A DNA stretch of 64,000 nt, taken from Roseomonas gilardii subsp. gilardii. Its GTDB lineage: Bacteria; Pseudomonadota; Alphaproteobacteria; Acetobacterales; Acetobacteraceae. The DNA is taken from NCBI RefSeq assembly GCF_023078375.1, contig NZ_CP095554.1, forward strand, positions 1 through 64,000, in the 5' to 3' direction. The number at the start of each line of letters is the position of its first letter. Within the stretch, counting starts at the first letter, position 1. A program made the position numbers and the translations under genes. The notes under the pieces were generated by a model. The model had not been told where the DNA came from, did not search any database, and was given only the letters and a program-made list of their open reading frames with translations. Shown here one piece after another: positions 1 through 64,000 of this stretch.

Positions 1-88
1 GATCGTGGTGTTGCTCGCGCTGATCCTGTTCATCCAGCGCAAGCCGCGCGGCCTCTTCCCGGTGAAGGGGAGGTTCGTCGAATCATGA
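1..88 (+). CDS. urtB: Urea ABC transporter permease UrtB, C-terminal end only
   Basis: Only the last 28 codons are present, read from base 2 to a TGA at 86-88. The peptide has a hydrophobic stretch (IVVLLALILF) followed by QRKPRGLFP, the usual cytoplasmic tail of UrtB/LivH-type permeases. The stop overlaps the start of urtC (ATGA at 85-88), so the two are translationally coupled. The gene begins to the left of the window. Identity rests on this tail plus the urtCDE genes that follow. Confidence 0.8.
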   Translation, partial: IVVLLALILFIQRKPRGLFPVKGRFVES

Positions 89-1212
89 GGCGCGGTACGG
101 CCATCCTCACCCTCGTCCTCCTGCTGGGCGGCGCCGCGCTGATGGCGGCGCTGAACCTGCTGACCACGCCGGACAGCGCCTGGCACGTGCCGACCTATGT
201 GGTCTCGCTCGCCGGCAAGTATCTCTGCTACGCGATCCTTGCCCTTTCGGTGGATCTCGTCTGGGGCTTCGCCGGCATCCTGAGCCTGGGCCATGCCGCC
301 TTCTTCGCCCTGGGCGGCTATGCCATGGGCATGTACCTGATGCGGCAGATCGGGTCGCGCGGCGTCTATGCCAATCCGGACCTGCCGGACTTCATGGTCT
401 TCCTGAACTGGGATCACCTGCCCTGGTACTGGTGGGGCTTCGGCTCCTTCCCCTTCGCGCTGCTGATGGCCCTCCTCGTGCCCGGCGTGCTCGCCCTGGT
501 CTTCGGCTGGCTCGCCTTCCGCTCGCGCGTCACCGGCGTCTATCTCTCGATCATCACCCAGGCGCTGACCTACGCCCTGCTGCTCGCCTTCTTCCGCAAC
601 GACATGGGCTTCGGTGGCAATAACGGCCTCACCGACTTCAAGGACATCCTCGGCGTCCCGCTGCAGCTCGACGGCACGCGCTGCGCCCTGTTCCTGGCCT
701 CCGCCATCGCGCTCGCCGGCTGCTTCCTGCTGTCGCGCTGGCTGGTGCGCTCGCGCTACGGCAAGGTGCTAATCGCCGTGCGCGATACGGAAAGCCGCAC
801 GCGCTTCCTGGGCTACCGGCCCGAAGCCTACAAGCTCGTCGCCTGGACGCTCTCCGCCGTCATGGCCGGGCTGGGCGGCGCGCTCTATGTGCCGCAGGTC
901 GGCATCATCAACCCGGGGGAATTCGCCCCCGCCAATTCGATCGAGGCCGTGGTCTGGGTCGCGGTCGGCGGGCGCGGCACGCTGGTCGGGCCGATCCTGG
1001 GCGCCGTCCTGGTCAATCTCGGCAAGACCGTCTTCACCGGCGCCCTGCCGGAGCTCTGGCTCTTCGCGCTGGGCGGGCTCTTCATCCTCGTCACCCTCTT
1101 CCTGCCGCGCGGCATCGTCGGCCTCTTTGCCCGGCGCCGCTCCGGCGGCGTTCCCCTGCCGGCGGAAGCGCCCTCCCCCAGCGAGGCAGCGGCGCGGGAG
1201 GCAGCCTCGTGA
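85..1212 (+). CDS. urtC: Urea ABC transporter permease UrtC
   Basis: This 375-residue inner-membrane protein is the second permease of a LivM/UrtC-type transporter, which imports urea or short amides using a periplasmic receptor (UrtA, outside the window). It is hydrophobic almost throughout, with about eight to ten membrane segments. The conserved LSLGHAAFFALGGY motif lies near residues 67-80 and a GRGTLVGPILGA motif near residue 294. The ATG at 85 overlaps the urtB stop by four bases. The C-terminal Pro/Ala-rich tail is cytoplasmic and variable. A branched-chain amino acid permease is the main alternative, but the UrtB-like tail upstream and the urtD/urtE sequences favour urea. No urease genes are in the window. 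Confidence 0.88.
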   Translation: MRRGTAILTLVLLLGGAALMAALNLLTTPDSAWHVPTYVVSLAGKYLCYAILALSVDLVWGFAGILSLGHAAFFALGGYAMGMYLMRQIGSRGVYANPDLPDFMVFLNWDHLPWYWWGFGSFPFALLMALLVPGVLALVFGWLAFRSRVTGVYLSIITQALTYALLLAFFRNDMGFGGNNGLTDFKDILGVPLQLDGTRCALFLASAIALAGCFLLSRWLVRSRYGKVLIAVRDTESRTRFLGYRPEAYKLVAWTLSAVMAGLGGALYVPQVGIINPGEFAPANSIEAVVWVAVGGRGTLVGPILGAVLVNLGKTVFTGALPELWLFALGGLFILVTLFLPRGIVGLFARRRSGGVPLPAEAPSPSEAAAREAAS

Positions 1213-1285
1213 GGGCTTCGGCGAACCAACCCCACGCGGGAGGCGCCGCCCTCTCCTGGCCGCGGCGCCAGGCCGGAACGACAGC

Positions 1286-2068
1286 ATGATCATGGCCAGC
1301 ACGACCCTCGCCGAACGCCCCCGCGCGCAGACCGGCACGCTGCTCTATCTCGACGGCGTCAATGTCAGCTTCGATGGCTTCCACGCGCTGCGCGACCTTT
1401 CCCTGGTGCTGGAACCGGGCGAGATGCGGGCGGTGATCGGCCCGAACGGCGCCGGCAAGACGACGATGATGGATGTCATCACCGGCAAGACGCGTCCCGA
1501 CACCGGCGACGTCCTGTTCAACGGCACGACCGACCTGACGCGGCTGGACGAGCCCGCCATCGCCCGCCTGGGCATCGGGCGGAAGTTCCAGAAGCCCACG
1601 GTCTTCGAGCCGCATACGGTGCGCGACAACCTGCTGCTCTCCCTGGCCGGCCCGCGTGGCCCGCGCTTCGCCCTCTTCGCGCGGGAGACGGCGGAGGAAC
1701 GGCGGCGGATCGAGGAGATCCTCACCACCATCCGCCTGACCGACCATGCCAACCGCATCGCGGGCGATCTCAGCCATGGGCAGAAGCAGTGGCTGGAGAT
1801 CGGCATGCTATTGGCGCAGGAGCCGCAGCTCCTCCTCGTGGATGAACCCGTGGCGGGCATGACCGATGCGGAGACGGCGCAGACGGCGGAGCTGCTGCGC
1901 GAGATCAACCGCACCCGCTCCGTCGTGGTGGTGGAGCACGACATGGAATTCGTCCGCGCCCTGGGCGTGAAGGTCACGGTGCTGCACGAGGGCCATGTCC
2001 TCTCGGACGGCTCCATCAACCATGTCAGCAACGACCCGCGCGTGATCGAGGTGTATCTTGGCCGCTGA
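1286..2068 (+). CDS. urtD: Urea ABC transporter ATP-binding protein UrtD
   Basis: ATPase subunit of the urea importer, about 260 residues, cytoplasmic. Walker A GPNGAGKTT is at residues 52-60, and a variant signature LSHGQKQWLEIG precedes Walker B LLLVDEP. The signature LSHGQKQWLEIGMLL is typical of UrtD and differs from the LSGGQQ of UrtE. Three in-frame methionines (1286, 1292 and farther upstream) are possible starts; 1286 or 1292 keeps the normal family length. A 73-bp gap separates it from urtC, and it overlaps urtE by 11 bp at its 3' end. Confidence 0.88.
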   Translation: MIMASTTLAERPRAQTGTLLYLDGVNVSFDGFHALRDLSLVLEPGEMRAVIGPNGAGKTTMMDVITGKTRPDTGDVLFNGTTDLTRLDEPAIARLGIGRKFQKPTVFEPHTVRDNLLLSLAGPRGPRFALFARETAEERRRIEEILTTIRLTDHANRIAGDLSHGQKQWLEIGMLLAQEPQLLLVDEPVAGMTDAETAQTAELLREINRTRSVVVVEHDMEFVRALGVKVTVLHEGHVLSDGSINHVSNDPRVIEVYLGR

Positions 2069-2774
2069 GCCCACCGCCGATCTATGTGTCGAGGATGTCT
2101 CGCTGCACTACGGCGCGGCACTGGCACTGCGCGGCGTCTCGCTGGAAGCGAAGCGCGGCGAGGTCACCTGCCTGCTCGGCCGCAACGGCGTCGGCAAGAC
2201 CTCGCTGCTGCGCGCCGTCACCGGAGCGCATCCGGTCTCGCGCGGGAAGATTCTCTGGGAAGGGCAGGACATCACCCGCCTGCCGCCCTATGAGCGCGCG
2301 CGGCGCGGCATCGCCTGGGTGCCGCAGGGGCGCGACATCTTCCCGCTGCTGACGGTGCGGGAGAACCTGGAGACCGGCTTCGCCGCCGCGCCGCGCGGGC
2401 AGAAGACGATCCCCGAGGATGTCTTCGCCATGTTCCCAGTGCTGAAGACCATGCTGCACCGTCGCGGCGGCGATCTTTCGGGGGGACAGCAGCAGCAGCT
2501 CGCCATCGGACGTGCCCTGGTGATGCGGCCCCGCCTGCTGGTGCTGGACGAGCCGACCGAGGGCATCCAGCCCTCCATCATCAAGGATATCGGCCGCGCC
2601 ATCGCCCTGCTGCGCCAGCGGGGCGACATGGCGATCCTTCTGGTGGAGCAGTATTTCGACTTCGCCCACGAACTCGGCCAGCATCTCGCGGTGATGGACC
2701 GCGGCAGCATCGTGCTCGCCGGCGCACGCGACATGCTGGACCGCGACGAGGTGCTGCGGCGCGTCTCGGTCTGA
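2058..2774 (+). CDS. urtE: Urea ABC transporter ATP-binding protein UrtE
   Basis: Second ATPase subunit (238 residues) of the urea importer. It shows Walker A GRNGVGKTS, signature LSGGQQQQLAIGRAL and Walker B LLVLDEPTEG. Translation starts at a TTG (2058) lying inside the end of urtD, an 11-bp overlap that suggests coupling; the protein then reads MAAEPTADLCVEDVSLHYG. It is the last gene of the urt operon here: the next gene is convergent, and a strong hairpin follows the stop. Confidence 0.88.
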   Translation: MAAEPTADLCVEDVSLHYGAALALRGVSLEAKRGEVTCLLGRNGVGKTSLLRAVTGAHPVSRGKILWEGQDITRLPPYERARRGIAWVPQGRDIFPLLTVRENLETGFAAAPRGQKTIPEDVFAMFPVLKTMLHRRGGDLSGGQQQQLAIGRALVMRPRLLVLDEPTEGIQPSIIKDIGRAIALLRQRGDMAILLVEQYFDFAHELGQHLAVMDRGSIVLAGARDMLDRDEVLRRVSV

Positions 2775-2800
2775 GAGGCTTGTGCGGCGCGCCCGCTCAG

Positions 2801-2838
2801 ACCCCGGGGGGAGAAGGCAGGGCCTTCCCCCGGGGCCT
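2801..2838. terminator. Bidirectional stem-loop between urtE and the FAH gene
   Basis: A GC-rich inverted repeat (CCCCGGGGG with a small bulge, then AAGGC, loop AGG, then GCCTTCCCCCGGGG) fills the 81-bp gap between two convergent stop codons. It has no long T-run, so it may need Rho or act mainly as an mRNA 3'-end stabiliser. Confidence 0.55.
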
Positions 2839-2855
2839 TCCCCCGGAGCCAGCCC

Positions 2856-3701
2856 CTATTCCGACGCCACCACCTTCTGCGCCTGCTCGCCGAGCCCCTC
2901 GATGCCGAGGCGCATGCCCTGTCCCGCCCGCAGGAAGACCGGCGGCTTGCGGCCCATGCCGACGCCCGGCGGCGTGCCGGTGGTGATGATGTCGCCCGGA
3001 TGCAGCGTGATGAACTGCGAGGCGTAGGAGACGATCTTGCGCACGTCGAAGATCATGGTGCGCGTGGAGCCGTCCTGCATCCGCTGCCCGTCCACCTCCA
3101 GCCAGAGGGCGAGGTTCTGCGGATCGGCGATCTCGTCCTTCGTCACCAGCCAGGGGCCGACCGGGCCGAAGGTGTCGGCGCCCTTGCCCTTGTCCCAGGT
3201 GCCACCGCGCTCGATCTGCCACTCGCGCTCGCTGACGTCGTTGCAGATGGTGTAGCCGGCCACATGGTCCAGCGCCGCATCCAGTGAGACGTTCTTCGCG
3301 CGGGTGCCGATGACGATGGCGAGTTCGACCTCCCAGTCCGTCTTCTGGCTGTTCCGGGGGATCACCACGTCGTCGTTCGGCCCTTGCAGGGAGCCGAGCG
3401 ACTTCAGGAACATGATCGGCTCCTTGGGGATCGGCGCCCCGGTCTCCGCCGCATGGTCGGCGTAGTTCAGGCCGATCGCCAGGAAGTTCCGCGTTCCGGC
3501 CACCGGCGTGCCCAGGCGCGGGCTGCCCGGCACGGCGGGCAGGCTGGCGGCGTCCAGCGCGGCGATCCGCGCCAGGCCCTCGGGCGACAGGGCCTCGCCG
3601 GCCAGGTCGGGCACCACGCCTGACAGGTCGCGCAGCGTGCCATTGCTGTCGAGCAGGCCCGGCTTCTCGGCCCCGGCCGGGCCATAGCGGAGCAGCTTCA
3701 T
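2856..3701 (-). CDS. Fumarylacetoacetate hydrolase family protein
   Basis: A 281-residue soluble enzyme of the FAH superfamily, which cleaves or isomerises 2-oxo acid C-C bonds (fumarylpyruvate hydrolase or ureidoglycolate-lyase-like members). It starts MKLLRYGPAGAEKPG and shows the family core: GLNYADHAAETG, a KSLGSLQGPNDDVVIPR segment, the metal-binding E-x-E in DWEVELAIVIG, VAGYTICNDVSERE, and a C-terminal DIITTGTPPGVGMG. The last motif is typical of family members acting on small acylpyruvate-type substrates. The chosen start gives the usual family length of about 280 residues. It is a single gene, convergent with urtE. The substrate cannot be told from sequence. Confidence 0.85.
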   Translation of the reverse strand: MKLLRYGPAGAEKPGLLDSNGTLRDLSGVVPDLAGEALSPEGLARIAALDAASLPAVPGSPRLGTPVAGTRNFLAIGLNYADHAAETGAPIPKEPIMFLKSLGSLQGPNDDVVIPRNSQKTDWEVELAIVIGTRAKNVSLDAALDHVAGYTICNDVSEREWQIERGGTWDKGKGADTFGPVGPWLVTKDEIADPQNLALWLEVDGQRMQDGSTRTMIFDVRKIVSYASQFITLHPGDIITTGTPPGVGMGRKPPVFLRAGQGMRLGIEGLGEQAQKVVASE

Positions 3702-3819
3702 TGCGTGTGTCCCCCTGTGTCGTGCCGCGCAACTTCCCCTGCCGGCCCGGCGAGGGCAAGACATCCCTCGCCGGACTTACCGGCCCGCCTTCCATTGCCC
3801 GGCCCTTGCGGGAGGCTTT

Positions 3820-4167
3820 ATGTTGCGAAGCGAAAACAAAAATGGAGCGGGCATTGCGGCCTGGCTGGGCCTGCTCCTTCCCGCCAGCACAACCATCGCC
3901 GCCTTCATCCTGGCGGCCTGCATGGCGGGCGCGGCGGGCAGTCTTCTGCCCAACGGCAACCTCTGGATGCTGCCGGCGCCGCTGACCCTGCTGCCTCCGC
4001 TTCTGGCCATCGCCAGGCACAACGCGGCCTTCTGGCATCCCGGCAGCCCCCACGGGGATGGTTCAGGGCCCTTGCCTGACGGATCGAGCCTCCTCGACGG
4101 CCCACCTCATATCGGCGCATGCCGGCGGGGCGCGGGACGATCAGGCGTCACTCCGGCGGGTCAGTAG
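3820..4167 (+). CDS. Possible small membrane protein, unknown
   Basis: A 115-residue reading frame that starts ATGTTGCGAAGC, four bases after a clear GGGAGG ribosome-binding site. Residues about 13-40 and 48-64 are hydrophobic, suggesting two membrane helices; the C-terminal half is Gly/Pro/Arg-rich and low in complexity. I recognise no family. The final seven bases overlap the end of the convergent VOC gene. The ribosome-binding site argues for a real gene, but the tail looks non-coding, so it may be shorter or spurious. Confidence 0.35.
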   Translation: MLRSENKNGAGIAAWLGLLLPASTTIAAFILAACMAGAAGSLLPNGNLWMLPAPLTLLPPLLAIARHNAAFWHPGSPHGDGSGPLPDGSSLLDGPPHIGACRRGAGRSGVTPAGQ

Positions 4168-4592
4168 TTCTTCCAGAGGCCGGGCGTGGCCAGCTCCACC
4201 AGATTGCCGTCCGGGTCACGGAAATAGATGCTCCGGCCCCCCTTCGGCCAGGACACGCCGCCTTCCGTGGCGATCCCGTGCCGGGCCAGCCGCTCCACCC
4301 ATGCGTCCAGGGCCTCCGGTGGGATGGAGAAGGCGAAATGGATACTCCCCATGGCGTCATGGGGCGGGATCATGCCTCCCGGCAGGATGGCGGGTTCCGT
4401 GGCGGCACCACGGCGGAACAGCAGCAGCACGCTGCCGGGCCCGGCCGGATAGGCGGCCAGCCGCTCATCGAGGAACATCGGCTCCAGACCGAGCACCGTT
4501 TCGTAGAAATGCCGGGCCCGGCCCAGATCCTCGACATAGAGGCCGGTTTCCAGCACGCCGCCGAGCGGCGGCACCTCCTCCCGCTCCGTCAT
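4161..4592 (-). CDS. VOC (glyoxalase/bleomycin-resistance fold) family protein
   Basis: A 143-residue soluble protein with the paired beta-alpha-beta-beta-beta modules of the vicinal oxygen chelate superfamily. The first module contains GLYVEDLGRARHFYETVLGLEP. The second contains GSIHFAFSI and ends in SIYFRDPDGNLVELATPGLW, the classic family terminus with the metal-ligand Glu in NLVE. The start MTEREEVPPLGG was chosen because the upstream frame is not conserved in style. The substrate is unknown; members include glyoxalases, dioxygenases and antibiotic-binding proteins. It lies directly downstream of the copper-storage gene, with 40 bp between them, so they may be co-transcribed. Confidence 0.82.
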   Translation of the reverse strand: MTEREEVPPLGGVLETGLYVEDLGRARHFYETVLGLEPMFLDERLAAYPAGPGSVLLLFRRGAATEPAILPGGMIPPHDAMGSIHFAFSIPPEALDAWVERLARHGIATEGGVSWPKGGRSIYFRDPDGNLVELATPGLWKNY

Positions 4593-4632
4593 GAGCCTCC
4601 TTTCTCCAGCCGCCGCAGACACGGGCGGCGGC

Positions 4633-4971
4633 TCAGGCCGCCATGCGTCCGCATTCCTCCGCGCATTTGCGGCAAGTCTCGGCGCAATGGTGCATATGTT
4701 CGTCCGCTTCCGGGTGCTTGCCACAGGCTTCGGCACATTCGCGGCAGATCTCCGCGCATTCGCGGCACAGATGCGCCATGTGGCGGGACCCGCGGATCAT
4801 GAAGTCCGCCGCCGTGAGGCAGATCTGCGCACAGTCCATCATGATCCGCATGTGGTCCAGCGCGGCATGGCGACCGCCCTTGCCCAGGCAATGGGTGAGG
4901 CCGCCGAGACAGGTCCGGTGGCAGTCCAGGCATGCCTGGATGCAGGCTTCGAGCTTCGGGTCGGCCTTCAT
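4633..4971 (-). CDS. Four-helix-bundle copper-binding protein (Csp3-like)
   Basis: A 112-residue protein with 16 cysteines, at positions 10, 14, 17, 21, 28, 47, 51, 69, 72, 76, 79, 83, 96, 100, 103 and 107. They sit in helix-compatible i/i+3/i+4 spacing (for example CRECAEICRECAEAC) and His and Met residues are also frequent. This is the pattern of the DUF326/Csp family, whose four-helix bundles store many Cu(I) ions along the inner face. There is no signal peptide, so it resembles cytosolic Csp3 rather than exported Csp1. Likely role: buffering cytosolic copper. It is divergent from nothing obvious; the VOC gene follows 40 bp downstream. I saw no CueR-type operator upstream. Confidence 0.88.
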   Translation of the reverse strand: MKADPKLEACIQACLDCHRTCLGGLTHCLGKGGRHAALDHMRIMMDCAQICLTAADFMIRGSRHMAHLCRECAEICRECAEACGKHPEADEHMHHCAETCRKCAEECGRMAA

Positions 4972-5014
4972 CTCACGCTCCCACCGTTACCTCCCCTGAG
5001 CGCCCCTCCCCCCA

Positions 5015-5052
5015 GGGAAAGTTGCGGTGGGAAAGCTGCGGTGGGAAAGTTT
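5015..5052. repeat. 14-bp tandem repeat, 2.5 copies
   Basis: GGGAAAGTTGCGGT, then GGGAAAGCTGCGGT, then GGGAAAGTTT, lying between the copper-storage gene start (4971) and the MFS stop (5085). The adjoining bases 5054-5076 form a weak C-run/G-run hairpin that could end the MFS transcript. No protein is encoded. Confidence 0.6.
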
Positions 5053-5084
5053 ACACCCCCCATGGTGGGTGGGGGCGGAAGGCG

Positions 5085-6263
5085 TCAGCCCTCCCCGTCC
5101 CGCCGCACCGCGCGGCTGCTCCAGGCGATCGCCAGGGAGGTCAGCACCAGCAGGCACAGCGCCAGCCGCAGCCCCGAGACCTGCGCCAGGAAACCCAGCA
5201 GCGGCGGCCCGCCGAGCAGCCCGCCATAGCCCATGGTCGCCACCATCGCGACGCCCATGCCCGGCGACACGCCGGGGATGCGCCCCGCCGCGCTGAACAG
5301 CACGGGGAAGACATTGGACAGGCCAAGCCCGACCAGCACGAGCCCGGCGATGGCGAGTTCCGGGCTCGGCACCGCCAGCATCAGCACGAAGCCCGCCGCC
5401 GAAAGCAGCGCCCCCAGCCGCAGGACCGGGGCACTGCCCAGCCGCCGCACCACGGCATCGCCACCCAGCCGCCCCGCCGTCATGGCCAGGGAAAAGCCGG
5501 CGAAGCCCAGTGCCGCCAGGCCCGCCGGGGCCGCCGTCTCCACCGCGAGGTACAGCGCCGACCAGTCCCCCACCGCCCCCTCAGTCACCAGGGCGAGCAG
5601 CGCGATCACGCCGAGGCCGAGCGTGGCCCGGTTCGGCAGGGCGAGCCCGTGCCCGCCCTCCTCCGGCACCGATGGCGCATGGCCCTCCACCCGCAGCCAG
5701 GGCATGGCCAGCAGCACGCAGAGGGCCACCAGGGCCCCGGACACGGCGAGGTTCAGCGGCGCCGCATGGCCGGCGGCGAGCAGCAGCCCCGCCAGCCCCG
5801 CCCCGGCCAGCCCGCCCAGGCTGAAGGCCGCGTGGAAGGAGGACATGATGGCCGCGCCCCAGCCGCGTTCGACCAGCGTGGCATGGGTGTTCATGGACAC
5901 GTCCATCACCCCGTTGCCCGCCCCCAGCAGCATCAGCCCGAGCACGAGCGTGGCAAGCCCGCCCGCCTGTGGCACCAGGGCCAGGACCAGGGCGAAGGCG
6001 AGGCCGGAGGCGGCGGTCAGCCGGTGGCTGCCCCAGCGCGCGGACACCTGCCCGGTCAGTGGCATGGCCAGGATGGCCCCGATGGCCATGCCCAGCAGCG
6101 CCAGGCCCAGCGCCCCGTCGGACAGGCCCAGCCCCAGCTTGATCGAGGGGATATTGCCGGCCCAGGCGCCATAGCCGAAGCCATTGGCGAAGAAGACCAG
6201 GATGGTGGCCAGCCGGGGGCGTGTGTCACGCGTCCGGGCCAGGGCGAAAGGCGCCTCGGACAT
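5085..6263 (-). CDS. MFS transporter
   Basis: A 392-residue inner-membrane protein with about twelve hydrophobic segments, in the YbjJ-like group of the major facilitator superfamily. The N-terminal half contains FFANGFGYGAWAGNIPSIKLGLGLSDGALGLALLGMAIGA and a loop 2-3 motif GQVSARWGSHR, a form of MFS motif A. The middle contains GAGNGVMDVSMNTHATLVERGWG, which is typical of this group. The substrate is unknown. It is transcribed toward the csp gene with a 113-bp gap, so a link to copper is not supported. Confidence 0.82.
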   Translation of the reverse strand: MSEAPFALARTRDTRPRLATILVFFANGFGYGAWAGNIPSIKLGLGLSDGALGLALLGMAIGAILAMPLTGQVSARWGSHRLTAASGLAFALVLALVPQAGGLATLVLGLMLLGAGNGVMDVSMNTHATLVERGWGAAIMSSFHAAFSLGGLAGAGLAGLLLAAGHAAPLNLAVSGALVALCVLLAMPWLRVEGHAPSVPEEGGHGLALPNRATLGLGVIALLALVTEGAVGDWSALYLAVETAAPAGLAALGFAGFSLAMTAGRLGGDAVVRRLGSAPVLRLGALLSAAGFVLMLAVPSPELAIAGLVLVGLGLSNVFPVLFSAAGRIPGVSPGMGVAMVATMGYGGLLGGPPLLGFLAQVSGLRLALCLLVLTSLAIAWSSRAVRRDGEG

Positions 6264-6285
6264 GCAGGATTCTCCCGGCCGCGGC

Positions 6286-6306
6286 GAGGGCGGCCTCGCC
6301 GCCCTC
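6286..6306 (-). terminator. Stem-loop after mlaF
   Basis: Perfect nine-base inverted repeat GAGGGCGGC / GCCGCCCTC with a CTC loop, in the 51 bp between the mlaF stop and the MFS start. It lacks a T-run. Confidence 0.5.
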
Positions 6307-6314
6307 CATCCCCG

Positions 6315-7091
6315 CTACTTGCGCAGCTCCATCTTGATCGGCCCCTCGCGCTCGCCACGGGCGAACTGGTCCACCATCGCATTGCCGGTCTCGCCCAGCG
6401 TCGCCGCCGGGCCGGTCCAGACCATCCGGCCGTGATAGATCATCGAGGCCTGGTCGCCGATCCGCCGGGCGCTGTGCATGTCATGGGTGATGGTGATGGC
6501 GGTGGCGCCGAGGCGCTTCACGCAATCCACGATCAGCCCGTCGATCACCGCGCCCATGATCGGGTCCAGCCCCGTGGTCGGCTCGTCGAAGAACAGGATC
6601 GCCGGCTGCGAGGCGATGGTGCGGGCCAGGGCCACGCGCTTCTGCATGCCGCCCGAAAGCTCGGAGGGGGACAGATCCCCCACGCTGCCGGCCAGCCCGA
6701 CCTGGGCCAGCACCTCGGCCGCCTTGTCGCGCGCCTTCGCCCGGGTGATGCGCTTCTGGGCCAGCAGCTTGAAGCAGACATTCTCCCAGACCGGGATGCT
6801 GTCGAAGAGCGCGCCGTTCTGGAACAGCATGCCCATGCCATCCAGCATCTCGCGCCGCTCCGAACGGTCCATGGCGAACAGGTCCCGCCCGTCCAGCTCG
6901 ATGCTGCCGGAATCGGGCTGGATCAGCCCCAGGATGCACTTGATCGTGACCGACTTGCCGGAGCCGGAGCCGCCCAGGATCACCATGGACTCGCCCGGCA
7001 TCACGTCCAGGTCCACGCCGTCCAGCACCTTCTTGGCGCCGAAGGCCTTGTGCAGCCCGCGCAGCCGCAGCTTGGGGGTGGCACCGCTCAT
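6315..7091 (-). CDS. mlaF: Phospholipid/toluene-tolerance ABC transporter ATPase MlaF
   Basis: A 258-residue cytoplasmic ATPase of the Mla family, which moves phospholipids between inner and outer membranes together with MlaE and an MCE-domain protein. It has Walker A GGSGSGKS, the signature ELSGGMQKRVALARTI (the GGM form is typical of MlaF), Walker B ILFFDEPTTGLDP, and the H-loop THDMHS. The start MSGATPKLRLRGLHKAF overlaps the mlaE stop by four bases (ATGA), so the pair is coupled. The usual third gene, mlaD, does not follow; an MFS gene does. Confidence 0.9.
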   Translation of the reverse strand: MSGATPKLRLRGLHKAFGAKKVLDGVDLDVMPGESMVILGGSGSGKSVTIKCILGLIQPDSGSIELDGRDLFAMDRSERREMLDGMGMLFQNGALFDSIPVWENVCFKLLAQKRITRAKARDKAAEVLAQVGLAGSVGDLSPSELSGGMQKRVALARTIASQPAILFFDEPTTGLDPIMGAVIDGLIVDCVKRLGATAITITHDMHSARRIGDQASMIYHGRMVWTGPAATLGETGNAMVDQFARGEREGPIKMELRK

Positions 7092-7873
7092 CGGGTGAAG
7101 AAGGCCTGGGTCAGGATGTAGTCGAGGAACAGGATCAGGATCGAGGAGGACACCACCGCCGAGGTCGTGGCCCCGCCCACCCCCTCCGCGCCGCCGCGGG
7201 AGGAATAGCCGCACCAGGTGCCCATCAGCGCCACCACGAAGCCGAAGACCGCCGCCTTGATCAGGCCAGAGACCACGTCGAAGGCCTGCAGCGCGTTCAC
7301 CGTGTCGCGGATATAGGACTGCGAGACGAAGCCGAGATTGTAGGTGGCCACGATCCAGCCGCCCATCACGCCCAGCGTGTCGGCCACCGCCACCAGCAGC
7401 GGCATGGCCAGAGTCGCGGCCAGCAGGCGCGGCGCCACGAGGTACTTCATCGGGTCGGTGGACAGGGTGGTCAACGCGTCCACCTGGTCCGTCACGCGCA
7501 TCGTGCCGATCTCGGCGGCGAAGGAAGCGCCGATGCGCCCCGCCACCATCAGCCCGGCCAGCACCGGCCCCAGTTCGCGCGTCAGGGAGATCACGACCAC
7601 CGAGGCCATGGCGCTCTGCGCGTTGAAGCGGGAGAAGCCGGTATAGGATTGCAGCGCCAGCACCATGCCGGTGAAGATCGCCGTCAGCGCCACCACCGGC
7701 AGGGAGAAATAGGCCACCTCCACGAAGGCGCGGCCGAACTGCCGCAGATGATAAGGGGGCCGGAAGAGGTGCGACAGGCCTTCCAGCGCGAAAAGCGCGA
7801 CCGCCCCTGTCATCCGGCACAGGCCCAGCACCATCGCGCCGAGCCGCGCCACCGCATCGAGAAGGAAATTCAA
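7088..7873 (-). CDS. mlaE: Lipid ABC transporter permease MlaE
   Basis: Inner-membrane permease of the Mla lipid transporter. It shows the MlaE hallmarks FSLPVVALTAIFTGMVLALQSY, TRELGPVLAGLMVAGRIGASFAAEIGTMRVTDQVDAL and STDPMKYLVAPRLLA. I chose a TTG start at 7873, giving MNFLLDAVARLGAMVLGL and 261 residues, the usual length. An ATG at 7954 in the same frame would add 27 residues that do not look like the family. The stop overlaps mlaF by four bases. Confidence 0.88.
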   Translation of the reverse strand: MNFLLDAVARLGAMVLGLCRMTGAVALFALEGLSHLFRPPYHLRQFGRAFVEVAYFSLPVVALTAIFTGMVLALQSYTGFSRFNAQSAMASVVVISLTRELGPVLAGLMVAGRIGASFAAEIGTMRVTDQVDALTTLSTDPMKYLVAPRLLAATLAMPLLVAVADTLGVMGGWIVATYNLGFVSQSYIRDTVNALQAFDVVSGLIKAAVFGFVVALMGTWCGYSSRGGAEGVGGATTSAVVSSSILILFLDYILTQAFFTR

Positions 7874-8183
7874 GCCGACCGCCGATCCTGCAAACAAGCC
7901 GCCATCCGCGAGAGCGTTGTGGAAGCCCGTCCGGAAGGGCGGGCATGGGAGCACGGCCGTCCGGTGCCGCCCAGGGGAGCCGTCCAGATAGCCGCCCCCT
8001 CGCCGCGCCGCAATGGCGATGGGGGGGCCGGCGGATCACAAGCTCCTGGCCTGCGCCAGGTTTCCCCGGCCCCGCCCGGGGCCGCGCTCGCACCTGCCCC
8101 ACGGGTGGCCTCCGGCCGTGGCGGGTCTTCGCATCCAGGCGTCGTCCCGCCATGACACGCGCCCACCGCCCAGGAAGGTCGCT

Positions 8184-9689
8184 TTATCCGCCATGCGGGT
8201 CGTCATGCACCATGTCGAGGTCGCCGAAGCGGGTGAATTCGCCTTCGAAGAAGAGCGGGATCGTGCCGGTGGGGCCATGGCGCTGCTTGGCGATGATGAG
8301 CTCGGCCTTGTTGTGCGCGCGCTCCATGTCCTGCTGCCACTTGTCCATCGCCTCGGCGTATTTCTCCGAGTTGTCGAAGTTCAGCTGCTTCGGCGCGCGC
8401 TGCGCCAGATAGTATTCGTCACGGTAGACGAACATCACCACGTCGGCATCCTGCTCGATCGAGCCGGATTCACGCAGGTCGGCGAGCTGCGGCCGCTTGT
8501 CCTCGCGCGACTCGACCTGCCGGGAAAGCTGGGACAGGGCGATCACCGGCACCGACAATTCCTTGGCGATGGCCTTCAGCCCCTGGGTGATCTGCGAGAT
8601 CTCCAGCACGCGGCTTTCCGGCCGGGAACCGGCGGCGGGGCGCATCAGTTGCAGGTAGTCCACCACGATCATGTCCAGCCCGCGCGTGCGCTTGAGCCGG
8701 CGGCAGCGGGTGCGCAGCGCGGAGATGGTGATGGCCGGCGTGTCGTCGATGAAGATCGGCAGCGTGGCCAACTCGCGCGAGGTTTCCACGAAACGGTCGA
8801 AGTCGCGCTGCGAGATCTCGCCGCGCCGGATACGGTCGCCCGAGATCCGCGAATTTTCCGACAGGAGGCGGGTGGCGAGCTGGTCCGCGCTCATTTCCAG
8901 CGAGAAGATCGCGACCCCGCCCTTGGGCACGGCGTTCGGGTTCTCCGCCTGGGCCTCGCGCAGGATGGCGCGGGCGGCGCCGAAGGCGATCTTGGTGGCC
9001 AGCGCCGTCTTGCCCATGGCCGGGCGCCCGGCGAGGATCAGCAGGTCCGAGGGATGCAGGCCGCCCATCTTGGCGTCCACGTCGCGCAGCCCGGTGGACA
9101 GGCCGGACACGCCGGAACCGTTGGTGAAAGCCTTCTCCGCCATCTCCACGGCGCGGACCATGGCGCGCTCGAAGGTGATCAGCGCGCCCTCGTTGCCGCC
9201 TTCCTTGGCGAGGTCGAAGAGCGCCTGCTCGGCGGCTTCCAGCTGCTCCTTGCCGTCCAGTTCGGCCTCGACCCCGAAGGCGCGGTTCACCACCACCTCC
9301 CCCAGGTCGATCAACTGCCGCCGCAGCCAGGCGTCATGGATGACCTTGGCGTATTCACCGGCATTGATGATACCGACCATGGCGGAGAGAAGCTGGGCCA
9401 GGTAGGCCGGGCCGCCCACCTCGTCGAGCTGGCCGGAATGCTCGAACTCGGCGCGCAGTGTCACCGCGTCGGCAAGCTGCCCCGCCTCGATTCGCCGCTG
9501 GATGGAGGCGTAGATCCGGCCATTCACCGGATCGGCGAAATGCTCCGGCGCGAGGAATTCCGAGACCCGCTCATAAGCCTTGTTGTTGGCCAGAAGGGCC
9601 CCCAGCAAGGCCATTTCCGCCTCCAGATTCTGCGGAGGCAGGCGCTGGGACAGGCCCAGCAGGCCGCTGTTCTGGTCGAGCGCGTTCAT
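8184..9689 (-). CDS. dnaB: Replicative DNA helicase DnaB
   Basis: A 501-residue hexameric helicase that unwinds DNA at the replication fork. The N-terminal domain starts LPPQNLEAEMALLGALL; the RecA-like C-terminal domain begins near GVSGLSTGLRDVDAKMGGL. Walker A is GRPAMGKT, followed by DMIVVDYLQLM (Walker B) and SQLSRQVESREDKRPQLADLRESGSIEQDADVV. The length is normal, and no intein is present. It stands alone, divergent from the acyltransferase across a 247-bp gap. Confidence 0.96.
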   Translation of the reverse strand: MNALDQNSGLLGLSQRLPPQNLEAEMALLGALLANNKAYERVSEFLAPEHFADPVNGRIYASIQRRIEAGQLADAVTLRAEFEHSGQLDEVGGPAYLAQLLSAMVGIINAGEYAKVIHDAWLRRQLIDLGEVVVNRAFGVEAELDGKEQLEAAEQALFDLAKEGGNEGALITFERAMVRAVEMAEKAFTNGSGVSGLSTGLRDVDAKMGGLHPSDLLILAGRPAMGKTALATKIAFGAARAILREAQAENPNAVPKGGVAIFSLEMSADQLATRLLSENSRISGDRIRRGEISQRDFDRFVETSRELATLPIFIDDTPAITISALRTRCRRLKRTRGLDMIVVDYLQLMRPAAGSRPESRVLEISQITQGLKAIAKELSVPVIALSQLSRQVESREDKRPQLADLRESGSIEQDADVVMFVYRDEYYLAQRAPKQLNFDNSEKYAEAMDKWQQDMERAHNKAELIIAKQRHGPTGTIPLFFEGEFTRFGDLDMVHDDPHGG

Positions 9690-9936
9690 CCCGCCAGTCT
9701 AGCCTCTTTCCGCCCGTGCCGTCCTCTCCCGCGCCGCTGTGGACAAGTGTGGATTCCGGGGATGATCCGTTCAAAATACTGATCGTGTTGGATTTTATCG
9801 CCAGGACAGGAATCGTGGCCCGTCCATTACCCTGCCTTGCCTCACTCCTTGTCTCACGGGGGCGTGAACAGGGACGGGACCGCATCGGGCGCTTCGGGGG
9901 TCCACGCATCCGCCCCCGGATGCTAGCCCCTCCCCC
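9690..9936. promoter_or_regulatory. Divergent intergenic region, dnaB / acyltransferase
   Basis: A 247-bp gap between two divergent starts. Bases about 9765-9810 are markedly AT-richer than their surroundings (TTCAAAATACTGATCGTG..GATTTTATCG), as expected for promoter elements of one or both genes. I cannot assign -35/-10 boxes with confidence. Confidence 0.4.
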
Positions 9937-11169
9937 ATGGCTGACTTCTACCCGCTGCCGCCCCTCTTTCTCGGGATGGGGCTGCTCCTGGCACTGGCCG
10001 CCACCCCACTCTGCCGCCCGGCGGATGCCCCGCCGGGACAGCCCGCCAGCCGGATGCCCGCCCTGGACGGGCTGCGCGGCCTCCTCGCCCTGGCGGTCTT
10101 CTTCCACCACGCCGCCATCTATCCCCGCCTCCTGGCCGGGCAAGGTTGGGGCCTGCCACCCGCCCATGTCTATGCGGTGATGGGCAAGGGGGCGGTCGGG
10201 ATGTTCTTCATCATCACCGGCTACCTCTTCTGGTCGAAGCTGCTGCGCGAGGAAGGGCGCCCCTCCTGGCTGGCCCTCTATGCCGGGCGCCTGTTCCGCA
10301 TCGGGCCGCTCTACCTCGTCGCTATCCTCGCCATGCTGGCCCTGCTCTTCGGGCGGGATGGCGGGGAGTTGCGGGAGCCGGCTTCCCAGGTCGCCGGACA
10401 GGTGGGCGAGTGGCTGCTGCTCGGCGCCGGCAACCGGCCCGACGTGAACGCCCATGCGGGCACCAACCTGCTCACCGCCGGCGTGACCTGGACCCTACAA
10501 TACGAATGGCTCTTCTACGCCAGCCTGCCGCTGATGGCCCTGCTGGCCCGGGCCGGGCGGCGGGAAACCTGGTTCACCCTGGCGCTGCTGCTGCTCTGCC
10601 TCGCCTGGGCCGGGGGGCATCTGGGGCCCTGGGCCGGGACGGACGAGCCCGGCTTCGTGGCGCTCTTCCTGATCGGCATGGCCTGCGCCTCGCTGGAGGC
10701 GCGCGGCCTCGGCCGTCCGCTGTCCGGCCCCGGCGTCTCCCCCTGGACCGACCGCGCCGCCTCCGTGCTCGTGGCGGGGCTGGTCGCCATCTGGTTCGGC
10801 GCCGTGCCCCTGCCGAACGATGCCGTCGCCCTGGCCATCATGGGGCTGGCCTTCTGGCTGGTCCGCTCGGGCTGCACCGTCTTCGGCCTGCTGACCCTGC
10901 GCGCCACGCGGCGCCTCGGCGATGCCAGCTACGGCATCTATCTGCTGCACGGGCTGGTCCTGGCCGTGGCCTTCGCCTTTCCCTGGGCGAAGCAGGCCGC
11001 CGCCACCCCGCTCGGCTTCTGGAGCGTGACGATCGCCTGCGGCATCCCGCTCATCGCCGCGGCCACCTTGCTCCACGCCCTGGTGGAACAGCCCGGCATC
11101 CGCACCGGCCGGCGGGTCGCCCGCTGGATCGGCCGGCGGCGCCTCCGGGCCGCCACGGTGGAGGACTAG
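9937..11169 (+). CDS. Acyltransferase 3 family membrane protein (OafA/YrhL-like)
   Basis: A 410-residue inner-membrane protein with about ten hydrophobic segments. The signature region RMPALDGLRGLLALAVFFHH holds the conserved Arg and His of the acyltransferase 3 fold, and IGPLYLVAIL and GDASYGIYLLHGLV fit the family. Members transfer acetyl or other acyl groups from the cytoplasm to surface glycans, lipid A parts or peptidoglycan. No SGNH domain is attached and there are no glycan-synthesis neighbours, so the acceptor is unknown. It is convergent with cfa. Confidence 0.85.
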   Translation: MADFYPLPPLFLGMGLLLALAATPLCRPADAPPGQPASRMPALDGLRGLLALAVFFHHAAIYPRLLAGQGWGLPPAHVYAVMGKGAVGMFFIITGYLFWSKLLREEGRPSWLALYAGRLFRIGPLYLVAILAMLALLFGRDGGELREPASQVAGQVGEWLLLGAGNRPDVNAHAGTNLLTAGVTWTLQYEWLFYASLPLMALLARAGRRETWFTLALLLLCLAWAGGHLGPWAGTDEPGFVALFLIGMACASLEARGLGRPLSGPGVSPWTDRAASVLVAGLVAIWFGAVPLPNDAVALAIMGLAFWLVRSGCTVFGLLTLRATRRLGDASYGIYLLHGLVLAVAFAFPWAKQAAATPLGFWSVTIACGIPLIAAATLLHALVEQPGIRTGRRVARWIGRRRLRAATVED

Positions 11170-11183
11170 CGGAGGCGGCACCT

Positions 11184-11202
11184 GGGGGAGCGCGGCTCCC
11201 CC
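11184..11202. terminator. Stem-loop between acyltransferase and cfa
   Basis: Perfect eight-base inverted repeat GGGGGAGC / GCTCCCCC around a GCG loop, between two convergent stop codons. It probably serves both transcripts; no T-run is present. Confidence 0.55.
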
Positions 11203-11218
11203 GGCGGGGCGGGCCGTG

Positions 11219-12451
11219 TCAGGCCAGTTGCGCCTTGATCCCCGCGGGCATTGGCTGGTGCTCCGCCTCGTACATGTAGTCCCGCGACAGCGGCAGGGTA
11301 TCGACCTTGCGTGTGAGCTGAAGCTGCCAGTTCATGTGCCCCATGTGCCGGAAGGCGAGCTCGGAGCCCACGAGATAGAACTCGAACATGCGGCAGAAGC
11401 GCTCGTCGTAGAGGGCCTGGATCGTGTCCCGGTTCGCGGCGAAGCGGCGGCGCCAATGGGCGATCGTCCTGGCGTAGTGCAGGCGCAGGATCTCGATATC
11501 CGTGGCCCAGAGCTTCTCCTTCTCCACCGCCGCCATCACCTCGCTCAGCGCGGGCGAGTAGCCGCCGGGGAAGATGTACTTGGCGATCCAGGGATTGGTG
11601 GAGCCCGGGCCGTCGGAGCGGCCGATCGCATGGATCAGCGCCGCGCCGTCCTCCTTCAGGATCTCGCGAACCTTGCGGAAGAAAGTGCGGTAATGCCCGA
11701 CGCCCACATGCTCGAACATGCCCACCGAGACGATCCTGTCCATCGGCCGGTTCCAGGCGCGATAGTCCATCAGCTCGAAGCGGACGCGGTCGGAAAGACC
11801 GGCCTCCTCGGCGCGCTTGCGCGCCTCCGCCAGTTGCTCGGTGGACAGGGTCAGCCCGGTCACGCGGGCCCCGTATTCCTTCGCCAGGGTCAGGGCCATG
11901 CCGCCCCAGCCGCAGCCGATGTCCAGGACCTCCAGATCCGGCCGGTCCAGCTTCAGCTTGGAGGCGATGTGGCGTTTCTTGAGAAGCTGCGCTTCCTCCA
12001 GCGTCTCGTCGCCCTTGGGGAAATAGGCGCAGGAATACTGCCGGTCACGGTCCAGGAAGAGGCTGTAGAGCCGGCCGTCGAGATCGTAGTGATGGGCGAC
12101 GTTGCGGCGGGAGCGCCCGGCGGGGTTGAGCTGGTCGAAACGGCGGCGCAGCCACCGGACCCGGTCCAGCACCATCTCGGCCCCGGGCGGGGTCTCGATG
12201 TAGTTCAGGGCCAGCACATCCATCAGTTCGAAAAGGCTGCAGCCCGCGGGCTCGATCTGCCCGTCCATATAGGCTTCGCCAACTCCGAGCCCCGGGTTCA
12301 GGGCGATGCGGCGGATGGCCACCTTGTCGTTGATCCGCATCCCCGCTTCCGGGCCGGGCTCCCGCCCCTGGAAGACCGTGGTCCGGCCCTCCGGCTCGTG
12401 CAGCACCAGACGCCCACGTCTGATCATCCGCGACAGCATTGCATGCAGCAT
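11219..12451 (-). CDS. cfa: Cyclopropane-fatty-acyl-phospholipid synthase
   Basis: A 410-residue SAM-dependent enzyme that adds a methylene bridge to unsaturated acyl chains of membrane phospholipids. The N-terminal lipid-binding part contains GVGEAYMDGQIE. The methyltransferase core has LDIGCGWGGMALTLAKEYGARVTGLTLS (SAM site), and QYSCAYFPKGDETLEEAQ and SVGMFEHVG are family hallmarks. The start at 12451 is preceded by GGAGG ten bases upstream; the open frame continues farther (to 12541), but that part is not family-like. The gene is monocistronic. Confidence 0.9.
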   Translation of the reverse strand: MLHAMLSRMIRRGRLVLHEPEGRTTVFQGREPGPEAGMRINDKVAIRRIALNPGLGVGEAYMDGQIEPAGCSLFELMDVLALNYIETPPGAEMVLDRVRWLRRRFDQLNPAGRSRRNVAHHYDLDGRLYSLFLDRDRQYSCAYFPKGDETLEEAQLLKKRHIASKLKLDRPDLEVLDIGCGWGGMALTLAKEYGARVTGLTLSTEQLAEARKRAEEAGLSDRVRFELMDYRAWNRPMDRIVSVGMFEHVGVGHYRTFFRKVREILKEDGAALIHAIGRSDGPGSTNPWIAKYIFPGGYSPALSEVMAAVEKEKLWATDIEILRLHYARTIAHWRRRFAANRDTIQALYDERFCRMFEFYLVGSELAFRHMGHMNWQLQLTRKVDTLPLSRDYMYEAEHQPMPAGIKAQLA

Positions 12452-12660
12452 CGCCGCATATCCTCCGCTGGCATGTGTACCGATAACGGAAGCTGGAGGC
12501 GCCGAGGCGTGGCTGTCCAGCACCCGGTCACATAGGGCCACGGCACCACTGTCGCATGAAAGGCACGATGAGATAAATTTAATGCAACATGCAGGCTAAC
12601 TATTTCAGTGCCGAAAATTTAACACACTGTTTCAAATTGGATTTTCGGCGGGAAACATGA
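12452..12660. other. Upstream region of cfa; no gene seen
   Basis: Together with the adjoining terminators this forms a 326-bp gap between cfa and rplI. Bases 12570-12660 are AT-rich for this genome (runs such as GATAAATTTAATGC and GAAAATTTAACAC), and it probably carries the cfa promoter. No small ORF or RNA gene is evident. Confidence 0.4.
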
Positions 12661-12696
12661 AAACCCCCGCCACCGGAGGTTCCGGGGCGGGGGTTT
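12661..12696 (-). terminator. Second terminator of the S6 operon
   Basis: Eleven-base perfect stem AAACCCCCGCC / GGCGGGGGTTT with a 14-base loop. Read leftward it ends in a T-rich stretch (GGGGGTTTTCATGTTT), so it fits a Rho-independent terminator backing up the one at 12716-12739. Confidence 0.7.
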
Positions 12697-12715
12697 CTGC
12701 ACACGCAAACATGAA

Positions 12716-12739
12716 AATGGCGGCGTCCCCGCCGCCATT
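12716..12739 (-). terminator. First terminator of the S6 operon
   Basis: Ten-base perfect stem AATGGCGGCG / CGCCGCCATT with a four-base loop, 38 bp beyond the rplI stop. On the transcribed strand the stem is followed by TTTTC. Confidence 0.75.
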
Positions 12740-12777
12740 CCCGACCGGAAGGACTCCGGGCGCAAGCGTCAGGACGC

Positions 12778-13344
12778 TCAGTCGCGGGCGGCGCCCAGCT
12801 CGGACAGCTCGGCGGCCAGCTCGGCCTCCAGGCTCTCCTCCTCGGCCTGCTGCTCGGCATGCAGGTCCTCGCCACGGGCCTGCTTGTCGGCCTCTTCCAC
12901 GGTGCGGGCGACATTCACCGTCACCGGGAAATCGACCTCCGGGTGCAGGGCGACATGCACGATGTGCAGGCCGGTGTCCTTGATCGGGTGCTGCAGCAGC
13001 ACCTGATCGCGGCCCACCGTCAGGCCGGCATCCTTGCAGGCATCGGCGATGTCGCGGGAGGTGACGGAACCATAGAGATTGCCGCCCTCGCCCGCCTGGC
13101 GGATCAGGGTGACGGAGAGCCCGTCCATGCGCTCGGCGACGCGCTCCGCTTCCTCACGCCGCTTGAGGTTCTGGGCCTCGAGCTGCGCGCGCTCCTCGTC
13201 GAAGCGCTTCAGGTTGGCGGCATTGGCGCGGATCGCCTTGCCCTGGGGGAGCAGGTAGTTGCGGGCATAGCCCGGGCGAACGGTCACGCGCTCGCCCATC
13301 TGGCCGAGATGCGGGACCCGCTGCATCAGGATGACTTCGATCAT
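12778..13344 (-). CDS. rplI: 50S ribosomal protein L9
   Basis: A 188-residue ribosomal protein that binds 23S rRNA at the base of the L1 stalk. The start [38 protein letters not shown] is the classic L9 N-terminal domain. A long helix follows ([28 protein letters not shown]), then the C-terminal domain ([19 protein letters not shown]). It ends in a Glu/Ala-rich acidic extension of about 35 residues beyond the 148-residue E. coli protein, as in many alphaproteobacteria. It is the last gene of rpsF-rpsR-DUF2232-rplI, followed by two terminators. Confidence 0.95.
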
Positions 13345-13357
13345 CGGGTTTGTTCTT

Positions 13358-14239
13358 TCAGGTTTGAGGGGGCTTGCGCCCGAACTGTTCGAACAGGCCG
13401 AGGCCGACCACGAGGGCCGCGGCCGGAACGGAGAAGAGGACGAGAACGAGGTAGAAGAGCACCAGCACCGGCCCGCGCGCCCGCGCATGCACCGCCGCCA
13501 GCCCCTGCAGGAACAGGGGCGTCAGCAGCGCCACGGCGACCACGCTGGCCATCAGCCCCGGCGCCAGCCAGGCGGCGGCGAGAGCCGCCACCGGCAGCAC
13601 CGGGTACCAGGCCGGCAGCCGGGCCGAGGACCAGGCGGGGGCCGGGCGCAGCGCCAAGCGCCGGCGGGACAGCCAGGCTTGGGCGCCGATGCCGCAGAGC
13701 ATCAGCGGCAGGGCCAGGGCCGCGCTCGCACCGGCGATGCCCAGGCGCACCAGCGCCGCGATGGTGGCATCGTCCGCCGTCAGGGCGGCCTCCTCCAGCA
13801 CCGGCTTGATCTGGGTCGCGATCGCCTGCTCCAGCGCCTCTCCGGTGACGAGGAGGGAGGCGATGCCGGTGATCGCCGGCCAGATGCCCAGCAGCGCCAG
13901 GGGCAGCGACAGGTCCAGCCGGTCGGGCCGGCGCAGCGCGGCGGCGAGGATGGTCACCGCCGGCAGCGCGGCCACCAGCAGGAAGACCACCGCGCCGTGG
14001 AAGCCCACCACCAGGAACAGCGCCAGCGCGCCCAGGGTCGCCCCCAGGCCCGCCGCGAACTGTCCCAGCGAGAGACCCGCCAGGAAGAGCGGCAGCGAGG
14101 ACGCCCAGAGCAGCAGCGTGCCGAGCGGCAGGCCACGGAAAGCCCACAGGCAGGCGGCCGTGCAGGCAAAGCCCGCCGCGCCGCCCGCCAGGACCCGCGT
14201 GTCGTTCAGGACGCCAGCCGTGGGGCGCATCGCCGCCAC
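13358..14239 (-). CDS. DUF2232 family membrane protein
   Basis: A 293-residue hydrophobic protein with about eight membrane segments, Ala/Leu-rich. Proteins of this family (YybS-like) sit between rpsR and rplI in many alphaproteobacteria, exactly as here, with 40 bp to rpsR and 13 bp to rplI. The function is not established. The start could be the ATG at 14239 or the one at 14230 ([10 protein letters not shown]). Confidence 0.75.
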
Positions 14240-14279
14240 CTTCTCCTATCCCGTTCCGTTCTCTGTTCCGCGCCGTCCG

Positions 14280-14561
14280 TCAGTCGTTGATGACGTAGGG
14301 CAGCAGCGCCAGGAAGCGGGCACGCTTGATGGCGTTCGCCAGCTCACGCTGCTTCTTGGCGGAGACCGCCGTGATGCGGGAGGGCACGATCTTGCCGCGC
14401 TCGCTCAGGAAGCGGCTCAGCAGGCGCACGTCCTTGTAGTCGATCTTCGGCGCGTTCGGGCCGGAGAAGGGGCAGGACTTGCGGCGGCGATAGAACGGAC
14501 GGCGGGCGCCGACGGCCGGGCGGCGGGCGGCGGGCGTCATGTCGGTGTTCGTGTCGGACAT
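14280..14561 (-). CDS. rpsR: 30S ribosomal protein S18
   Basis: A 93-residue small-subunit protein that pairs with S6 on the platform. The sequence has [15 protein letters not shown], the conserved [52 protein letters not shown] core, and a short variable N-terminal tail. It lies 6 bp downstream of rpsF in the same operon. Confidence 0.97.
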
Positions 14562-14567
14562 CGTGTC

Positions 14568-15032
14568 TTACTCCTCGCCCTGCGGCTGCTCGATCTCGTC
14601 GCGCGGACGCGCGCGGAATTCCTCGCGGTCGTCACGGTCGCGACGGCCCGAGGAGAAGCGGCCGGCCGGGCGCGGGCCACGGAAGCCACGGTCGCGCTCG
14701 CGGTCCTCGCCACGGCGGGCCAGGATGGCGGAGGGCTCGTCCGTGATCTCTTCCACGCGCAGCGTCATGTGGCGCAGCACGTCCTCGTTCAGGCCGAGCT
14801 GGCGCGCGACCTCCTGCTCGACGGCCGGGGCGCAGTCGAGGCCGAGGAGCATGTAGTGCCCCTTGCGGTTCTTCTTGATGCGGTAGGCGAGGCCGCGCAG
14901 GCCCCAGTACTCGCGCTTCTTCACCTCGCCGCCAGCCTCGGTCAGGATGGCGGTGACCTGATCGGCCACGGCCTCGACCTGCTGCTGCGTGAGCTCGTTA
15001 CGTGCGATCAGCACGGTTTCGTAAAGCGGCAT
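14568..15032 (-). CDS. rpsF: 30S ribosomal protein S6
   Basis: A 154-residue small-subunit protein, first gene of the operon. The conserved domain runs [22 protein letters not shown] to about residue 100 ([18 protein letters not shown]). A charged Arg/Asp/Glu-rich C-terminal tail of about 45 residues follows, as is common in alphaproteobacterial S6. The start at 15032 is fixed by the conserved MPLYE. Upstream in the leader is a probable S6:S18-binding hairpin. Confidence 0.96.
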
Positions 15033-15055
15033 GAATTCTCCCTGCGGATGTCTCA

Positions 15056-15087
15056 GCCCATGGCCGGCATGGCGGGATGCCATGGGC
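15056..15087 (-). promoter_or_regulatory. Probable S6:S18 autoregulatory leader hairpin
   Basis: In the rpsF 5' leader, 24-55 bases before the start codon, the transcribed strand reads GCCCATGG, CAT, loop CCCGC C, ATG, bulge CCGG, CCATGGGC. The eight-base outer stem is perfect, a short inner stem follows, and the 3' bulge holds CCG. An rpsF leader hairpin with a bulged CCG that mimics the S6:S18 site on 16S rRNA is known from many bacteria; binding represses the operon. The match is by structure and position, not by computed covariance. Confidence 0.6.
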
Positions 15088-15359
15088 GCGAACGGGCATA
15101 GCCGGGCGCGATGCCTCACGCCCGGCAGGGTGCGGCGCGTTTAGACGGGTTTGCGCGGGAAGGAAAGCACTATCGGGGGCCGCGGCCCTGGCATGCGCCC
15201 CGCCCACCGCCGCCCGGAAGAAGCGGGGGGGGGGGGGAGAGCCGCGTGGCGGGACCCAGGCCGCTGGCACCATCGGGACGTGTTGCAGGTCACATCACAC
15301 CGCGCGGAAGCGGCGGATCATGCCTGAACCGAAACAAACGAGACAGGAGGAACCTTACC
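15088..15359. other. Gap between rpsF and the Cys-rich gene; holds a G13 tract
   Basis: Divergent promoter region for the S6 operon (leftward) and the Cys-rich gene (rightward). The notable feature is an uninterrupted run of 13 G residues at 15225-15237. No RNA gene or further ORF is recognised. Confidence 0.5.
15225..15237. repeat. Poly-G tract, 13 bases
   Basis: Thirteen consecutive G residues about 123 bp upstream of the start of the Cys-rich gene at 15360 and 193 bp upstream of rpsF. Such tracts are prone to slipped-strand changes in length and to sequencing error. Confidence 0.85.
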
Positions 15360-15830
15360 ATGGCCAAGAAATGTGGATGCACGACATCCTCGAAGGAAAC
15401 GAATGCAAAGACGCTGGCGGCCCGGGCGATGAAGCTCGCCCTGTCGCTTCCGGACGATGTCACCTGCCGGAAGAATTTCGCACCGCCGGAGGCGGAATTT
15501 CTGTCCGCCCTCCGGGACCTCGCCGCGGATTACAGCCTCGCGGCGCAATGGACGGAGAGCGAGGCCCGCTCGCACTACGAGGCCATGCGCTTCGCCGATG
15601 CCGCGATGGGCTATGCCTTCGCGGCGCGCATCAATAATGGCGGCGGCGGCGATTCCCCCTCCTGCACGTCGAGATGCGTGACGGAGAAGGACAATTGCCG
15701 CACCGGCTGCGACAACGACCCGGAGGCAGGCTATTTCTGCTACTTCGACTGCCGTCTGGCCTACATGGCCTGCCTCGCGGGCTGCGTCCACGGCGGCTTC
15801 TCGGGTGGCAACGGGCCGGTGATTGCCTGA
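15360..15830 (+). CDS. Small Cys-rich protein with paired CX3C motifs, unknown
   Basis: A 156-residue protein beginning MAKKCGCTTSS, with a strong ribosome-binding site (AGGAGG) ten bases upstream, so the start is well supported. It has 11 cysteines: 5, 7 and 36 near the N-terminus, then 102, 106, 113, 117, 127, 131, 138 and 142. The C-terminal eight form two copies of CX3C-X6-CX3C separated by nine residues, an internal duplication. Residues 40-92 are Ala-rich and probably helical, then a Gly run (INNGGGG) links to the Cys domain. There is no signal peptide or membrane segment. Paired CX3C motifs occur in small helical-hairpin peptides and metal-binding proteins, but I recognise no family, and no peptide-modification genes are adjacent. 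It may bind metal, form a disulfide-linked domain, or be a precursor peptide. Confidence 0.7.
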   Translation: MAKKCGCTTSSKETNAKTLAARAMKLALSLPDDVTCRKNFAPPEAEFLSALRDLAADYSLAAQWTESEARSHYEAMRFADAAMGYAFAARINNGGGGDSPSCTSRCVTEKDNCRTGCDNDPEAGYFCYFDCRLAYMACLAGCVHGGFSGGNGPVIA

Positions 15831-15890
15831 CACCCCCGCGAATGGGATCGTGCTTCGCTGGCGGTCATACGGGCCGCCGGCACGCCACCG

Positions 15891-17066
15891 TTAGCCGTGC
15901 GGCTTGAGCACGACCTTGATGCAGTTATCCTTTTTCTCGTGGAAAGTGTCGTAGAGATCCGGCCCGTCCTCCAGATTGGTGGAACGGTGGGTGATGATGA
16001 AGGAGGGGTCGACCTCCCCCTTCCGGATGCGCTCCAGCAGGGGCTTCATATAGCGGTGCATGTGGGTCTGCCCCGTCCTCATGGTCAGACCCTTGTTCAT
16101 GAAGGCGCCCATGGCCACCGGATCGAAACCCACATAGACCCCCGGCACGGAGACGATGCCGCCCGGGCGGCAGGCCAGGATCGCCTGGTTCAGGGCGAAG
16201 GCACGCTCCATGCTGATGGTCTTGCTCATCACCGCCGAGGCGAGTTTCTGCACCAGCGTGTCGGCGCCATGGCTCTCCATGCCGACCGCCTCGATCACCG
16301 CATCCGGCCCCAGCCCCTTGGTCAGTTCCAGGATGCTCTCCTGGACCTTGCCCTCGGCATAGTCGATCGTCTCGGCCCCGGCCTCCCGCGCCATGGCCAG
16401 GCGCTCCGGCACCGTGTCGATGGCGATCACCCGCTTCGCCCCGAGCAGGAAGCAGGATTTGATGGTGAGGATGCCGACCGGGCCGCAGCCCCAGACCGCG
16501 ATGGTCTCGCCGCCTTTTATGTCGCAATGGTCGGCGGCCATGTAGGCGGTCGGAAAGATGTCGGACAGGAAGAGCACCTGCTCGTCCGATAGCTCCTCCG
16601 GCACCTTCAGATGGGTGATGTCGGCATAGGGGATGCGAAGATATTCCGCCTGCCCGCCCGGGAAGCCGCCGGTGATGTGGGAGTAGCCGAAGAGCCCGGC
16701 GGTGGCGTAGCCGAACTGCTCCGCCTGCATCTTGCCATTGGGGTTGGTGCGCTCGCAGAGGCTCCAGTTGCCCCATTGGCACTGCCGGCAGGCGCCGCAG
16801 CAGATGGTGAAGGGCACCACGATCCGGTCGCCGACCTTCAGCGCGGTGTTGTCCTTGCCCACCTCGACCACCTCGCCCATGCATTCATGGCCGAGCACAT
16901 CGCCCTTCTCCATGGTCGGGACGAAGCCGCCCATGAGATGGAGGTCGGAACCGCAGATGGCGCAGGCCGTCACCTTGATGATGGCGTCGCGCCCATCCTG
17001 GATCTGTGGATCGGGAACCGTTTCACAGCGGATGCTGCCGCGGCCCTGCCAAGTGAGCGCTTTCAT
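15891..17066 (-). CDS. Zinc-dependent alcohol dehydrogenase (formaldehyde dehydrogenase-like)
   Basis: A 391-residue MDR-family oxidoreductase. The catalytic zinc site is seen in CAICGSDLHLMGG (Cys) and GHECMGEVVEVG (His-Glu), the structural zinc site in CCGACRQCQWGNWSLCE (four Cys), and the Rossmann motif in GCGPVGILTIKSCFLLGAKRVIAID. The long form with a TNPNGKMQ-type insert resembles glutathione-independent formaldehyde dehydrogenase and related NAD-dependent alcohol dehydrogenases. It is a single gene between the Cys-rich gene (convergent) and alaS (same strand, 132 bp upstream). The exact substrate is unknown. Confidence 0.85.
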   Translation of the reverse strand: MKALTWQGRGSIRCETVPDPQIQDGRDAIIKVTACAICGSDLHLMGGFVPTMEKGDVLGHECMGEVVEVGKDNTALKVGDRIVVPFTICCGACRQCQWGNWSLCERTNPNGKMQAEQFGYATAGLFGYSHITGGFPGGQAEYLRIPYADITHLKVPEELSDEQVLFLSDIFPTAYMAADHCDIKGGETIAVWGCGPVGILTIKSCFLLGAKRVIAIDTVPERLAMAREAGAETIDYAEGKVQESILELTKGLGPDAVIEAVGMESHGADTLVQKLASAVMSKTISMERAFALNQAILACRPGGIVSVPGVYVGFDPVAMGAFMNKGLTMRTGQTHMHRYMKPLLERIRKGEVDPSFIITHRSTNLEDGPDLYDTFHEKKDNCIKVVLKPHG

Positions 17067-17198
17067 GGATGATTCTTCCCGGCGGACATGGATCAGCCAG
17101 AAACGCGACGGGCGGCACGCTGTTGCGCACCGCCCGGTCAGGCCATCAGCAAAAACAGGGTATTAGACGTTATAACATTCCCGCCGGGCCGCCGGGGG

Positions 17199-19844
<2,646 letters not shown>

Positions 19845-20050
19845 CGGCCGGCGCGGATCTTCTCGGGCAGGGGGGACGGAAAAGGGGGGACATGCCCTTA
19901 CCGCGCGGGCCGTTCTCCGTCGAGGGGCAAGCGCCCCCGAGGGGGAGCAGGGGTGACAGCCCCGCCCGCCTGTCGGATGATCCCCCCCGCAACGCCCCGG
20001 CCCGGCCAGCCCAGGCCCGGATGCCAAGAGGGCGGCGGGAGAAGACATCC

Positions 20051-21052
20051 ATGCCCCATCCGACCCGGCGCCTCCTGGGCGCCGCCGCCCTGGCCGCCTT
20101 TCCGGCCCTTGCCCTGCCCGGCCGGCATGTGTTGGCGCAGGGAAAGCCCGCCACCCCCTGGCCCGACCGGCCGACCCGCATCGTCGTGCCCTTCCCCCCG
20201 GCCGGCAGTACCGACATCCTGGCGCGCATCCTGGCCGACCGGCTGGGCCCGCGGCTCGGCGCGCCGGTGGTGGTGGAGAACCGGGCCGGTGCCGCCGGGG
20301 TGATCGGCAGCGAGGCCGTGGCGCGCGCCGAGCCGGACGGCACCACCCTGCTGATGACCACGATCGGCACGGGCGCCATCAACTACGCGCTCTATGCGAA
20401 GACCCTGACCTTCAGGCCCCAGGACCTGGCCGCCGTGTCCAACATGGCGAAGCTGCCGAACGTCATCATGGCGCCAGCCTCTTCACCGGTCCGGACGCTG
20501 GAGGAATTCGTGGCGGCGGCCCGGAAGAAGCCCGGCATGACCTTCGCCAGTTCGGGCAACGGCACCAGCCTGCACCTGACCGGGGAACTGCTGAAGCTGG
20601 AGGCCGGGATCGACCTGACCCATGTGCCCTATCGCGGCGCCGGGCCGATGATCACCGATGTCATCGCCGGACGGGTGGATATGGCGGTGGACAACCTCCC
20701 CTCCTCGCTCGGCCATATCAAGGACGGCCGGCTGCGCGCCCTCGCCGTCACCAGCGCCGAACGCAGCCCGGCCCTGCCGGAGGTGCCCACCACCGCGGAG
20801 GCCGGCCAGCCCGGCGTGCAGGCCCTGGCCTGGTTCGGCATCCAGGCCCCGGCCCGGATGCCGCGCCCGCTGGTGGAGCGCCTGTCCACCGAGATCCGCG
20901 CCGTGATGGCCGAGCCCGCCACCATCGCCAAGGTGCGCGAGCAGGGGGCGGAGCCGGTGGGCGACACGCCGGAGGAGTTCGAGACCTTCATCGCCTCGGA
21001 GATCACGCGCTGGGGCGAGGTCGTGCGCAAGGCCAGGGTGACGGTGGACTGA
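20051..21052 (+). CDS. Bug/TctC-family tripartite tricarboxylate transporter receptor
   Basis: A 333-residue periplasmic binding protein. The signal peptide is [31 protein letters not shown]. The mature part has [30 protein letters not shown] and [25 protein letters not shown], followed by [24 protein letters not shown], all hallmarks of the Bug family, whose members capture small carboxylates. No TctA/TctB membrane genes are nearby, which is common for these expanded families. It lies 4 bp upstream of an SDR gene and may be co-transcribed with it; the ligand is unknown. Confidence 0.9.
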
Positions 21053-21056
21053 GCCG

Positions 21057-21776
21057 ATGCCTTTGCCGAGGGAGCGGGTCCTGGTCACCGGGGGTGCCTC
21101 CGGGATCGGCCGGGCGGTGGCGGAACGCTGCCGCGAGGACGGCTACGAGCCGGTGGTGATCGATATCGAGGGCGCGGAAGGGGACGGCATCCTGCGCGCC
21201 GACCTGTCCGACCCGGCGCAGACCGCCCGGGCGCTGGAACGGGCGCTGCGGGGCGGGCCGATCACCCGGCTGGTGAACAATGTCGGCGTGGTCCTGCCCG
21301 GCCCGGTGGAGGAGCAGGACCTCACCACCCTGGACCGCGCCGTGGCGCTGAACCTGCGCTGCGCCCTGCAATGCCTGCAGGCGCTGCTGCCGGGGATGAA
21401 GGAGGCCGGCTTCGGCCGGGTGGTGAACATCTCCTCCCGCGCCGCGCTCGGCAAGGAATGGCGCAGTGCCTATGCCGCGACCAAGGCCGGGCTGATCGGC
21501 ATGACGCGGGTCTGGGCGCTGGAACTCGGCCCCCGGGGGATCACCGCCAACGCGGTCGGCCCCGGCCCGATCCGCACCGCGCTCTTCGACCGGGCCAACC
21601 CGCCCGGCAGCGAGCGGACCCGCGCGATCACCGAGAACATCCCCGTCCGCCGCATGGGCCGGCCGGAGGACGTGGCGCAGGCGGTCTCCTTCCTGCTCGA
21701 CGCGCGCAGCGGCTTCGTGACGGGGCAGGTGCTCTATGTCTGCGGCGGCATGACGACGGGCGTGGCGGGGGTCTGA
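21057..21776 (+). CDS. SDR family NAD(P)-dependent oxidoreductase
   Basis: A 239-residue short-chain dehydrogenase. The cofactor motif is VTGGASGIGRA, followed by NNVGV (NNAG-like), the active-site Ser in VVNISSRAALG and the Tyr-x-x-x-Lys in SAYAATKAG. The C-terminal FLLDARSGFVTGQVLYVCGG is typical of FabG-like members. It starts 4 bp after the Bug receptor stop, suggesting a two-gene operon for uptake and oxidation of a shared, unknown substrate. Its last 43 bp overlap the convergent DUF488 gene. Confidence 0.88.
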   Translation: MPLPRERVLVTGGASGIGRAVAERCREDGYEPVVIDIEGAEGDGILRADLSDPAQTARALERALRGGPITRLVNNVGVVLPGPVEEQDLTTLDRAVALNLRCALQCLQALLPGMKEAGFGRVVNISSRAALGKEWRSAYAATKAGLIGMTRVWALELGPRGITANAVGPGPIRTALFDRANPPGSERTRAITENIPVRRMGRPEDVAQAVSFLLDARSGFVTGQVLYVCGGMTTGVAGV

Positions 21777-22150
21777 CCCAGCCCGCCGCGCGCGCAGATC
21801 TCCCGCAGCACCACGGCGTTGTTGTGGGCCACGTCCGTGGCGGCGAAGAGCAGCGTGACCCGGCGGTGCCGCGCCACCAGAGCCAGCAGGCTTTCCAGCG
21901 CGGGGCTGCCTCGCAGCTCCGCCCGGTAGCGGGCGCGGAACTCCATCCAGCGGGCCTGGTCATGCCCGAACCACTGGCGCAGCGCGTTGCTGGGCGCGAC
22001 CTCCTTCAGCCACAGGTCGATCCAGGCCCCGTCGCGCCGCAGCCCGCGTGGCCAGAGGCGGTCCACCAGGATGCGGAACCCGTCCGCCTCCTCCGGCGGG
22101 TCATAGGCGCGCCGGAGCCGGATCTCCGGCGCGGGTTCCCGCCGCGTCAT
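21734..22150 (-). CDS. DUF488 family protein
   Basis: A 138-residue soluble protein with the family core RRAYDPPEEADGFRILVDRLWPRGLRRDGAWIDLWLKEVAPSNALRQWFGHD and a C-terminal VTLLFAATDVAHNNAVVLREI. The function of DUF488 is not established. The ATG overlaps the nsrR stop by four bases (ATGA), so it is co-expressed with the NO sensor and likely belongs to the nitrosative-stress response. The 3' end overlaps the convergent SDR gene by 43 bp. Confidence 0.85.
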   Translation of the reverse strand: MTRREPAPEIRLRRAYDPPEEADGFRILVDRLWPRGLRRDGAWIDLWLKEVAPSNALRQWFGHDQARWMEFRARYRAELRGSPALESLLALVARHRRVTLLFAATDVAHNNAVVLREICARGGLGQTPATPVVMPPQT

Positions 22151-22644
22151 GCCGGGACCTCCGCCAGGGCTTCCGGCGCCCCGTCAGCCTCGTTTTCCAT
22201 CCCCAGCCTCTGCCGCAGCACCGGGGCGGCCGGCCCTATCAGGTCGCGCAGCGTCTGCCGGTCCAGCACCGCCATGAAGGCGCCCAGGGCCTCGGCCAGC
22301 GTGGCCTGGAGGCGGCAGGCCCCGGAAATGGCGCAGCCCACGCCCGGCAGCGGCGTGCCGTCCGGGGCGAAGCAGGTGACCAGCGCCAGGTCCTCCTCCG
22401 TCACCCGCACCACCTCGCCGATGCGGATCTCCTCCGGCGGCCGGGCCAGGCGCAGCCCGCCGCCCCGCCCACGCAGGGTCTCCACGAAGCCCGCCTGGCC
22501 GAGCCGGTGCACCACCTTGGTCAGATGGTTCTCCGAGATCCGGTAGGCCCAGGCGATCTCGGCGATGGAGACCAGGCGCTGCGGCCGCAGACCCAGGAAG
22601 ATCAGCGTACGCAGCGCGTAGTCGGAGTGCAGGGTCAGGCGCAT
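22147..22644 (-). CDS. nsrR: Rrf2-family nitric-oxide-sensing repressor NsrR
   Basis: A 165-residue winged-helix regulator that holds an Fe-S cluster and is inactivated by NO. It starts MRLTLHSDYALRTLIFLGL; Asp8 matches the non-Cys cluster ligand known in NsrR proteins. The recognition helix region ISENHLTKVVHRLGQAGFVETLRGRGGGLRLA is characteristic. Cysteines 91, 104 and 110 are the cluster ligands; the first spacing (12 residues) is longer than the four to six seen in well-studied members. It is divergent from hmp across 78 bp carrying two operators, so it should repress both hmp and itself. Confidence 0.92.
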   Translation of the reverse strand: MRLTLHSDYALRTLIFLGLRPQRLVSIAEIAWAYRISENHLTKVVHRLGQAGFVETLRGRGGGLRLARPPEEIRIGEVVRVTEEDLALVTCFAPDGTPLPGVGCAISGACRLQATLAEALGAFMAVLDRQTLRDLIGPAAPVLRQRLGMENEADGAPEALAEVPA

Positions 22645-22648
22645 GGAT

Positions 22649-22671
22649 AAGATATATTCTGTTTGCATCTT
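22649..22671. promoter_or_regulatory. NsrR operator, nsrR-proximal
   Basis: AAGATATAT-N5-TTGCATCTT, a 23-bp imperfect inverted repeat matching the known NsrR consensus AAGATGCAT-N5-ATGCATCTT with three mismatches. It begins 5 bp before the nsrR start codon, a position suited to autorepression. Confidence 0.8.
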
Positions 22672-22687
22672 TTTGCCAGGGGTTTAT

Positions 22688-22710
22688 AAGGTGCATATCG
22701 AATGCATCTT
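22688..22710. promoter_or_regulatory. NsrR operator, hmp-proximal
   Basis: AAGGTGCAT-N5-ATGCATCTT, 17 of 18 arm bases matching the NsrR consensus. It ends 12 bp before the hmp start at 22723 and is 39 bp, centre to centre, from the first operator (about 3.7 helical turns). Confidence 0.88.
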
Positions 22711-22722
22711 ATGGAGCTGGCG

Positions 22723-23937
22723 ATGCCCAGGCCCCTCAGCGAGAACACCATCCGGGTCGTGAAGGCGACCGTCCCCGCCCTCGAGGCGCACGGCCTCGCC
22801 ATCACCCGGCGCATGTACGAGCGGATGTTCCAGAACCCGGCGATCCGCGACCTGTTCAACCAGTCGCACCATGGCGAAACCGGCTCGCAGCCCCGCGCCC
22901 TGGCGACGGCGGTGCTGGCCTATGCGCAGAACATCGACAATCTCGGCGTGCTCGGCCATGCGGTGGAGCGTATCGCGCAGAAGCATGTCGGGCTGAACAT
23001 CCTGCCCGAGCACTACCCGCATGTGGCCACCTCCCTGCTCGGCGCCATCGCCGACGTGCTGGGCGAGGCGGCGACCCCGGAGATCCTGGATGCCTGGGCC
23101 GAGGCCTACTGGTTCCTGGCGGAACTGCTGATCGGGCGCGAGGCCCAGATCTACCGCGACCAGGCGGAGGCGCCCGGCGGCTGGAGCGGCTGGCGCGACT
23201 TCCGCATCGCGGAGAAGCGGGAGGAGAGCGGGATCGTCACCTCCTTCCTGCTGGAACCGGTGGATGGCGGCCCGGTGGTGCGGCACCGCCCCGGCCAGTA
23301 CCTGACCTTCTGGCTCGACCTGCCGGGGCAGCACCCGCTGAAGCGGAACTACAGCATCTCCTCCGCCCCGGACGACCGGCGCTACCGGATCAGCGTGAAG
23401 CGCGAGCCGATGGGCGTGGTGTCCAACTGGCTGCACGACATGGCCCAGCCCGGCACGGTGCTGCGGGTCGGCGTGCCCGCCGGCGAGTTCTTCCTGGAGG
23501 TGGAGAAGCAGCAGCGCCCCGTGGTGCTGCTCAGCGGCGGCGTCGGGCTGACGCCGATGCTGAGCATGCTGGAAAGCATCGCGGCGGAACGGCCTGACCT
23601 GGAGGTGCACTATGTCCACGGCACGCGCGACGGCGGCACCCATGCCATGGGCGCCCGGACGCGGGAACTCGCGGCCCGGAACCCGCGGGTCCACGTCACC
23701 AACTTCTACGAGGCGCCGCGTTCCCATGACGTCGCCGGACGCGACTACGACATGGCCGGGCGCATCGGTCCCGAATGGCTGCTGGCCAACACGCCGGCGC
23801 GGGAGGCGGATGTCTTCCTTTGCGGCCCCCGGCCCTTCCTGCGCCTCTTCGTGAACGGGCTGGCCCAGGCCGGCGTGCCCGCGGACCGCATCCACTACGA
23901 GTTCTTCGGTCCCGCCGACGAGCTCCTGGCCGCCTGA
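22723..23937 (+). CDS. hmp: Flavohemoglobin, nitric oxide dioxygenase
   Basis: A 404-residue cytoplasmic enzyme that oxidises NO to nitrate using O2 and NAD(P)H. The globin domain (1-145) has Tyr32, Gln56 and proximal His88 (IAQKH), equivalent to Tyr29, Gln53 and His85 of E. coli Hmp. The FAD domain shows RHRPGQYLTFWL and RNYSISSAPD; the NAD domain shows VVLLSGGVGLTPMLSML and ends VFLCGPRPFL...IHYEFFGP. The start at 22723 has GGAG 6 bp upstream; in-frame ATGs at 22702 and 22711 would place translation inside the NsrR operator and are unlikely. A strong terminator follows. Confidence 0.95.
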   Translation: MPRPLSENTIRVVKATVPALEAHGLAITRRMYERMFQNPAIRDLFNQSHHGETGSQPRALATAVLAYAQNIDNLGVLGHAVERIAQKHVGLNILPEHYPHVATSLLGAIADVLGEAATPEILDAWAEAYWFLAELLIGREAQIYRDQAEAPGGWSGWRDFRIAEKREESGIVTSFLLEPVDGGPVVRHRPGQYLTFWLDLPGQHPLKRNYSISSAPDDRRYRISVKREPMGVVSNWLHDMAQPGTVLRVGVPAGEFFLEVEKQQRPVVLLSGGVGLTPMLSMLESIAAERPDLEVHYVHGTRDGGTHAMGARTRELAARNPRVHVTNFYEAPRSHDVAGRDYDMAGRIGPEWLLANTPAREADVFLCGPRPFLRLFVNGLAQAGVPADRIHYEFFGPADELLAA

Positions 23938-23945
23938 AGCCGTTT

Positions 23946-23971
23946 CCGGAGGCGGCCCTCGCCGCCTCCGG
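23946..23971 (+). terminator. Terminator hairpin of hmp
   Basis: Perfect ten-base stem CCGGAGGCGG / CCGCCTCCGG with a six-base loop, 8 bp after the hmp stop. No T-run. Confidence 0.6.
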
Positions 23972-24171
23972 TAGCCTCAGGACCAGACGTCCTTCAGCCG
24001 GTAACAGGCGCTGACGAAGGGCATGAACCAGGACGGCCCGAAATGTCCGGGCACCGCGCCCCGGGAATGGCGCCCGCCAGGCTTTGCTTCCCCGCGATGC
24101 GCTCCCAGATGCCGGTGCCGGGCATGTCCGGAGGCCATGTCACCCCATGCCCCGACAGGAGGAAAGGCGCC

Positions 24172-24549
24172 ATGACGCTGCATGATTCCCGCAAGTCCCC
24201 AGGACCGGACCATCCCATCGCCATCGAGCCCAATCCGAGGCGGGTGCAGGTCCGCTTCGCGGGACGGGTGATCGCCGATAGCCGCAAGGCCCTGGTGCTG
24301 CGCGAGGCGAGCTATCCGCCGGTGCAGTACCTGCCGCGCGGCGACGTGGACATGGCGGCGCTGGAGCGCAGCCGCCACGCGACCACCTGCCCCTACAAGG
24401 GCGAGGCTAGCTACTTCACCCTGAACCACGCCGGACAACGGGCCGAGAATGCGGTCTGGAGCTATGAGCACCCTCATCCGGCCGTGGCCGCCATCGCGGG
24501 GCACCTCGCCTTCTATCCCGACCGCGTGGAGAGCATCGAGGAAAGCTGA
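24172..24549 (+). CDS. DUF427 domain-containing protein
   Basis: A 125-residue soluble protein. It shows the DUF427 core: VRFAGRVIADSRKALVLREASYPPVQYLPRGDVDM, the strongly conserved TTCPYKGEASYFTL and AVWSYEHPHPAVAAIAGHLAFYPDRV. A good ribosome-binding site (AGGAGG) precedes the start at 24172. Family function is not established; members often sit alone, as here. Confidence 0.88.
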   Translation: MTLHDSRKSPGPDHPIAIEPNPRRVQVRFAGRVIADSRKALVLREASYPPVQYLPRGDVDMAALERSRHATTCPYKGEASYFTLNHAGQRAENAVWSYEHPHPAVAAIAGHLAFYPDRVESIEES

Positions 24550-24617
24550 TCCAAGCTGCCTTGCGGGAGGAGCGGCCTTCTTCCGCAGGACGGCACGGAC
24601 TTCCTCCGGCGCGCGGC

Positions 24618-25442
24618 CTATTCCGCCGCGCGCCCGGCCGTTTTTCCCTGGCCCCGCCCCGGCGCCCAGACATCGTCCGGTGCGGACCAGAGATCCTTCT
24701 GCCGCGCTGCCTCCGCGACCTCCGCGGCCAGGATATCCAGGATCGCCTCTCCCTTCTCCGCCGTGCCCGCACGCGGGTCGCCGATCGTTCCGGTGACGGG
24801 CGCGCGTTCGGAGAAGCTCCAGAATCGGCTGTAGCCCGGGCGGCCCGCCACGGCAGGCGGGGCCTGCCGCACCGCCTCGTCCAGCTTGTCGCGGCGCACC
24901 AGATCCGGCGTCATCGCCATCATTAGCGAGGTCTCGGCCTCGCAGGCATGGTGCACGCCGTCCTGGCGCTCCAGCAGCGGGCGGATCGCCGCCTGTGCCG
25001 CGGCCCAGGGCGTGCTGGCCACCACGGCGAGGCCGAATTCATGCGCCAGCTCCCGCACCGCCACCGCCAGCGGGTCGATGTTGCCGCCATGGCCGTTGAC
25101 GATCAGCAGGCGCCGGAAGCCCAGCGCCCGGAGGCTGCGCGTGACGCCGCGCAGCACGCCGTGGAATTCCGCGAAATTCAGGCTGATCGTGCCGCCGAAA
25201 GGCAGATGGTGCTCGCTCATCCCCGTCCACATCCCCGGCAGGACCAGGGCGGGCGGCGCGCCGTCCAGCAGCCGCGCGGCGCGGATGGAAACCTCGCTGG
25301 CGCTGCACGTGTCCGTGATCACCGGCAGATGCGGCCCGTGCTGCTCCAGCGATCCCACGGGCAGGATCGCCAGGGCCTCCGCCTGCGCCGCCACCGCACG
25401 GATCTCCGGCCCCGTGAGCCGCGCCCATTCCACTTCGCGCAT
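24618..25442 (-). CDS. Creatininase family protein
   Basis: A 274-residue metalloenzyme of the creatininase/MftE fold, which hydrolyses or forms small amide bonds. Metal ligands are visible in PVGSLEQHGPHLPVITDT, GGTISLNFAEFHGVL, LIVNGHGGNIDPL and HACEAETSLMM. The start at 25442 (MREVEWARL) lies seven bases after a GAGGGG sequence; ATGs at 25448, 25457 and 25499 are possible. It lies 78 bp downstream of an orphan peptide-type receptor on the same strand. No mycofactocin genes are near. The substrate is unknown. Confidence 0.86.
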   Translation of the reverse strand: MREVEWARLTGPEIRAVAAQAEALAILPVGSLEQHGPHLPVITDTCSASEVSIRAARLLDGAPPALVLPGMWTGMSEHHLPFGGTISLNFAEFHGVLRGVTRSLRALGFRRLLIVNGHGGNIDPLAVAVRELAHEFGLAVVASTPWAAAQAAIRPLLERQDGVHHACEAETSLMMAMTPDLVRRDKLDEAVRQAPPAVAGRPGYSRFWSFSERAPVTGTIGDPRAGTAEKGEAILDILAAEVAEAARQKDLWSAPDDVWAPGRGQGKTAGRAAE

Positions 25443-25520
25443 CGCCATCCCCCTCATGTCGTAAGGCCGGATCGTGTTCCGCCGTGATGGCCGCGGCAAG
25501 CCGGGCGGACGCGTTATGCC

Positions 25521-27125
25521 CTAGCGCGGCGAGACGTCCATCGCGCGCGTCATCTCGTCGGCGCGCGGCGTGTGCTTCAGCGTGTCGCGCATGGCCCAGA
25601 CATTGACCTGCGTGTGCAGCGGAATCCAGGCGATGTCCCTCGCGGCGACACGAGTGGCCTGCTGCCAGAGCTGCTCGCGCTTCTCGTCATCCACCGTGAC
25701 CAGCCCCTGCTCCACCAGCCTGTCGTACTCCGCGCTGGAATAGCCCGCCTGGTTCACCGTGCCCCAGCCGCGGCTGACGTCGCGCGTGCCCAGCAGGCCG
25801 CGCAGGCCGGATGACGGCTCGCCCGTGCTGTTGCTCCAGCCGCCGAGCGTCACCGAGAAGTCCCGCCGCGCGCTGCGCTGCGCATTCACCGCGAAGGGCA
25901 CCGTGTCCACCTGAGTCTTCACCCCGATGCGCGACCACATCTGCCCGATGGTCTGGGCGATCTGCGCATCGTTCACGTAGCGGTCGTTGGAGGCGTTGAG
26001 CTGGATGGTCAGCCCATTCGGGAAGCCCGCCTCCGCCAGCAGCGCCCTTGCCCGCGCGGGGTCATAGGGCGGCGGCTTGATGTCGGGCGCATAGCCATAG
26101 GCGCCGGGCGGCATGAACTGCCCCGTCGGCACCGCGGCGCCGGACATCACGCGGTCCGCGATTCCCTGGCGGTTGATGGCGATGCTCAGCGCCTCCCGAA
26201 CCCGGTGGTCCAGCAGGGGATTCCGGTCCAGCTTCTCCCCGTTCGGACCGAAGACATAGGGGCTGGGCGCGTCGCTGCGGAAATCCGTGCGCAGATAGAT
26301 CGAGCGCAGGCTGGTGGTCTCCGAGATCGCGATATGCGGCTCCTTGCGGATGCGCGCGATGTCGGAGGTCGGCACCGCGTCGATGATCTGCACGTCGCCC
26401 GCCTGCAGCGCCGCCACCCGCGCGCCGTCATTCGGGATGAAGCGGTAGTTCACCCGCGCCCAGTGCGGCTTGCGGCCCCAGTAATCCTCGTTGCGGACGA
26501 AGACGGCGCGGTTGCCGCTCTGGTAGCTTTCCAGCCGGAAGGGACCGGTGCCGACCGCGTTCCTGCCGTTGTTGAAGTCACCGGTGGACGGGTTCGGCCC
26601 CAGCCCGTGCCAGATGATCATCACCTGCGACATATCCGCCACCATCAGCGGGTCCACCGCATGGGTGTGGAAGCGGATCGTGTAGGGATCGACGATCTCC
26701 ACCCGCGCGATCGGCTTGGTGTAGAGCGCGTAGGAGCCGGGGCTGTTCACCACCGTCGGCACGCGGTCGATGGTATAGGCCACGTCCTCAGCGGTGAACT
26801 CCTGTCCGTTGTGCCACTTCACCCCGCGCCGCAGCCTGAACTCCCAGGTCGTCTCGTCGATCGCCTTCCAGGATTCCGCCAGGCCCGGCAGCGGCTTGCC
26901 TTCCGGCGAGCGGTCCACCAGCGCCTCGAAGATGTGGTTGCCCAGGGCGATGTTCGGGGTCAGCGTGTAGTAGTGCGGATCGACCGAGTTCGGCGGCGCC
27001 GCCAGCCCCATCTCCAGCGTGGGTCCGGCCGGCTGTGCCAGGGCCTGGGGCGGCCGGAAGGTGGCGGCGCCGGTGAAGGCGGCCAGCATCAGCGCGGCCG
27101 ACAGGATGCGCGGGGTGACGAACAT
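25521..27125 (-). CDS. ABC transporter substrate-binding protein, peptide/nickel type (SBP family 5)
   Basis: A 534-residue periplasmic receptor with signal peptide MFVTPRILSAALMLAAFTGAATFRPPQALAQ. Hallmarks are VDPHYYTLTPNIALGNHIFEALVD, WEFRLRRGVKWHNGQEFTAEDVAYTIDR, VGTGPFRLESYQ and DHRVREALSIAINRQGIADRV. No permease or ATPase genes adjoin. It is clearly a paralogue of the receptor at 55889, sharing blocks such as RNEDYWG and ANSDGARVAALQAGDV-like text. It may work with the downstream creatininase-family enzyme, for example on a cyclic amide or peptide, but this is a guess from position. Confidence 0.88.
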   Translation of the reverse strand: MFVTPRILSAALMLAAFTGAATFRPPQALAQPAGPTLEMGLAAPPNSVDPHYYTLTPNIALGNHIFEALVDRSPEGKPLPGLAESWKAIDETTWEFRLRRGVKWHNGQEFTAEDVAYTIDRVPTVVNSPGSYALYTKPIARVEIVDPYTIRFHTHAVDPLMVADMSQVMIIWHGLGPNPSTGDFNNGRNAVGTGPFRLESYQSGNRAVFVRNEDYWGRKPHWARVNYRFIPNDGARVAALQAGDVQIIDAVPTSDIARIRKEPHIAISETTSLRSIYLRTDFRSDAPSPYVFGPNGEKLDRNPLLDHRVREALSIAINRQGIADRVMSGAAVPTGQFMPPGAYGYAPDIKPPPYDPARARALLAEAGFPNGLTIQLNASNDRYVNDAQIAQTIGQMWSRIGVKTQVDTVPFAVNAQRSARRDFSVTLGGWSNSTGEPSSGLRGLLGTRDVSRGWGTVNQAGYSSAEYDRLVEQGLVTVDDEKREQLWQQATRVAARDIAWIPLHTQVNVWAMRDTLKHTPRADEMTRAMDVSPR

Positions 27126-27338
27126 CGGCGATTCTCCCGTCAGGGGAGCGCCGGCCGGAAGACCCGCCCGCTGCCCGCCCGTTTCTGCAATGCCGTATGC
27201 CGCGACCCTGTCCCGGCCCACTCTCGCGGTGAGGTCCGGCGCCGGCCAGTGCAGCAACCCGGGGCCGGATCGTCAACCGCCCTTCCCGAAGCGGAAACGG
27301 GTGACGAGGGGCCTTGCTGCCACCCGGGCCGCAACGGA

Positions 27339-27371
27339 AAAGGGCCGCCCCCTCGCGGGATGCGGCCCTTT
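27339..27371 (-). terminator. Terminator of recA
   Basis: Ten-base stem (AAAGGGCCGC / GCGGCCCTTT) 38 bp after the recA stop; on the transcribed strand the stem ends in TTTTCCG, a Rho-independent form. Confidence 0.72.
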
Positions 27372-27408
27372 CCGATGCTGTGACGCGGGGGAAAACCCCC
27401 ACGCCCCG

Positions 27409-28455
27409 TCACTCCGCGGCGGCGGCCGCTTCCTCGCCTTCGCTTTCCGGCGCCGTCAGCATGGTCTCCGCCACCTGCCCGGCCTGGGCGCGGATGCGCT
27501 GCTCGATGGAGGCCGCCATGTCCGGATTGTCGCGCAGGAACTGCTTGGCGTTCTCACGGCCCTGGCCGATGCGCTGGCTGTCGCAGGAGAACCAGGCGCC
27601 CGACTTCTCGACCACCCCGGCCTTCACGCCCAGATCGATCAGCTCGCCGACCTTGGAGATGCCCTCGCCATAGAGGATGTCGAACTCGACCTGCCGGAAG
27701 GGCGGGGCCATCTTGTTCTTCACCACCTTCACGCGGGTCTGGTTGCCGATGACCTCGTCCCGGTCCTTGATCTGCCCGATGCGGCGGATCTCCATGCGCA
27801 CCGAGGCATAGAACTTCAGCGCGTTGCCGCCCGTCGTGGTCTCCGGATTGCCGAACATCACGCCGATCTTCAACCGGATCTGGTTGAGGAAGATCATCAT
27901 GCAGTTCGAACGCGAGATCGAGCCGGTCAGCTTGCGCAGCGCCTGCGACATCAGGCGGGCATGCAGGCCGACATGGCTGTCGCCCATCTCGCCTTCCAGC
28001 TCCGCCCGCGGCACCAGCGCGGCGACGCTGTCGATCACCAGCACGTCGATGGCGCCGGAACGCACCAGCGTGTCGGCGATCTCCAGCGCCTGCTCGCCCG
28101 CATCGGGCTGCGAGATCAGCAGGTTGTCGATATCCACGCCGAGCTTCTTGGCATAGCCCGGGTCGAGCGCGTGCTCGGCATCGATGAAGGCGCAGGTACC
28201 GCCCTTCCGCTGGGCCTCGGCGATGGCATGCAGCGCCAGCGTCGTCTTGCCCGAGGATTCGGGGCCATAGATCTCGATGATCCGCCCCTTCGGCAGCCCG
28301 CCGATGCCCAGCGCCACGTCGAGGCCCAGGGAGCCGGTGGACACGGTCTCGATATCGGCCATGTCCTGCTTGGCACCCAGCCGCATGACCGAGCCCTTGC
28401 CGAAGGCACGCTCGATCTGGCTCAGCGCCGCGTCCAGTGCCTTGTTCTTCTCCAT
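27409..28455 (-). CDS. recA: Recombinase RecA
   Basis: A 348-residue recombinase that forms filaments on single-stranded DNA and triggers the SOS response. It starts [27 protein letters not shown]. Walker A is GPESSGKTT, followed by [49 protein letters not shown] and [29 protein letters not shown] (loop 2). The C-terminal tail is acidic ([12 protein letters not shown]). The length is normal and it is a single gene with its own terminator. I could not identify a LexA box with confidence. Confidence 0.97.
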
Positions 28456-28643
28456 ACAGCCCCCGATCGCCCCGTACTGGGGCGGATGATCTGCCACCAA
28501 GGGTCGTGGACCGGAGGCTCCCGCCTGGATCGCGCCGACCAATTCCGTCCGCGGGAGCCTAGATCGGCTCCCCTTCGCGCGCCACAACCCCGGCGGGGAT
28601 GCGGGCTTTTCTGTTCCCTATATGTTCATGATGGGCGGAAATT

Positions 28644-30257
28644 TCAACCGCTTTCCTCCACCACCCGCACCAAACGTTGCCGCAACGTCTCGACCAGCGC
28701 CGCCGGGCGGTAGGGCTTGGCCAGGAAGCCTGTGATATCGGCATTCCGCCCGCCTTCTTCCAGCGCCTCCCGCTCCATCAGCCGCTCGGAATAGCCGCTC
28801 ACCAGCACGGCAGGCAGCGCGGGCAGGCGGCGGCGCATCTCCCGCAGCAGGGACACTCCGTCCATGCCGGGCATGGCGACGTCGGACACCAGGATGTCCG
28901 GCCTGAATCCCCCGGCCAGGAGGTCCAGCGCCTCCTCCCCGTCCGTGGCGGCGCGCACCTCCATCCCTTCCCGCCGCAGGGCCTGTTCCGCCAGGCGGCG
29001 CAGCGGCGCCTCGTCCTCCACCAGCAGCACACGCTGCCCGGCCAGCCCGCCGTGCTGCTCCCGCGCCAAGGTGGGAACGGGGGTGGGAACGGGCAGGCCG
29101 CCCGCATCGCCGATGCGCGGCGGGGGCAGTGCCGATTCCTGGTGGCGCGGCAGGTAGATCCGGAAACTGGCCCCCTCCCCCGGCCGCGACACCACCTGCA
29201 ACACGCCGCCGAACTGGCGGACGATGCCATGCACCGTGGCGAGGCCCAGCCCCGTGCCGCCTTCGGCCGAGCGTGTGGTGAAGAAGGGCTCGAAGATCCG
29301 CCCCAGCACGCCGGGCGGGATGCCCGGGCCGTTGTCGGAGACCGACAGCATCACCCAGCGGCCCGGCGGCAGCAGGTCGGGGATGCCCGGCTCGGCCTGC
29401 AAGGCCAGCCGCGTGCCCGTGGCGATGGTCAGCGACGCCCCAGCCGTGCCGCCCGCATTCCCCGGCTGCCGTGCCATGGCCTGCACCGCGTTGCTGGCGA
29501 GGTTGAGCACCATCTGATCGAGCTGCACCGGATCGGCCATGATCGCCCGCCCTGGCGCCTCCAGGCGCCAATGCAGGCTGACATGCCGGCCCGCCATGGA
29601 GCGCAGCAGGGGCTCCAGCCCCGTCACGGCCTCGTCCAGCACGATGGCGCGCGGCAGCAGGGGCTGCCGCCCAGCCAGGGCCAGCAACCGCCGGACCAGC
29701 GCGGCGCCACGGTCGGCGGCCGCGAGCAGTGCCTCCAGCGCCGTATCCCGCTCCGCCCCCCCGGCCGGCACATCGGAACGCAGGCTTTCCGCCGAGGAGA
29801 CGATGATGGCGAGGATGTTGTTGAAGTCATGCGCCACGCCACCGGCGAGCTGGCCGAGCGCGCGCAGGCGCTCCCCCTCCTCGGCCTGCTTGCGGAAGCG
29901 CCGGTGCTCCGTCAGGTCCTGTAACAGGAGCAGCCGCTGGCCGCCCGGAAGGGAGCGCAGGCGGCAGGAAACCGGTCTCGGCTCCTCTCCGCCCTCCAGC
30001 ATCTCCTCCAGCGGCATCAGCCCGCCGCCCGCGAGCCAGTCGGCAAAGCGAGCAGGCGAACGGAAAAGCCGTGCGGCCGGCAGGTCGCGGCCCAGCGGCA
30101 GGCAAACCAGGGCGCGAAAGGCCGGATTGGCCGCGCGGACCACCCCTTGCTCATCGAGCAGGGCCACTGCCTCCTGAAGCGCGCCGCACAGGGCTTCGAA
30201 GGCGTTATCCCAGCCCTGGCCCAACCCAGCCGTCCGTCCTGTCTTCCAGGAAATCAC
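28644..30257 (-). CDS. Hybrid sensor histidine kinase, CckA-like, without membrane segments
   Basis: A 537-residue protein with a PAS-like domain (about 20-118), a histidine phosphorylation domain with His143 in LAGGVAHDFNNILAIIVSSAES, an ATPase domain (N-box LNLASNAVQAM, G1 VSDNGPGIP, FEPFFTT, GGTGLGLATVHGIV) and a C-terminal receiver domain (about 408-530) with phospho-acceptor Asp459 in DILVSDVAMPGMDG. The HDFNN H-box and attached receiver are typical of CckA, the cell-cycle kinase feeding ChpT-CtrA, and its position beside flhB matches CckA in related bacteria. Classical CckA has two membrane helices and two PAS domains; this protein has neither helix. It starts with GTG. It may be a shortened CckA or a soluble paralogue. 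Confidence 0.78.
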   Translation of the reverse strand: MISWKTGRTAGLGQGWDNAFEALCGALQEAVALLDEQGVVRAANPAFRALVCLPLGRDLPAARLFRSPARFADWLAGGGLMPLEEMLEGGEEPRPVSCRLRSLPGGQRLLLLQDLTEHRRFRKQAEEGERLRALGQLAGGVAHDFNNILAIIVSSAESLRSDVPAGGAERDTALEALLAAADRGAALVRRLLALAGRQPLLPRAIVLDEAVTGLEPLLRSMAGRHVSLHWRLEAPGRAIMADPVQLDQMVLNLASNAVQAMARQPGNAGGTAGASLTIATGTRLALQAEPGIPDLLPPGRWVMLSVSDNGPGIPPGVLGRIFEPFFTTRSAEGGTGLGLATVHGIVRQFGGVLQVVSRPGEGASFRIYLPRHQESALPPPRIGDAGGLPVPTPVPTLAREQHGGLAGQRVLLVEDEAPLRRLAEQALRREGMEVRAATDGEEALDLLAGGFRPDILVSDVAMPGMDGVSLLREMRRRLPALPAVLVSGYSERLMEREALEEGGRNADITGFLAKPYRPAALVETLRQRLVRVVEESG

Positions 30258-30409
30258 ATCCGGACCTGTCCCGATCGTCGGGCCATCATGATCAAATCGG
30301 CGTCATTCCCGCAATGGTTACATTGACCAGATCAAATATTATCATGGGTTGTGTGTCTGGTAAGGCACCGGAGCACGTCGCAGCCATCCACGGCCGGATG
30401 GAGGCATGA
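30258..30409 (-). promoter_or_regulatory. AT-rich upstream region of the kinase gene
   Basis: A 152-bp gap between flhB and the kinase. Bases 30285-30345 are unusually AT-rich, with two GATCAAAT direct repeats (30290-30297 and 30330-30337) exactly 40 bp apart and a GATAATATTTGATC segment on the transcribed strand. It is a likely promoter; the repeats could be a regulator site. Confidence 0.4.
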
Positions 30410-31447
30410 TCAGCGCCCGCTGCGCCGGCGCCAGACGAAGGCGATGATTTCCGCCACCGCGGCATAGTGGTCGGGCGGGATCTCCCGCCCCAGTTCCAGC
30501 TTGTAAAGCGCCCGCGCCAGGGGCGGATTGGGCACCAGCGGCACCCCGGCTTCCCGCGCCGCGTCGCGGATGCGCGCCGCCATGGCATCCACCCCCTTGG
30601 CCACCACGCGCGGGGCGCCGGAATCCTTCTCATAGGCCAGGGCCACGGCGTAATGCGTGGGATTGGTCACCACCACCGTCGCCTTGGGCACCTCCGCCAT
30701 CATCCGGCGGCGCGAGGCCTGGTGCCGCAACTGCCGCTGCCGCGCCTTCAGATGCGGGTCGCCCTCGCTCTCCTTGTGTTCCTCCTTGAGGTCCTCGCGG
30801 CTCATCCGCAGGCGGCGAAGGTGCCGGAAGTGTTCCCAGCCGTAATCCCCCATCGCCAAGAGGCCGAAGGCCAGCACCGCCGCCATGGCGAGGCCCCGCA
30901 TCTCCTCCCCCGCCGCCGCGAGCAGATGCGCGGGCGAGACCTGCAGCATCGACCGCAGCCGCACGAGGTCGTCCAGGCTCCACCACAGGGCCAGCCCCAT
31001 CAGCCCCAGCTTGAGCAGGGCGCGCAGGAGCTGCCCGCCCCCCTCCGCCCCCAGGACGCGCTTCGCCCCGGTCAGGGGCGAGAGCCTGGAAAGCTGCGGC
31101 ACCAGCCCCTTGGCGCTGAACAGGCCGCCGGTCTGCAACAGCGTGGCCGCCACCGCCCCCAGCGCCGCCGCACCGGCCACCGGCAGCACCGCCAGCAGGG
31201 CATCCCGCCCCAGCCCGGCGAGCGCCTCCGCCGGCAGCACCGCATGGCTGCGGGACAGCAGGCCCTGGAGGCTGCGCAGCAGCGCCATCCCCGCGGCCGG
31301 CAGGGCGAGGCTGGCGGCCAGCAGGGCGCAGGCCAGGGAGGCGAAGCCCGCCATTTCCCGCGACACCGCGACCTGCCCATCCTCCCGCGCCTTCTGCAGG
31401 CGGCGCGGAGTCGGGGCCTCCGTCCTGTCCTCGGCCTCCTCGCTCAC
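30410..31447 (-). CDS. flhB: Flagellar export switch protein FlhB
   Basis: A 345-residue inner-membrane component of the flagellar type III export gate; its cytoplasmic tail switches substrate specificity from rod/hook to filament. It starts SEEAEDRTEAPTPRRLQKAREDGQVAVSREM, has four membrane helices, and carries the self-cleavage motif N262-P-T-H265 in VVVTNPTHYAVAL. The tail ends IIAFVWRRRSGR. It lies 19 bp downstream of fliR. Confidence 0.95.
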   Translation of the reverse strand: MSEEAEDRTEAPTPRRLQKAREDGQVAVSREMAGFASLACALLAASLALPAAGMALLRSLQGLLSRSHAVLPAEALAGLGRDALLAVLPVAGAAALGAVAATLLQTGGLFSAKGLVPQLSRLSPLTGAKRVLGAEGGGQLLRALLKLGLMGLALWWSLDDLVRLRSMLQVSPAHLLAAAGEEMRGLAMAAVLAFGLLAMGDYGWEHFRHLRRLRMSREDLKEEHKESEGDPHLKARQRQLRHQASRRRMMAEVPKATVVVTNPTHYAVALAYEKDSGAPRVVAKGVDAMAARIRDAAREAGVPLVPNPPLARALYKLELGREIPPDHYAAVAEIIAFVWRRRSGR

Positions 31448-31466
31448 CGCGCCACAGCCCCTTTGG

Positions 31467-32240
31467 TTACAGTCCTGGCAGACCGGCCCAGGCGGCGGCC
31501 AGCGCGGCCAGGAAACTGTCCAGCAGCGGCCGCGCCACCAGCCCCAGCAGCACCATCCCGCCGAGGATCTGCGCCGGGCTGACCAGGATGTTCACCTGGA
31601 GTTGCGGCGCCACGCGCGCCAGCAGCCCGCTGGCGAGGTTCACCAGGAACAGGCCGAGCAGGAACGGCGAGGCCAGCCGCAGCGCCAGGGCGAGCATGGC
31701 GGCGCCGGCCATGGCCAGATCCGCCGCCGCCGCGCCCGCCGGCCAGGGCGCCCCGGGCGGCAGCACCTCGTAGCTGCCGGCCAGGGCGCGCAGGGGCTGC
31801 GCGTAGAGGCCGGTGGACAGGACCAGCACCGCCGTCGCCAGGCTGCCCAGCCGCCCCAGGATCGCCGTCTGCGACCCCATCTGCGCATCCGGCACCAGCA
31901 CCGAAGCGAGGCCCATGGCGAGGGCCACGATCTGGAAGGCGGCGGACAGCGCCATCGCCACCACCCGAGCCAGCCCGCCGATCCAGAGCCCGACCAGAAT
32001 CTCCGTCGCGACCAGCCGCAGCGTGCCGGGGATGTCGTCCGGCTGCGGCGGCAACTGATCCGCCAGGAGCGGCAGCAGCAGCGGCACCAGCGCCAGCGCC
32101 ACGGCGAGGCGGATGCGCAGGGGCACATCCGCCTCCCCCAGCCCCGGCGCGATCATCGCGGCAGCCCCCAGCCGCGACAGCAGCAGCACCGACTGGAAGG
32201 CCAGCACCGGCAGGGAGCGCAGCAGCTCGGCCTCAGTCAT
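31467..32240 (-). CDS. fliR: Flagellar biosynthetic protein FliR
   Basis: A 257-residue export-gate membrane protein with about six hydrophobic segments. It contains RLGAAAMIAPGLGEADVPLRIRLAVALAL, VGLWIGGLARVVAMALSAAFQIVALAMGLASV and ASPFLLGLFLVNLASGLLARVAPQLQVNILVSPAQILGGMVLL, which match FliR. It lies between fliQ and flhB, as in many flagellar clusters. Confidence 0.93.
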   Translation of the reverse strand: MTEAELLRSLPVLAFQSVLLLSRLGAAAMIAPGLGEADVPLRIRLAVALALVPLLLPLLADQLPPQPDDIPGTLRLVATEILVGLWIGGLARVVAMALSAAFQIVALAMGLASVLVPDAQMGSQTAILGRLGSLATAVLVLSTGLYAQPLRALAGSYEVLPPGAPWPAGAAAADLAMAGAAMLALALRLASPFLLGLFLVNLASGLLARVAPQLQVNILVSPAQILGGMVLLGLVARPLLDSFLAALAAAWAGLPGL

Positions 32241-32267
32241 GACGGGGCTTCCCCAACGCCGCCGGGA

Positions 32268-32543
32268 TCAATGCGCGCCGCCCAGCGCCACCATCTGGCC
32301 GAACAGGGTCACGGCGTAGTTCTGCAACGCATCGACCATGAAGGGGCCCAGCACCAGCAGCGCGCCACCGCAGACGGCCAGCTTGGGCAGGAAGGCCAGC
32401 GAGGCTTCCTGCACCTGCGTCATGGCCTGGAACAGCGCCACGACCAGCCCGGCCAGCAGGATGCCGCCCAGCAGGGGCGCGGCCAGTTGCACCGCGACCC
32501 ACATGGATTCCCGCAGGGCCGCGGACAGGATCTCGCTTTCCAC
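32268..32543 (-). CDS. fliQ: Flagellar biosynthetic protein FliQ
   Basis: A 91-residue protein with two membrane helices (about 15-38 and 52-75), part of the FliP-FliQ-FliR export pore. LVVALFQAMTQVQEASLAFLPKLAV is the family signature. It lies 27 bp upstream of fliR. A 14-bp perfect palindrome (32569-32582, GGCCTCCGGAGGCC) sits between it and fliE and may modulate relative expression. Confidence 0.95.
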   Translation of the reverse strand: MESEILSAALRESMWVAVQLAAPLLGGILLAGLVVALFQAMTQVQEASLAFLPKLAVCGGALLVLGPFMVDALQNYAVTLFGQMVALGGAH

Positions 32544-32599
32544 GATGCTCTCTTCCCTTCTGGAAGCCGGCCTCCGGAGGCCGCCTGGGAGCGGATGCG

Positions 32600-32908
32600 T
32601 CAGATCGGCATCCGCATGATGTCCTGGTAGGCGCTCACCATCTTGTCGCGCAGCGCCACGGTGGTCTGCAGCGACAGCTCCGCCTTGGAGACGGCGAGGA
32701 CCACGTCGGTGACATTGCCCTGCCCGCTGAGCGCCTGCGCCGAGGCGGCATCGGCGCGGTGGCCGAGCTCCACCGCCCCGTCCATCGCCTGCCGCAGGGC
32801 GGCGCCGAAGCCGGAGAGCGGGGCCTCCGCGCCCCCCTCCGCCGCCCCCAGGGCGCCGGCGCTGCGATAGGCGGTGATGGCGACATTCGCGGAGATCGGA
32901 TCGCTCAT
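32600..32908 (-). CDS. fliE: Flagellar hook-basal body protein FliE
   Basis: A 102-residue rod adapter that joins the MS ring to the rod. The C-terminal half DVVLAVSKAELSLQTTVALRDKMVSAYQDIMRMPI is the conserved FliE helix. The N-terminal half is Ala/Gly-rich. The start overlaps the flgC stop by four bases. Confidence 0.93.
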   Translation of the reverse strand: MSDPISANVAITAYRSAGALGAAEGGAEAPLSGFGAALRQAMDGAVELGHRADAASAQALSGQGNVTDVVLAVSKAELSLQTTVALRDKMVSAYQDIMRMPI

Positions 32909-33315
32909 CCGCGCAGCGCCTCGATGGTGCGCGACAACATGCCGCGCGAGGTTTCCATGACGCTGAGATTGGCGCTGTAGGAGCGCTGGGCCTCGCGCAT
33001 GTCCATCATCTCCACGAAGCTGTCCACATTCGGCACGGAGACGTAGCCATTGGCATCCGCCGCGGGATGCGAGGGCTCATAGCGCTTCGGCAACTCGCCA
33101 TTGTCGCGGCCGACACGCGAGACCTCGACGAGATCCGTGCCGCTGGCGCGGTCGAGATGGTTGGCGAAGCTCACCGTCTTGCGGCGATAGGGTTCGGCAC
33201 CCGGCGTCAGGCCGGTGCTGTCCCGGTTCGCGAGATTCTCCGCCACCACCCGCAGGCGCGTGGCCTGGGCGTTCATGCCGGCGGCGGAAATGCGCAGCGC
33301 GCTGTCGAGATCCAA
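32905..33315 (-). CDS. flgC: Flagellar basal-body rod protein FlgC
   Basis: A 136-residue proximal rod protein. It has the rod N-terminus LRISAAGMNAQATRLRVVAENLANRDSTG, the FlgC middle YVSVPNVDSFVEMMDMREAQRSYSANLSVMETSRGML, and a C-terminal helix. It is coupled to fliE by overlap and lies 13 bp downstream of flgB. Confidence 0.95.
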   Translation of the reverse strand: MDLDSALRISAAGMNAQATRLRVVAENLANRDSTGLTPGAEPYRRKTVSFANHLDRASGTDLVEVSRVGRDNGELPKRYEPSHPAADANGYVSVPNVDSFVEMMDMREAQRSYSANLSVMETSRGMLSRTIEALRG

Positions 33316-33328
33316 AGCCTTCTGCTCC

Positions 33329-33751
33329 TCAGCGGCCCAGGGCCGTCTTGAACATGCCGAGCCAGGAGCGCCGCAGCCCGGTCGCGAGCTGGTGCGCCGT
33401 TTCCGTGTCAGCGACCTTCATCGCCTGTTCCTCCAGCGACACGGCATTACCGTCCGGCGTTTCCTCCGCCGCGCGCCGCTCCGTGCGCACCCGCGCCGGG
33501 CCGCCGGCGCTGCCCTGCGGCTGGAGATGGCGGGCATTGGTGCGTGCGAGCGCGGGGCCGCCCTTGCTGGCGAGCAGATCGGCGAAGGGCGTGATGTCGC
33601 GGGCGCGGTAATGCGGTGTGTCGGCATTGGCGACGTTCTGCGACAGCACGGCCTGGCGCTGGTCGAGCCATTTCAGCCGCTGCTCGGACAGGGCGATGGG
33701 GTCCCGTCCGAGCGGGCCCGTGGCGGCGGTGTCGCGGCGCGTCGGTTCCAT
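33329..33751 (-). CDS. flgB: Flagellar basal-body rod protein FlgB
   Basis: A 140-residue proximal rod protein and first gene of the leftward flagellar operon. It has LKWLDQRQAVLSQNVANADTPHYRARDITPFADLL, the typical FlgB motif, and a C-terminal helix with AMKVADTETAHQLATGLRRSWLGMFKTALGR. The start MEPTRRDTAATG was taken because the upstream open frame runs antisense to fliP and is not a protein. It is divergent from fliO across 130 bp. Confidence 0.93.
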   Translation of the reverse strand: MEPTRRDTAATGPLGRDPIALSEQRLKWLDQRQAVLSQNVANADTPHYRARDITPFADLLASKGGPALARTNARHLQPQGSAGGPARVRTERRAAEETPDGNAVSLEEQAMKVADTETAHQLATGLRRSWLGMFKTALGR

Positions 33752-33881
33752 GGCGCGCAGCCTAGGCGGGGGAGATGAAGACTCCGTCAACGCGGCGCGG
33801 GGCGCGCGCAACCCGCCGTTAAGGCATCGCGGCCAGAATGCGCGCCCGGTACTCCCCCGCAGGCAGAAGGCCGCGCAAGAC

Positions 33882-34130
33882 ATGCTTCCCTCCCTCTCCA
33901 CCTGGCTGCCGGCCCTGGCCGGCCTCGCCGCGGTGCTGCTGCTGCTCTGGCTGCTGGCCCGCGGCGCGCGGTTCACCGGACTCGCGGCCCCGTCCGGCAA
34001 GCGCCTCGGCGTGCAGGAGGTGCTGGCGCTCGACACGCGCCGCCGCCTCGTCCTGCTGCGCGTCGATGGGCGGGAGGTCCTGCTCCTCACCGGTGGCCCG
34101 CAGGACAGCGTGCTGGGCTGGCTGCCATGA
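33882..34130 (+). CDS. fliO: Flagellar biosynthetic protein FliO, short form
   Basis: An 82-residue protein with one membrane helix (about 7-27, LPALAGLAAVLLLLWLLARGA) and a small cytoplasmic domain LGVQEVLALDTRRRLVLLRVDGREVLLLTGGPQDSVLGWLP, the conserved FliO core. FliO helps assemble the FliP ring. Its stop overlaps the fliP start (ATGA at 34127). It is shorter than enterobacterial FliO, as is usual in alphaproteobacteria. Confidence 0.85.
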   Translation: MLPSLSTWLPALAGLAAVLLLLWLLARGARFTGLAAPSGKRLGVQEVLALDTRRRLVLLRVDGREVLLLTGGPQDSVLGWLP

Positions 34131-34888
34131 GCCGCGCCTTCCATGCCCCGCTCTTCCCGCTGGCCCTCGGCGCCGCGCTGCTGCTGGCCGGGCCCGCCCT
34201 GGCGCAGTCGGTTTCGCTGGATCTCGGCCAGGCGGGGCAGCCCGGCGCCACCGCGCGCCTCGTGCAGCTCACCGCGCTGATCGGCCTGCTGTCGCTGGCG
34301 CCGTCGCTGCTGGTGATGGTCACCGCCTTCGCGCGCATCACCATCGTGCTCAGCCTGCTGCGCAGCGCCATCGGCGCGGCCAATGTGCCGCCGAATCCGG
34401 TGCTGATCGGGCTGTCGCTGTTCCTCACCTTCTTCGTCATGCAGCCGGTGGTGGAACGTGCCTGGGAGGATGGCATCCAGCCGATGGTTGAGGGCCGGAT
34501 CGGCGAGATGGAGGGGCTGGAGCGTTCCGCCGAGCCCTTCCGCACCTTCATGGCCGCCAATGTGCGCGATGGCGACCTGTCGCTCTTTCTCGACCTCGCC
34601 GGGCTGGCGCCGCAGGAGGAGGGTGCCGGAAAGGCCGCCGGGGCGCCCTGGCGCGCGCTGGTGCCGGCCTTCATGGTCAGCGAGTTGCGCCGCGGCTTCG
34701 AGATCGGTTTCCTGGTCTTCCTGCCCTTCCTGGTGATCGACCTCGTGGTTGCCTCGCTGCTGATGTCGCTGGGCATGATGATGCTGCCGCCCAGCGCCGT
34801 GTCCCTGCCCTTCAAGATCATCTTCTTCGTGATGGTGGACGGCTGGCGGCTGATCTCCGAAAGCCTTGTGCAGGGCTTCGCGAACTGA
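34127..34888 (+). CDS. fliP: Flagellar biosynthetic protein FliP
   Basis: A 253-residue export-gate protein with a signal peptide (HAPLFPLALGAALLLAGPALAQ) and four membrane helices. It carries PSLLVMVTAFARITIVLSLLRSAIGAANVPPNPVLIGLSLFLTFFVM and FMVSELRRGFEIGFLVFLPFLVIDLVVASLLMSLGMMMLPPSAVSLPFKIIFFVMVDGW, both diagnostic. It is coupled to fliO. Confidence 0.96.
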   Translation: MSRAFHAPLFPLALGAALLLAGPALAQSVSLDLGQAGQPGATARLVQLTALIGLLSLAPSLLVMVTAFARITIVLSLLRSAIGAANVPPNPVLIGLSLFLTFFVMQPVVERAWEDGIQPMVEGRIGEMEGLERSAEPFRTFMAANVRDGDLSLFLDLAGLAPQEEGAGKAAGAPWRALVPAFMVSELRRGFEIGFLVFLPFLVIDLVVASLLMSLGMMMLPPSAVSLPFKIIFFVMVDGWRLISESLVQGFAN

Positions 34889-34978
34889 CGGCGATTTCTC
34901 TGTTTCCATGATGAGAATCGGTCTTAACATCGAGGGCTGTGTTGCCCTTGCCAGCCGGGAAGCCAGGGCTATACATAT

Positions 34979-34993
34979 TGTTATAACATAACA
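34979..34993. promoter_or_regulatory. Zur-like box upstream of the porin
   Basis: TGTTATAACATAACA matches the proteobacterial Zur core TGTTATA-N-TATAACA at 13 of 14 specified bases; the flanking ATT on the right also fits. It ends 11 bp before the porin start codon, a repressing position. Zur binding is inferred from sequence alone. Confidence 0.6.
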
Positions 34994-35004
34994 TTGGAAG
35001 CCCG

Positions 35005-36420
35005 ATGCGCCTCAGCCTTCCCGCCCCCCGCCGCCGGAGGGCCCGCCTGAAGCAGCTCTCCCTGCCGCCGCTCCTGGCGGCTCTGCTCGCCGCCGGCATT
35101 GCCGGTCCCGTCCGCGCGGATGACACGCCCGGAAGTGGTACGCCGGACGCCAGAGAGCCAGCCTGCGATGAGGGGGTGAGCCTCACCCCGGGTGCCTGCC
35201 TGGAAGGGCAGGTGCTGCTGGACAGCTTCGCCAACACGCGCGGCGGCGTGCATCGCGGCGTCGCCGCGCTGGGCCAGCTCTCGCTGGGGGTGGATCTCGA
35301 TCTCGGCACACTGGCAGGCTGGGAAGGCTGGACCGCCCGGGCATCGGCCTATGGCATCCTCGGGCGGCAACCGTCGCCGAGCCTGATCGGCAGCCTCGCC
35401 TCGCTCAGCAATGCGGAGGCCGTGCCGACCTTCCGCCTGTCCGAGCTCTGGGTGCAGCGGGAGGTGGAGGGGATCGGCTCCCTGCGCATCGGCCAGATCG
35501 CGGCGGATACCGAGTTCTTCACCGCCGCCGCGGCGGGCCGCCTCACCAACGGCACCTTCGGCTGGCCGATGGGCATCTCCTATGCCCTGCCCTCCGGCGG
35601 GCCGGGCTATCCCTTCGCCGCGCCGGGCATCCGCCTTGCCCTGGGGGACCCGGAGAAGGGCAACGGCTTCCGGGCGGCGATCATGACGGGCGACCCGGGC
35701 GGCAAGTACGGCGCCGGCACCGATCCGCAGCGGCACAACCGCTACGGCACGAACTTCTCCTTCGCCGGCGGCACCTTCTACATCGCCGAGGGTGTCGTGG
35801 GCACGGCGGCCCCGGAGGGCAGCGAGGTGCGCCCCTGGGTGGCGAAGCTGGGCCTCTGGTACCACAATGGCGGCTTCGACGATCAGCGGGGCGACCCCGG
35901 CATCTATCTCGCCGAGCCCACCAGCACCAATGCCTCGGTCGATCCCCTGGCCAATGGCAGCGTGCCGCGCAAGCCGAACAATTACGGCCTCTACACGGTG
36001 GGAGAGGTAACGCTGTGGCGCGGCGAGACGTCGAACCTCGCCAGCTTCGCCCGCCTTTCCTTCACGCCCGGCGGGCGCAACCTGTTCGATTTCTACGGTG
36101 ATGCCGGCCTCGCCTGGCACGGCCCCTTCGGGCGGAAGGACGACACCGCCTCGATCGGCCTCGCCTATGCCCAGACCGGCGCCGCCGGCCGCGACCTGGA
36201 CCGGGCTCTCCGGGCTCTCACCGGCCTGCCGCCGACCCGGGACCGGGAGATGGTGCTGGAGGCGAACTACGAAGCCGCGATCACCGACCACCTCGCCATC
36301 CGGCCCGGCGTGCAGTGGATTTCCCACCCCAATGCCGGCATCCCGGACGAGCGCTATCGCGACGATGCGCGGCTGCGCGACGCGGTGGTGCTGGAGTTGC
36401 GGATCGCCGCGAAGCTCTGA
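35005..36420 (+). CDS. OprB-type carbohydrate-selective porin family protein
   Basis: A 471-residue outer-membrane beta-barrel protein with a signal peptide rich in Arg then hydrophobic (LKQLSLPPLLAALLAAGIAGPVRA). Alternating-residue strands run throughout. LGQLSLGVDLDLGTLAGWEGWTARASAYGILG, FRLSELWVQREV, LRIGQIAADTEFF and a final strand ending VVLELRIAAKL are typical of OprB porins. A GGAAG ribosome-binding site precedes the ATG. The Zur-like box suggests induction when zinc is scarce, so the substrate could be a zinc complex rather than a sugar. It is monocistronic, with a terminator after it. Confidence 0.85.
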   Translation: MRLSLPAPRRRRARLKQLSLPPLLAALLAAGIAGPVRADDTPGSGTPDAREPACDEGVSLTPGACLEGQVLLDSFANTRGGVHRGVAALGQLSLGVDLDLGTLAGWEGWTARASAYGILGRQPSPSLIGSLASLSNAEAVPTFRLSELWVQREVEGIGSLRIGQIAADTEFFTAAAAGRLTNGTFGWPMGISYALPSGGPGYPFAAPGIRLALGDPEKGNGFRAAIMTGDPGGKYGAGTDPQRHNRYGTNFSFAGGTFYIAEGVVGTAAPEGSEVRPWVAKLGLWYHNGGFDDQRGDPGIYLAEPTSTNASVDPLANGSVPRKPNNYGLYTVGEVTLWRGETSNLASFARLSFTPGGRNLFDFYGDAGLAWHGPFGRKDDTASIGLAYAQTGAAGRDLDRALRALTGLPPTRDREMVLEANYEAAITDHLAIRPGVQWISHPNAGIPDERYRDDARLRDAVVLELRIAAKL

Positions 36421-36425
36421 CCGGC

Positions 36426-36449
36426 GGGGGCCGCCTTCCGGCGGCCTCC
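36426..36449 (+). terminator. Terminator hairpin after the porin
   Basis: Stem of ten pairs (GGGGGCCGCC / GGCGGCCTCC, one wobble) with a TTCC loop, 6 bp beyond the porin stop and just before the convergent eipB stop. Confidence 0.5.
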
Positions 36450-36467
36450 GCGCGGATCAGGCCGGGA

Positions 36468-37348
36468 TCAGCAGCGGCTCGGAACGGGGTCCAGCTTCTC
36501 CAGGGCCCCGTTCAGGGTGAACTCGCCGAAATCCATCTTCATGTCGTCGGCCACGCCATTGGCGTAGTAGCGCAGCCCCACCTCGTAGTCGGGGGAGGCG
36601 GCGCCGCCGGCATCCTTGCCGTCCGGCTTGCCGAAGAAGGCGATGCGCATCCGCCCGCTGCCCTGGTTGGCCAGAAGCGGGAAGCGTGGCTTCTCCTGCG
36701 GCTTGGCGTCCCAGTTCAGGATGAAGGTGGTGCTGTCCTGCACTCCATCCTCGCTGGTGCCATCCATCAGCGGGGCGAGCATCATGCGGCGGCCCTGCAC
36801 CGCCGTGTCGATCGCCTTGATGGTGTGCATCATCGGGAAGAGCGTGCCGGGGGGCATCCGGGCCTCGCTCGCCTGCGGCTGCTCGTAGCGGATGTTGCCC
36901 GAGCCGTCGGCCTCGCGCGTCGCCTCGCCCACCACGCGCTGGCTGACCGCGCCTCCGCTGCTCTGGGTCATGGAGAAGCGGAGGGTGCGGCCGTCCTTGC
37001 TCTCATAGGTCGAGTAGTCGGAGGCCGTATCGATCTGCTGCCCGTCCCGGTTCAGGATGCGCAGCGTCAGGCGCTGGCGCGTGGTCCAGCCGTCGCAGGC
37101 GTCCAGCACCTCGAACAGCATGGCCCCCTGCACCCCGGCCACGTCGCTGTTCTCCCGCGTCTTGTCCAGGGTCAGGCGATAGGCCGCCCGGTGCGCCGCC
37201 ATGTCCTGCACCCCCGGCAGATGGCCCGCGGCCGCCGCGGGGGCTTCGGGGCCTGCGCCCCGGCCGGGACGGCAGCCAGGAGGCAGGGCACCGCCAGCAG
37301 GGCCAGGGCCCCGATGGGGGCGAGGCGCGAAACAGGGCGAAGACGCAT
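36468..37348 (-). pseudogene. eipB: EipB family (DUF1849) cell-envelope integrity protein, frameshifted as sequenced
   Basis: The mature part is complete: AHRAAYRLTLDKTRENSDVAGVQGAMLFEVLDACDGWTTRQRLTLRILNRDG to a C-terminus LNGALEKLDPVPSRC. This is the EipB/DUF1849 periplasmic beta-spiral domain, linked to envelope integrity in Brucella. A good signal peptide (MRLRPVSRLAPIGALALLAVPCLLAAVPAGAQA, start 37348) lies just upstream but in another frame. A single extra C in the run at 37248-37251 would join them as AGAQA-PEAPAAAAGHLPGVQDMAAHRAAY. The gene is probably intact in the cell. Two conserved Cys (DACDGW and the terminal SRC) are present. Confidence 0.75.
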
Positions 37349-37379
37349 CAGGCGGATCCCTTCGTACAGCAGACCCAAT

Positions 37380-39281
37380 CTAGGCCTTCGCCGCGCTGCC
37401 GGAAGCCTCCGCCGCGCCCTTCGATGTATCCTTCTGTGTCGTCCCTTGGGTCGCCCCTTGGGCCTCCCCCTGGTTCGCTCCCGGGGCCGCGGGCTTTCCG
37501 GAGGGCTTGGCCGGGGGGAGGTCGAGCCTGATCGACAGCTCCTTCAGCCGTGCCGGCTCTACCGGGGCCGGGGCGTGCATCATCAGGTCCTCGCCCTGCT
37601 GGTTCAGCGGGAAGAGGATGACCTCGCGGATGTTCGGCTCATCGGCCAGCAGCATCACCATGCGGTCGATGCCCGGGGCCGAGCCGCCATGGGGCGGGGC
37701 GCCGTAGCGGAAGGCGTTCAGCATGCCGCCGAAGCGGTCCTCGACCTGCTCGGCGGTATAGCCGGCGATCTCGAAGGCCCGGATCATGATGTCCGGCCGG
37801 TGGTTGCGGATGGCGCCGGAGGACAGCTCGATGCCGTTGCAGACGATGTCGTACTGGAAGGCCTTGATCTCCAGCGGATCCTTCGAGTTCAGCGCGTCGA
37901 GCCCGCCCTGCGGCATGGAGAAGGGGTTGTGGCTGAAATCGACCAACCCCGTCTCCTCGTTCAGCTCGTACATCGGGAAATCGACGATCCAGCAGAAGCG
38001 GAACTCGTCCTTGGCGATCAGGCCCAGCTCCTCGCCCAGCTTGGTGCGGACCTTGCCGGCGAATTTGGGCGTCTCGTCCTTCTTGCCGGCGGCGAAGAAG
38101 ACGGCGTCGCCCGGCTGCAGGTTGCAGGCGGCGCGGATCGCCTCGACACGCGCGGCCTCCAGGTTCTTGGCGATCGGCCCCTTGGCGCCATCCGCCGCGA
38201 ACTGGATGTAGCCGAGGCCGCCCGCGCCCTCGGCGCGCGCCCATTCGTTCAGCTTGTCGAAGAATCCTCGCGGGTTGCCCGCCGCGCCCGGCGCCGGCAC
38301 GGCGCGCACGATGCCGCCCGAGGCCGCGATCTGCGCGAAGAGGCCGAAGCCGGAATCCGCGAAATGCTCCGTGACGTCGGTGATCCGGATCGGGTTGCGC
38401 AGGTCCGGCTTGTCGGAGCCGTATTCCAGCATCGCCGTGTCATAGGCGATGCGCGGGAAGGGCGCGGGCGTGACCTTGCGGCCCGCCCCGAACTCCTCGA
38501 ACACGCCCTGCATCACCGGCTCGATGGCGGCGAAGACGTCTTCCTGCGTGACGAAGCTCATCTCGAAGTCGAGCTGATAGAACTCGCCCGGCGAGCGGTC
38601 GGCGCGCGCGGCCTCGTCGCGGAAGCAGGGCGCGATCTGGAAGTAGCGGTCGAAGCCCGCCACCATGGCGAGCTGCTTGAACTGCTGCGGCGCCTGCGGC
38701 AGGGCGTAGAACTTGCCGGGGTGGTTGCGCGCGGGCACGAGGAAGTCGCGCGCGCCCTCGGGGCTGCTGGCGGTCAGGATCGGCGTCTGGAACTCGGTGA
38801 AGCCCTGCTCGATCATGCGGCGGCGGATGGAGGCGATGACACCCGCGCGCAGCATGATGTTGCGGTGCTGCTTCTCCCGCCGCAGGTCGAGGAAGCGGTA
38901 GCGCAGGCGCAGGTCCTCGGGGAATTCCTGGTCGCCCGCCACCTGGATCGGCAGCACCTCGGCGGCGGACTGCACCTCCAGCTCGCGTACCCGCAGTTCC
39001 ACCTCGCCGGTCGGCAGCTTCGGGTTCACGGTGGAACCCTCGCGCATCACCACCTCGCCGGTCAGCGTCACCACGCTCTCGGGGCGCAGCGCGTCGGCGG
39101 CCTCGAAGACCGGAGAGCCCTGGGCCACCACGCACTGGGTGATGCCGAAATGGTCGCGCAGGTCGAGGAAGAGCAGCCCGCCATGGTCGCGCTTGCGATG
39201 CACCCAGCCCGAGAGCCGGGCGGCCTTGCCGGCATCGGCGGCGCGAAGGGCGCCGCAGTTGTGGGTGCGGTAGGCGTGCAT
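37380..39281 (-). CDS. aspS: Aspartate--tRNA(Asp/Asn) ligase, non-discriminating type
   Basis: A 633-residue class II synthetase. It starts [43 protein letters not shown], has motif 2 [24 protein letters not shown] and motif 3 [27 protein letters not shown], plus the bacterial insertion domain. His33 and Gly82 match the two residues that mark non-discriminating AspRS, which also charges tRNA-Asn with Asp for conversion by GatCAB. The last 40 residues ([17 protein letters not shown]...) are a low-complexity Gln/Thr/Ala/Gly tail not normal for the family. It is divergent from rnd across 294 bp. Confidence 0.95.
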
Positions 39282-39575
39282 GGGAGGAAAACCCTGGATC
39301 ATTCGATAAGGGGTGGCAGGAAGGGCGGCGGGGCACGCCCTGTCAAGCCTTCCCGCCCCCGCCACCACCGGGAAATTCGGCGGCGGGAGGGCCACCGCCG
39401 CTTCCGGACCCTCTCCGCCGAGGCCGGAGGCGGTCCCGGCCCCCCGGCTCCCCGGCCCGGAACCCGCCCCCGCGAGACGGGCACGGGGCCTCCATCCGGG
39501 CCGACATGCTGGAACCGCAACGCTTCCCGCCGATGCCCGGTGGACCTCGCCCGGCGCCCCTCCTAGAAGGGGCCG
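39282..39575. other. Divergent gap aspS / rnd
   Basis: 294 bp, very GC-rich, with no recognisable gene or RNA. It presumably holds both promoters; no boxes can be named. Confidence 0.4.
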
Positions 39576-40760
39576 ATGAGCCGCCGTTCCACGCCGCCGG
39601 ACCCCGCGCCCGTCCTGGTCACCGACACCGATGCCCTCGCCGCCCTCTGCGCCCGCCTGCGCGAGGAAGACTTCGTGACCGTGGACACGGAGTTCATGCG
39701 CGAGAAGACCTACTGGCCCGAGCTCTGCGTCGTGCAGCTGGCCGGCGAGCGCGATGTCGCGGTGGTGGATGTCCTGGCCCCGGGGCTGGACCTCGCCTCG
39801 CTGGGGGAGCTGCTGGCCGACGAGCGCGTGGTCAAGGTCTTCCACGCCGCCCGGCAGGATGTGGAGATCTTCCTGCTCCGCTACGGCGCCACGCCGCGGC
39901 CGATGTTCGACACCCAGATCGCCGCCATGGTGGCCGGCTTCGGCGACCAGGCCTCCTATGACAGCCTGGTCCGCGCCCTGGCCCATGCGCAGATCGACAA
40001 GGCCCACCGCTTCAGCGACTGGGCGGCCCGCCCCCTCTCCCCGGCGCAGATCGCCTATGCCGCCGCCGACGTGACGCATCTGCGCCGGGTCTACCGTGCC
40101 CTGCGCGACCGGTTGCAGCGCGAGGACCGGCTGGACTGGGTGGGGGAGGAGATGGCCGCCCTGACCGACCCGGCCAACTACCGCACCGACCCGGAGACGG
40201 TCTGGGAGAAGCTGCGCCCCCGCACCAACAACCGCCGCTTCCTGGCGGCCCTGCGCGCCGCCGCCGCCTGGCGGGAGCGCGAGGCACAGCGGGTGAACGT
40301 GCCACGCCAGCGGCTGGTGCGCGACGAGAGCCTGCTGGAGATCGCGGCCACCATGCCGCAGGACGCCGCCGGGCTGGCCCGGGCGCGCGGCGTGTCCGAG
40401 GGCTTCGCCCGCGGCAAGTCCGGCGCCGGCCTCCTCGCCGCCCTGGCCGAGGCCCGCGCCCTGCCGGACGAGGCCCTGCCCGAGTTGCCGCGCGAGAAGC
40501 AGGGCCCGCCCGCCTCCCCGGCCCTTGTGGCGCTGCTCAAGGTTCTCCTCGCCGCCAAGGCGGAAGAGCACAGCGTGGCACCCAAGCTGATCGCCAGCGG
40601 CGAGGATATCGACCGCATCGCCTGCCATGACGGGCAGCAGGTCCAGGCCCTGTCCGGCTGGCGCCGCAAGGTCTTCGGCGAGGATGCCCTGGCCCTCTGC
40701 TCCGGCCGCCTCGCCCTGGGCGTGGACGGCAAGCGGATCCGCCTGATCCCGGCCCGCTGA
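39576..40760 (+). CDS. rnd: Ribonuclease D
   Basis: A 394-residue 3'-5' exoribonuclease involved in tRNA 3'-end trimming. DEDDy motifs are visible: [24 protein letters not shown] (Exo I), [16 protein letters not shown] (Exo II) and [21 protein letters not shown] (Exo III with Tyr). Two HRDC-type domains follow ([26 protein letters not shown] and the C-terminal part). The length is normal. It precedes the CsbD gene by 109 bp. Confidence 0.94.
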
Positions 40761-40869
40761 GCGCCGCCGCCCCGGCGGCGCCTGCCCGGCCAAACCTTCT
40801 CCCATCCGGCGCGTTGCTCGCCCGAGAGCCCGGGGAAGGTCCCCGGCCCAGGAAAGCGAGGTTCATGCC

Positions 40870-41106
40870 ATGGATGAGGACCGGATCATCGGTGCCGCGA
40901 AGCAGGGCGCCGGCCGCCTCCAGAGCGCCACGGGCGAGTTGCTTGGCGACAGCCGGATGCAGGCCCGGGGCGACTACTACGAGGCCGAGGGCCGCGCCGA
41001 GAACGCCCTGGGCGGCCTGGCCGACACGATCCGCGAGCAGCCCCTGACCGCGGCCCTGATCGCGGTCGGCATCGGCTGGCTGATCGGGCGGCTCCGCATC
41101 ATCTGA
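40870..41106 (+). CDS. CsbD family stress protein with C-terminal membrane segment
   Basis: A 78-residue protein. The first half (IIGAAKQGAGRLQSATGELLGDSRMQARGDYYEAEGRAENALGG) is a CsbD-like repeat, and the second half has a hydrophobic segment PLTAALIAVGIGWLIGRLRII like DUF883/ElaB tail anchors. Such proteins rise under general stress in many bacteria; the mechanism is unknown. Confidence 0.8.
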   Translation: MDEDRIIGAAKQGAGRLQSATGELLGDSRMQARGDYYEAEGRAENALGGLADTIREQPLTAALIAVGIGWLIGRLRII

Positions 41107-41391
41107 CGCGCCACGTCCGCGCCCGTCCCGGGAGGCAGGCGCGGCGGCGGCATTCCCCGCGGGGGAAGCCGGATCGCGGGACGTGGGGTCCCACCCCGGC
41201 CTCCTGGCCCGGATGGCGGTGCGGGAACCGCCCATCCGGGCCTTGCCGCGCCCTTCCATCTCCCATGCATCCGGACCGTTCCGAAGACATGACTCGCGCA
41301 GGAACGGGGTTGTTGCAGTTGTGAGAACGGTCCCACGCACCGTTCCGCCGCATCGCGCGTTGATGACGACACCTCACCACGATGCGGCCCG

Positions 41392-43399
41392 ATGTCTGAC
41401 CCATCCCCAGCGACCCCCTCGCCATCCCTGGCTGCCGCCGCCGTTCCCGGCGTCGTACCTCCCTTCTCCACGGCCCAGGGCTCCCGCCAGCTTCCTCCCC
41501 CGGCCCAGGTTCCCCCACCCTACAGCCCCGATCTGAAGCACCTGCTGACCATCGTGGTCGCCGTCGTGGTGATCAGCGCGCTCTATCTGGCGCGCGAGGT
41601 GCTGATCCCCATCACCCTGGCCATCCTGATGTCCTTCGTGGTGGCACCCATCGTGGGCCTCCTTCGCCGCCTCGGCCTCTGGCGCACGCCGGCCGTGCTG
41701 GCGGCGGTGCTGCTCGCCATGGGCGTGATCCTCGTGCTGGGCAGCATCATCGGCCTGCAGATCGCCGGGCTGGCGCAGGACCTGCCGCGCTATCAGGCCA
41801 CCATCCAGCGGAAGGTGGATACGGTGCAGGGCACCGCCCTGGGCTGGGTGAACGACGTCGTGCGGCAGATCGACCACGCCCAGCCCACCGCCCCACCCCC
41901 GCCACGCCCGGTGAGGACTCCCGGCCGATGCGGGTGGAAATCCAGCAGGGCCAGCCCTCGCCCGTGGAACTGGCGCAGCGCCTGCTCTCCCCCGTGCTGG
42001 GGCCGCTGGAGACGGTCTTCATCGTCGTCATCGTCGCCATCTTCATCCTGATGCAGCAGGCCGATCTGCGGGACCGGTTGATCCGCCTCTTCGGCTCGGA
42101 TGACCTGCACCGCACCACCGTGGCCCTGGACGACGCGGCCAAGCGCCTGTCGAAGTACTTCCTGGCCCAGCTCGCGATCAACGGCTGCTTCGGCGCGGTG
42201 GTGGCGGCCGGGCTCTTCTTCATCGGCGTGCCGAGCCCCCTGCTCTGGGGCATCCTGGCCGCGCTGTTCCGCTTCATCCCCTATGTCGGCGCGCTGCTGG
42301 CCGCCGCCCTGCCCATCGCCCTGGCCGCCGGCGTCGATCCCGGCTGGAACATGGTGATCTGGACCGCCGCCCTGTTCCTGGTCACGGAGCCCATCATGGG
42401 GCAGGTGGTGGAGCCGATGGTCTATGGCCACAGTACCGGCCTCTCCCCCGTCTCGGTCATCGTGGCGGCGATCTTCTGGACCTGGCTCTGGGGCCCGATC
42501 GGCCTGATCCTGGCGACGCCGCTCACCCTCTGCCTCGTGGTGCTGGGCCGGCATGTGGAGCGGCTGGAGTTCCTCGACGTCATGCTGGGCGACCGCCCGG
42601 CCCTGACGCCCGCGGAGAACTTCTACCAGCGCATGCTGGCCGGCGACGCGGACGAGGCGCAGGCGCAGGCCGAAAGCCTGCTGGAGGACCGGCCCCTCTC
42701 CTCCTACTACGACGAGGTCGCGCTGAAAGGGCTGCGGCTGGCCGCCAACGACGCGCAGCGCGGCGTGCTGTCCGAGGCCAAGCTGCAGCAGATCCGCGAC
42801 ACCACGGCGCTCCTCGTGCAGTCCCTGGCCGACCAGGAGGACCGTGACCCTCCCCCCGCCGAGGCGCGTAGCGCGGTGGAGGAGCAGAGCGTGGCGGAAA
42901 AAGCCCTTCCACGCCGTGCCGCCCCGCCGTACCGCTGCCGCCCCCGGAATCCTGGCCGGAAGCCTGGCGCGGCGAGGGCGCGGTGCTTTGCCTCCCCGGG
43001 CGTGGGCCGCTGGACGAAGCGGCCTCCGCCATGCTGGTCCAGATCCTGGGCCGGCATGGGCTGGGCGCCCGCCTGCTGCCGCACGAGGCGGTCTCCCGCA
43101 CCGCGATTGGCCGCCAGGACTTTTCCGGCGTGGCGATGATCTGCCTGTCCTACCTGGATCTCTCCGGCAGTCCGGCGCATCTCCGCTACCTGCTCCGCCG
43201 GCTGCGGCAGAAGGCCCCCGGCGCCCCGGTGGTGGTGGGCCTCTGGGACGCGAAGGACGAGGTGCTGCGCGACGCCGCCCTGCGCGGCGCCATCGGCGCG
43301 GAACACTACACCACCTCCCTCGCCGAAACCGTCACCGCCTGCCTGGAAACCGTCCGCGCCGCGAGCACGGCACCGGAGATGGCTCCGGCGGCGGAGTGA
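41392..43399 (+). pseudogene. AI-2E family transporter with C-terminal extension, two frameshifts as sequenced
   Basis: Three frames together encode one long protein. Part 1 (41392 to about 41900): Pro-rich N-terminus, then membrane helices (HLLTIVVAVVVISALYLAREVLIPITLAILMSFVVAPIVGLLRRLG). Part 2 (about 41900 to 42950): FIVVIVAIFILMQQADLRDRLIRLFGSDDLHRTTVALDDAAKRLSKYFLAQLAING, VPSPLLWGILAALFRFIPYVGALLAAALP and MGQVVEPMVYGHSTGLSPVSVIVAAIFWTWLWGPIGLILATPLT, the AI-2E transporter core. Part 3 (to 43399): VLCLPGRGPLDEAASAMLVQILGRHGLGARLLPHEA...SYLDLSGSPAHLRYLLRRLRQKAPGAPVVVGLW, a B12-binding-like fold common as a C-terminal extension in alphaproteobacteria. Each junction needs one extra base (C5 at 41896-41900; a C-run near 42915-42955). 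It is probably intact in the cell. The substrate is not known. Confidence 0.75.
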
Positions 43400-43437
43400 G
43401 TCGAACGGACCTTGGGCGTCGCGCTCGGTGTCCAGCC

Positions 43438-43845
43438 CCCGGGAGAGGCCCTGCCTCTCCCGGCCCCTCTCCGCCCATGACCAGGATGGGGGACCGAAGC
43501 CGGTCCCCAGACCCCGGGCTTTCATGGGCGCTGGTGGTGGCCGTCAGCCTGACGGCCGATCCCTGGGAGCAGATGGATCAGTGGGGTGCCCGAAAAGAAA
43601 GAATCCTTGCCCGCGCTGGTGGTGCCCGCACTCGCCGGAGAGCATGGCTCTCCGGCGTGATCAGGTGTCAACGGAAGCCAGCGACAGGGAGATCCAGGGT
43701 CAACGTATACGTTGACCAGGTTCCTGGCGGATGGCGGGTACGAAGGCGAAGGCGAAGGCGAAGGCGAAGGCGAAGGCGAAGGCGAAGGCGAAGGCGAAGG
43801 CGAAGGCGAAGGCGAAGGCGAAGGCGAAGGCGGAGCCTTCCCCCC
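43438..43845 (+). mobile_element. Miniature hairpin-rich element, copy 1 (with hexamer expansion)
   Basis: A 408-bp non-coding element, related in reverse orientation to 52696-52981. It begins with a perfect 11-base hairpin (CCGGGAGAGGC / GCCTCTCCCGG, 43438-43462). Then come a nine-base hairpin GGCCGTCAG / CTGACGGCC (43539-43557), an 11-base hairpin CGCCGGAGAGC / GCTCTCCGGCG (43633-43657), a 20-bp perfect palindrome (43698-43717), the terminal motif TTCCTGGCGGATGG..GGTACG, 15 copies of CGAAGG, and GGCGGAGCCTTCCCCCC. It contains no gene of its own. Shared stretches with copy 2 include CTGGTGGTGGCCGTC and GCCGATCCCTGGGAG. Confidence 0.65.
43741..43830. repeat. Hexanucleotide array (CGAAGG)15
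   Basis: Fifteen perfect tandem copies of CGAAGG (90 bp) near the right end of element copy 1. Element copy 2 has a single equivalent unit at the same place, so this is an expansion. Frames through it read (GE)n, (KA)n or poly-R on the top strand. Confidence 0.95.
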
Positions 43846-43868
43846 GGGGCAGCACAACGCCAACCGTA

Positions 43869-45092
43869 TCAGGGCGAAAGGCGGCTTTCCCGGATCAGCA
43901 CGTCCTCGCGCTGCTTCACCGCCGGGTTCAGCGCCGTGCCCAGGCCGGGGGCCGATGGGGCCTGGACCATGCCGCTCCGGATCACCGGCAGTTCCGTCAC
44001 CAGTTCCTGGTACCAGGTGGCCAGCGTGGCCCGCACCACCTCCTGGAAGATCGCGGTCGGCGCATGGAGGGCGAGGTGCAGCCCCGCCCAGAGGGCCACC
44101 GGCCCGGTGCAGTCGTGGGGGGCCAGCGGCTTCGCATGGGCCTCGGCCAGGGCGGCGATCTTGCGCGCCTCGGTCAGGCCACCGCACCAGCCAAGGTCGA
44201 GCATCACCACATCCACCGCCTCCGCCGCCAGCAGGCGACGGAAGCTGATGGCGCCCGACAGGGTCTCGCTGCCGCAGATGGGCGTGCGCGTCTGGCGCCG
44301 CAGGTCGGCCAGCGCCTCCACATCGTCCATCTTGTTCAGCGGGTCCTCGGCCCAGAAGACGCCGACATCCTCCAGCGCCCGGCAGATGCGGATCGCCGCC
44401 TGGCTGCTCCAGAGGCTGTGCAGCTCCGCCATCACCTCGATCCGCTCGCCCACCGCCGCGCGGATCTTGCGGAAGGGCTCCAGCCCCGCCTTCAGCTCGG
44501 ACAGGGTGATCGCGTGGCCGCCCGTGGCCTCGGCATAAGGGTCGAAGGGCCAGATCTTCATCGCCGTATAGCCCTCGGCGAGCAGGCTTTCCGCCAGTGC
44601 CCCGGCATCGCGGGTGAAGGCGATCTGGTCGTCATAGGGGCCGCGCATCTCCTCCTCCCCCGAGACGCTGCGACGCCACCCGGCACCGGAACCCATCTTC
44701 CCGCTGTTGTAGGCATAGCCGGCACAAGTGTTGTAGGCGCGGATCTCCGTCCGGACCGCCCCGCCCAGTGCCTCGTGCACGGGGATGCCGTGCCGCTTCC
44801 CGGCCAGGTCCCAGAGCGCGATGTCCACCGCGCTCGCCGCCCGGCCTTCCGCGCCCGCGCTGTGGAAGCCGACATAGGGCGTGGCCAGATGCCGCGACAC
44901 CGCCTCGATCCGCCGCGAATCCCGCCCCAGCAGCCAGGGCGCCACCTGCTCGTGCAGCGCCGCCTCCGTGGCCTGCGCCCCCCGGAAGGATTCGCCGAGG
45001 CCGGTCAGCCCCTCCTCGGTCTCGACCTCCACCCAGATGAGGTTCGGACGCTCGGCGATGCGGATGGTCCGCAACAGGGTGACCTTGGACAT
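43869..45092 (-). CDS. Mandelate racemase/muconate lactonizing enzyme family protein (sugar-acid dehydratase-like)
   Basis: A 407-residue enolase-superfamily enzyme. The capping domain starts MSKVTLLRTIRIAERPNLIWVEVETEEGLTGLGE. The barrel has TAMKIWPFDP (Lys after beta-2), VMAELHSLW and FWAEDPLNKMD (metal ligands Asp/Glu), GSETLSG (third Glu) and APHDCTGPVALWAGLHLAL (catalytic His/Asp region). These fit acid-sugar dehydratases of the MR subgroup, but the substrate cannot be named. The start was set by the family N-terminus. The stop lies 24 bp from the repeat element; no pathway partners adjoin. Confidence 0.86.
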   Translation of the reverse strand: MSKVTLLRTIRIAERPNLIWVEVETEEGLTGLGESFRGAQATEAALHEQVAPWLLGRDSRRIEAVSRHLATPYVGFHSAGAEGRAASAVDIALWDLAGKRHGIPVHEALGGAVRTEIRAYNTCAGYAYNSGKMGSGAGWRRSVSGEEEMRGPYDDQIAFTRDAGALAESLLAEGYTAMKIWPFDPYAEATGGHAITLSELKAGLEPFRKIRAAVGERIEVMAELHSLWSSQAAIRICRALEDVGVFWAEDPLNKMDDVEALADLRRQTRTPICGSETLSGAISFRRLLAAEAVDVVMLDLGWCGGLTEARKIAALAEAHAKPLAPHDCTGPVALWAGLHLALHAPTAIFQEVVRATLATWYQELVTELPVIRSGMVQAPSAPGLGTALNPAVKQREDVLIRESRLSP

Positions 45093-45278
45093 GGGGCAGT
45101 TTTCTCCGTTCCGCTCCTGCGGCGGAGCTTTCCGGAGTTCGCGCCCCAGGTCGAGACCGTGTCGCGGATGGCTGCTCCGTGGCAGGGGGCGCGGCCCTCG
45201 AAGCGGGGTGCCGATGTCAGCAGGCAGGGGAAAAGGGCAGATTCGGGGAAGGCGCTGCCTCCCCCGGAGAGCCACGGC

Positions 45279-46622
45279 TCAGAGGATGAACCGGCTCAGA
45301 TCGGTGCTGGCGGCCAGGGCGCCGACCTTCTCCCGCACATAGGCGGCATCGATGGCGACTTCCTGGCCGGCGCGGTCGGCGGCGGTGAAGCTCAGCTCCT
45401 CCAGCAGCCGCTCCAGCACGGTGGCGAGGCGGCGGGCGCCGATATTCTCCACACGCGCGTTGATGTCCGCCGCCATGTCGGCGATCGCGTCCATCGCATC
45501 CTCGCCGAAGGTCAGGCGCACGCCCTCGGTACCCAGCAGCGCGACATACTGCTTGGCGAGCGAATGCTCCGGCTCGGTCAGGATGCGGCGGAAGTCGTCG
45601 CGCGTCAGGGCGTTCAGCTCGACGCGGATCGGCAGGCGCCCCTGCAGCTCCGGCAGCAGGTCGGAGGGCTTGGCGAGGTGGAAGGCGCCCGAGGCGATGA
45701 AGAGGATGTGGTCCGTCTTCACCGGCCCGTGCTTGGTGTTCACCGTCGTGCCCTCGATCAGCGGCAGCAGGTCGCGCTGCACACCCTCACGCGACACGTC
45801 GCCGCCACGGAAGCCTTCGGTGGTGCGGGCGCAGACCTTGTCGATTTCGTCGATGAAGACGATGCCGTGGTTCTCGGCATGGGCGACAGCGTCGCGGGTC
45901 AGCTTCTCCTGGTCGAGCAGCTTGTCCGCCTCCTCCCGCACCAGCAGCGGACGCGCGTCGGCGACGTGCATCTTGCGCGGGCGCTGGCGGCCGCCGAACA
46001 TCTTGCCGAGCATCTCCTGCATGTTCGCCATCTGGGCGCCGGGCGGCATGCCGGGGATCTCCATCATCCCGATGGCCGTCCCGCCATCGGTGACCTGGAT
46101 CTCCACCTCCTTGTCCTCCAGCGAGCCCTCGCGGAGCATGCGGCGGAACTTCATGCGCGTCTCGCCCGAGGCACCCTCGCCCACCAGGGCGGTGACGATG
46201 CGCTCCTCGGCATTGGCCTCGGCCTTGGCCTGCACGTCACGGCGGGCATTGTCGCGCATCTGCACGATCGCGGCCTCCACCAGGTCGCGCACGATCTGCT
46301 CCACGTCGCGGCCGACATAGCCGACCTCGGTGAACTTCGTGGCCTCGACCTTGAGGAAGGGCGCGTTGGCGAGCTTGGCGAGGCGGCGGGCGATCTCCGT
46401 CTTGCCCACGCCGGTCGGGCCGATCATCAGGATGTTCTTCGGTACCACCTCCTCGCGCAGCCCTTCGGGGAGCTGCTGGCGGCGCCAGCGGTTGCGCAGC
46501 GCGATGGCCACGGCGCGCTTGGCGTCGTCCTGGCCGATGATGAAGCGGTCGAGCTCCGAGACGATCTCGCGCGGAGACAGGTTCACGGGCTCGGCCGCGG
46601 CGGGGGAATTGTCCAGCGGCAT
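45279..46622 (-). CDS. hslU: ATP-dependent protease ATPase subunit HslU
   Basis: A 447-residue AAA+ unfoldase that feeds substrates to HslV. It starts [48 protein letters not shown], with Walker [42 protein letters not shown], Walker [12 protein letters not shown], sensor [26 protein letters not shown] and C-terminal LSRFIL, the tail that activates HslV. It overlaps hslV by the shared ATGA. Confidence 0.97.
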
Positions 46623-47191
46623 CACAGGGTCTCCAGCACGAAGCGTCCGTTGGTGTAGACGCAGATATCGGCGGCGATGGTCATGGCGCGGCGGGCGATC
46701 TCCTCCGCGCCCAGCCCCTCCACCGGCATCAGCGCCCGGGCGGCGGCGAGCGCGTAGTTGCCGCCGGAGCCGATGCCGATGATCTGGTCCTCTGGCTCCA
46801 GCACATCGCCCTGGCCGGTGATCAGCAGGGAGCGGTTGGCATCCGCCACGGCGAGCAGCGCCTCCAGCCGCCGCAGGTAGCGGTCGGTGCGCCAGTCCTT
46901 GGCGAGTTCCACCGCCGCGCGTTCGAGCTGGTCGGGGAAGCGCTCCAGCTTGGCCTCGAGGCGTTCGAGCAGGGTGAAGGCGTCGGCGGTGGCGCCGGCG
47001 AAGCCGGTGATCACCCGGCCGCCGGCGATACGGCGGACCTTGCGGGCATTGTTCTTGACGACGGTCTGACCCATGGACACCTGTCCATCCCCGGCCATGG
47101 CCACCTTCCCGTCCTTGCGGACGCAGAGGATGGTGGTGCCATGCCAACCCAGGGGGTCGCGATGCGGGTCGTGATGGGAATGCTGTTGCAT
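46622..47191 (-). CDS. hslV: ATP-dependent protease subunit HslV
   Basis: A 189-residue threonine protease subunit. It starts [18 protein letters not shown], a His-rich propeptide removed to expose catalytic Thr19 in [36 protein letters not shown]. Other motifs are [21 protein letters not shown] and [14 protein letters not shown]. The propeptide length fits alphaproteobacteria. First gene of hslVU. Confidence 0.96.
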
Positions 47192-47683
47192 GGATCGCGA
47201 TGTGGCGATCCGTGCGCCGCAGCGCAATCCGGGGGTGCGGCCGAACGCAGGGCAGGGTCGCAGCCCGGGAAGGGCTCGGCAACATTCCGTGGCAAGGCGG
47301 CCGCCCATCTCCCTGGATCTGCCCCCGGCGGCCCCGCCGGAAAGCATCCCGCCCCCTTTGACGGGGCCCGGACGGCCGGGGCGAGCATAGAAGGCGGGTG
47401 CGGAAATGCCGCCGCTGTGCTTTGCTGCGCTGCCCGGAGGCTCCCCCGGAGGCTGTCCCCGGACGCCGCCGTACCGCGGGGCCACCGGCCGGGCGAGCCC
47501 CCCGGATGGCTGATCGTACCGGGCGGCGGGGGCCGGGACGTGGTGACCCCGGGGCATGGATGCCCCCGGGCGAATGGAATGAGGCACGATGCCGGGCAGG
47601 TTGAGCCGGAACCCCTTGGCCAGGACAGGCCACTGATCTTGAACCGCATGCGCGTGCAACGGCTCGCCCCGGTCCTGCCTGTC
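47192..47683. other. Divergent gap hslV / tonB-like; no gene seen
   Basis: A 492-bp GC-rich stretch. It holds one notable inverted repeat (CCCGGGGCAT / ATGCCCCCGGG, about 47545-47568). The open frames crossing it lack ribosome-binding sites and family resemblance. It presumably holds both promoters, including a heat-shock promoter for hslVU that I could not identify. Confidence 0.4.
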
Positions 47684-48858
47684 ATGACCCTGCGCCAGTC
47701 CCCCGGCCTGCTGCCCGTCCCGCCCCTTCTGCCGCCCGGCCGTGGCGATGGTGGGCATGGCGTGCCGACGCCACCCGGACCCGGCCGCCCCCCATCCGGT
47801 GGCAAGCGGCCAGAGGACCGGGGCTGGCGCCGCTGGCGGAGGCCCGCCTTCCTCGTCTCGGCCCTGCTCCACATCGCCCTGCTGGCGGCCCTGCTGCTGA
47901 CCTGGCAGGGTCGCGAGCAGCCGACCCCCCTGCCGGACGCCGGCGTGCCGGTGATCTTCGAGGATGCCGGGGATGCGGAGCGGACCGCGCGGCCGCAGGA
48001 AACCCCCTCGGCCCCGCTGCCGCCGCCGAGCCCCGAGACCGCCGCGCCACCACCGCCCGCCATGGCCGAGGCGCCGCTGCCGGAGGCCGCCCCTCTGGCG
48101 CCGCCGGCCGAGGTGCCGCCCCGGCCCCCGGTGACCGAGCCTCCGCAGCCTGCTCCGGAGCCGCAGGCACAGGAGGCCCCACCGCCGCCCGCCCCACCAC
48201 CGCCCCTGCCCACCCCGCCCCAGCCCCGGACGGCCGAGCAGCCCCCGCCGGAACCGCCCGCGACGGCTGAGCTGCTGCCCCCGCCACCGCCGCCGCCCCC
48301 GCCGCAGCTCGCCAGGCCGGGCCCCACGGCGCCGCCCCAGGCCCGCCCGGCTCCGCACCGCGCGCCCTCGCCCTTCGCCGGGGCGCTGGACCTCAGCCGC
48401 GGCCCGGCGGTGAACCTGTCCCAGGCCGTGCCGCGCCCGAATATCCGGCCGAACGCCACCGGCCAGGGCCGCGGACTCGACCTGTCCTTCAACACGCCCT
48501 CCCCCGCTCCCCGCGCGCCGCCTCGCCGTCGGATCTGGGGACCTCGGTGAGGATCCAGGGCGCCAATCCGGGTGCCGACTGGATGGCCGCCTTCCGTGCC
48601 TGGCTGGACCGGAACGGCTACTATCCGCAGATGGCCGCCATGGCGGGGGAGGACGGCACCGCCACCGTGCGCTTCACCGTGCTGAAGAATGGGCGGGTGC
48701 AGGACCTGCGGCTGGTCAGCCGCTCCGGCTCCAAATGGCTCGACATGGGCGCGCAGGCCATGCTGCGGGACAAGACCCTGCCGCCCTTCCCGGAAGGGAC
48801 CAAGGCCGACAGCACGGAGATCACCCTGACCATCGACTATATCCTGATCCGCCGCTGA
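47684..48858 (+). pseudogene. TonB-like energy transducer, frameshifted as sequenced
   Basis: Part 1 has a membrane anchor [23 protein letters not shown] with the S-x3-H motif (Ser59, His63) of TonB/TolA, then about 200 residues rich in Pro and Glu, the periplasm-spanning linker. Part 2, in the frame one base earlier, is a TonB C-terminal domain: [75 protein letters not shown]. One missing base in the C-rich stretch at about 48498-48530 would join them as [18 protein letters not shown]. It would couple the proton-motive force to outer-membrane receptors. No ExbBD genes are next to it. Confidence 0.78.
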
Positions 48859-48874
48859 GCCGGGCCATCCCCCG

Positions 48875-48899
48875 GATTCATTCCTTGAACGAATCTTTT
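48875..48899 (+). terminator. Terminator of the tonB-like gene
   Basis: GATTCATTC / GAACGAATC stem (one mismatch) with a three-base loop followed by TTTT, 17 bp after the stop; Rho-independent form. Confidence 0.75.
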
Positions 48900-49045
48900 G
48901 GGCCGGGAATCCGGGCCGGACAGCGCGCATCGCGGCAGCCGCCGGGCCCGTTCCCGGCGCCTTTCCCGGACCCGCCCTCCCTGACCCGGCCCGCTGGCCG
49001 GCCTCCCTCTTCCCCCGGCCGCGTCCCCGGGACTAAACGGACGCC

Positions 49046-49665
49046 ATGAACGCCGTCCCCGCCCCCTCGCCCCCCGCATCGCCGAGATCGCCCGCGAGAC
49101 GGGCGAGACCGCCATCACGCTGCGCCTCGACCTCGATGGCACGGGCAGGGCGGAGATCGCGACCGGCATCGGATTCCTGGACCACATGCTGACGGCGCTG
49201 GCCCGCCACGCCATGTTCGACCTGACGGTCGAGGCCCGGGGCGACCTGCATGTGGACTTCCACCACACCACCGAGGATGTCGGCATCGTGCTCGGCCAGG
49301 CGCTGCGCCGCACGCTGGGCGAGAAGCGCGGCATCCGCCGCTATGGCCATGCCGTGGTGCCGATGGACGAGGCGCTGGCCGAGGCGGCGATCGACCTGTC
49401 CGGCCGCCCCTTCCTGGTCTGGCAGGTGCCCTTCGAGCGCTCCAAGATCGGCGAGATGGACACGGAACTGTTCGAGGAGTTCTTCCGCGCCCTCTCCTCC
49501 AACGGGCTCTTCGCCCTGCATGTGATGCTGCGCCATGGGCACAACGCGCACCATGTGGCGGAGGGCTGCTTCAAGGCCGTGGCCCGCGCGCTGCGCCAGG
49601 CGGTGGAGACCGACCCCCGCGCGGCGGGGGTGATCCCCTCCACCAAGGGCATGCTGGAGGCATGA
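49046..49665 (+). pseudogene. hisB: Imidazoleglycerol-phosphate dehydratase HisB, frameshifted near the start as sequenced
   Basis: HisB removes water from imidazole glycerol phosphate (sixth step of histidine synthesis). The body is complete: RIAEIARETGETAITLRLDLDGTGRAEIATGIGFLDHMLTALARHAMFDL, metal-binding HHTTEDVG and GHNAHHVAEGCFKA, and a C-terminal IPSTKGML. The only good start (ATG 49046, MNAVPAPSPP) is one frame off. One extra C in the C6 run at 49070-49075 would join it perfectly (TCG CCC CCC CGC ATC GCC). No other start codon lies upstream in the body frame. It is probably functional in the cell. First gene of the his block. Confidence 0.85.
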
Positions 49666-50048
49666 TGCGAGTCTTCACCATCCACGCCCCCGCCCGGACC
49701 TCGGTTCCGGTCACGGGCGCGGCTTCCCGCCCGGCGGAGCCTGTACTGGTGCCGGAGGGCTTCTCCTTCGCCGCCTTCCTGTTCGGCCCGCTCTGGTTCC
49801 TCTTCAAGGGCCTCTGGTGGGGCCTGCTCGGCTGGATCGTGCTGGCCGTGGCCATCGCCTTCCTGCCCGGTGCCTCCTCCTCCTGGGCGGGCCTCGCCCT
49901 GGCGCTGCTGACGGGCTTCCACGCCCGCGACCTGCAGCGCTGGACGCTGGCGCGGCACGGCCTGCCGGAATCCGGCCTGGTGGTCGGCGCGGACGAGGAA
50001 ATGGCGCTGCTGCGCCTGGCGGGCCGATCCGCAGGGAGGCACGCATGA
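49662..50048 (+). CDS. DUF2628 domain-containing membrane protein
   Basis: A 128-residue protein with an N-terminal beta segment (MMRVFTIHAPAR), FSFAAFLFGPLWFLFKGLWWGLLGWIVLAVAIAFL (two membrane helices) and FHARDLQRWTLARHGL. Its FGPLWFL..GLWW core marks DUF2628. In alphaproteobacteria it is commonly placed between hisB and hisH, as here, with overlapping starts and stops on both sides. The function is unknown; co-expression with histidine synthesis is certain from layout only. Confidence 0.85.
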   Translation: MMRVFTIHAPARTSVPVTGAASRPAEPVLVPEGFSFAAFLFGPLWFLFKGLWWGLLGWIVLAVAIAFLPGASSSWAGLALALLTGFHARDLQRWTLARHGLPESGLVVGADEEMALLRLAGRSAGRHA

Positions 50049-50698
50049 AGCTCGCCGTCATCGACACCGGGGCGGGCAACCTCGCCTCCGTGCTGCGCGC
50101 CTTCCGCCGGGCGGCCGGGGAAGCCGGCATCGCGGCCGGGATCGAGGTCACCACCCGGCCGGAGGATGTCGCGGCGGCGGACCGCATCGTGCTGCCGGGC
50201 CAGGGCGCCTTCGCCGCCTCCCGCCGCGGCCTCGACGCGCTGCCGGGCATGGAGGAGGCGCTGCGCGAGGCGGTGGAGCGGCAGGGCCGCCCCTTCCTCG
50301 GCATCTGCGTCGGCATGCAGCTCATGGCCGAGCGCGGGCTGGAGCACGGCACCCATCCCGGCCTGGGCTGGATCCGGGGGGAGATCGCGCCGATGGACCC
50401 GGCGGGACCGGATGCCGCCCCCCTGCCCCTGCCGCAGATGGGCTGGAACGGATTGGACCTCGCCGCCCCCGCCCATCCGCTGCTGCGGGACGTGACGCCC
50501 GGCGAGCACGCCTATTTCGTGCATTCCTATGCCCTGCGCGGCGGCGCGGCCGGGGAGCTGCTGGCCAGCGCCGATTATGGCGGGCCGGTCTGCGCCATGG
50601 TGGGGCGCGACAACCTCGCCGGCACGCAGTTCCATGTGGAGAAGAGCGGCGGGCTCGGCCTGCGCATGCTCGGCAACTTCCTGCGCTGGTCACCGTGA
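50045..50698 (+). CDS. hisH: Imidazole glycerol phosphate synthase, glutaminase subunit HisH
   Basis: A 217-residue class I glutamine amidotransferase that supplies ammonia to HisF. It starts [20 protein letters not shown]; the nucleophile Cys is in [15 protein letters not shown], and the His/Glu pair is in [25 protein letters not shown] and YFVHSYAL are family motifs. Overlaps DUF2628 upstream (ATGA) and the GNAT gene downstream (GTGA). Confidence 0.95.
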
Positions 50699-51270
50699 GC
50701 GGCCCCCTGCCCAACCCCATGCACGAGCTTTCGGTGGAACGGGTCGAGTCGCTGGACGAGGCCGACCTCGCCGAGCTCTGCGAGGCCACCGATGCCGCCA
50801 TCGCCGAGGGCGGCGGCTTCGGCTGGATCCAGCCCCAGGGGCGCGAGATCCTGGAGCGTCATTTCCGTGGCGTGATGCTGGTGCCGGAGCGCGAGCTCTT
50901 CGTTGCCTGGCTCGACGGCCATCCGGTCGGCAGCGCCCAGCTCATGCGCCCGCCCCGCAACAACGAGGCCCAGGCCTGGGCCGCCCAGCTCAGCCATGCC
51001 TACATCGCTCCCTATGCCCGGGGCCATGGCCTCGCCCGGCTGCTGATGCGGCGGGTGGAGGAACGGGCGGCGGCGCTCGGTCACCGGGTCCTGAACCTCG
51101 ACGTGCGTGCGACGCAGCATACCGCCATCGCGCTCTTCGAGGCCTGCGGCTATATCCGCTGGGGGACCCACCCCGCCTATGCCCGGGTCGATGGCGCCAC
51201 CGTGCCCGGCCACTACTACTACAAGCTGCTGGAGCCCGGGCGGGGCCGACGCGGAAAGGAACGGATGTGA
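50695..51270 (+). CDS. GNAT family N-acetyltransferase
   Basis: A 191-residue acyl-CoA-dependent acetyltransferase. It has [46 protein letters not shown] (acetyl-CoA pyrophosphate loop, R/Q-x-x-G-x-G/A form) and [21 protein letters not shown]. It begins with GTG overlapping the hisH stop and ends overlapping the hisA start (GTGA both times), so it is fully embedded in the his operon. The acceptor is unknown. Confidence 0.85.
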
Positions 51271-51989
51271 GCCTGACCATCTATCCCGCCATCGACCTCA
51301 AGGGCGGCCGTGTCGTCCGCCTCCGCCGTGGCGAGATGGATCAGGCCACCGTCTACAGCGACGACCCTGCCGCCCAGGCGGCCAGCTTCGCCACCGCCGG
51401 CTTCCGCTGGCTGCATGTGGTGGACCTGGACGGCGCCTTCGCCGGCCGCCCGGCCAATGCCGCCGCCGTGCGCGACATCCTCGCCGCCACGTCGCTCCCC
51501 GTGCAGCTCGGCGGCGGGGTGCGCGACATGGCCACCCTGGAATCCTGGCTGGAGGCCGGGGTGGCGCGGGTGATCCTGGGCTCCGCCGCCGCCAAGGACC
51601 CGGACTTCGCCCGATCGGCCTGCCGCGCCTATCCGGGCTGCGTCGCCATCGGCATCGATGCCAAGGGCGGGCGCGTGGCCACCGAGGGCTGGGCGGAGGT
51701 CGGCGAGATGACGGCGCGCGACCTGGCGCTGCGCTTCGAGGATGCCGGGGCGGCCGCCATCATCCACACCGACATCGACCGCGACGGCATGCTGGGTGGC
51801 GTGAATGTCGAGGCCACGGCGGCGCTGGGCGCCCGCCTTACCACCCCGGTCATCGCCAGCGGCGGCGTCGCGGGGGTGGAGGACATCACCGCCGTGCGCG
51901 AGGCCGGGACGATCCAGGGCGTGATCGTCGGCCGCGCGCTCTATGACGGCCGCCTGACCGCGGCCCAGGCGCTCACCGCCGCCGGCTGA
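51267..51989 (+). CDS. hisA: ProFAR isomerase HisA
   Basis: A 240-residue TIM-barrel isomerase of histidine synthesis. GTG start (51267): [33 protein letters not shown]. It has the catalytic Asp in [20 protein letters not shown] (phosphate loop), [16 protein letters not shown] (second catalytic Asp) and [19 protein letters not shown] precedes the start. Followed 11 bp later by a HAD gene; hisF is not next, as it normally is, but 5.5 kb away. Confidence 0.95.
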
Positions 51990-52000
51990 CCGCCCCTGCC

Positions 52001-52747
52001 ATGGCGGAGGCACCGCCCGCCGCGCCCTATGCGCTGGCGGTCTTCGATTTCGACGGCACGCTGGCCGACAGCTTTCCCTGGTTCGCCGGCGTGCTGAACG
52101 GGGTGGCGGACCGCTACGGCTTCCGCCGCATCCGGCCGGGCGAGGCGGAAGGGCTGCGTGGCCTCGAAGCCGCCGCCATCCTGGACCGCCTCGGCGTGGC
52201 GCGCTGGAAGCTGCCCTTCATCGCGCGGCACATGCGGCGCCTGGCGGCCCGCGACATCGCCGCGCTGGCGCTCTTTCCCGGTATGGGGGATTGTCTCCGG
52301 CGGCTCTCGGCCGATGGCCTCGCCCTGGCCGTGGTCAGTTCCAACAGCGAGGCCAATATCCGCCGCGTGCTGGGCGCGGAGCTTTCGGCCCGGATCGCCC
52401 ACTGGCACTGCGGCGCTGCGCTCTTCGGCAAGCCGCGCAAGCTGCGCGCGCTGCTCCGCCGCAGCGGCACGCCGCCACATCGCGCCATCCTGATCGGCGA
52501 CGAGATCCGCGACATCCGGGCCGCGCGGGCGGTGGGCATGGAATCGGGCGCCGTGACCTGGGGCTACAACAGCGCCGAGGCACTTCGGGCGGAACGGCCG
52601 TCGCGGATCTTCCGCCGGTCGGAGGAGATCGCCGCCTTGCTGCTGCCCGGTCGCGACGGCGGCGCCTCGCCCGTTCGGCGTTGCACCTCCGGCCCGGGGG
52701 GAAGGCTCCGCCATTCCCCCCGTACCCCCCATCAGCCAGGAACCTGA
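52001..52747 (+). CDS. HAD family hydrolase, C-terminus altered by the repeat element
   Basis: A 248-residue phosphatase-like protein of the phosphoglycolate phosphatase group. It has motif I VFDFDGTLADSF, motif II LAVVSSNSEANI, a conserved Lys in GKPRKLRALL, and motif III AILIGDEIRDIRAARAVGMESGAVTWGYN. Natural homology ends near residue 225 (IAALLLPG). The last residues (from about GPGGRLRHSPR) are encoded by the left end of the element that starts at 52696, and the stop itself lies inside the element. Activity is probably kept because the catalytic core is complete. The substrate is unknown. Confidence 0.85.
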   Translation: MAEAPPAAPYALAVFDFDGTLADSFPWFAGVLNGVADRYGFRRIRPGEAEGLRGLEAAAILDRLGVARWKLPFIARHMRRLAARDIAALALFPGMGDCLRRLSADGLALAVVSSNSEANIRRVLGAELSARIAHWHCGAALFGKPRKLRALLRRSGTPPHRAILIGDEIRDIRAARAVGMESGAVTWGYNSAEALRAERPSRIFRRSEEIAALLLPGRDGGASPVRRCTSGPGGRLRHSPRTPHQPGT

Positions 52748-52981
52748 GGTTCCTGGACCTCCCATTCGCTGGTGCTGGTGGCGGCCGGATCGCGCCGGAG
52801 GGCTATGCTCTCCGGCGACTGCGGGTGCCGGAAGCGCGGACATTTCGGAGTCCCGCCTGTCCACCTTCTCCCAGGGATCGGCCCGTAGGCCGACGGCCAC
52901 CACCAGGGCCAACTCATCGGATCCAGGGCACGCAGTGTCCTGGCGGATGGGGGTACGGGGGCGAAGGCGGAGCCTTCCCCC
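52696..52981 (-). mobile_element. Miniature hairpin-rich element, copy 2, with terminal inverted repeats
   Basis: A 286-bp element in reverse orientation to the one at 43438. Its ends are imperfect inverted repeats of about 40 bp (left GGGGGGAAGGCTCCGCC..CCGTACCCCCC..GCCAGGA; right, reverse complement, CGGGGGAAGGCTCCGCC..CCGTACCCCC..GCCAGGA). Inside are a hairpin CCAGGAACC / GGTTCCTGG, a CGCCGGAG.GC / GC.CTCCGGCG hairpin, and a GGCCGT / ACGG(G)CC hairpin. These sit in the same order as in copy 1. It has no transposase. It separates the two halves of the his locus and supplies the end of the HAD gene. Confidence 0.65.
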
Positions 52982-53021
52982 GGCGGCAGGACGCAGGGAG
53001 CGGCGCAAGGCGCAGCGCGGA

Positions 53022-53480
53022 TCAGTCGAGGATGCGGACCACCGCCTCGATCTCCACCGGCACGTCGGAGGGCAGCGAGCCCATGCCGACCGCCGAGCGG
53101 GCATGGCGCCCGCGCTCGCCCAGCACATCGACGAGGAGGTTGGAGCAGGCGTCGATCACCTTGGGCTGCTCGCCATAGCCCGGCGTGGCGTTCACCATGC
53201 CGAAGACCTTCAGCACCTCCACCTTCTCCAGGCTGCCCGCCGCAGCCCTGGCGACCGCCAGGATATGCAGCCCACACAGGACGGCGGCCTTGCGCGCCGC
53301 CTCCAGGTCCAGGGCGGAGCCGACCTGTCCGGTGATCAGCGAGCCATCGGCCAGCCGAGGCACCTGGCCGGAGATATAGACCGTGTCCCCCGCGCGCCGG
53401 AACGGCACATAGGAGAAGAGCGGCTTGCCCACCACGGGCAGTTCATGGCCCAGTTCGCGCAGCTTCGCTTCGGCGTCCAT
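53022..53480 (-). CDS. RidA family protein
   Basis: A 152-residue YjgF/YER057c/UK114 protein. It has GDTVYISGQVPRLADGSLITGQVG, AAVLCGLHILAVARAAAGSLEKVEVLKVFGMVNATPGYGEQPKVIDACSNLLVDVLGERGRHARSAVGMGSLPSDVPVEIEAVV, in which the Arg of GRHARSAVG binds the carboxylate. Such proteins hydrolyse reactive enamine/imine intermediates. It follows a DSD1-like PLP enzyme by 17 bp on the same strand, so it may clear 2-aminoacrylate-type products from that enzyme. Confidence 0.88.
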   Translation of the reverse strand: MDAEAKLRELGHELPVVGKPLFSYVPFRRAGDTVYISGQVPRLADGSLITGQVGSALDLEAARKAAVLCGLHILAVARAAAGSLEKVEVLKVFGMVNATPGYGEQPKVIDACSNLLVDVLGERGRHARSAVGMGSLPSDVPVEIEAVVRILD

Positions 53481-53497
53481 CGCGTTCCTCTCCTGGC

Positions 53498-54556
53498 TCA
53501 GCGCGTCATGCCGCGGGCGGGGATCGGCCAGGAGCCGACGACCTCGCCATTCCGGGCGAAGACCACCTCGTCATGCAGGTTGGTCACCACGCAGGTGTGG
53601 TTGGGGATGATGCGCACGCGCTCGCCGAGTTCCGGCTTCTTCGCGCAGCGGCTGACATCCACCGTGCCATGCTCCTCGTTCACGCGGGTGATCACCGCCT
53701 CCGGATAGTCGGGCATCAGCCCGTAGCCCGGCCCGACCTCGGGCGCGACCATGTCGCTGGACAGCGTCTTGGAGCCGCAGTCGAGGATCGCCCGCCCCTC
53801 CGCCGGTCGGCTGATCACCGTGGCCCAGACGGTCATGGCGCAGTCGCCGAGCGTCGCGGCCCCGGCGCCGACCATGGCGCGGTCGTTGTAGATGTAGGTG
53901 CCAACCCGCATCTCGTCGATCGGCGCCACCTCGTGCACCGTCCAGGCGCCGGGCGAGCCGCCGCCGGACACCATCGGGATCTCCAGCCCGGCCTCGCGGA
54001 AGGCCGGCCGCGCCTCCTCCAGGAAGACCTTGGTCTGCGCCGAGGTCGGATAGGTCATCAGCCCGTCGAAGCGCAGCCCCGGCGTCGCCGCGATCTCCCT
54101 GGCCAGCGCCAGCGCCTCGCCCACCGTTTCCACGCCGGTGCGCTTGTTGCCGCTGTCGAATTCCACCACCACGCCGATCTCGGCGCCGCTCTCGCGCGCC
54201 GCCTGCGCCGCCGTGGCCAGCGCCAGCGGGTTGTCCACCGCGACCCGCATCCGCACCCGCTTCGCCAGCGCGGCGAGGCGGTGCGCCTTGGCCTCGCCGA
54301 TCAGCGGATAGGAGATGAAGATGTCGTCCAGCCCGGCATCGGCCATCACCTCGGCCTCGCCCAGCTTCTGGCAGGTGATGCCCTTCGCCCCCAGTTCCAC
54401 CTGCCGCTGCGCCAGGCGCGGCAGCTTGTGCGTCTTGATATGGGGGCGGAGCGCGATGCCATGCGCGTCGCAGTAGTCCTGCATCCGCTTCAGGTTGCGC
54501 TCCATCACGTCGAGATCCACCACCGGCACCGGGGTTTCCAGCTCGTCGACCCGCAT
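53498..54556 (-). CDS. D-threonine aldolase / D-serine dehydratase-like PLP enzyme (DSD1 family)
   Basis: A 352-residue fold-type III PLP enzyme. It begins ELETPVPVVDLDVMERNLKRMQDYCDAHGIALRPHIKTHKLPRLA, with PLP Lys41 in PHIKTHK. FDSGNKRTGVET and MVSGGGSPGAW (phosphate binding) follow, and the C-terminal metal site is in PNHTCVVTNLHD (His and Cys, the divalent-metal ligands of this family). It would cleave or dehydrate a D-3-hydroxy amino acid. It sits in a two-gene operon with ridA downstream. D-threonine aldolase and D-serine dehydratase cannot be told apart here. Confidence 0.86.
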   Translation of the reverse strand: MRVDELETPVPVVDLDVMERNLKRMQDYCDAHGIALRPHIKTHKLPRLAQRQVELGAKGITCQKLGEAEVMADAGLDDIFISYPLIGEAKAHRLAALAKRVRMRVAVDNPLALATAAQAARESGAEIGVVVEFDSGNKRTGVETVGEALALAREIAATPGLRFDGLMTYPTSAQTKVFLEEARPAFREAGLEIPMVSGGGSPGAWTVHEVAPIDEMRVGTYIYNDRAMVGAGAATLGDCAMTVWATVISRPAEGRAILDCGSKTLSSDMVAPEVGPGYGLMPDYPEAVITRVNEEHGTVDVSRCAKKPELGERVRIIPNHTCVVTNLHDEVVFARNGEVVGSWPIPARGMTR

Positions 54557-54783
54557 CCGCCCATCCTTTCCGCGACCCGCACCCCGTTCCGGATCAGGCC
54601 GGGAAGCGGCCGCCGGGATGCCTTCCTCCGGGGATAGAGGCCGATCGCCCCAGCCTCAACCCCGATCACCCAGGGTTTCCCGCGCCGGACGCCCGCCCCG
54701 TCTGTCACACGGCGGCGATGGCTGGCATGGTGGGTCCGGCACGGCACCGGGCCCGGCTCCGTGCAACCAGGGAGGAGGCCAGC

Positions 54784-55764
54784 ATGGAGATCGTCACGGC
54801 CGATATCGGCGGCACCAATGCCCGCTTCGCCATCGCGGAGGTCGAGCGCGGCCGCGTCCTTTCACTCGGCGAGCCGGTGGTGCTCAAGACCGCCGAACAT
54901 GCCAGCCTGCAGACGGCCTGGGAGGGCTTCGCCCGCCATCTCGGCCGCCCCACGCCACCCGAGGCCGCCATCGCCGTCGCCTGCCCGGTGGATACGGAGG
55001 TGCTGAAGCTCACCAACAATCCATGGGTGATCCGCCCGGCGCAGCTTCCTGCTCAGCTCGGCGTGGAACACATCACCCTGATCAACGATTTCGGCGCCGT
55101 CGGCCATGCCGTGGCCGCCGTCGGCCCCGAATACCTGGCGCATCTCTGTGGCCCGGATGGGGGCCCGAACCATCCGCTGCCGGAAAGCGGCACGATCAGC
55201 GTGATCGGCCCCGGCACCGGCCTCGGCGTCGCGCTGGTGCTGCGGCGGGACGGGCATGTCCATGTGATCGAATGCGAGGGTGGCCACATGGACTTCTCGC
55301 CGGTGGACCGGCTGGAGGACGGCATCCTGCAACGGCTGCGCGACCGTTTCCGGCGCGTCTCCTCCGAGCGTGTGATCTCCGGCCCCGGCCTGCTCAACAT
55401 CTACGAGGCCCTGGCCGCCATCGAGGGGGGCGCGCCCACCTACGGCACCGACACCGCCTTGTGGCAGGCCGCCACCTCCGGCGAGGACGCGCTGGCGGCA
55501 GCCGCGCTGGAACGTTTCTGCCTCGCCTTCGGCACCTTCTGCGGCGATGTCGCGCTGGTGCATGGCGCCAAGGCGGTGGTGCTGGCGGGCGGGATCGTGC
55601 CGCGCATCGCTGACCGCCTCGCCATCTCGGGCTTCGCCGACCGTTTCATCGCCAAGGGCCGATTCGAGACCAACATGGCCGCGATTCCCGTGAAACGGAT
55701 CACCCACCCGCAGCCCGGCCTTTACGGCGCTGCGGCGGCCTTCGCTGTCCATCATGCGCGGTAG
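54784..55764 (+). CDS. glk: Glucokinase
   Basis: A 326-residue ROK-unrelated bacterial glucokinase that phosphorylates glucose with ATP. It starts MEIVTADIGGTNARFAIAEVE (phosphate 1). It has VACPVDTEVLKLTNNPWVI, LINDFGAVGHAV (catalytic Asp), GPGTGLGVAL and CEGGHMDFSP (sugar-binding Glu-His), RVISGPGLLNIYEAL and VLAGGIVPRI. GGAGG precedes the ATG. It is alone, divergent from the DSD1-like gene. Confidence 0.93.
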   Translation: MEIVTADIGGTNARFAIAEVERGRVLSLGEPVVLKTAEHASLQTAWEGFARHLGRPTPPEAAIAVACPVDTEVLKLTNNPWVIRPAQLPAQLGVEHITLINDFGAVGHAVAAVGPEYLAHLCGPDGGPNHPLPESGTISVIGPGTGLGVALVLRRDGHVHVIECEGGHMDFSPVDRLEDGILQRLRDRFRRVSSERVISGPGLLNIYEALAAIEGGAPTYGTDTALWQAATSGEDALAAAALERFCLAFGTFCGDVALVHGAKAVVLAGGIVPRIADRLAISGFADRFIAKGRFETNMAAIPVKRITHPQPGLYGAAAAFAVHHAR

Positions 55765-55888
55765 CGGAGCGGGCGAGGCGAAGCCCCAGCGGGGACAGGG
55801 ATGGACCGGGCCTTATTCACTTTATTGAATCGCTCAATTATCCAAGACACTTTCTTTCGCGCGATTTAACATCTATCCCAGCCGGATC

Positions 55889-57469
55889 ATGATTCGCGCC
55901 CCCCGCCGGCCTGCCGTCGCAGCCACCCTCATCGCCCTCACCCTGGCGCAGATTCCCGCCGCCACCTGGGCGCAGAGCGTCACCATTGCCGGCGCCAGCC
56001 CGGTCGCCTCGGCCGATCCGCACATCTCCAACACCGCCTCGAACAACGCGCTCGGCCTGCATGTCTTCGACCGGCTGGTGATGCAGGACGCCGTGGGCAA
56101 CCTGCGGCCCGGCCTGGCGACGGAATGGCGCGCTGTGTCCGACCGGGTCTGGGAATTCCGCCTGCGCCCCGGCGTGAAGTGGCATGACGGGCGCGGCTTC
56201 ACCGCCGACGACGTGGCCTTCACCTTCGAGCGCCTGCCGAGCGCCCAGGGCGGCTTCGTCAGCGCGGTGCGCCCCATCGCGCGGGTGGAGATGCCGGACC
56301 CGCTGACCCTGCGCATCGAAACGAAGCAGCCCTGGCCGCTGCTGCCCAGCGACCTCGCCAACATCGCCATCATCGCCCGCCACGCCGTGCAGGACGCGAA
56401 GCCGGAGGATTTCAACAGCGGCAGGGCGGCGATCGGCACCGGTCCCTACCGCTATGCCTCCTTCACTGCCGGCGACCGGGCGGAACTGGTACGCAACGAG
56501 GACTACTGGGGCGGCAAGGAGCCCTGGGCGCAGGTGCACTACCGCTTCATCGCCAATGACGGCTCGCGCGTCGCGGCCCTCCTGGCCGGCGATGTGGACC
56601 TGATCGACCAGGTGCCCAGCAACGACCTCCCCCGCCTGTCGCGCGACCCGCGCCTTTCGGTCACCACGGTGCAGGGCACGCGGCTGATCTATCTGCAGAC
56701 GGATTTCTCGCGCGAGGGCGACGTGCCCGGCGTCGCCGGCATCGACGGCAAGCCGCTCGGCCACAACCCCTTCCTCGACAGGCGGGTGCGGCAGGCGCTG
56801 AACATCGCCATCGACCGTGAGGCGCTGACCACGCGGATCATGGAGAACACCGCCACGCCCACGGGGCAGTGGCTGCCGCCCGGCACCTGGTCCTACGCGC
56901 CGGAGGTGCCAGTGCCGCCGCACGATCCCGCCGCCGCGCGCCGCCTGCTGGCGGAGGCGGGCTTCCCGAAGGGGCTGCGCGTCACCCTGACCACGCCGAA
57001 CGACCGCTATCCCAACGACGCCAAGGTCGCCCAGGCCGTGGCGCAGATGTGGAGCCGCATCGGCGTCGCCACCACGGTGGAGGCCCTGCCCTGGTCGGTC
57101 TATCTGGCGCGCGGCACGAAGGCAGACCTGCCGATCCGCCTCGGCGGCTGGGGCAGCAGCAGCAACGAGGCCTCCTCGCTCCTCCGCAACGTGGTGGCCA
57201 CCTTCAGCCGGGAGGCCGGGCGCGGCCAGCCGAATTTCAGCCGCTACAGCAACCCGGCGCTGGATGCGCTGATCGACCAGGCCCTGGTCACGCTGGATGA
57301 CGGGCGGCGGGAGGCGCTGCTGCAACAGGCGACGAAGATGGCGACCGAGGATGTCGGGCTGATCCCCCTCTTCCTGCTCAACAACAGCTGGGCCAGCCGG
57401 AAGGGCCTGCGCTACGAGCCGCGCCGCGACGAATACACCCTCGCCCAGGGACTGCGCCCCGTTCGCTGA
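55889..57469 (+). CDS. ABC transporter substrate-binding protein, peptide/nickel type (SBP family 5)
   Basis: A 526-residue periplasmic receptor. Signal peptide [29 protein letters not shown]. It has [82 protein letters not shown] and [21 protein letters not shown] paralogue of the receptor at 25521-27125. No permease or ATPase genes adjoin. The AT-rich stretch 55812-55868 (TTCACTTTATTGAATCGCTC) just upstream probably holds its promoter. Confidence 0.88.
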
Positions 57470-57513
57470 CCGTCACCGGGGCGGCACCCGGCCCGCGGGA
57501 AGCGGATGCTCAC

Positions 57514-58386
57514 ATGAAGGGGAAGCCGCCTTCGCGCTTGACCCGGCGCGGCTTCGGGCGCATCGGCGGCAGGAACCGCCTTTCATTCCTGCCGCGAGGA
57601 ATCACCACCCTGCTCGCCCTGCGTGTCATTCCCTGCCTCGACGTCAAGGACGGGCGTGTCGTGAAGGGGGTCAACTTCGTGTCGCTGCGCGATGCGGGGG
57701 ACCCCGTGGAACAGGCGCGCCTCTATGACGCCGAGGGCGCCGACGAGATCACCTTCCTCGACATCGGCGCGACGCATGAGAACCGCGGCACCATGCTCGA
57801 CGTCGTGTCGCGCACCGCGGAGAAGGTCTTCATCCCCCTCACCGTCGGCGGCGGCGTCCGCTCGGTGGAGGATGTGCGCGCCCTGCTCCTGGCCGGCGCC
57901 GACAAGGCCTCGATCAACTCCGCCGCCGTGGCCGATCCCGACCTCGTGCGCCGCGCGGCGGAGGCCTTCGGCTCCCAGGCCATCGTGGTGGCGGTGGATG
58001 CGCGCAACGTCGCACCCGGGAAGTGGGAGGTCTTCACCCATGGCGGCCGCTGCGGCACCGGCATCGACGCGGTGGAATGGTGCCGCCGCGTCGCCGCGCT
58101 CGGCGCGGGCGAGCTGCTGCTGACCTCCATGGACCGGGACGGCACGAAGTCCGGCTTCGACCTGGATCTGCTGCGCGCGGTGCGGGCGGCGGTGCGGCTG
58201 CCGCTGGTCGCCTCCGGCGGCGTCGGCACCGTGTCGCATTTCGTGGAGGGCGCGCGGGCCGGGGCCACCGGCCTGCTCGCCGCCAGCGTGTTCCACTATG
58301 GCGAGATGCGCATCGGGGAAGCCAAGGCGGCGCTGGCCGCCGCCGGCCTGCCGGTGCGCCCGACCAGCGAGGCGGAGGCCGCCTGA
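57514..58386 (+). CDS. hisF: Imidazole glycerol phosphate synthase, cyclase subunit HisF
   Basis: TIM-barrel enzyme that forms imidazole glycerol phosphate with HisH. The conserved protein begins [39 protein letters not shown]. It has [28 protein letters not shown], the second catalytic Asp in [19 protein letters not shown] and [13 protein letters not shown]. The 5' end is odd: the only ATG (57514) and a TTG (57538) give 24-32 extra residues unlike HisF, while the conserved part starts at a CTG near 57610 with GAGG upstream. The true start is uncertain. The gene is separated from hisA by 5.5 kb. Followed at once by hisE. Confidence 0.93.
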
Positions 58387-58387
58387 C

Positions 58388-58978
58388 ATGGCCAGGGACA
58401 GCAAGAGCGCCCGCGGGGATCTCGCCAAGGGCAAGAAGAAGCGCGCCACCGCCATCCCGGCCGCGAAGGGGAAGCCGAAGGCGGCCGCCAAAGGCAAGAA
58501 GAAGGCCGTCCCCCTGCTGCCGCTGCCGGAAACCCTGCCGGCCGTGCCGCTGCCGCCCGCCAAGCGCGCCCGCGTGGCGGAGAAGAAGCATCTCCTGCCG
58601 CTCGACATCCCGGCGCGGGGCGATGCCACGATCCTCGACCGGCTCTGGCAGACGGTGGAGCAGCGCCGCCTGTCGGGGGATGTGAACGCCTCCCACTCCG
58701 CGCGGCTGATCGCGCGCGGCACCGCCAAGGTCGCCCAGAAGCTGGGCGAGGAGGCGGTGGAGTGCGTGATCGAGGCCACGCTCGGCAACCGTCCCGCCAC
58801 GGTGCTGGAAAGTGCCGACGTGCTCTATCACCTGATCGTGGTCTGGGTGGATGCGGGCATCCGCCCCGAGGAGGTCTGGGGCGAGTTGGCCCGCCGCGAG
58901 GGCATCAGCGGCATCGCCGAGAAGGCGGCCCGGCCCAAGGGCATCCTGCGCGCGGCCAGGACCACCAAGCTGCCCTGA
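58388..58978 (+). CDS. hisE: Phosphoribosyl-ATP pyrophosphatase HisE with a basic N-terminal extension
   Basis: Second enzyme of histidine synthesis (hydrolyses PR-ATP to PR-AMP). The catalytic domain (about residues 78-185) has [46 protein letters not shown] (metal-binding EEAVE) and [20 protein letters not shown] (second metal site ESADVLYH). The first 75 residues are Lys/Ala/Pro-rich ([25 protein letters not shown]), nearly doubling the usual 105-110 residues. Start ATG 58388 lies 1 bp after the hisF stop. Confidence 0.9.
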
Positions 58979-59090
58979 CGGCCCCCGGGGCTGAGGACGG
59001 CCGGCGATCACGGCTGCGCCGCCCCCCTTGCGTCCCGCCACGGCGCGTCCCAGGAAGAGGGGGACAGACGCGTCCCGGAGGAGCCTCACC

Positions 59091-59477
59091 ATGCCTGTCA
59101 GTGGTCTTCCGCCCTATGACGACGGCAACATCTTCGCCCGCATCCTGCGCGGCGAACTGCCGGCGAAGACGATCCATGAGGATGAGTGGGCGGTCGCCTT
59201 CCATGACATCGCGCCCCAGGCCCCCATCCATGTCCTGGTGATCCCGCGCGGCCGCTACGTTTCCCTGGCGGATTTCGCCGGGAGCGCCAGCGAGGCCGAG
59301 ATCGCCGGCTTCTGGCGCGCCGTGGCCAAGGTGGCCCGGGACCTGGGCCTGGAGCAGCCCGGCTACCGCACCCTGTCCAACATGGGGGAGAATGCCGGGC
59401 AGGAAGTTCCGCATTTCCATGTCCACCTCTTCGGCGGCAGGCCGCTGGGACGGATGCTCAGCCCGGCCGAAGGCTGA
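59091..59477 (+). CDS. HIT family nucleotide-binding protein
   Basis: A 128-residue histidine-triad hydrolase. DDGNIFARILRGELPAKTIHEDEWAVAFHDIAPQAPIHVLVIPRGRYVSL and the triad HFHVHLFGGRPLG are clear. It acts on AMP-linked or other nucleotide conjugates. GGAGGAG precedes the start. It lies 112 bp after hisE, a common arrangement in alphaproteobacteria. Confidence 0.92.
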   Translation: MPVSGLPPYDDGNIFARILRGELPAKTIHEDEWAVAFHDIAPQAPIHVLVIPRGRYVSLADFAGSASEAEIAGFWRAVAKVARDLGLEQPGYRTLSNMGENAGQEVPHFHVHLFGGRPLGRMLSPAEG

Positions 59478-59532
59478 GAGGCCGTGGCCCCTCTGGTGAA
59501 CCCCCTGGCGCCCCCCTGGCGGTCCCTTGGGC

Positions 59533-60381
59533 ATGAGCGCATCCCAGGCCGAGGCCCGGGCCGCGCTGGACGCGGCCGGCAGCCTCCCCGACCCGGAGCT
59601 GGACCTCGTCACCGTCGCCCTCCAGTTCGCGCGCATCGACGCGCCGGAGGCCGACTGGCAGGCGGCGCAGGAGCGCCTTTCCGCCCTGGCGCGCGAGGCG
59701 GTCCAGGCCGCCATGGCCGATCCCGAAGCGGATGGCGGCGACCCGGAGGCGCGGCGCGCCCTGCTGGCGCAGGTGATCCACGGCGCGGGCGGCTATGTCG
59801 GCGATGCCGAGAGCTATGACGATCTCGCCAACGCCAACCTGATCCGCGTCACCGAGCGGCGGCGCGGCCTGCCGGTGGCGCTGGGCATCCTCTGGCTGCA
59901 CGCGGCGGAGGCTGCCGGCTGGGGCGCGCACGGCATCGACTTCCCGGGGCATTTCCTGCTGGGCATCGAGGGCGGACGCGGCCAGGTGGTGACCGACCCC
60001 TTCTCCGGCGGCCAGTCCCTGGGCCCGCGTGAGCTGCGGGGCCTGCTCAAGGCCGTGGAGGGCGACCGCGCCGAGCTGCGCCCCGGCCTGCTGGCCCCGA
60101 TGGGCAAGCGCGCCGTGCTGCTGCGCCTGCAGAACAACATCAAGCTGCGCCGCCTGCGCGCCGGCGACGTGGCGGGTGCCCTGTCCTGCACCGAGGACAT
60201 GCTGCGCCTTGCCCCCGATGCCGCCATGCTGTGGCGGGAGGCCGGGCTGATGAACCAGCGCCTGGACCGCATCGGTGCCGCCATCGCCAGCCTGGAGCGT
60301 TTCCTGGAACTGGCCGGCGCGGGCGAATCGGCGGAGCGCATCCGCCAGCTCATCGAGGAACTGCGGCAAAGGCTGAACTGA
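59533..60381 (+). CDS. SirB1 family transglutaminase-like protein
   Basis: A 282-residue soluble protein. The core DDLANANLIRVTERRRGLPVALGILWLHAAEAAGWGAHGIDFPGHFLLGI matches the SirB1/transglutaminase-like 2 domain, although the residue equivalent to the catalytic Cys is not obvious. The C-terminal part (RLQNNIKLRRLRAGDVAGALSCTEDMLRLAPDAAMLWREAGLMNQRLDRIGAAIASLERFLEL) is a TPR-like helical repeat. The start is ATG 59533; a TTG two codons earlier is possible. The role is unknown. Confidence 0.84.
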   Translation: MSASQAEARAALDAAGSLPDPELDLVTVALQFARIDAPEADWQAAQERLSALAREAVQAAMADPEADGGDPEARRALLAQVIHGAGGYVGDAESYDDLANANLIRVTERRRGLPVALGILWLHAAEAAGWGAHGIDFPGHFLLGIEGGRGQVVTDPFSGGQSLGPRELRGLLKAVEGDRAELRPGLLAPMGKRAVLLRLQNNIKLRRLRAGDVAGALSCTEDMLRLAPDAAMLWREAGLMNQRLDRIGAAIASLERFLELAGAGESAERIRQLIEELRQRLN

Positions 60382-60420
60382 GCAGGTTTCCCCTTTTGGC
60401 CGGTGCCGGGGCGCGCTTAG

Positions 60421-60738
60421 ATGACGGGGATGAGTGAAGTCGTCAGCCTGCGGCCCTCCCAGGGCCTCTCCTCCCGCGGTTCTCCGGAGGACAGGATCTG
60501 GGCGGTGATCGCCTCGGTCGGCAAGACCGACCGCGTGGCCAATATCTATGCCAGCCGCGACGCCGCCCTGGCGGACCGGAACTGGCGCGAGCAGCAGGTC
60601 CGCGCCTACGCCACCTTCCTGCGCAGCAGCCAGCAGCCCGTGCCGCATTACAGCGTGTCGCCGATCCGCCGCGCCGACCTGCCGCGCAAATGGTCGCCCC
60701 TGCCGGCCCTGGGCTTCCTGCGGGGGCAGTTCGCCTAG
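60421..60738 (+). CDS. Small conserved-looking protein, unknown
   Basis: A 105-residue (or, from ATG 60430, 102-residue) soluble protein. Charged, with no signal peptide or membrane helix; RIWAVIASVGKTDRVANIYASRDAALADRNWREQQVRAYATFLRSSQ looks structured and ends GFLRGQFA. It lies 39 bp after the SirB1-type gene, same strand, probably co-transcribed. I recognise no family. Confidence 0.55.
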   Translation: MTGMSEVVSLRPSQGLSSRGSPEDRIWAVIASVGKTDRVANIYASRDAALADRNWREQQVRAYATFLRSSQQPVPHYSVSPIRRADLPRKWSPLPALGFLRGQFA

Positions 60739-60802
60739 GCGGTGTGGAACGGGGCGATGTGGCGCGGGGCGGCTTGCGTCATGAGGCGGCTCCGGGCGCT
60801 GG

Positions 60803-61702
60803 TCACGCCACCCGCCTGAGCCGGCGGAGAAGCCGCCCATCCAGCGCCAGCAAGCCCAGGCCCACGAGCGACATCCCGCCGAGCTGCGACGCCGAAAGCC
60901 GTTCGTGCAGGATGCCCACGCCCAGCAGGATCGCGCTGACCGGGACCAGCATGGTGACCAGCGAGGTGTTCGTGGCCCCGACCGCGCCGATGAGGCGGAA
61001 GTAGATGATATAGGCCAGGGCCGTGGAGAGGAGCGCCAGGCCAGCCAGGGCGCCCCATGTGGCCGCGCCCGGCGCGGCGATCTGCCAGGGGCGGTCGACC
61101 AGCAGCGTGAGCGGGAGGGCCATGGCCATGGTGCTCGCGATCTGCCCGAAGGCACCCAGGGCAGGCTCGATGCCCATCCTCCGGAAGCGCCGGCCATAGG
61201 TGTTGGCGAGGCCGTAGCACAGCGCAGCCCCCAGGCAGGCCAGCACGCCGGGAAGCGCACCACCCGATCCGGGCGCGATCTCCCCGCCCAGAAGGACGAT
61301 GACGCCCGCGAGCCCGAGGGCGACCCCGGCCAGCTTGCCGAGGGACAGCTTCTCGTCATCGGTCAGGGCATGGGCGACCAGGATGGAGAAGACCGGCGTC
61401 GTGGCGTTGATGATGGAGGCCAGCCCGCTGCCGATGAAGGTCTGCCCCCAGAAGATCAGCGTGAAGGGGAGGAGGCTGTTCAGCATCCCCATACCGAGAA
61501 AGGCTCGCCACAGGCCGGCCCTGGCCGGGACCGGGATGCCGCGCAGCCGCAGATAGAGCCACAGGGCGCCGGTGGCGATGCTGACGCGCACCAGCACCAC
61601 GGTCAGGGGCGGCAACTCGGCCAGGGCGACCTTCGAGAAGAAGAACGATCCACCCCAGAGGAGCGAGAGGAGACCGAGCAGCCCCCATTCCGACAGGCGC
61701 AT
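60803..61702 (-). CDS. DMT family (EamA) transporter
   Basis: A 299-residue inner-membrane protein with ten hydrophobic segments in two EamA repeats. Repeat 1: LLSLLWGGSFFFSKVALAELPPLTVVLVRVSIATGALWLY; repeat 2: ACLGAALCYGLANTYGRRF...ALLSTALAYIIYFRLIGAVGATNTSLVTMLVPVSAILLGVGILHERLSASQLGGMSLVGLGLLAL. It probably exports metabolites or amino acids; the substrate is unknown. The start MRLSEWGLLG was chosen by family length; the frame is open farther upstream. Confidence 0.87.
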   Translation of the reverse strand: MRLSEWGLLGLLSLLWGGSFFFSKVALAELPPLTVVLVRVSIATGALWLYLRLRGIPVPARAGLWRAFLGMGMLNSLLPFTLIFWGQTFIGSGLASIINATTPVFSILVAHALTDDEKLSLGKLAGVALGLAGVIVLLGGEIAPGSGGALPGVLACLGAALCYGLANTYGRRFRRMGIEPALGAFGQIASTMAMALPLTLLVDRPWQIAAPGAATWGALAGLALLSTALAYIIYFRLIGAVGATNTSLVTMLVPVSAILLGVGILHERLSASQLGGMSLVGLGLLALDGRLLRRLRRVA

Positions 61703-62004
61703 GCCATGGGGCTTGGACAAGGGGCGGAACCTCGTGGTGGTGCTGGCGGATCGCCCAACGGGCGGATTCGGCCGTCTTCGACGTTTCGCCACCCTTTTGC
61801 CGGGTTCCGTCGCCACCCCCAAGCGCGCCCCGGACAAAGCAGGTGGAGCACCGCTCCGGCCCGGGCGGCCGCGCCGCGCCCCGCCTCCGGGGGCAGTCCT
61901 TCCGCGCGGGGCGGCGCGCCGCTTGCCCAGGCGCCGCCGCTCCCCTCATGCTCCCCGTCCCGGTGCGGCGCGAGGAGCGCCCGCCGCGAGGGGAGAGAAA
62001 CCGC

Positions 62005-62835
62005 ATGTGCCCACCCGGCTGCCTGGACGCCGTCTGCCGCCATGTCGGCCGGCGCGGCCTGTTCCGCACCGGCTTCGCCGCCACTGCCGTGGCCGCCGCC
62101 GGCCTGTCCGCCGCCCCACAGCCCGCCCAGGCCGCGCCCGGCCCCGTCACCTTCCGCGAGGCGCTGGACCTGACGCATCCGCTCTATGAGGGCTTTCCCA
62201 CCTTCGACGGATCGAAGTGGTTCAGCATGGAGCCCTTCCTGACCTATGCGAAGGACAAGCTGAACATCAACCGCTGGACGCTGATGGAGCACACCGGCAC
62301 GCATATGGACGCGCCGCTGCATTTCTCGGCGGATGGGCGCAGCGTGGATGCCATCCCCGTCGCCGACCTGATCGTGCCCATGGCCGTCATCGACATCCGC
62401 CGGCGCGCCCAGGAGAATCCGGACGCCACCGTGACGCCGGACGACATCCGCGCCTGGGAAGCCCGCAACGGCCCGCTGCCCCAGGGCTGTTGCGTGGTGA
62501 TGAATTCCGGCTGGCATGCGCTGCTCGACTCGCCCCGCTTCGCCGGCAAGGGCGCCGATGGCCGCAACCACACGCCCGGCTTCCATGGAGAGACGGCGCA
62601 TCTGCTGCTGGAGCGCGACGTGAAGGGCATCGGGGTGGACACGCTCTCCCTCGATGCCGGGATCGAGACCGGCCCCTTCCCCGTCCACTACAGCTGGCTG
62701 CCCGCCGGTCGCTGGGGCGTGGAGTGCCTGGCCAATCTCGACGCGGTGCCGGAGAAGGGAGCGCATCTCGTGCTCGGCGGGCCGAAGGTGAAGGGCGGCA
62801 CCGGCGGGCCGAGCCGGGTGATCGCGCTGGTCTGA
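62005..62835 (+). CDS. Cyclase family protein (kynurenine formamidase-like), probably Tat-exported
   Basis: A 276-residue metal-dependent hydrolase. The metal and active-site motif is MEHTGTHMDAPLHF (H-x-G-T-H-x-D-x-P-x-H). It starts MCPPGCLDAVCRHVGRRGLFRTGFAATAVAAAGLSAAPQPAQAAPG; RRGLF followed by a weakly hydrophobic stretch and AQA suggests a twin-arginine signal, so it acts in the periplasm. FREALDLTHPLYEGFPTFDG is the usual domain start. GGGGAGAG precedes the ATG. The substrate is unknown; the N-formylkynurenine pathway is not otherwise present. Confidence 0.86.
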   Translation: MCPPGCLDAVCRHVGRRGLFRTGFAATAVAAAGLSAAPQPAQAAPGPVTFREALDLTHPLYEGFPTFDGSKWFSMEPFLTYAKDKLNINRWTLMEHTGTHMDAPLHFSADGRSVDAIPVADLIVPMAVIDIRRRAQENPDATVTPDDIRAWEARNGPLPQGCCVVMNSGWHALLDSPRFAGKGADGRNHTPGFHGETAHLLLERDVKGIGVDTLSLDAGIETGPFPVHYSWLPAGRWGVECLANLDAVPEKGAHLVLGGPKVKGGTGGPSRVIALV

Positions 62836-62851
62836 AGGCCGTCCGCCACGA

Positions 62852-62887
62852 AAAAGGGCGGCGCACCCTTCGGCGCGCCGCCCTTTT
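62852..62887. terminator. Bidirectional terminator between cyclase gene and typA
   Basis: Perfect 13-base stem (AAAAGGGCGGCGC / GCGCCGCCCTTTT) with a ten-base loop; T-runs on both strands make it a good Rho-independent terminator for both convergent genes. Confidence 0.85.
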
Positions 62888-62927
62888 CTCGTTCCGGTCC
62901 CGGGGCGCGTGGCCCCGGGGGCATGGC

Positions 62928-64000
62928 TCACGCCGCCGCGCTCTCCGAGCGGCGGGCGTGCTTCTTGCGCTCGTGCGGGTCGAGGTAGCGCTTGCGCAGG
63001 CGGATCGCCGAGGGCGTCACCTCCACCAGCTCATCCTCCTCGATATAGGCGATGGCCTGTTCCAGGCTCATCCGCCGGGGCGGCACCAGCAGCAGCGCCT
63101 CGTCCTTGCCGGCGGCGCGGATGTTGGTGAGCTTCTTCTCCTTGATCGGGTTCACTTCCAGGTCGTTGTCCCGGGAGTGCTCGCCGAGGATCATGCCCAC
63201 ATAGACCTTCACGCCCGGGTCCACGAAGAGCGTGCCGCGCTCCTGCAGGTAGAACAGCGCGTACTGGATCGCCTCGCCATCGGAGTTGGAGATCAGCGAG
63301 CCGTTGCGGCGGCCCTCGATCGGCCCGGCCCAGGGCTGATAGCCCAGGAAGAGCCGGTTCATCATGCCGGTGCCGCGCGTGTCCGTCAGGAACTCGCCGT
63401 GATAGCCGATCAGGCCGCGCGAGGGCATATGGAAGGTCAGCCGCACCTTGCCGCCGCCCGAGGGGCGCATGTCCTGCATCTGCCCCTTGCGGATGGAAAG
63501 CTTCTCCACGACGACGCCGGAGAACTCCTCGTCCACATCGACGAGCACCTCCTCGAAGGGCTCCTCGCGCTCGCCGGTCTCGGGGTTCTCGCGGGTCAGC
63601 ACGCGCGGGCGGCCGATGGTGAGCTCGAAGCCCTCGCGCCGCATGGTCTCGATCAGCACGCCGAGCTGCAGCTCGCCGCGGCCGGAGACCTCGAAGCTGT
63701 CGGCCTCCTCGCTGTCCTTCACGCGGATCGCGACATTGCCCTCGGTCTCCTTGAAGAGACGGTCGCGGATCTGGCGGGAGGTGACCTTCTTGCCCTCGCG
63801 GCCGCCGAGCGGGCCGTCATTGATGCGGAAGGTCATGCTCAGGGTCGGCGGATCGACCGGAATGGCCGGCAGCGGCTCCGTCACCTCGGGGGCGGCGATG
63901 GTGTCGGGGATGGTGGCGTCCGACAGGCCGGCGATGGCGATGATGTCGCCCGCCTGCACCTCCTCCACCGGCACGCGGTCCAGGCCGGAGAAGGTCATCA
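62928..64000 (-). CDS. typA: Ribosome-associated GTPase TypA/BipA, C-terminal part
   Basis: The gene continues past the right edge; only the last 357 codons or so are here, without the GTPase domain. Present are domain II (VQAGDIIAIAGLSDATIPDTI), the EF-G-like domain (TFRINDGPLGGREGKKVTSRQIRDRLFKETEGNVAIRV, GRGELQLGVLIETMRREGFEL), and the TypA-specific C-terminal domain (GLIGYHGEFLTDTRGTGMMNRLFLGYQPWAGPI, NGSLISNSDGEAIQYALFYLQERGTLFVDPG, GEHSRDNDLEVNPIKEKKLTNIRA, RRMSLEQAIAYIEEDELVEVTPSAIRLRKRYLD). TypA aids ribosome assembly and stress growth. Confidence 0.95.
   Translation of the reverse strand, partial: MTFSGLDRVPVEEVQAGDIIAIAGLSDATIPDTIAAPEVTEPLPAIPVDPPTLSMTFRINDGPLGGREGKKVTSRQIRDRLFKETEGNVAIRVKDSEEADSFEVSGRGELQLGVLIETMRREGFELTIGRPRVLTRENPETGEREEPFEEVLVDVDEEFSGVVVEKLSIRKGQMQDMRPSGGGKVRLTFHMPSRGLIGYHGEFLTDTRGTGMMNRLFLGYQPWAGPIEGRRNGSLISNSDGEAIQYALFYLQERGTLFVDPGVKVYVGMILGEHSRDNDLEVNPIKEKKLTNIRAAGKDEALLLVPPRRMSLEQAIAYIEEDELVEVTPSAIRLRKRYLDPHERKKHARRSESAAA

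Follow-up and report, generated by a model that had tools for sequence, protein, structure and literature searches.

A dispersed family of multi-hairpin repeats behind genes of Roseomonas is centered on the origin side of the chromosome

Two copies of a miniature element, named copy 1 and copy 2, lie on opposite strands of the window, the whole stretch of 64,000 nucleotides of Roseomonas gilardii subsp. gilardii DNA analyzed here, and each is placed between convergent genes. Copy 1 is flanked by a mandelate racemase/enolase-like gene, which is convergent with an ORF that ends at 43399 and has no Pfam match; copy 2 is flanked by a gene for a HAD-like hydrolase and a convergent gene of the YjgF/L-PSP family. 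The features are as follows.

43416..43861, minus strand: copy 1, between convergent genes; the profile covers 43416-43757, the remainder being an expanded outer left hairpin and the end tail
43439..43463, minus strand: copy 1 outer right hairpin, GGGAGAGGC/GCCTCTCCC type (sequence; self-complementary match)
43489..43508, minus strand: copy 1 inner right hairpin, GGGGACCG/CGGTCCCC (sequence; fold)
43633..43657, minus strand: copy 1 central 25-bp hairpin, CGCCGGAGAGC-NNN-GCTCTCCGGCG (pattern match, 0 mismatches)
43694..43729, minus strand: copy 1 inner left hairpin, an extended variant that contains the 20-bp palindrome 43698-43717 (sequence; extra columns in the 32-copy alignment A1)
43741..43832, no strand assigned: hexanucleotide array (CGAAGG)15.3, expanded within one arm of the copy 1 outer left hairpin (Tandem Repeats Finder; sequence)
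43827..43849, minus strand: copy 1 outer left hairpin apex AAGGC-NNN-GCCTT (43827-43839), then a C run (sequence)
43850..43861, minus strand: copy 1 end tail GGCGTTGTGCTG (sequence, read on the minus strand)
43869..45275, minus strand: mandelate racemase/enolase-like gene flanking copy 1 (Pfam MR_MLE_C, E 5.6e-60)
52001..52747, plus strand: HAD-like hydrolase gene flanking copy 2 (Pfam HAD_2, E 6.3e-25; ORF)
52678..53003, plus strand: copy 2, flanked by convergent genes and overlapping, at its left end, the 3' end of the HAD gene
52696..52721, plus strand: copy 2 outer left hairpin (sequence; alignment A1)
52736..52756, plus strand: copy 2 inner left hairpin, CCAGGAACC-TGA-GGTTCCTGG (sequence; ORF list; pair counts)
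52793..52817, plus strand: copy 2 central hairpin (pattern match, 1 mismatch to the consensus)
52923..52943, plus strand: copy 2 inner right hairpin, CCAGGGCAC/GTGTCCTGG (sequence; alignment A1)
52957..52981, plus strand: copy 2 outer right hairpin, GGGGGCGAAGGC/GCCTTCCCCC (sequence; alignment A1)
53022..53480, minus strand: YjgF/L-PSP family gene, convergent, flanking copy 2 (Pfam PF14588, E 1.4e-15)

The homology of the two copies, proposed in the initial annotation, is borne out by nhmmer profile matches at 43416-43757 on the minus strand (model 29-352, 265.6 bits, E 1.6e-79) and at 52678-53003 on the plus strand (model 2-349, 231 bits, E 5.4e-69), with RNA fold z-scores of -5.80 for copy 1 (43416-43757) and -8.15 for copy 2. 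The right-end sequence that they were said to have in common is likewise real, as copy 1 continues beyond its profile match to an outer hairpin and the tail. The HAD-like hydrolase ORF extends about 23 codons into copy 2, and its stop codon is the loop TGA (52745-52747) of the inner left hairpin. The compensatory change suggested between the palindrome 43698-43717 and this copy 2 hairpin needs correction: both structures exist, but the former belongs to an extended variant of hairpin 2 and the correspondence is not base by base, true compensatory change being seen elsewhere.

The repeat unit is ~345 bp long, carries no genes, and is built as a chain of at least five hairpins, rather than the three positions initially noted. 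Its inverted ends, each a double hairpin, flank a central hairpin and a T-rich tract, an architecture common to a 48-copy alignment and to alignment A1; read from the copy alignment, the ends of complete copies measure ~85-100 bp, in place of the ~40 bp first estimated. There is no internal room for a transposase, in agreement with the original picture of a miniature repeat that keeps its hairpins and has no such gene. Rfam covariance models at the gathering score gave no match in the window, and a known RNA family is rejected.

As the initial annotation expected, many dispersed copies occur in this genome and in its relatives. Searches by blastn with either copy found at least 40 places each at E < 1e-30 in this genome; the first look listed 293 and 201 candidates, of which 40 per copy were scored. 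The central hairpin, with up to three mismatches, occurs 85 times here (control, 0) and 77 and 100 times in two close relatives, and as an exact degenerate pattern it occurs 215 times in Roseomonas sp. OT10; the exact core is absent from 11 of 15 genomes of the genus. Among the copies compared in this genome, the best pair has an identity of 0.94 and the mean is 0.77, those of OT10 being more homogeneous (mean 0.88, 26 copies). The element is a non-coding, dispersed, mosaic family. No description of this repeat was found in open-access PMC papers, and the accessible part of one on Acetobacteraceae (PMC4686929) merely names BIME in a list of mobile elements.

The closest kinds are BIME/MITE-like mosaic repeats. 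The accessible part of PMC3733652 describes REP/BIME sequences (GTAG and CGTC families) as high-copy, extragenic, palindromic repeats of 20-40 bp behind genes, and reports CGTC repeats as missing from Acetobacteraceae; it makes no mention of origin centering. The Roseomonas family is a REP/BIME in the general sense of an interspersed mosaic palindromic repeat, being high in copy number, extragenic, palindromic, located behind genes and between convergent or tandem ones, and uneven among relatives, but it differs by its size, its number of hairpins, and its long inverted ends. It also differs by the lack of the RAYT partner that had been suggested: PF01797 had no match in any of the 13 genus genomes searched, a set that includes this genome and leaves out G013, G014, and OT10, while 3 of 21 genomes overall, all outside the genus, had matches and the control was positive in 5 of 14 named genomes. 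By its terminal inverted ends, its small non-coding unit, its dispersal, and its presence or absence between species, the repeat is MITE-like; its ends, however, are themselves hairpins, no consistent target-site duplication is seen at the eight empty sites read, and no parent transposon is known, PF01797 being the family searched genome-wide. Rhizobial intergenic mosaic elements (RIME) are alphaproteobacterial, intergenic, and mosaic, with two large palindromes in ~108 bp. The Roseomonas repeat resembles RIME in these respects and differs in length. Another likeness is to the sites of Noc (NBS) and SlmA (SBS), which, according to the accessible part of PMC4726725, are palindromic, number ~70 and 24-52 per chromosome, and are under-represented at Ter; these are short binding sites for proteins (NBS, 14 bp) with no mobile-repeat anatomy, whereas the Roseomonas repeat has no known binder.

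The copies lie close behind genes. The nearest gene 3' end is at a median distance of 18 bp and within 60 bp in 42 of 47 copies, 27 of which are between convergent genes, 19 between tandem genes, and 1 between divergent genes, as compared with 47, 232, and 45 of 324 background pairs (binomial 1.1e-11 for the convergent preference, 27/47 vs 47/324). The 31 copies examined in OT10 are distributed similarly (17 convergent, 14 tandem, 0 divergent). Of the 19 copies between tandem genes in this genome, 8 run in the direction of the genes, and no orientation is preferred. No intrinsic terminator, defined as a GC hairpin followed by a T run, was found in copy 1 or copy 2; the only one at 43000-54000 is outside both, with 2.4 in shuffles. 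The suggestion that the sites mark junctions between backbone genes and catabolic cargo is not supported, because copies are found across much of the chromosome, usually in the gap of a convergent or tandem gene pair.

The initial observation is correct and reaches further than first described, for this spread is centered on the origin and depleted at the terminus, which one window cannot show. For 60 exact cores, the circular mean falls at 758,713, and a parS-like site lies 0.2 kb away, at 758,902 (Rayleigh ~6.5e-13; KS relative to parS 5.9e-12, centered); the identity of the parS locus is confirmed by a ParB gene at 778.6 kb. Counted by octile outward from parS, the cores number 17, 22, 9, 8, 4, 0, 0, and 0, their density declining gradually. 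With dnaA (3.61 Mb) as origin marker the same sites lean away (KS 0.002), and parS fits far better; GC skew, sampled in 20-kb pieces, had too much noise to locate the origin. In genome G003, the exact core is absent from 1.08-2.75 Mb, the center of this gap being at most 48 kb from the parS antipode. An arc of ~40% of the chromosome around the terminus is thus devoid of exact cores in two species and thinned in a third, OT10, where a 4-5-fold dip still leaves 12-14 cores per Mb. Terminus depletion of the kind that defines nucleoid-occlusion-type site families is therefore found in three genomes. The 400 kb at the terminus gave no profile match at E 1e-3 in two species, and blastn places 6 of its 59 copies in the half nearer the terminus, including those at 2.225 and 2.493 Mb.

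Terminus and origin stretches were compared for features that could underlie this absence. Synteny covers 78% of each terminus stretch vs 51-55% at the origin (identity 92 vs 91), and the origin stretches are more fragmented (51 vs 22 anchors). Turnover of the terminus half is not supported as a cause, as its stretches are well conserved, nor is a general shortage of hairpins, since other intergenic hairpins are about equal (20 and 18 vs 23 and 20). Convergent pairs number 43 and 48 vs 41 and 42, and the element is present in 0 of 91 of them in the terminus stretches vs 23 of 83 in the origin stretches (Fisher 6.4e-9).

Several observations bear on mobility. Among 28 merged matches of region A compared between species, 7 are shared, 4 absent, 3 at rearrangements, and 14 without anchors; for OT10 vs this genome, too diverged or rearranged, the number of testable shared sites is zero. 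Eight empty sites (four each way) were inspected by eye, and no target-site duplication was consistent among them; several give an imperfect comparison, one copy being split by an IS110 element, another being partial, and two 'absent' sites retaining a solo end hairpin. Seven pairs of orthologous copies, with identities of 0.85-0.90, are scarcely closer than paralogues (means of 0.83-0.86), and they show module gaps. With no consistent duplication and no fresh, near-identical copies among those compared, present mobility lacks support. No isolation by distance was found among 55 copies (Mantel rho 0.077, p 0.875), and local hopping is rejected; 59 copies show no replichore orientation bias of the kind expected for an IS200/IS605-like single-strand element (18/13 and 14/14, Fisher 0.61). 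On both these grounds, mobility alone does not predict the centering on the origin.

The whole-element RNAalifold consensus on 87 copies was poor, and pairing was for this reason counted helix by helix over the named helices. There, 93.6% of cells are paired, and double changes that keep pairing occur at 16 of 51 base pairs, with 71 double-change cells vs 17.1 ± 3.3 in shuffles and at most 7 when slid, so that the anticipated covariation is present. Quasi-palindrome correction and template switching can make imperfect hairpins perfect, and such copying machinery, instead of selection, is a possible although not a probable source of the double changes. The hairpins are DNA palindromes within a repeat family, and extended or replaced ones occur in alignment A1 (copy 1, L042, L038, and L005), as this source would predict; in OT10, whose copies have compensated central stems, one stem variant predominates among the cores listed, which would require at least the spread of a corrected form.

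We consider it reasonably probable that the family is a tolerated, non-autonomous mosaic repeat behind genes, whose insertion or retention depends on origin-terminus position. Hairpins behind convergent genes could instead act as bidirectional terminators or stabilizers of mRNA 3' ends, stopping transcripts or blocking exonucleases, a role to which the close spacing after stop codons, the convergent preference, the indifference to tandem gene direction, and the very stable folds all point. Neither copy contains an intrinsic terminator, however, and the need would be expected in both halves of the chromosome, yet occupied convergent pairs are confined to the origin stretches, so that we hold this role to be somewhat unlikely. 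The distribution could also be purely historical, with one near-origin insertion, local hopping, and symmetric inversions that preserve origin distance. The gradual density, the more broken origin stretches, and the 3 of 28 region A matches at breakpoints are consistent with such a founder effect, but neighboring copies are not more alike, and the compensated, more homogeneous version of OT10 indicates a separate expansion with the same type of depletion; we regard it as quite improbable.

A third possibility, rather unlikely in our judgment, is that the palindromic element, bound by a host protein or acting as a DNA structure, marks the origin half and ties division or nucleoid compaction to segregation, as Noc and SlmA sites do, terminus-half copies being selected against. 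The centering on parS near a ParB gene, the gap opposite parS in G003, the dip in OT10, and the empty terminus stretches, although no poorer in synteny, convergent pairs, and other hairpins, all speak for it, as does the sparseness of the palindromic Noc/SlmA sites at Ter (PMC4726725, accessible part). Against it, no binding protein is known, a 345-bp unit with many hairpins far exceeds a 14-bp site, and stem sequences vary between species, as would be expected of a structure more than of a fixed recognition sequence. Moreover, the exclusion is incomplete in both this genome and OT10, and with 11 of 15 genus genomes lacking the exact core, the function would have to be dispensable or replaced. 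In a bolder version, which we think unlikely, a transposon-like multi-hairpin repeat would have been recruited in Roseomonas as origin-side chromosome markers, a convergent alphaproteobacterial counterpart of Noc/SlmA sites; a mosaic repeat, instead of a short protein site, would then carry the spatial code, with copies purged from the terminus half.

If the family is a tolerated mosaic repeat, it would spread, or have spread, as a non-autonomous element, with own versions probably amplified separately in at least two lineages. Copies would be retained chiefly behind genes because insertion is tolerated there, and insertion or retention would further depend on their place along the origin-terminus axis. 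The interior may be turned over by recombination among copies: each outer hairpin being palindromic, the two ends double as direct repeats, between which deletion of the interior can leave only a solo hairpin; two sites point to this. When transcribed, the repeat would give stable hairpins at the 3' ends of neighboring mRNAs.

Since its copies cluster at the origin and are rare near the terminus, the repeat may matter for chromosome organization. Dispersed palindromic repeats are usually taken as scattered passengers, and the absence from the terminus departs from that. As it extends over 400-kb stretches no poorer in gene content, synteny, convergent pairs, and other hairpins, it raises a testable question, namely whether origin-terminus position decides the insertion or survival of repeats, or the repeats do work there. 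The family also offers a natural multi-copy structured marker for the genus and an example of DNA hairpins that have undergone compensatory change from one species to another.

A cousin repeat, with the same type of ends and a different middle, gave no match rows in G001 among the best 40 scored of 72-87 candidates; at least 6, 2, and 4 match rows (strands doubled) were obtained in G012, G014, and G006, respectively.

The profile, based on 44 of 48 aligned copies, matches both stretches that the initial annotation had proposed as copies of a miniature element with conserved hairpins (43438-43845 and 52696-52981), which are thereby borne out as genuine and mutually homologous:

43416-43757, minus strand, profile match of copy 1, which is complete through its tail, ending at 43861
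43741-43832, perfect (CGAAGG)15 hexanucleotide array, possibly variable in length, grown within an arm of the outer left hairpin of copy 1
52678-53003, plus strand, profile match of copy 2

Read as in copy 2, the element has on its left a tail near GGCGTTGCGCT, then the outer hairpin (GGGGG..AAGGC-NNN-GCCTT..CCCCC), the inner hairpin (CCAGGANCC..GGNTCCTGG) and the central hairpin; in copy 2, the loop of the inner left hairpin provides the HAD-like gene upstream with its stop codon. A T-rich tract and more short palindromes lie 3' of the central hairpin, and the right end repeats the left one in inverse order, inner then outer hairpin. Both copies fold much more stably than their shuffles (z of -8.15 for copy 2 and -5.80 for copy 1). 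Elsewhere in the genome, one copy is split at its inner left hairpin by an IS110-family transposase gene (DEDD_Tnp_IS110, E 2.1e-25; stored locus L120:16355-17600, G000:C1 about 706.4-707.6 kb). PMC1525189 reports that certain ISs insert into REP palindromes.

With either copy as blastn query, at least 40 places are found in the own genome at E < 1e-30, as scored on the best 40 of 293 and the best 40 of 201 first-look candidates, and the central hairpin, CGCCGGAGAGC-NNN-GCTCTCCGGCG, occurs 85 times with up to three mismatches (control, 0). Its degenerate 25-base stem without mismatch, hereafter the exact core, is found 61 times in the window's genome (G000), 55 times in a close relative (G003), 55 times in another close relative, probably R. 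mucosa ATCC BAA-692 (G004), 212 times in Roseomonas sp. OT10 (G013; 215 for a 24-base form) and not at all in the remaining 11 of the 15 genus genomes, with a control of 0 in all 15. At up to three mismatches, cores number 77 in G003, 100 in G004, 21 in G013, 1 in G012 and 0 in G001 (control, 0 in each of these but G013, with 1). An element blastn at E 1e-5 matched 11 of 60 genomes, full-length only in G000, G003, G004 and G013 and restricted to the end hairpins in the seven others; one OT10 match lies on the 286,493-bp contig C2 (4749-5042), a probable plasmid. Among GTDB species genomes, a set in which the window's genome or close relatives of it may be missing, an exact scan for the degenerate central stem gave 71 stretches: 50 in R. 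mucosa ATCC BAA-692, one in a Roseomonas MAG and 20 singletons in unrelated taxa. Family-free congeners carry cousins with similar double-hairpin ends and a different middle (L065 in G008, L068 in G014, L071 in G009, L077 in G012); of four genomes searched for one of these cousins, three hold it at low copy number and the fourth gave no match.

The family fits a new, large interspersed mosaic palindromic repeat of BIME/MITE-like type, since its inverted ends, copy number, intergenic placement and presence/absence match that class. A RAYT partner (PF01797) was not found in 13 genus genomes, the own one included and G013 and G014 excluded, nor was the family found in search listings of the open-access literature. 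Passages of Di Nocera et al. (PMC3733652) place REPs mostly behind genes and report Acetobacteraceae to be without CGTC repeats.

Flanking gene calls come from a hexamer model made for this analysis, so that individual ones may err. The 47 distinct own-genome copies of the context set, picked by similarity, lie between convergent (27), tandem (19) or divergent (1) genes, against 47, 232 and 45 of 324 neighbouring gene pairs in the background. The 73 gene 3' ends facing these copies are at a median distance of 18 bp, and 42 of the 47 copies have one within 60 bp. The convergent excess is weaker in two less selected origin stretches, counted on hits of at least 80 bits: 8 convergent, 13 tandem and 2 divergent among 23 copies in region A (G000, 550-980 kb; binomial 0.013), and 10, 11 and 2 among 23 in region B (G003, 3.80-4.20 Mb; binomial 0.0008). 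For 31 OT10 copies the counts are 17, 14 and 0.

When these regions are compared site by site, 7 of the 28 merged hits in region A have a counterpart at the orthologous place, 4 face an empty site, 3 fall on rearrangements and 14 lack anchors; for the 26 in region B the figures are 8 (one with a wide gap), 4, 3 and 11. The eight empty sites, several of them not clean, show no consistent target duplication, and two retain a solo end hairpin (A 232401, B 201352). Orthologous copies are 85-90% identical (seven pairs) with large module gaps, barely above paralogues (means 83-86%), and one pair falls below the paralogue mean; the anchors are about 91% identical. Such a pattern fits an element whose interior would be turned over among copies while its sites last. 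The three region A hits at synteny breakpoints lie at 112064, 120773 and 181084.

The copies are centred on the origin. In G000, the origin region is marked by parS-like sites at 758.9 and 780.4 kb and by the chromosomal ParB gene at 778.6 kb, with a further parS-like match, of another form, at 1.213 Mb. The circular mean of the 60 exact cores listed falls at 758.7 kb; by octile from the origin outward they number 17, 22, 9, 8, 4, 0, 0 and 0, and a core-free arc spans 1.81 Mb. The 59 blastn copies, a list partly overlapping that of the cores, give 13, 21, 11, 8, 4, 1, 1 and 0, so that exclusion from the terminus is strong, not absolute. G003, with parS-like sites at 4.12-4.14 Mb, has no exact core at 1.08-2.75 Mb among the matches listed (all cores up to 3.11 Mb), and the centre of this gap is 48 kb from the parS antipode. 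In OT10 (parS-like site at 4.76 Mb), among 86 of 215 places listed, core density per Mb is 53-71 at 0.2-1.1 Mb, 12-14 at 1.1-2.6 Mb and 28 at 2.6-2.96 Mb, with none at 0-0.2 Mb, on the origin side. The dnaA gene of G000 (G000:C1:3612845-3614224), about 1.35 Mb from the parS/parB region (758902-780431), appears ill suited to mark the origin of this chromosome.

Two 400-kb terminus stretches (G000 2.67-3.07 Mb, G003 1.77-2.17 Mb) gave no profile hit at E 1e-3, whereas origin regions A and B have 28 and 26 after merging. Gene turnover explains this absence poorly: the two genomes are collinear in the terminus stretches, where aligned blocks cover 78% of each and reach 54 kb (origin, 51-55% and 21 kb, a difference that may partly reflect the choice of stretches), and these stretches are equally conserved (91.8% versus 91.3%) and as coding. 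Nor is a shortage of sites a good explanation, as convergent pairs are as many (43 and 48 at the terminus, 41 and 42 at the origin), as are convergent gaps of at least 60 bp (25 and 24; 22 and 23); 11/41 and 12/42 convergent pairs bear the element at the origin and 0/43 and 0/48 at the terminus. Where no element is present, the gap between convergent genes has a lower median at the terminus (80 and 61.5 bp) than at the origin (122 and 131 bp). A general ban on terminus hairpins fares no better, other intergenic hairpins with stems of at least 10 numbering 20 and 18 there and 23 and 20 at the origin. Orientation of the copies is not biased by replichore, and copies lying close together are no more similar than distant ones. 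A role of the placement in chromosome organisation is a live, unproven alternative, suggested by the resemblance to Noc and SlmA sites, which passages of PMC4726725 describe as palindromic and under-represented at Ter. Alignment between the two genomes is also more fragmented in the element-rich origin stretches than in the element-free ones at the terminus.

Covariation was assessed on 32 hand-chosen copies from four genomes, out of 87 full-length ones, over 51 pairs in seven helices. Paired cells amount to 93.6% versus 88.3% in shuffles, two-sided changes occur at 16 pairs (8.5 expected), and double-change cells number 71 versus 17.1 ± 3.3, a value reached by 0 of 500 shuffles. Further pair types are 29 versus 25.0 (reached by 14 of 500 shuffles), and slid structures yield at most 7 double-change cells. 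Because the copies share descent, comparison with shuffles makes these figures look more significant than they are. Among the OT10 cores listed, the majority stem, CGCCGAGGAGC/GCTCCTCGGCG, and a less common one, CGCCGGGGAGC/GCTCCCCGGCG, are both fully compensated relative to the stem of the window's genome. Quasi-palindrome correction is a copying process acting on hairpins, and such an artefact could yield the same double-change pattern.

A second type of solo hairpin, centred on CCGGGAGGC-NNN-GCCTCCCGG, is found repeatedly outside the element in both G000 and G003 and may be an ordinary gene-end hairpin:

Region A, second solo hairpin type: 107403, 189486, 236300, 386460, 394977
Region B, second solo hairpin type: 5122, 13698, 304103, 312872, 356920, 363753
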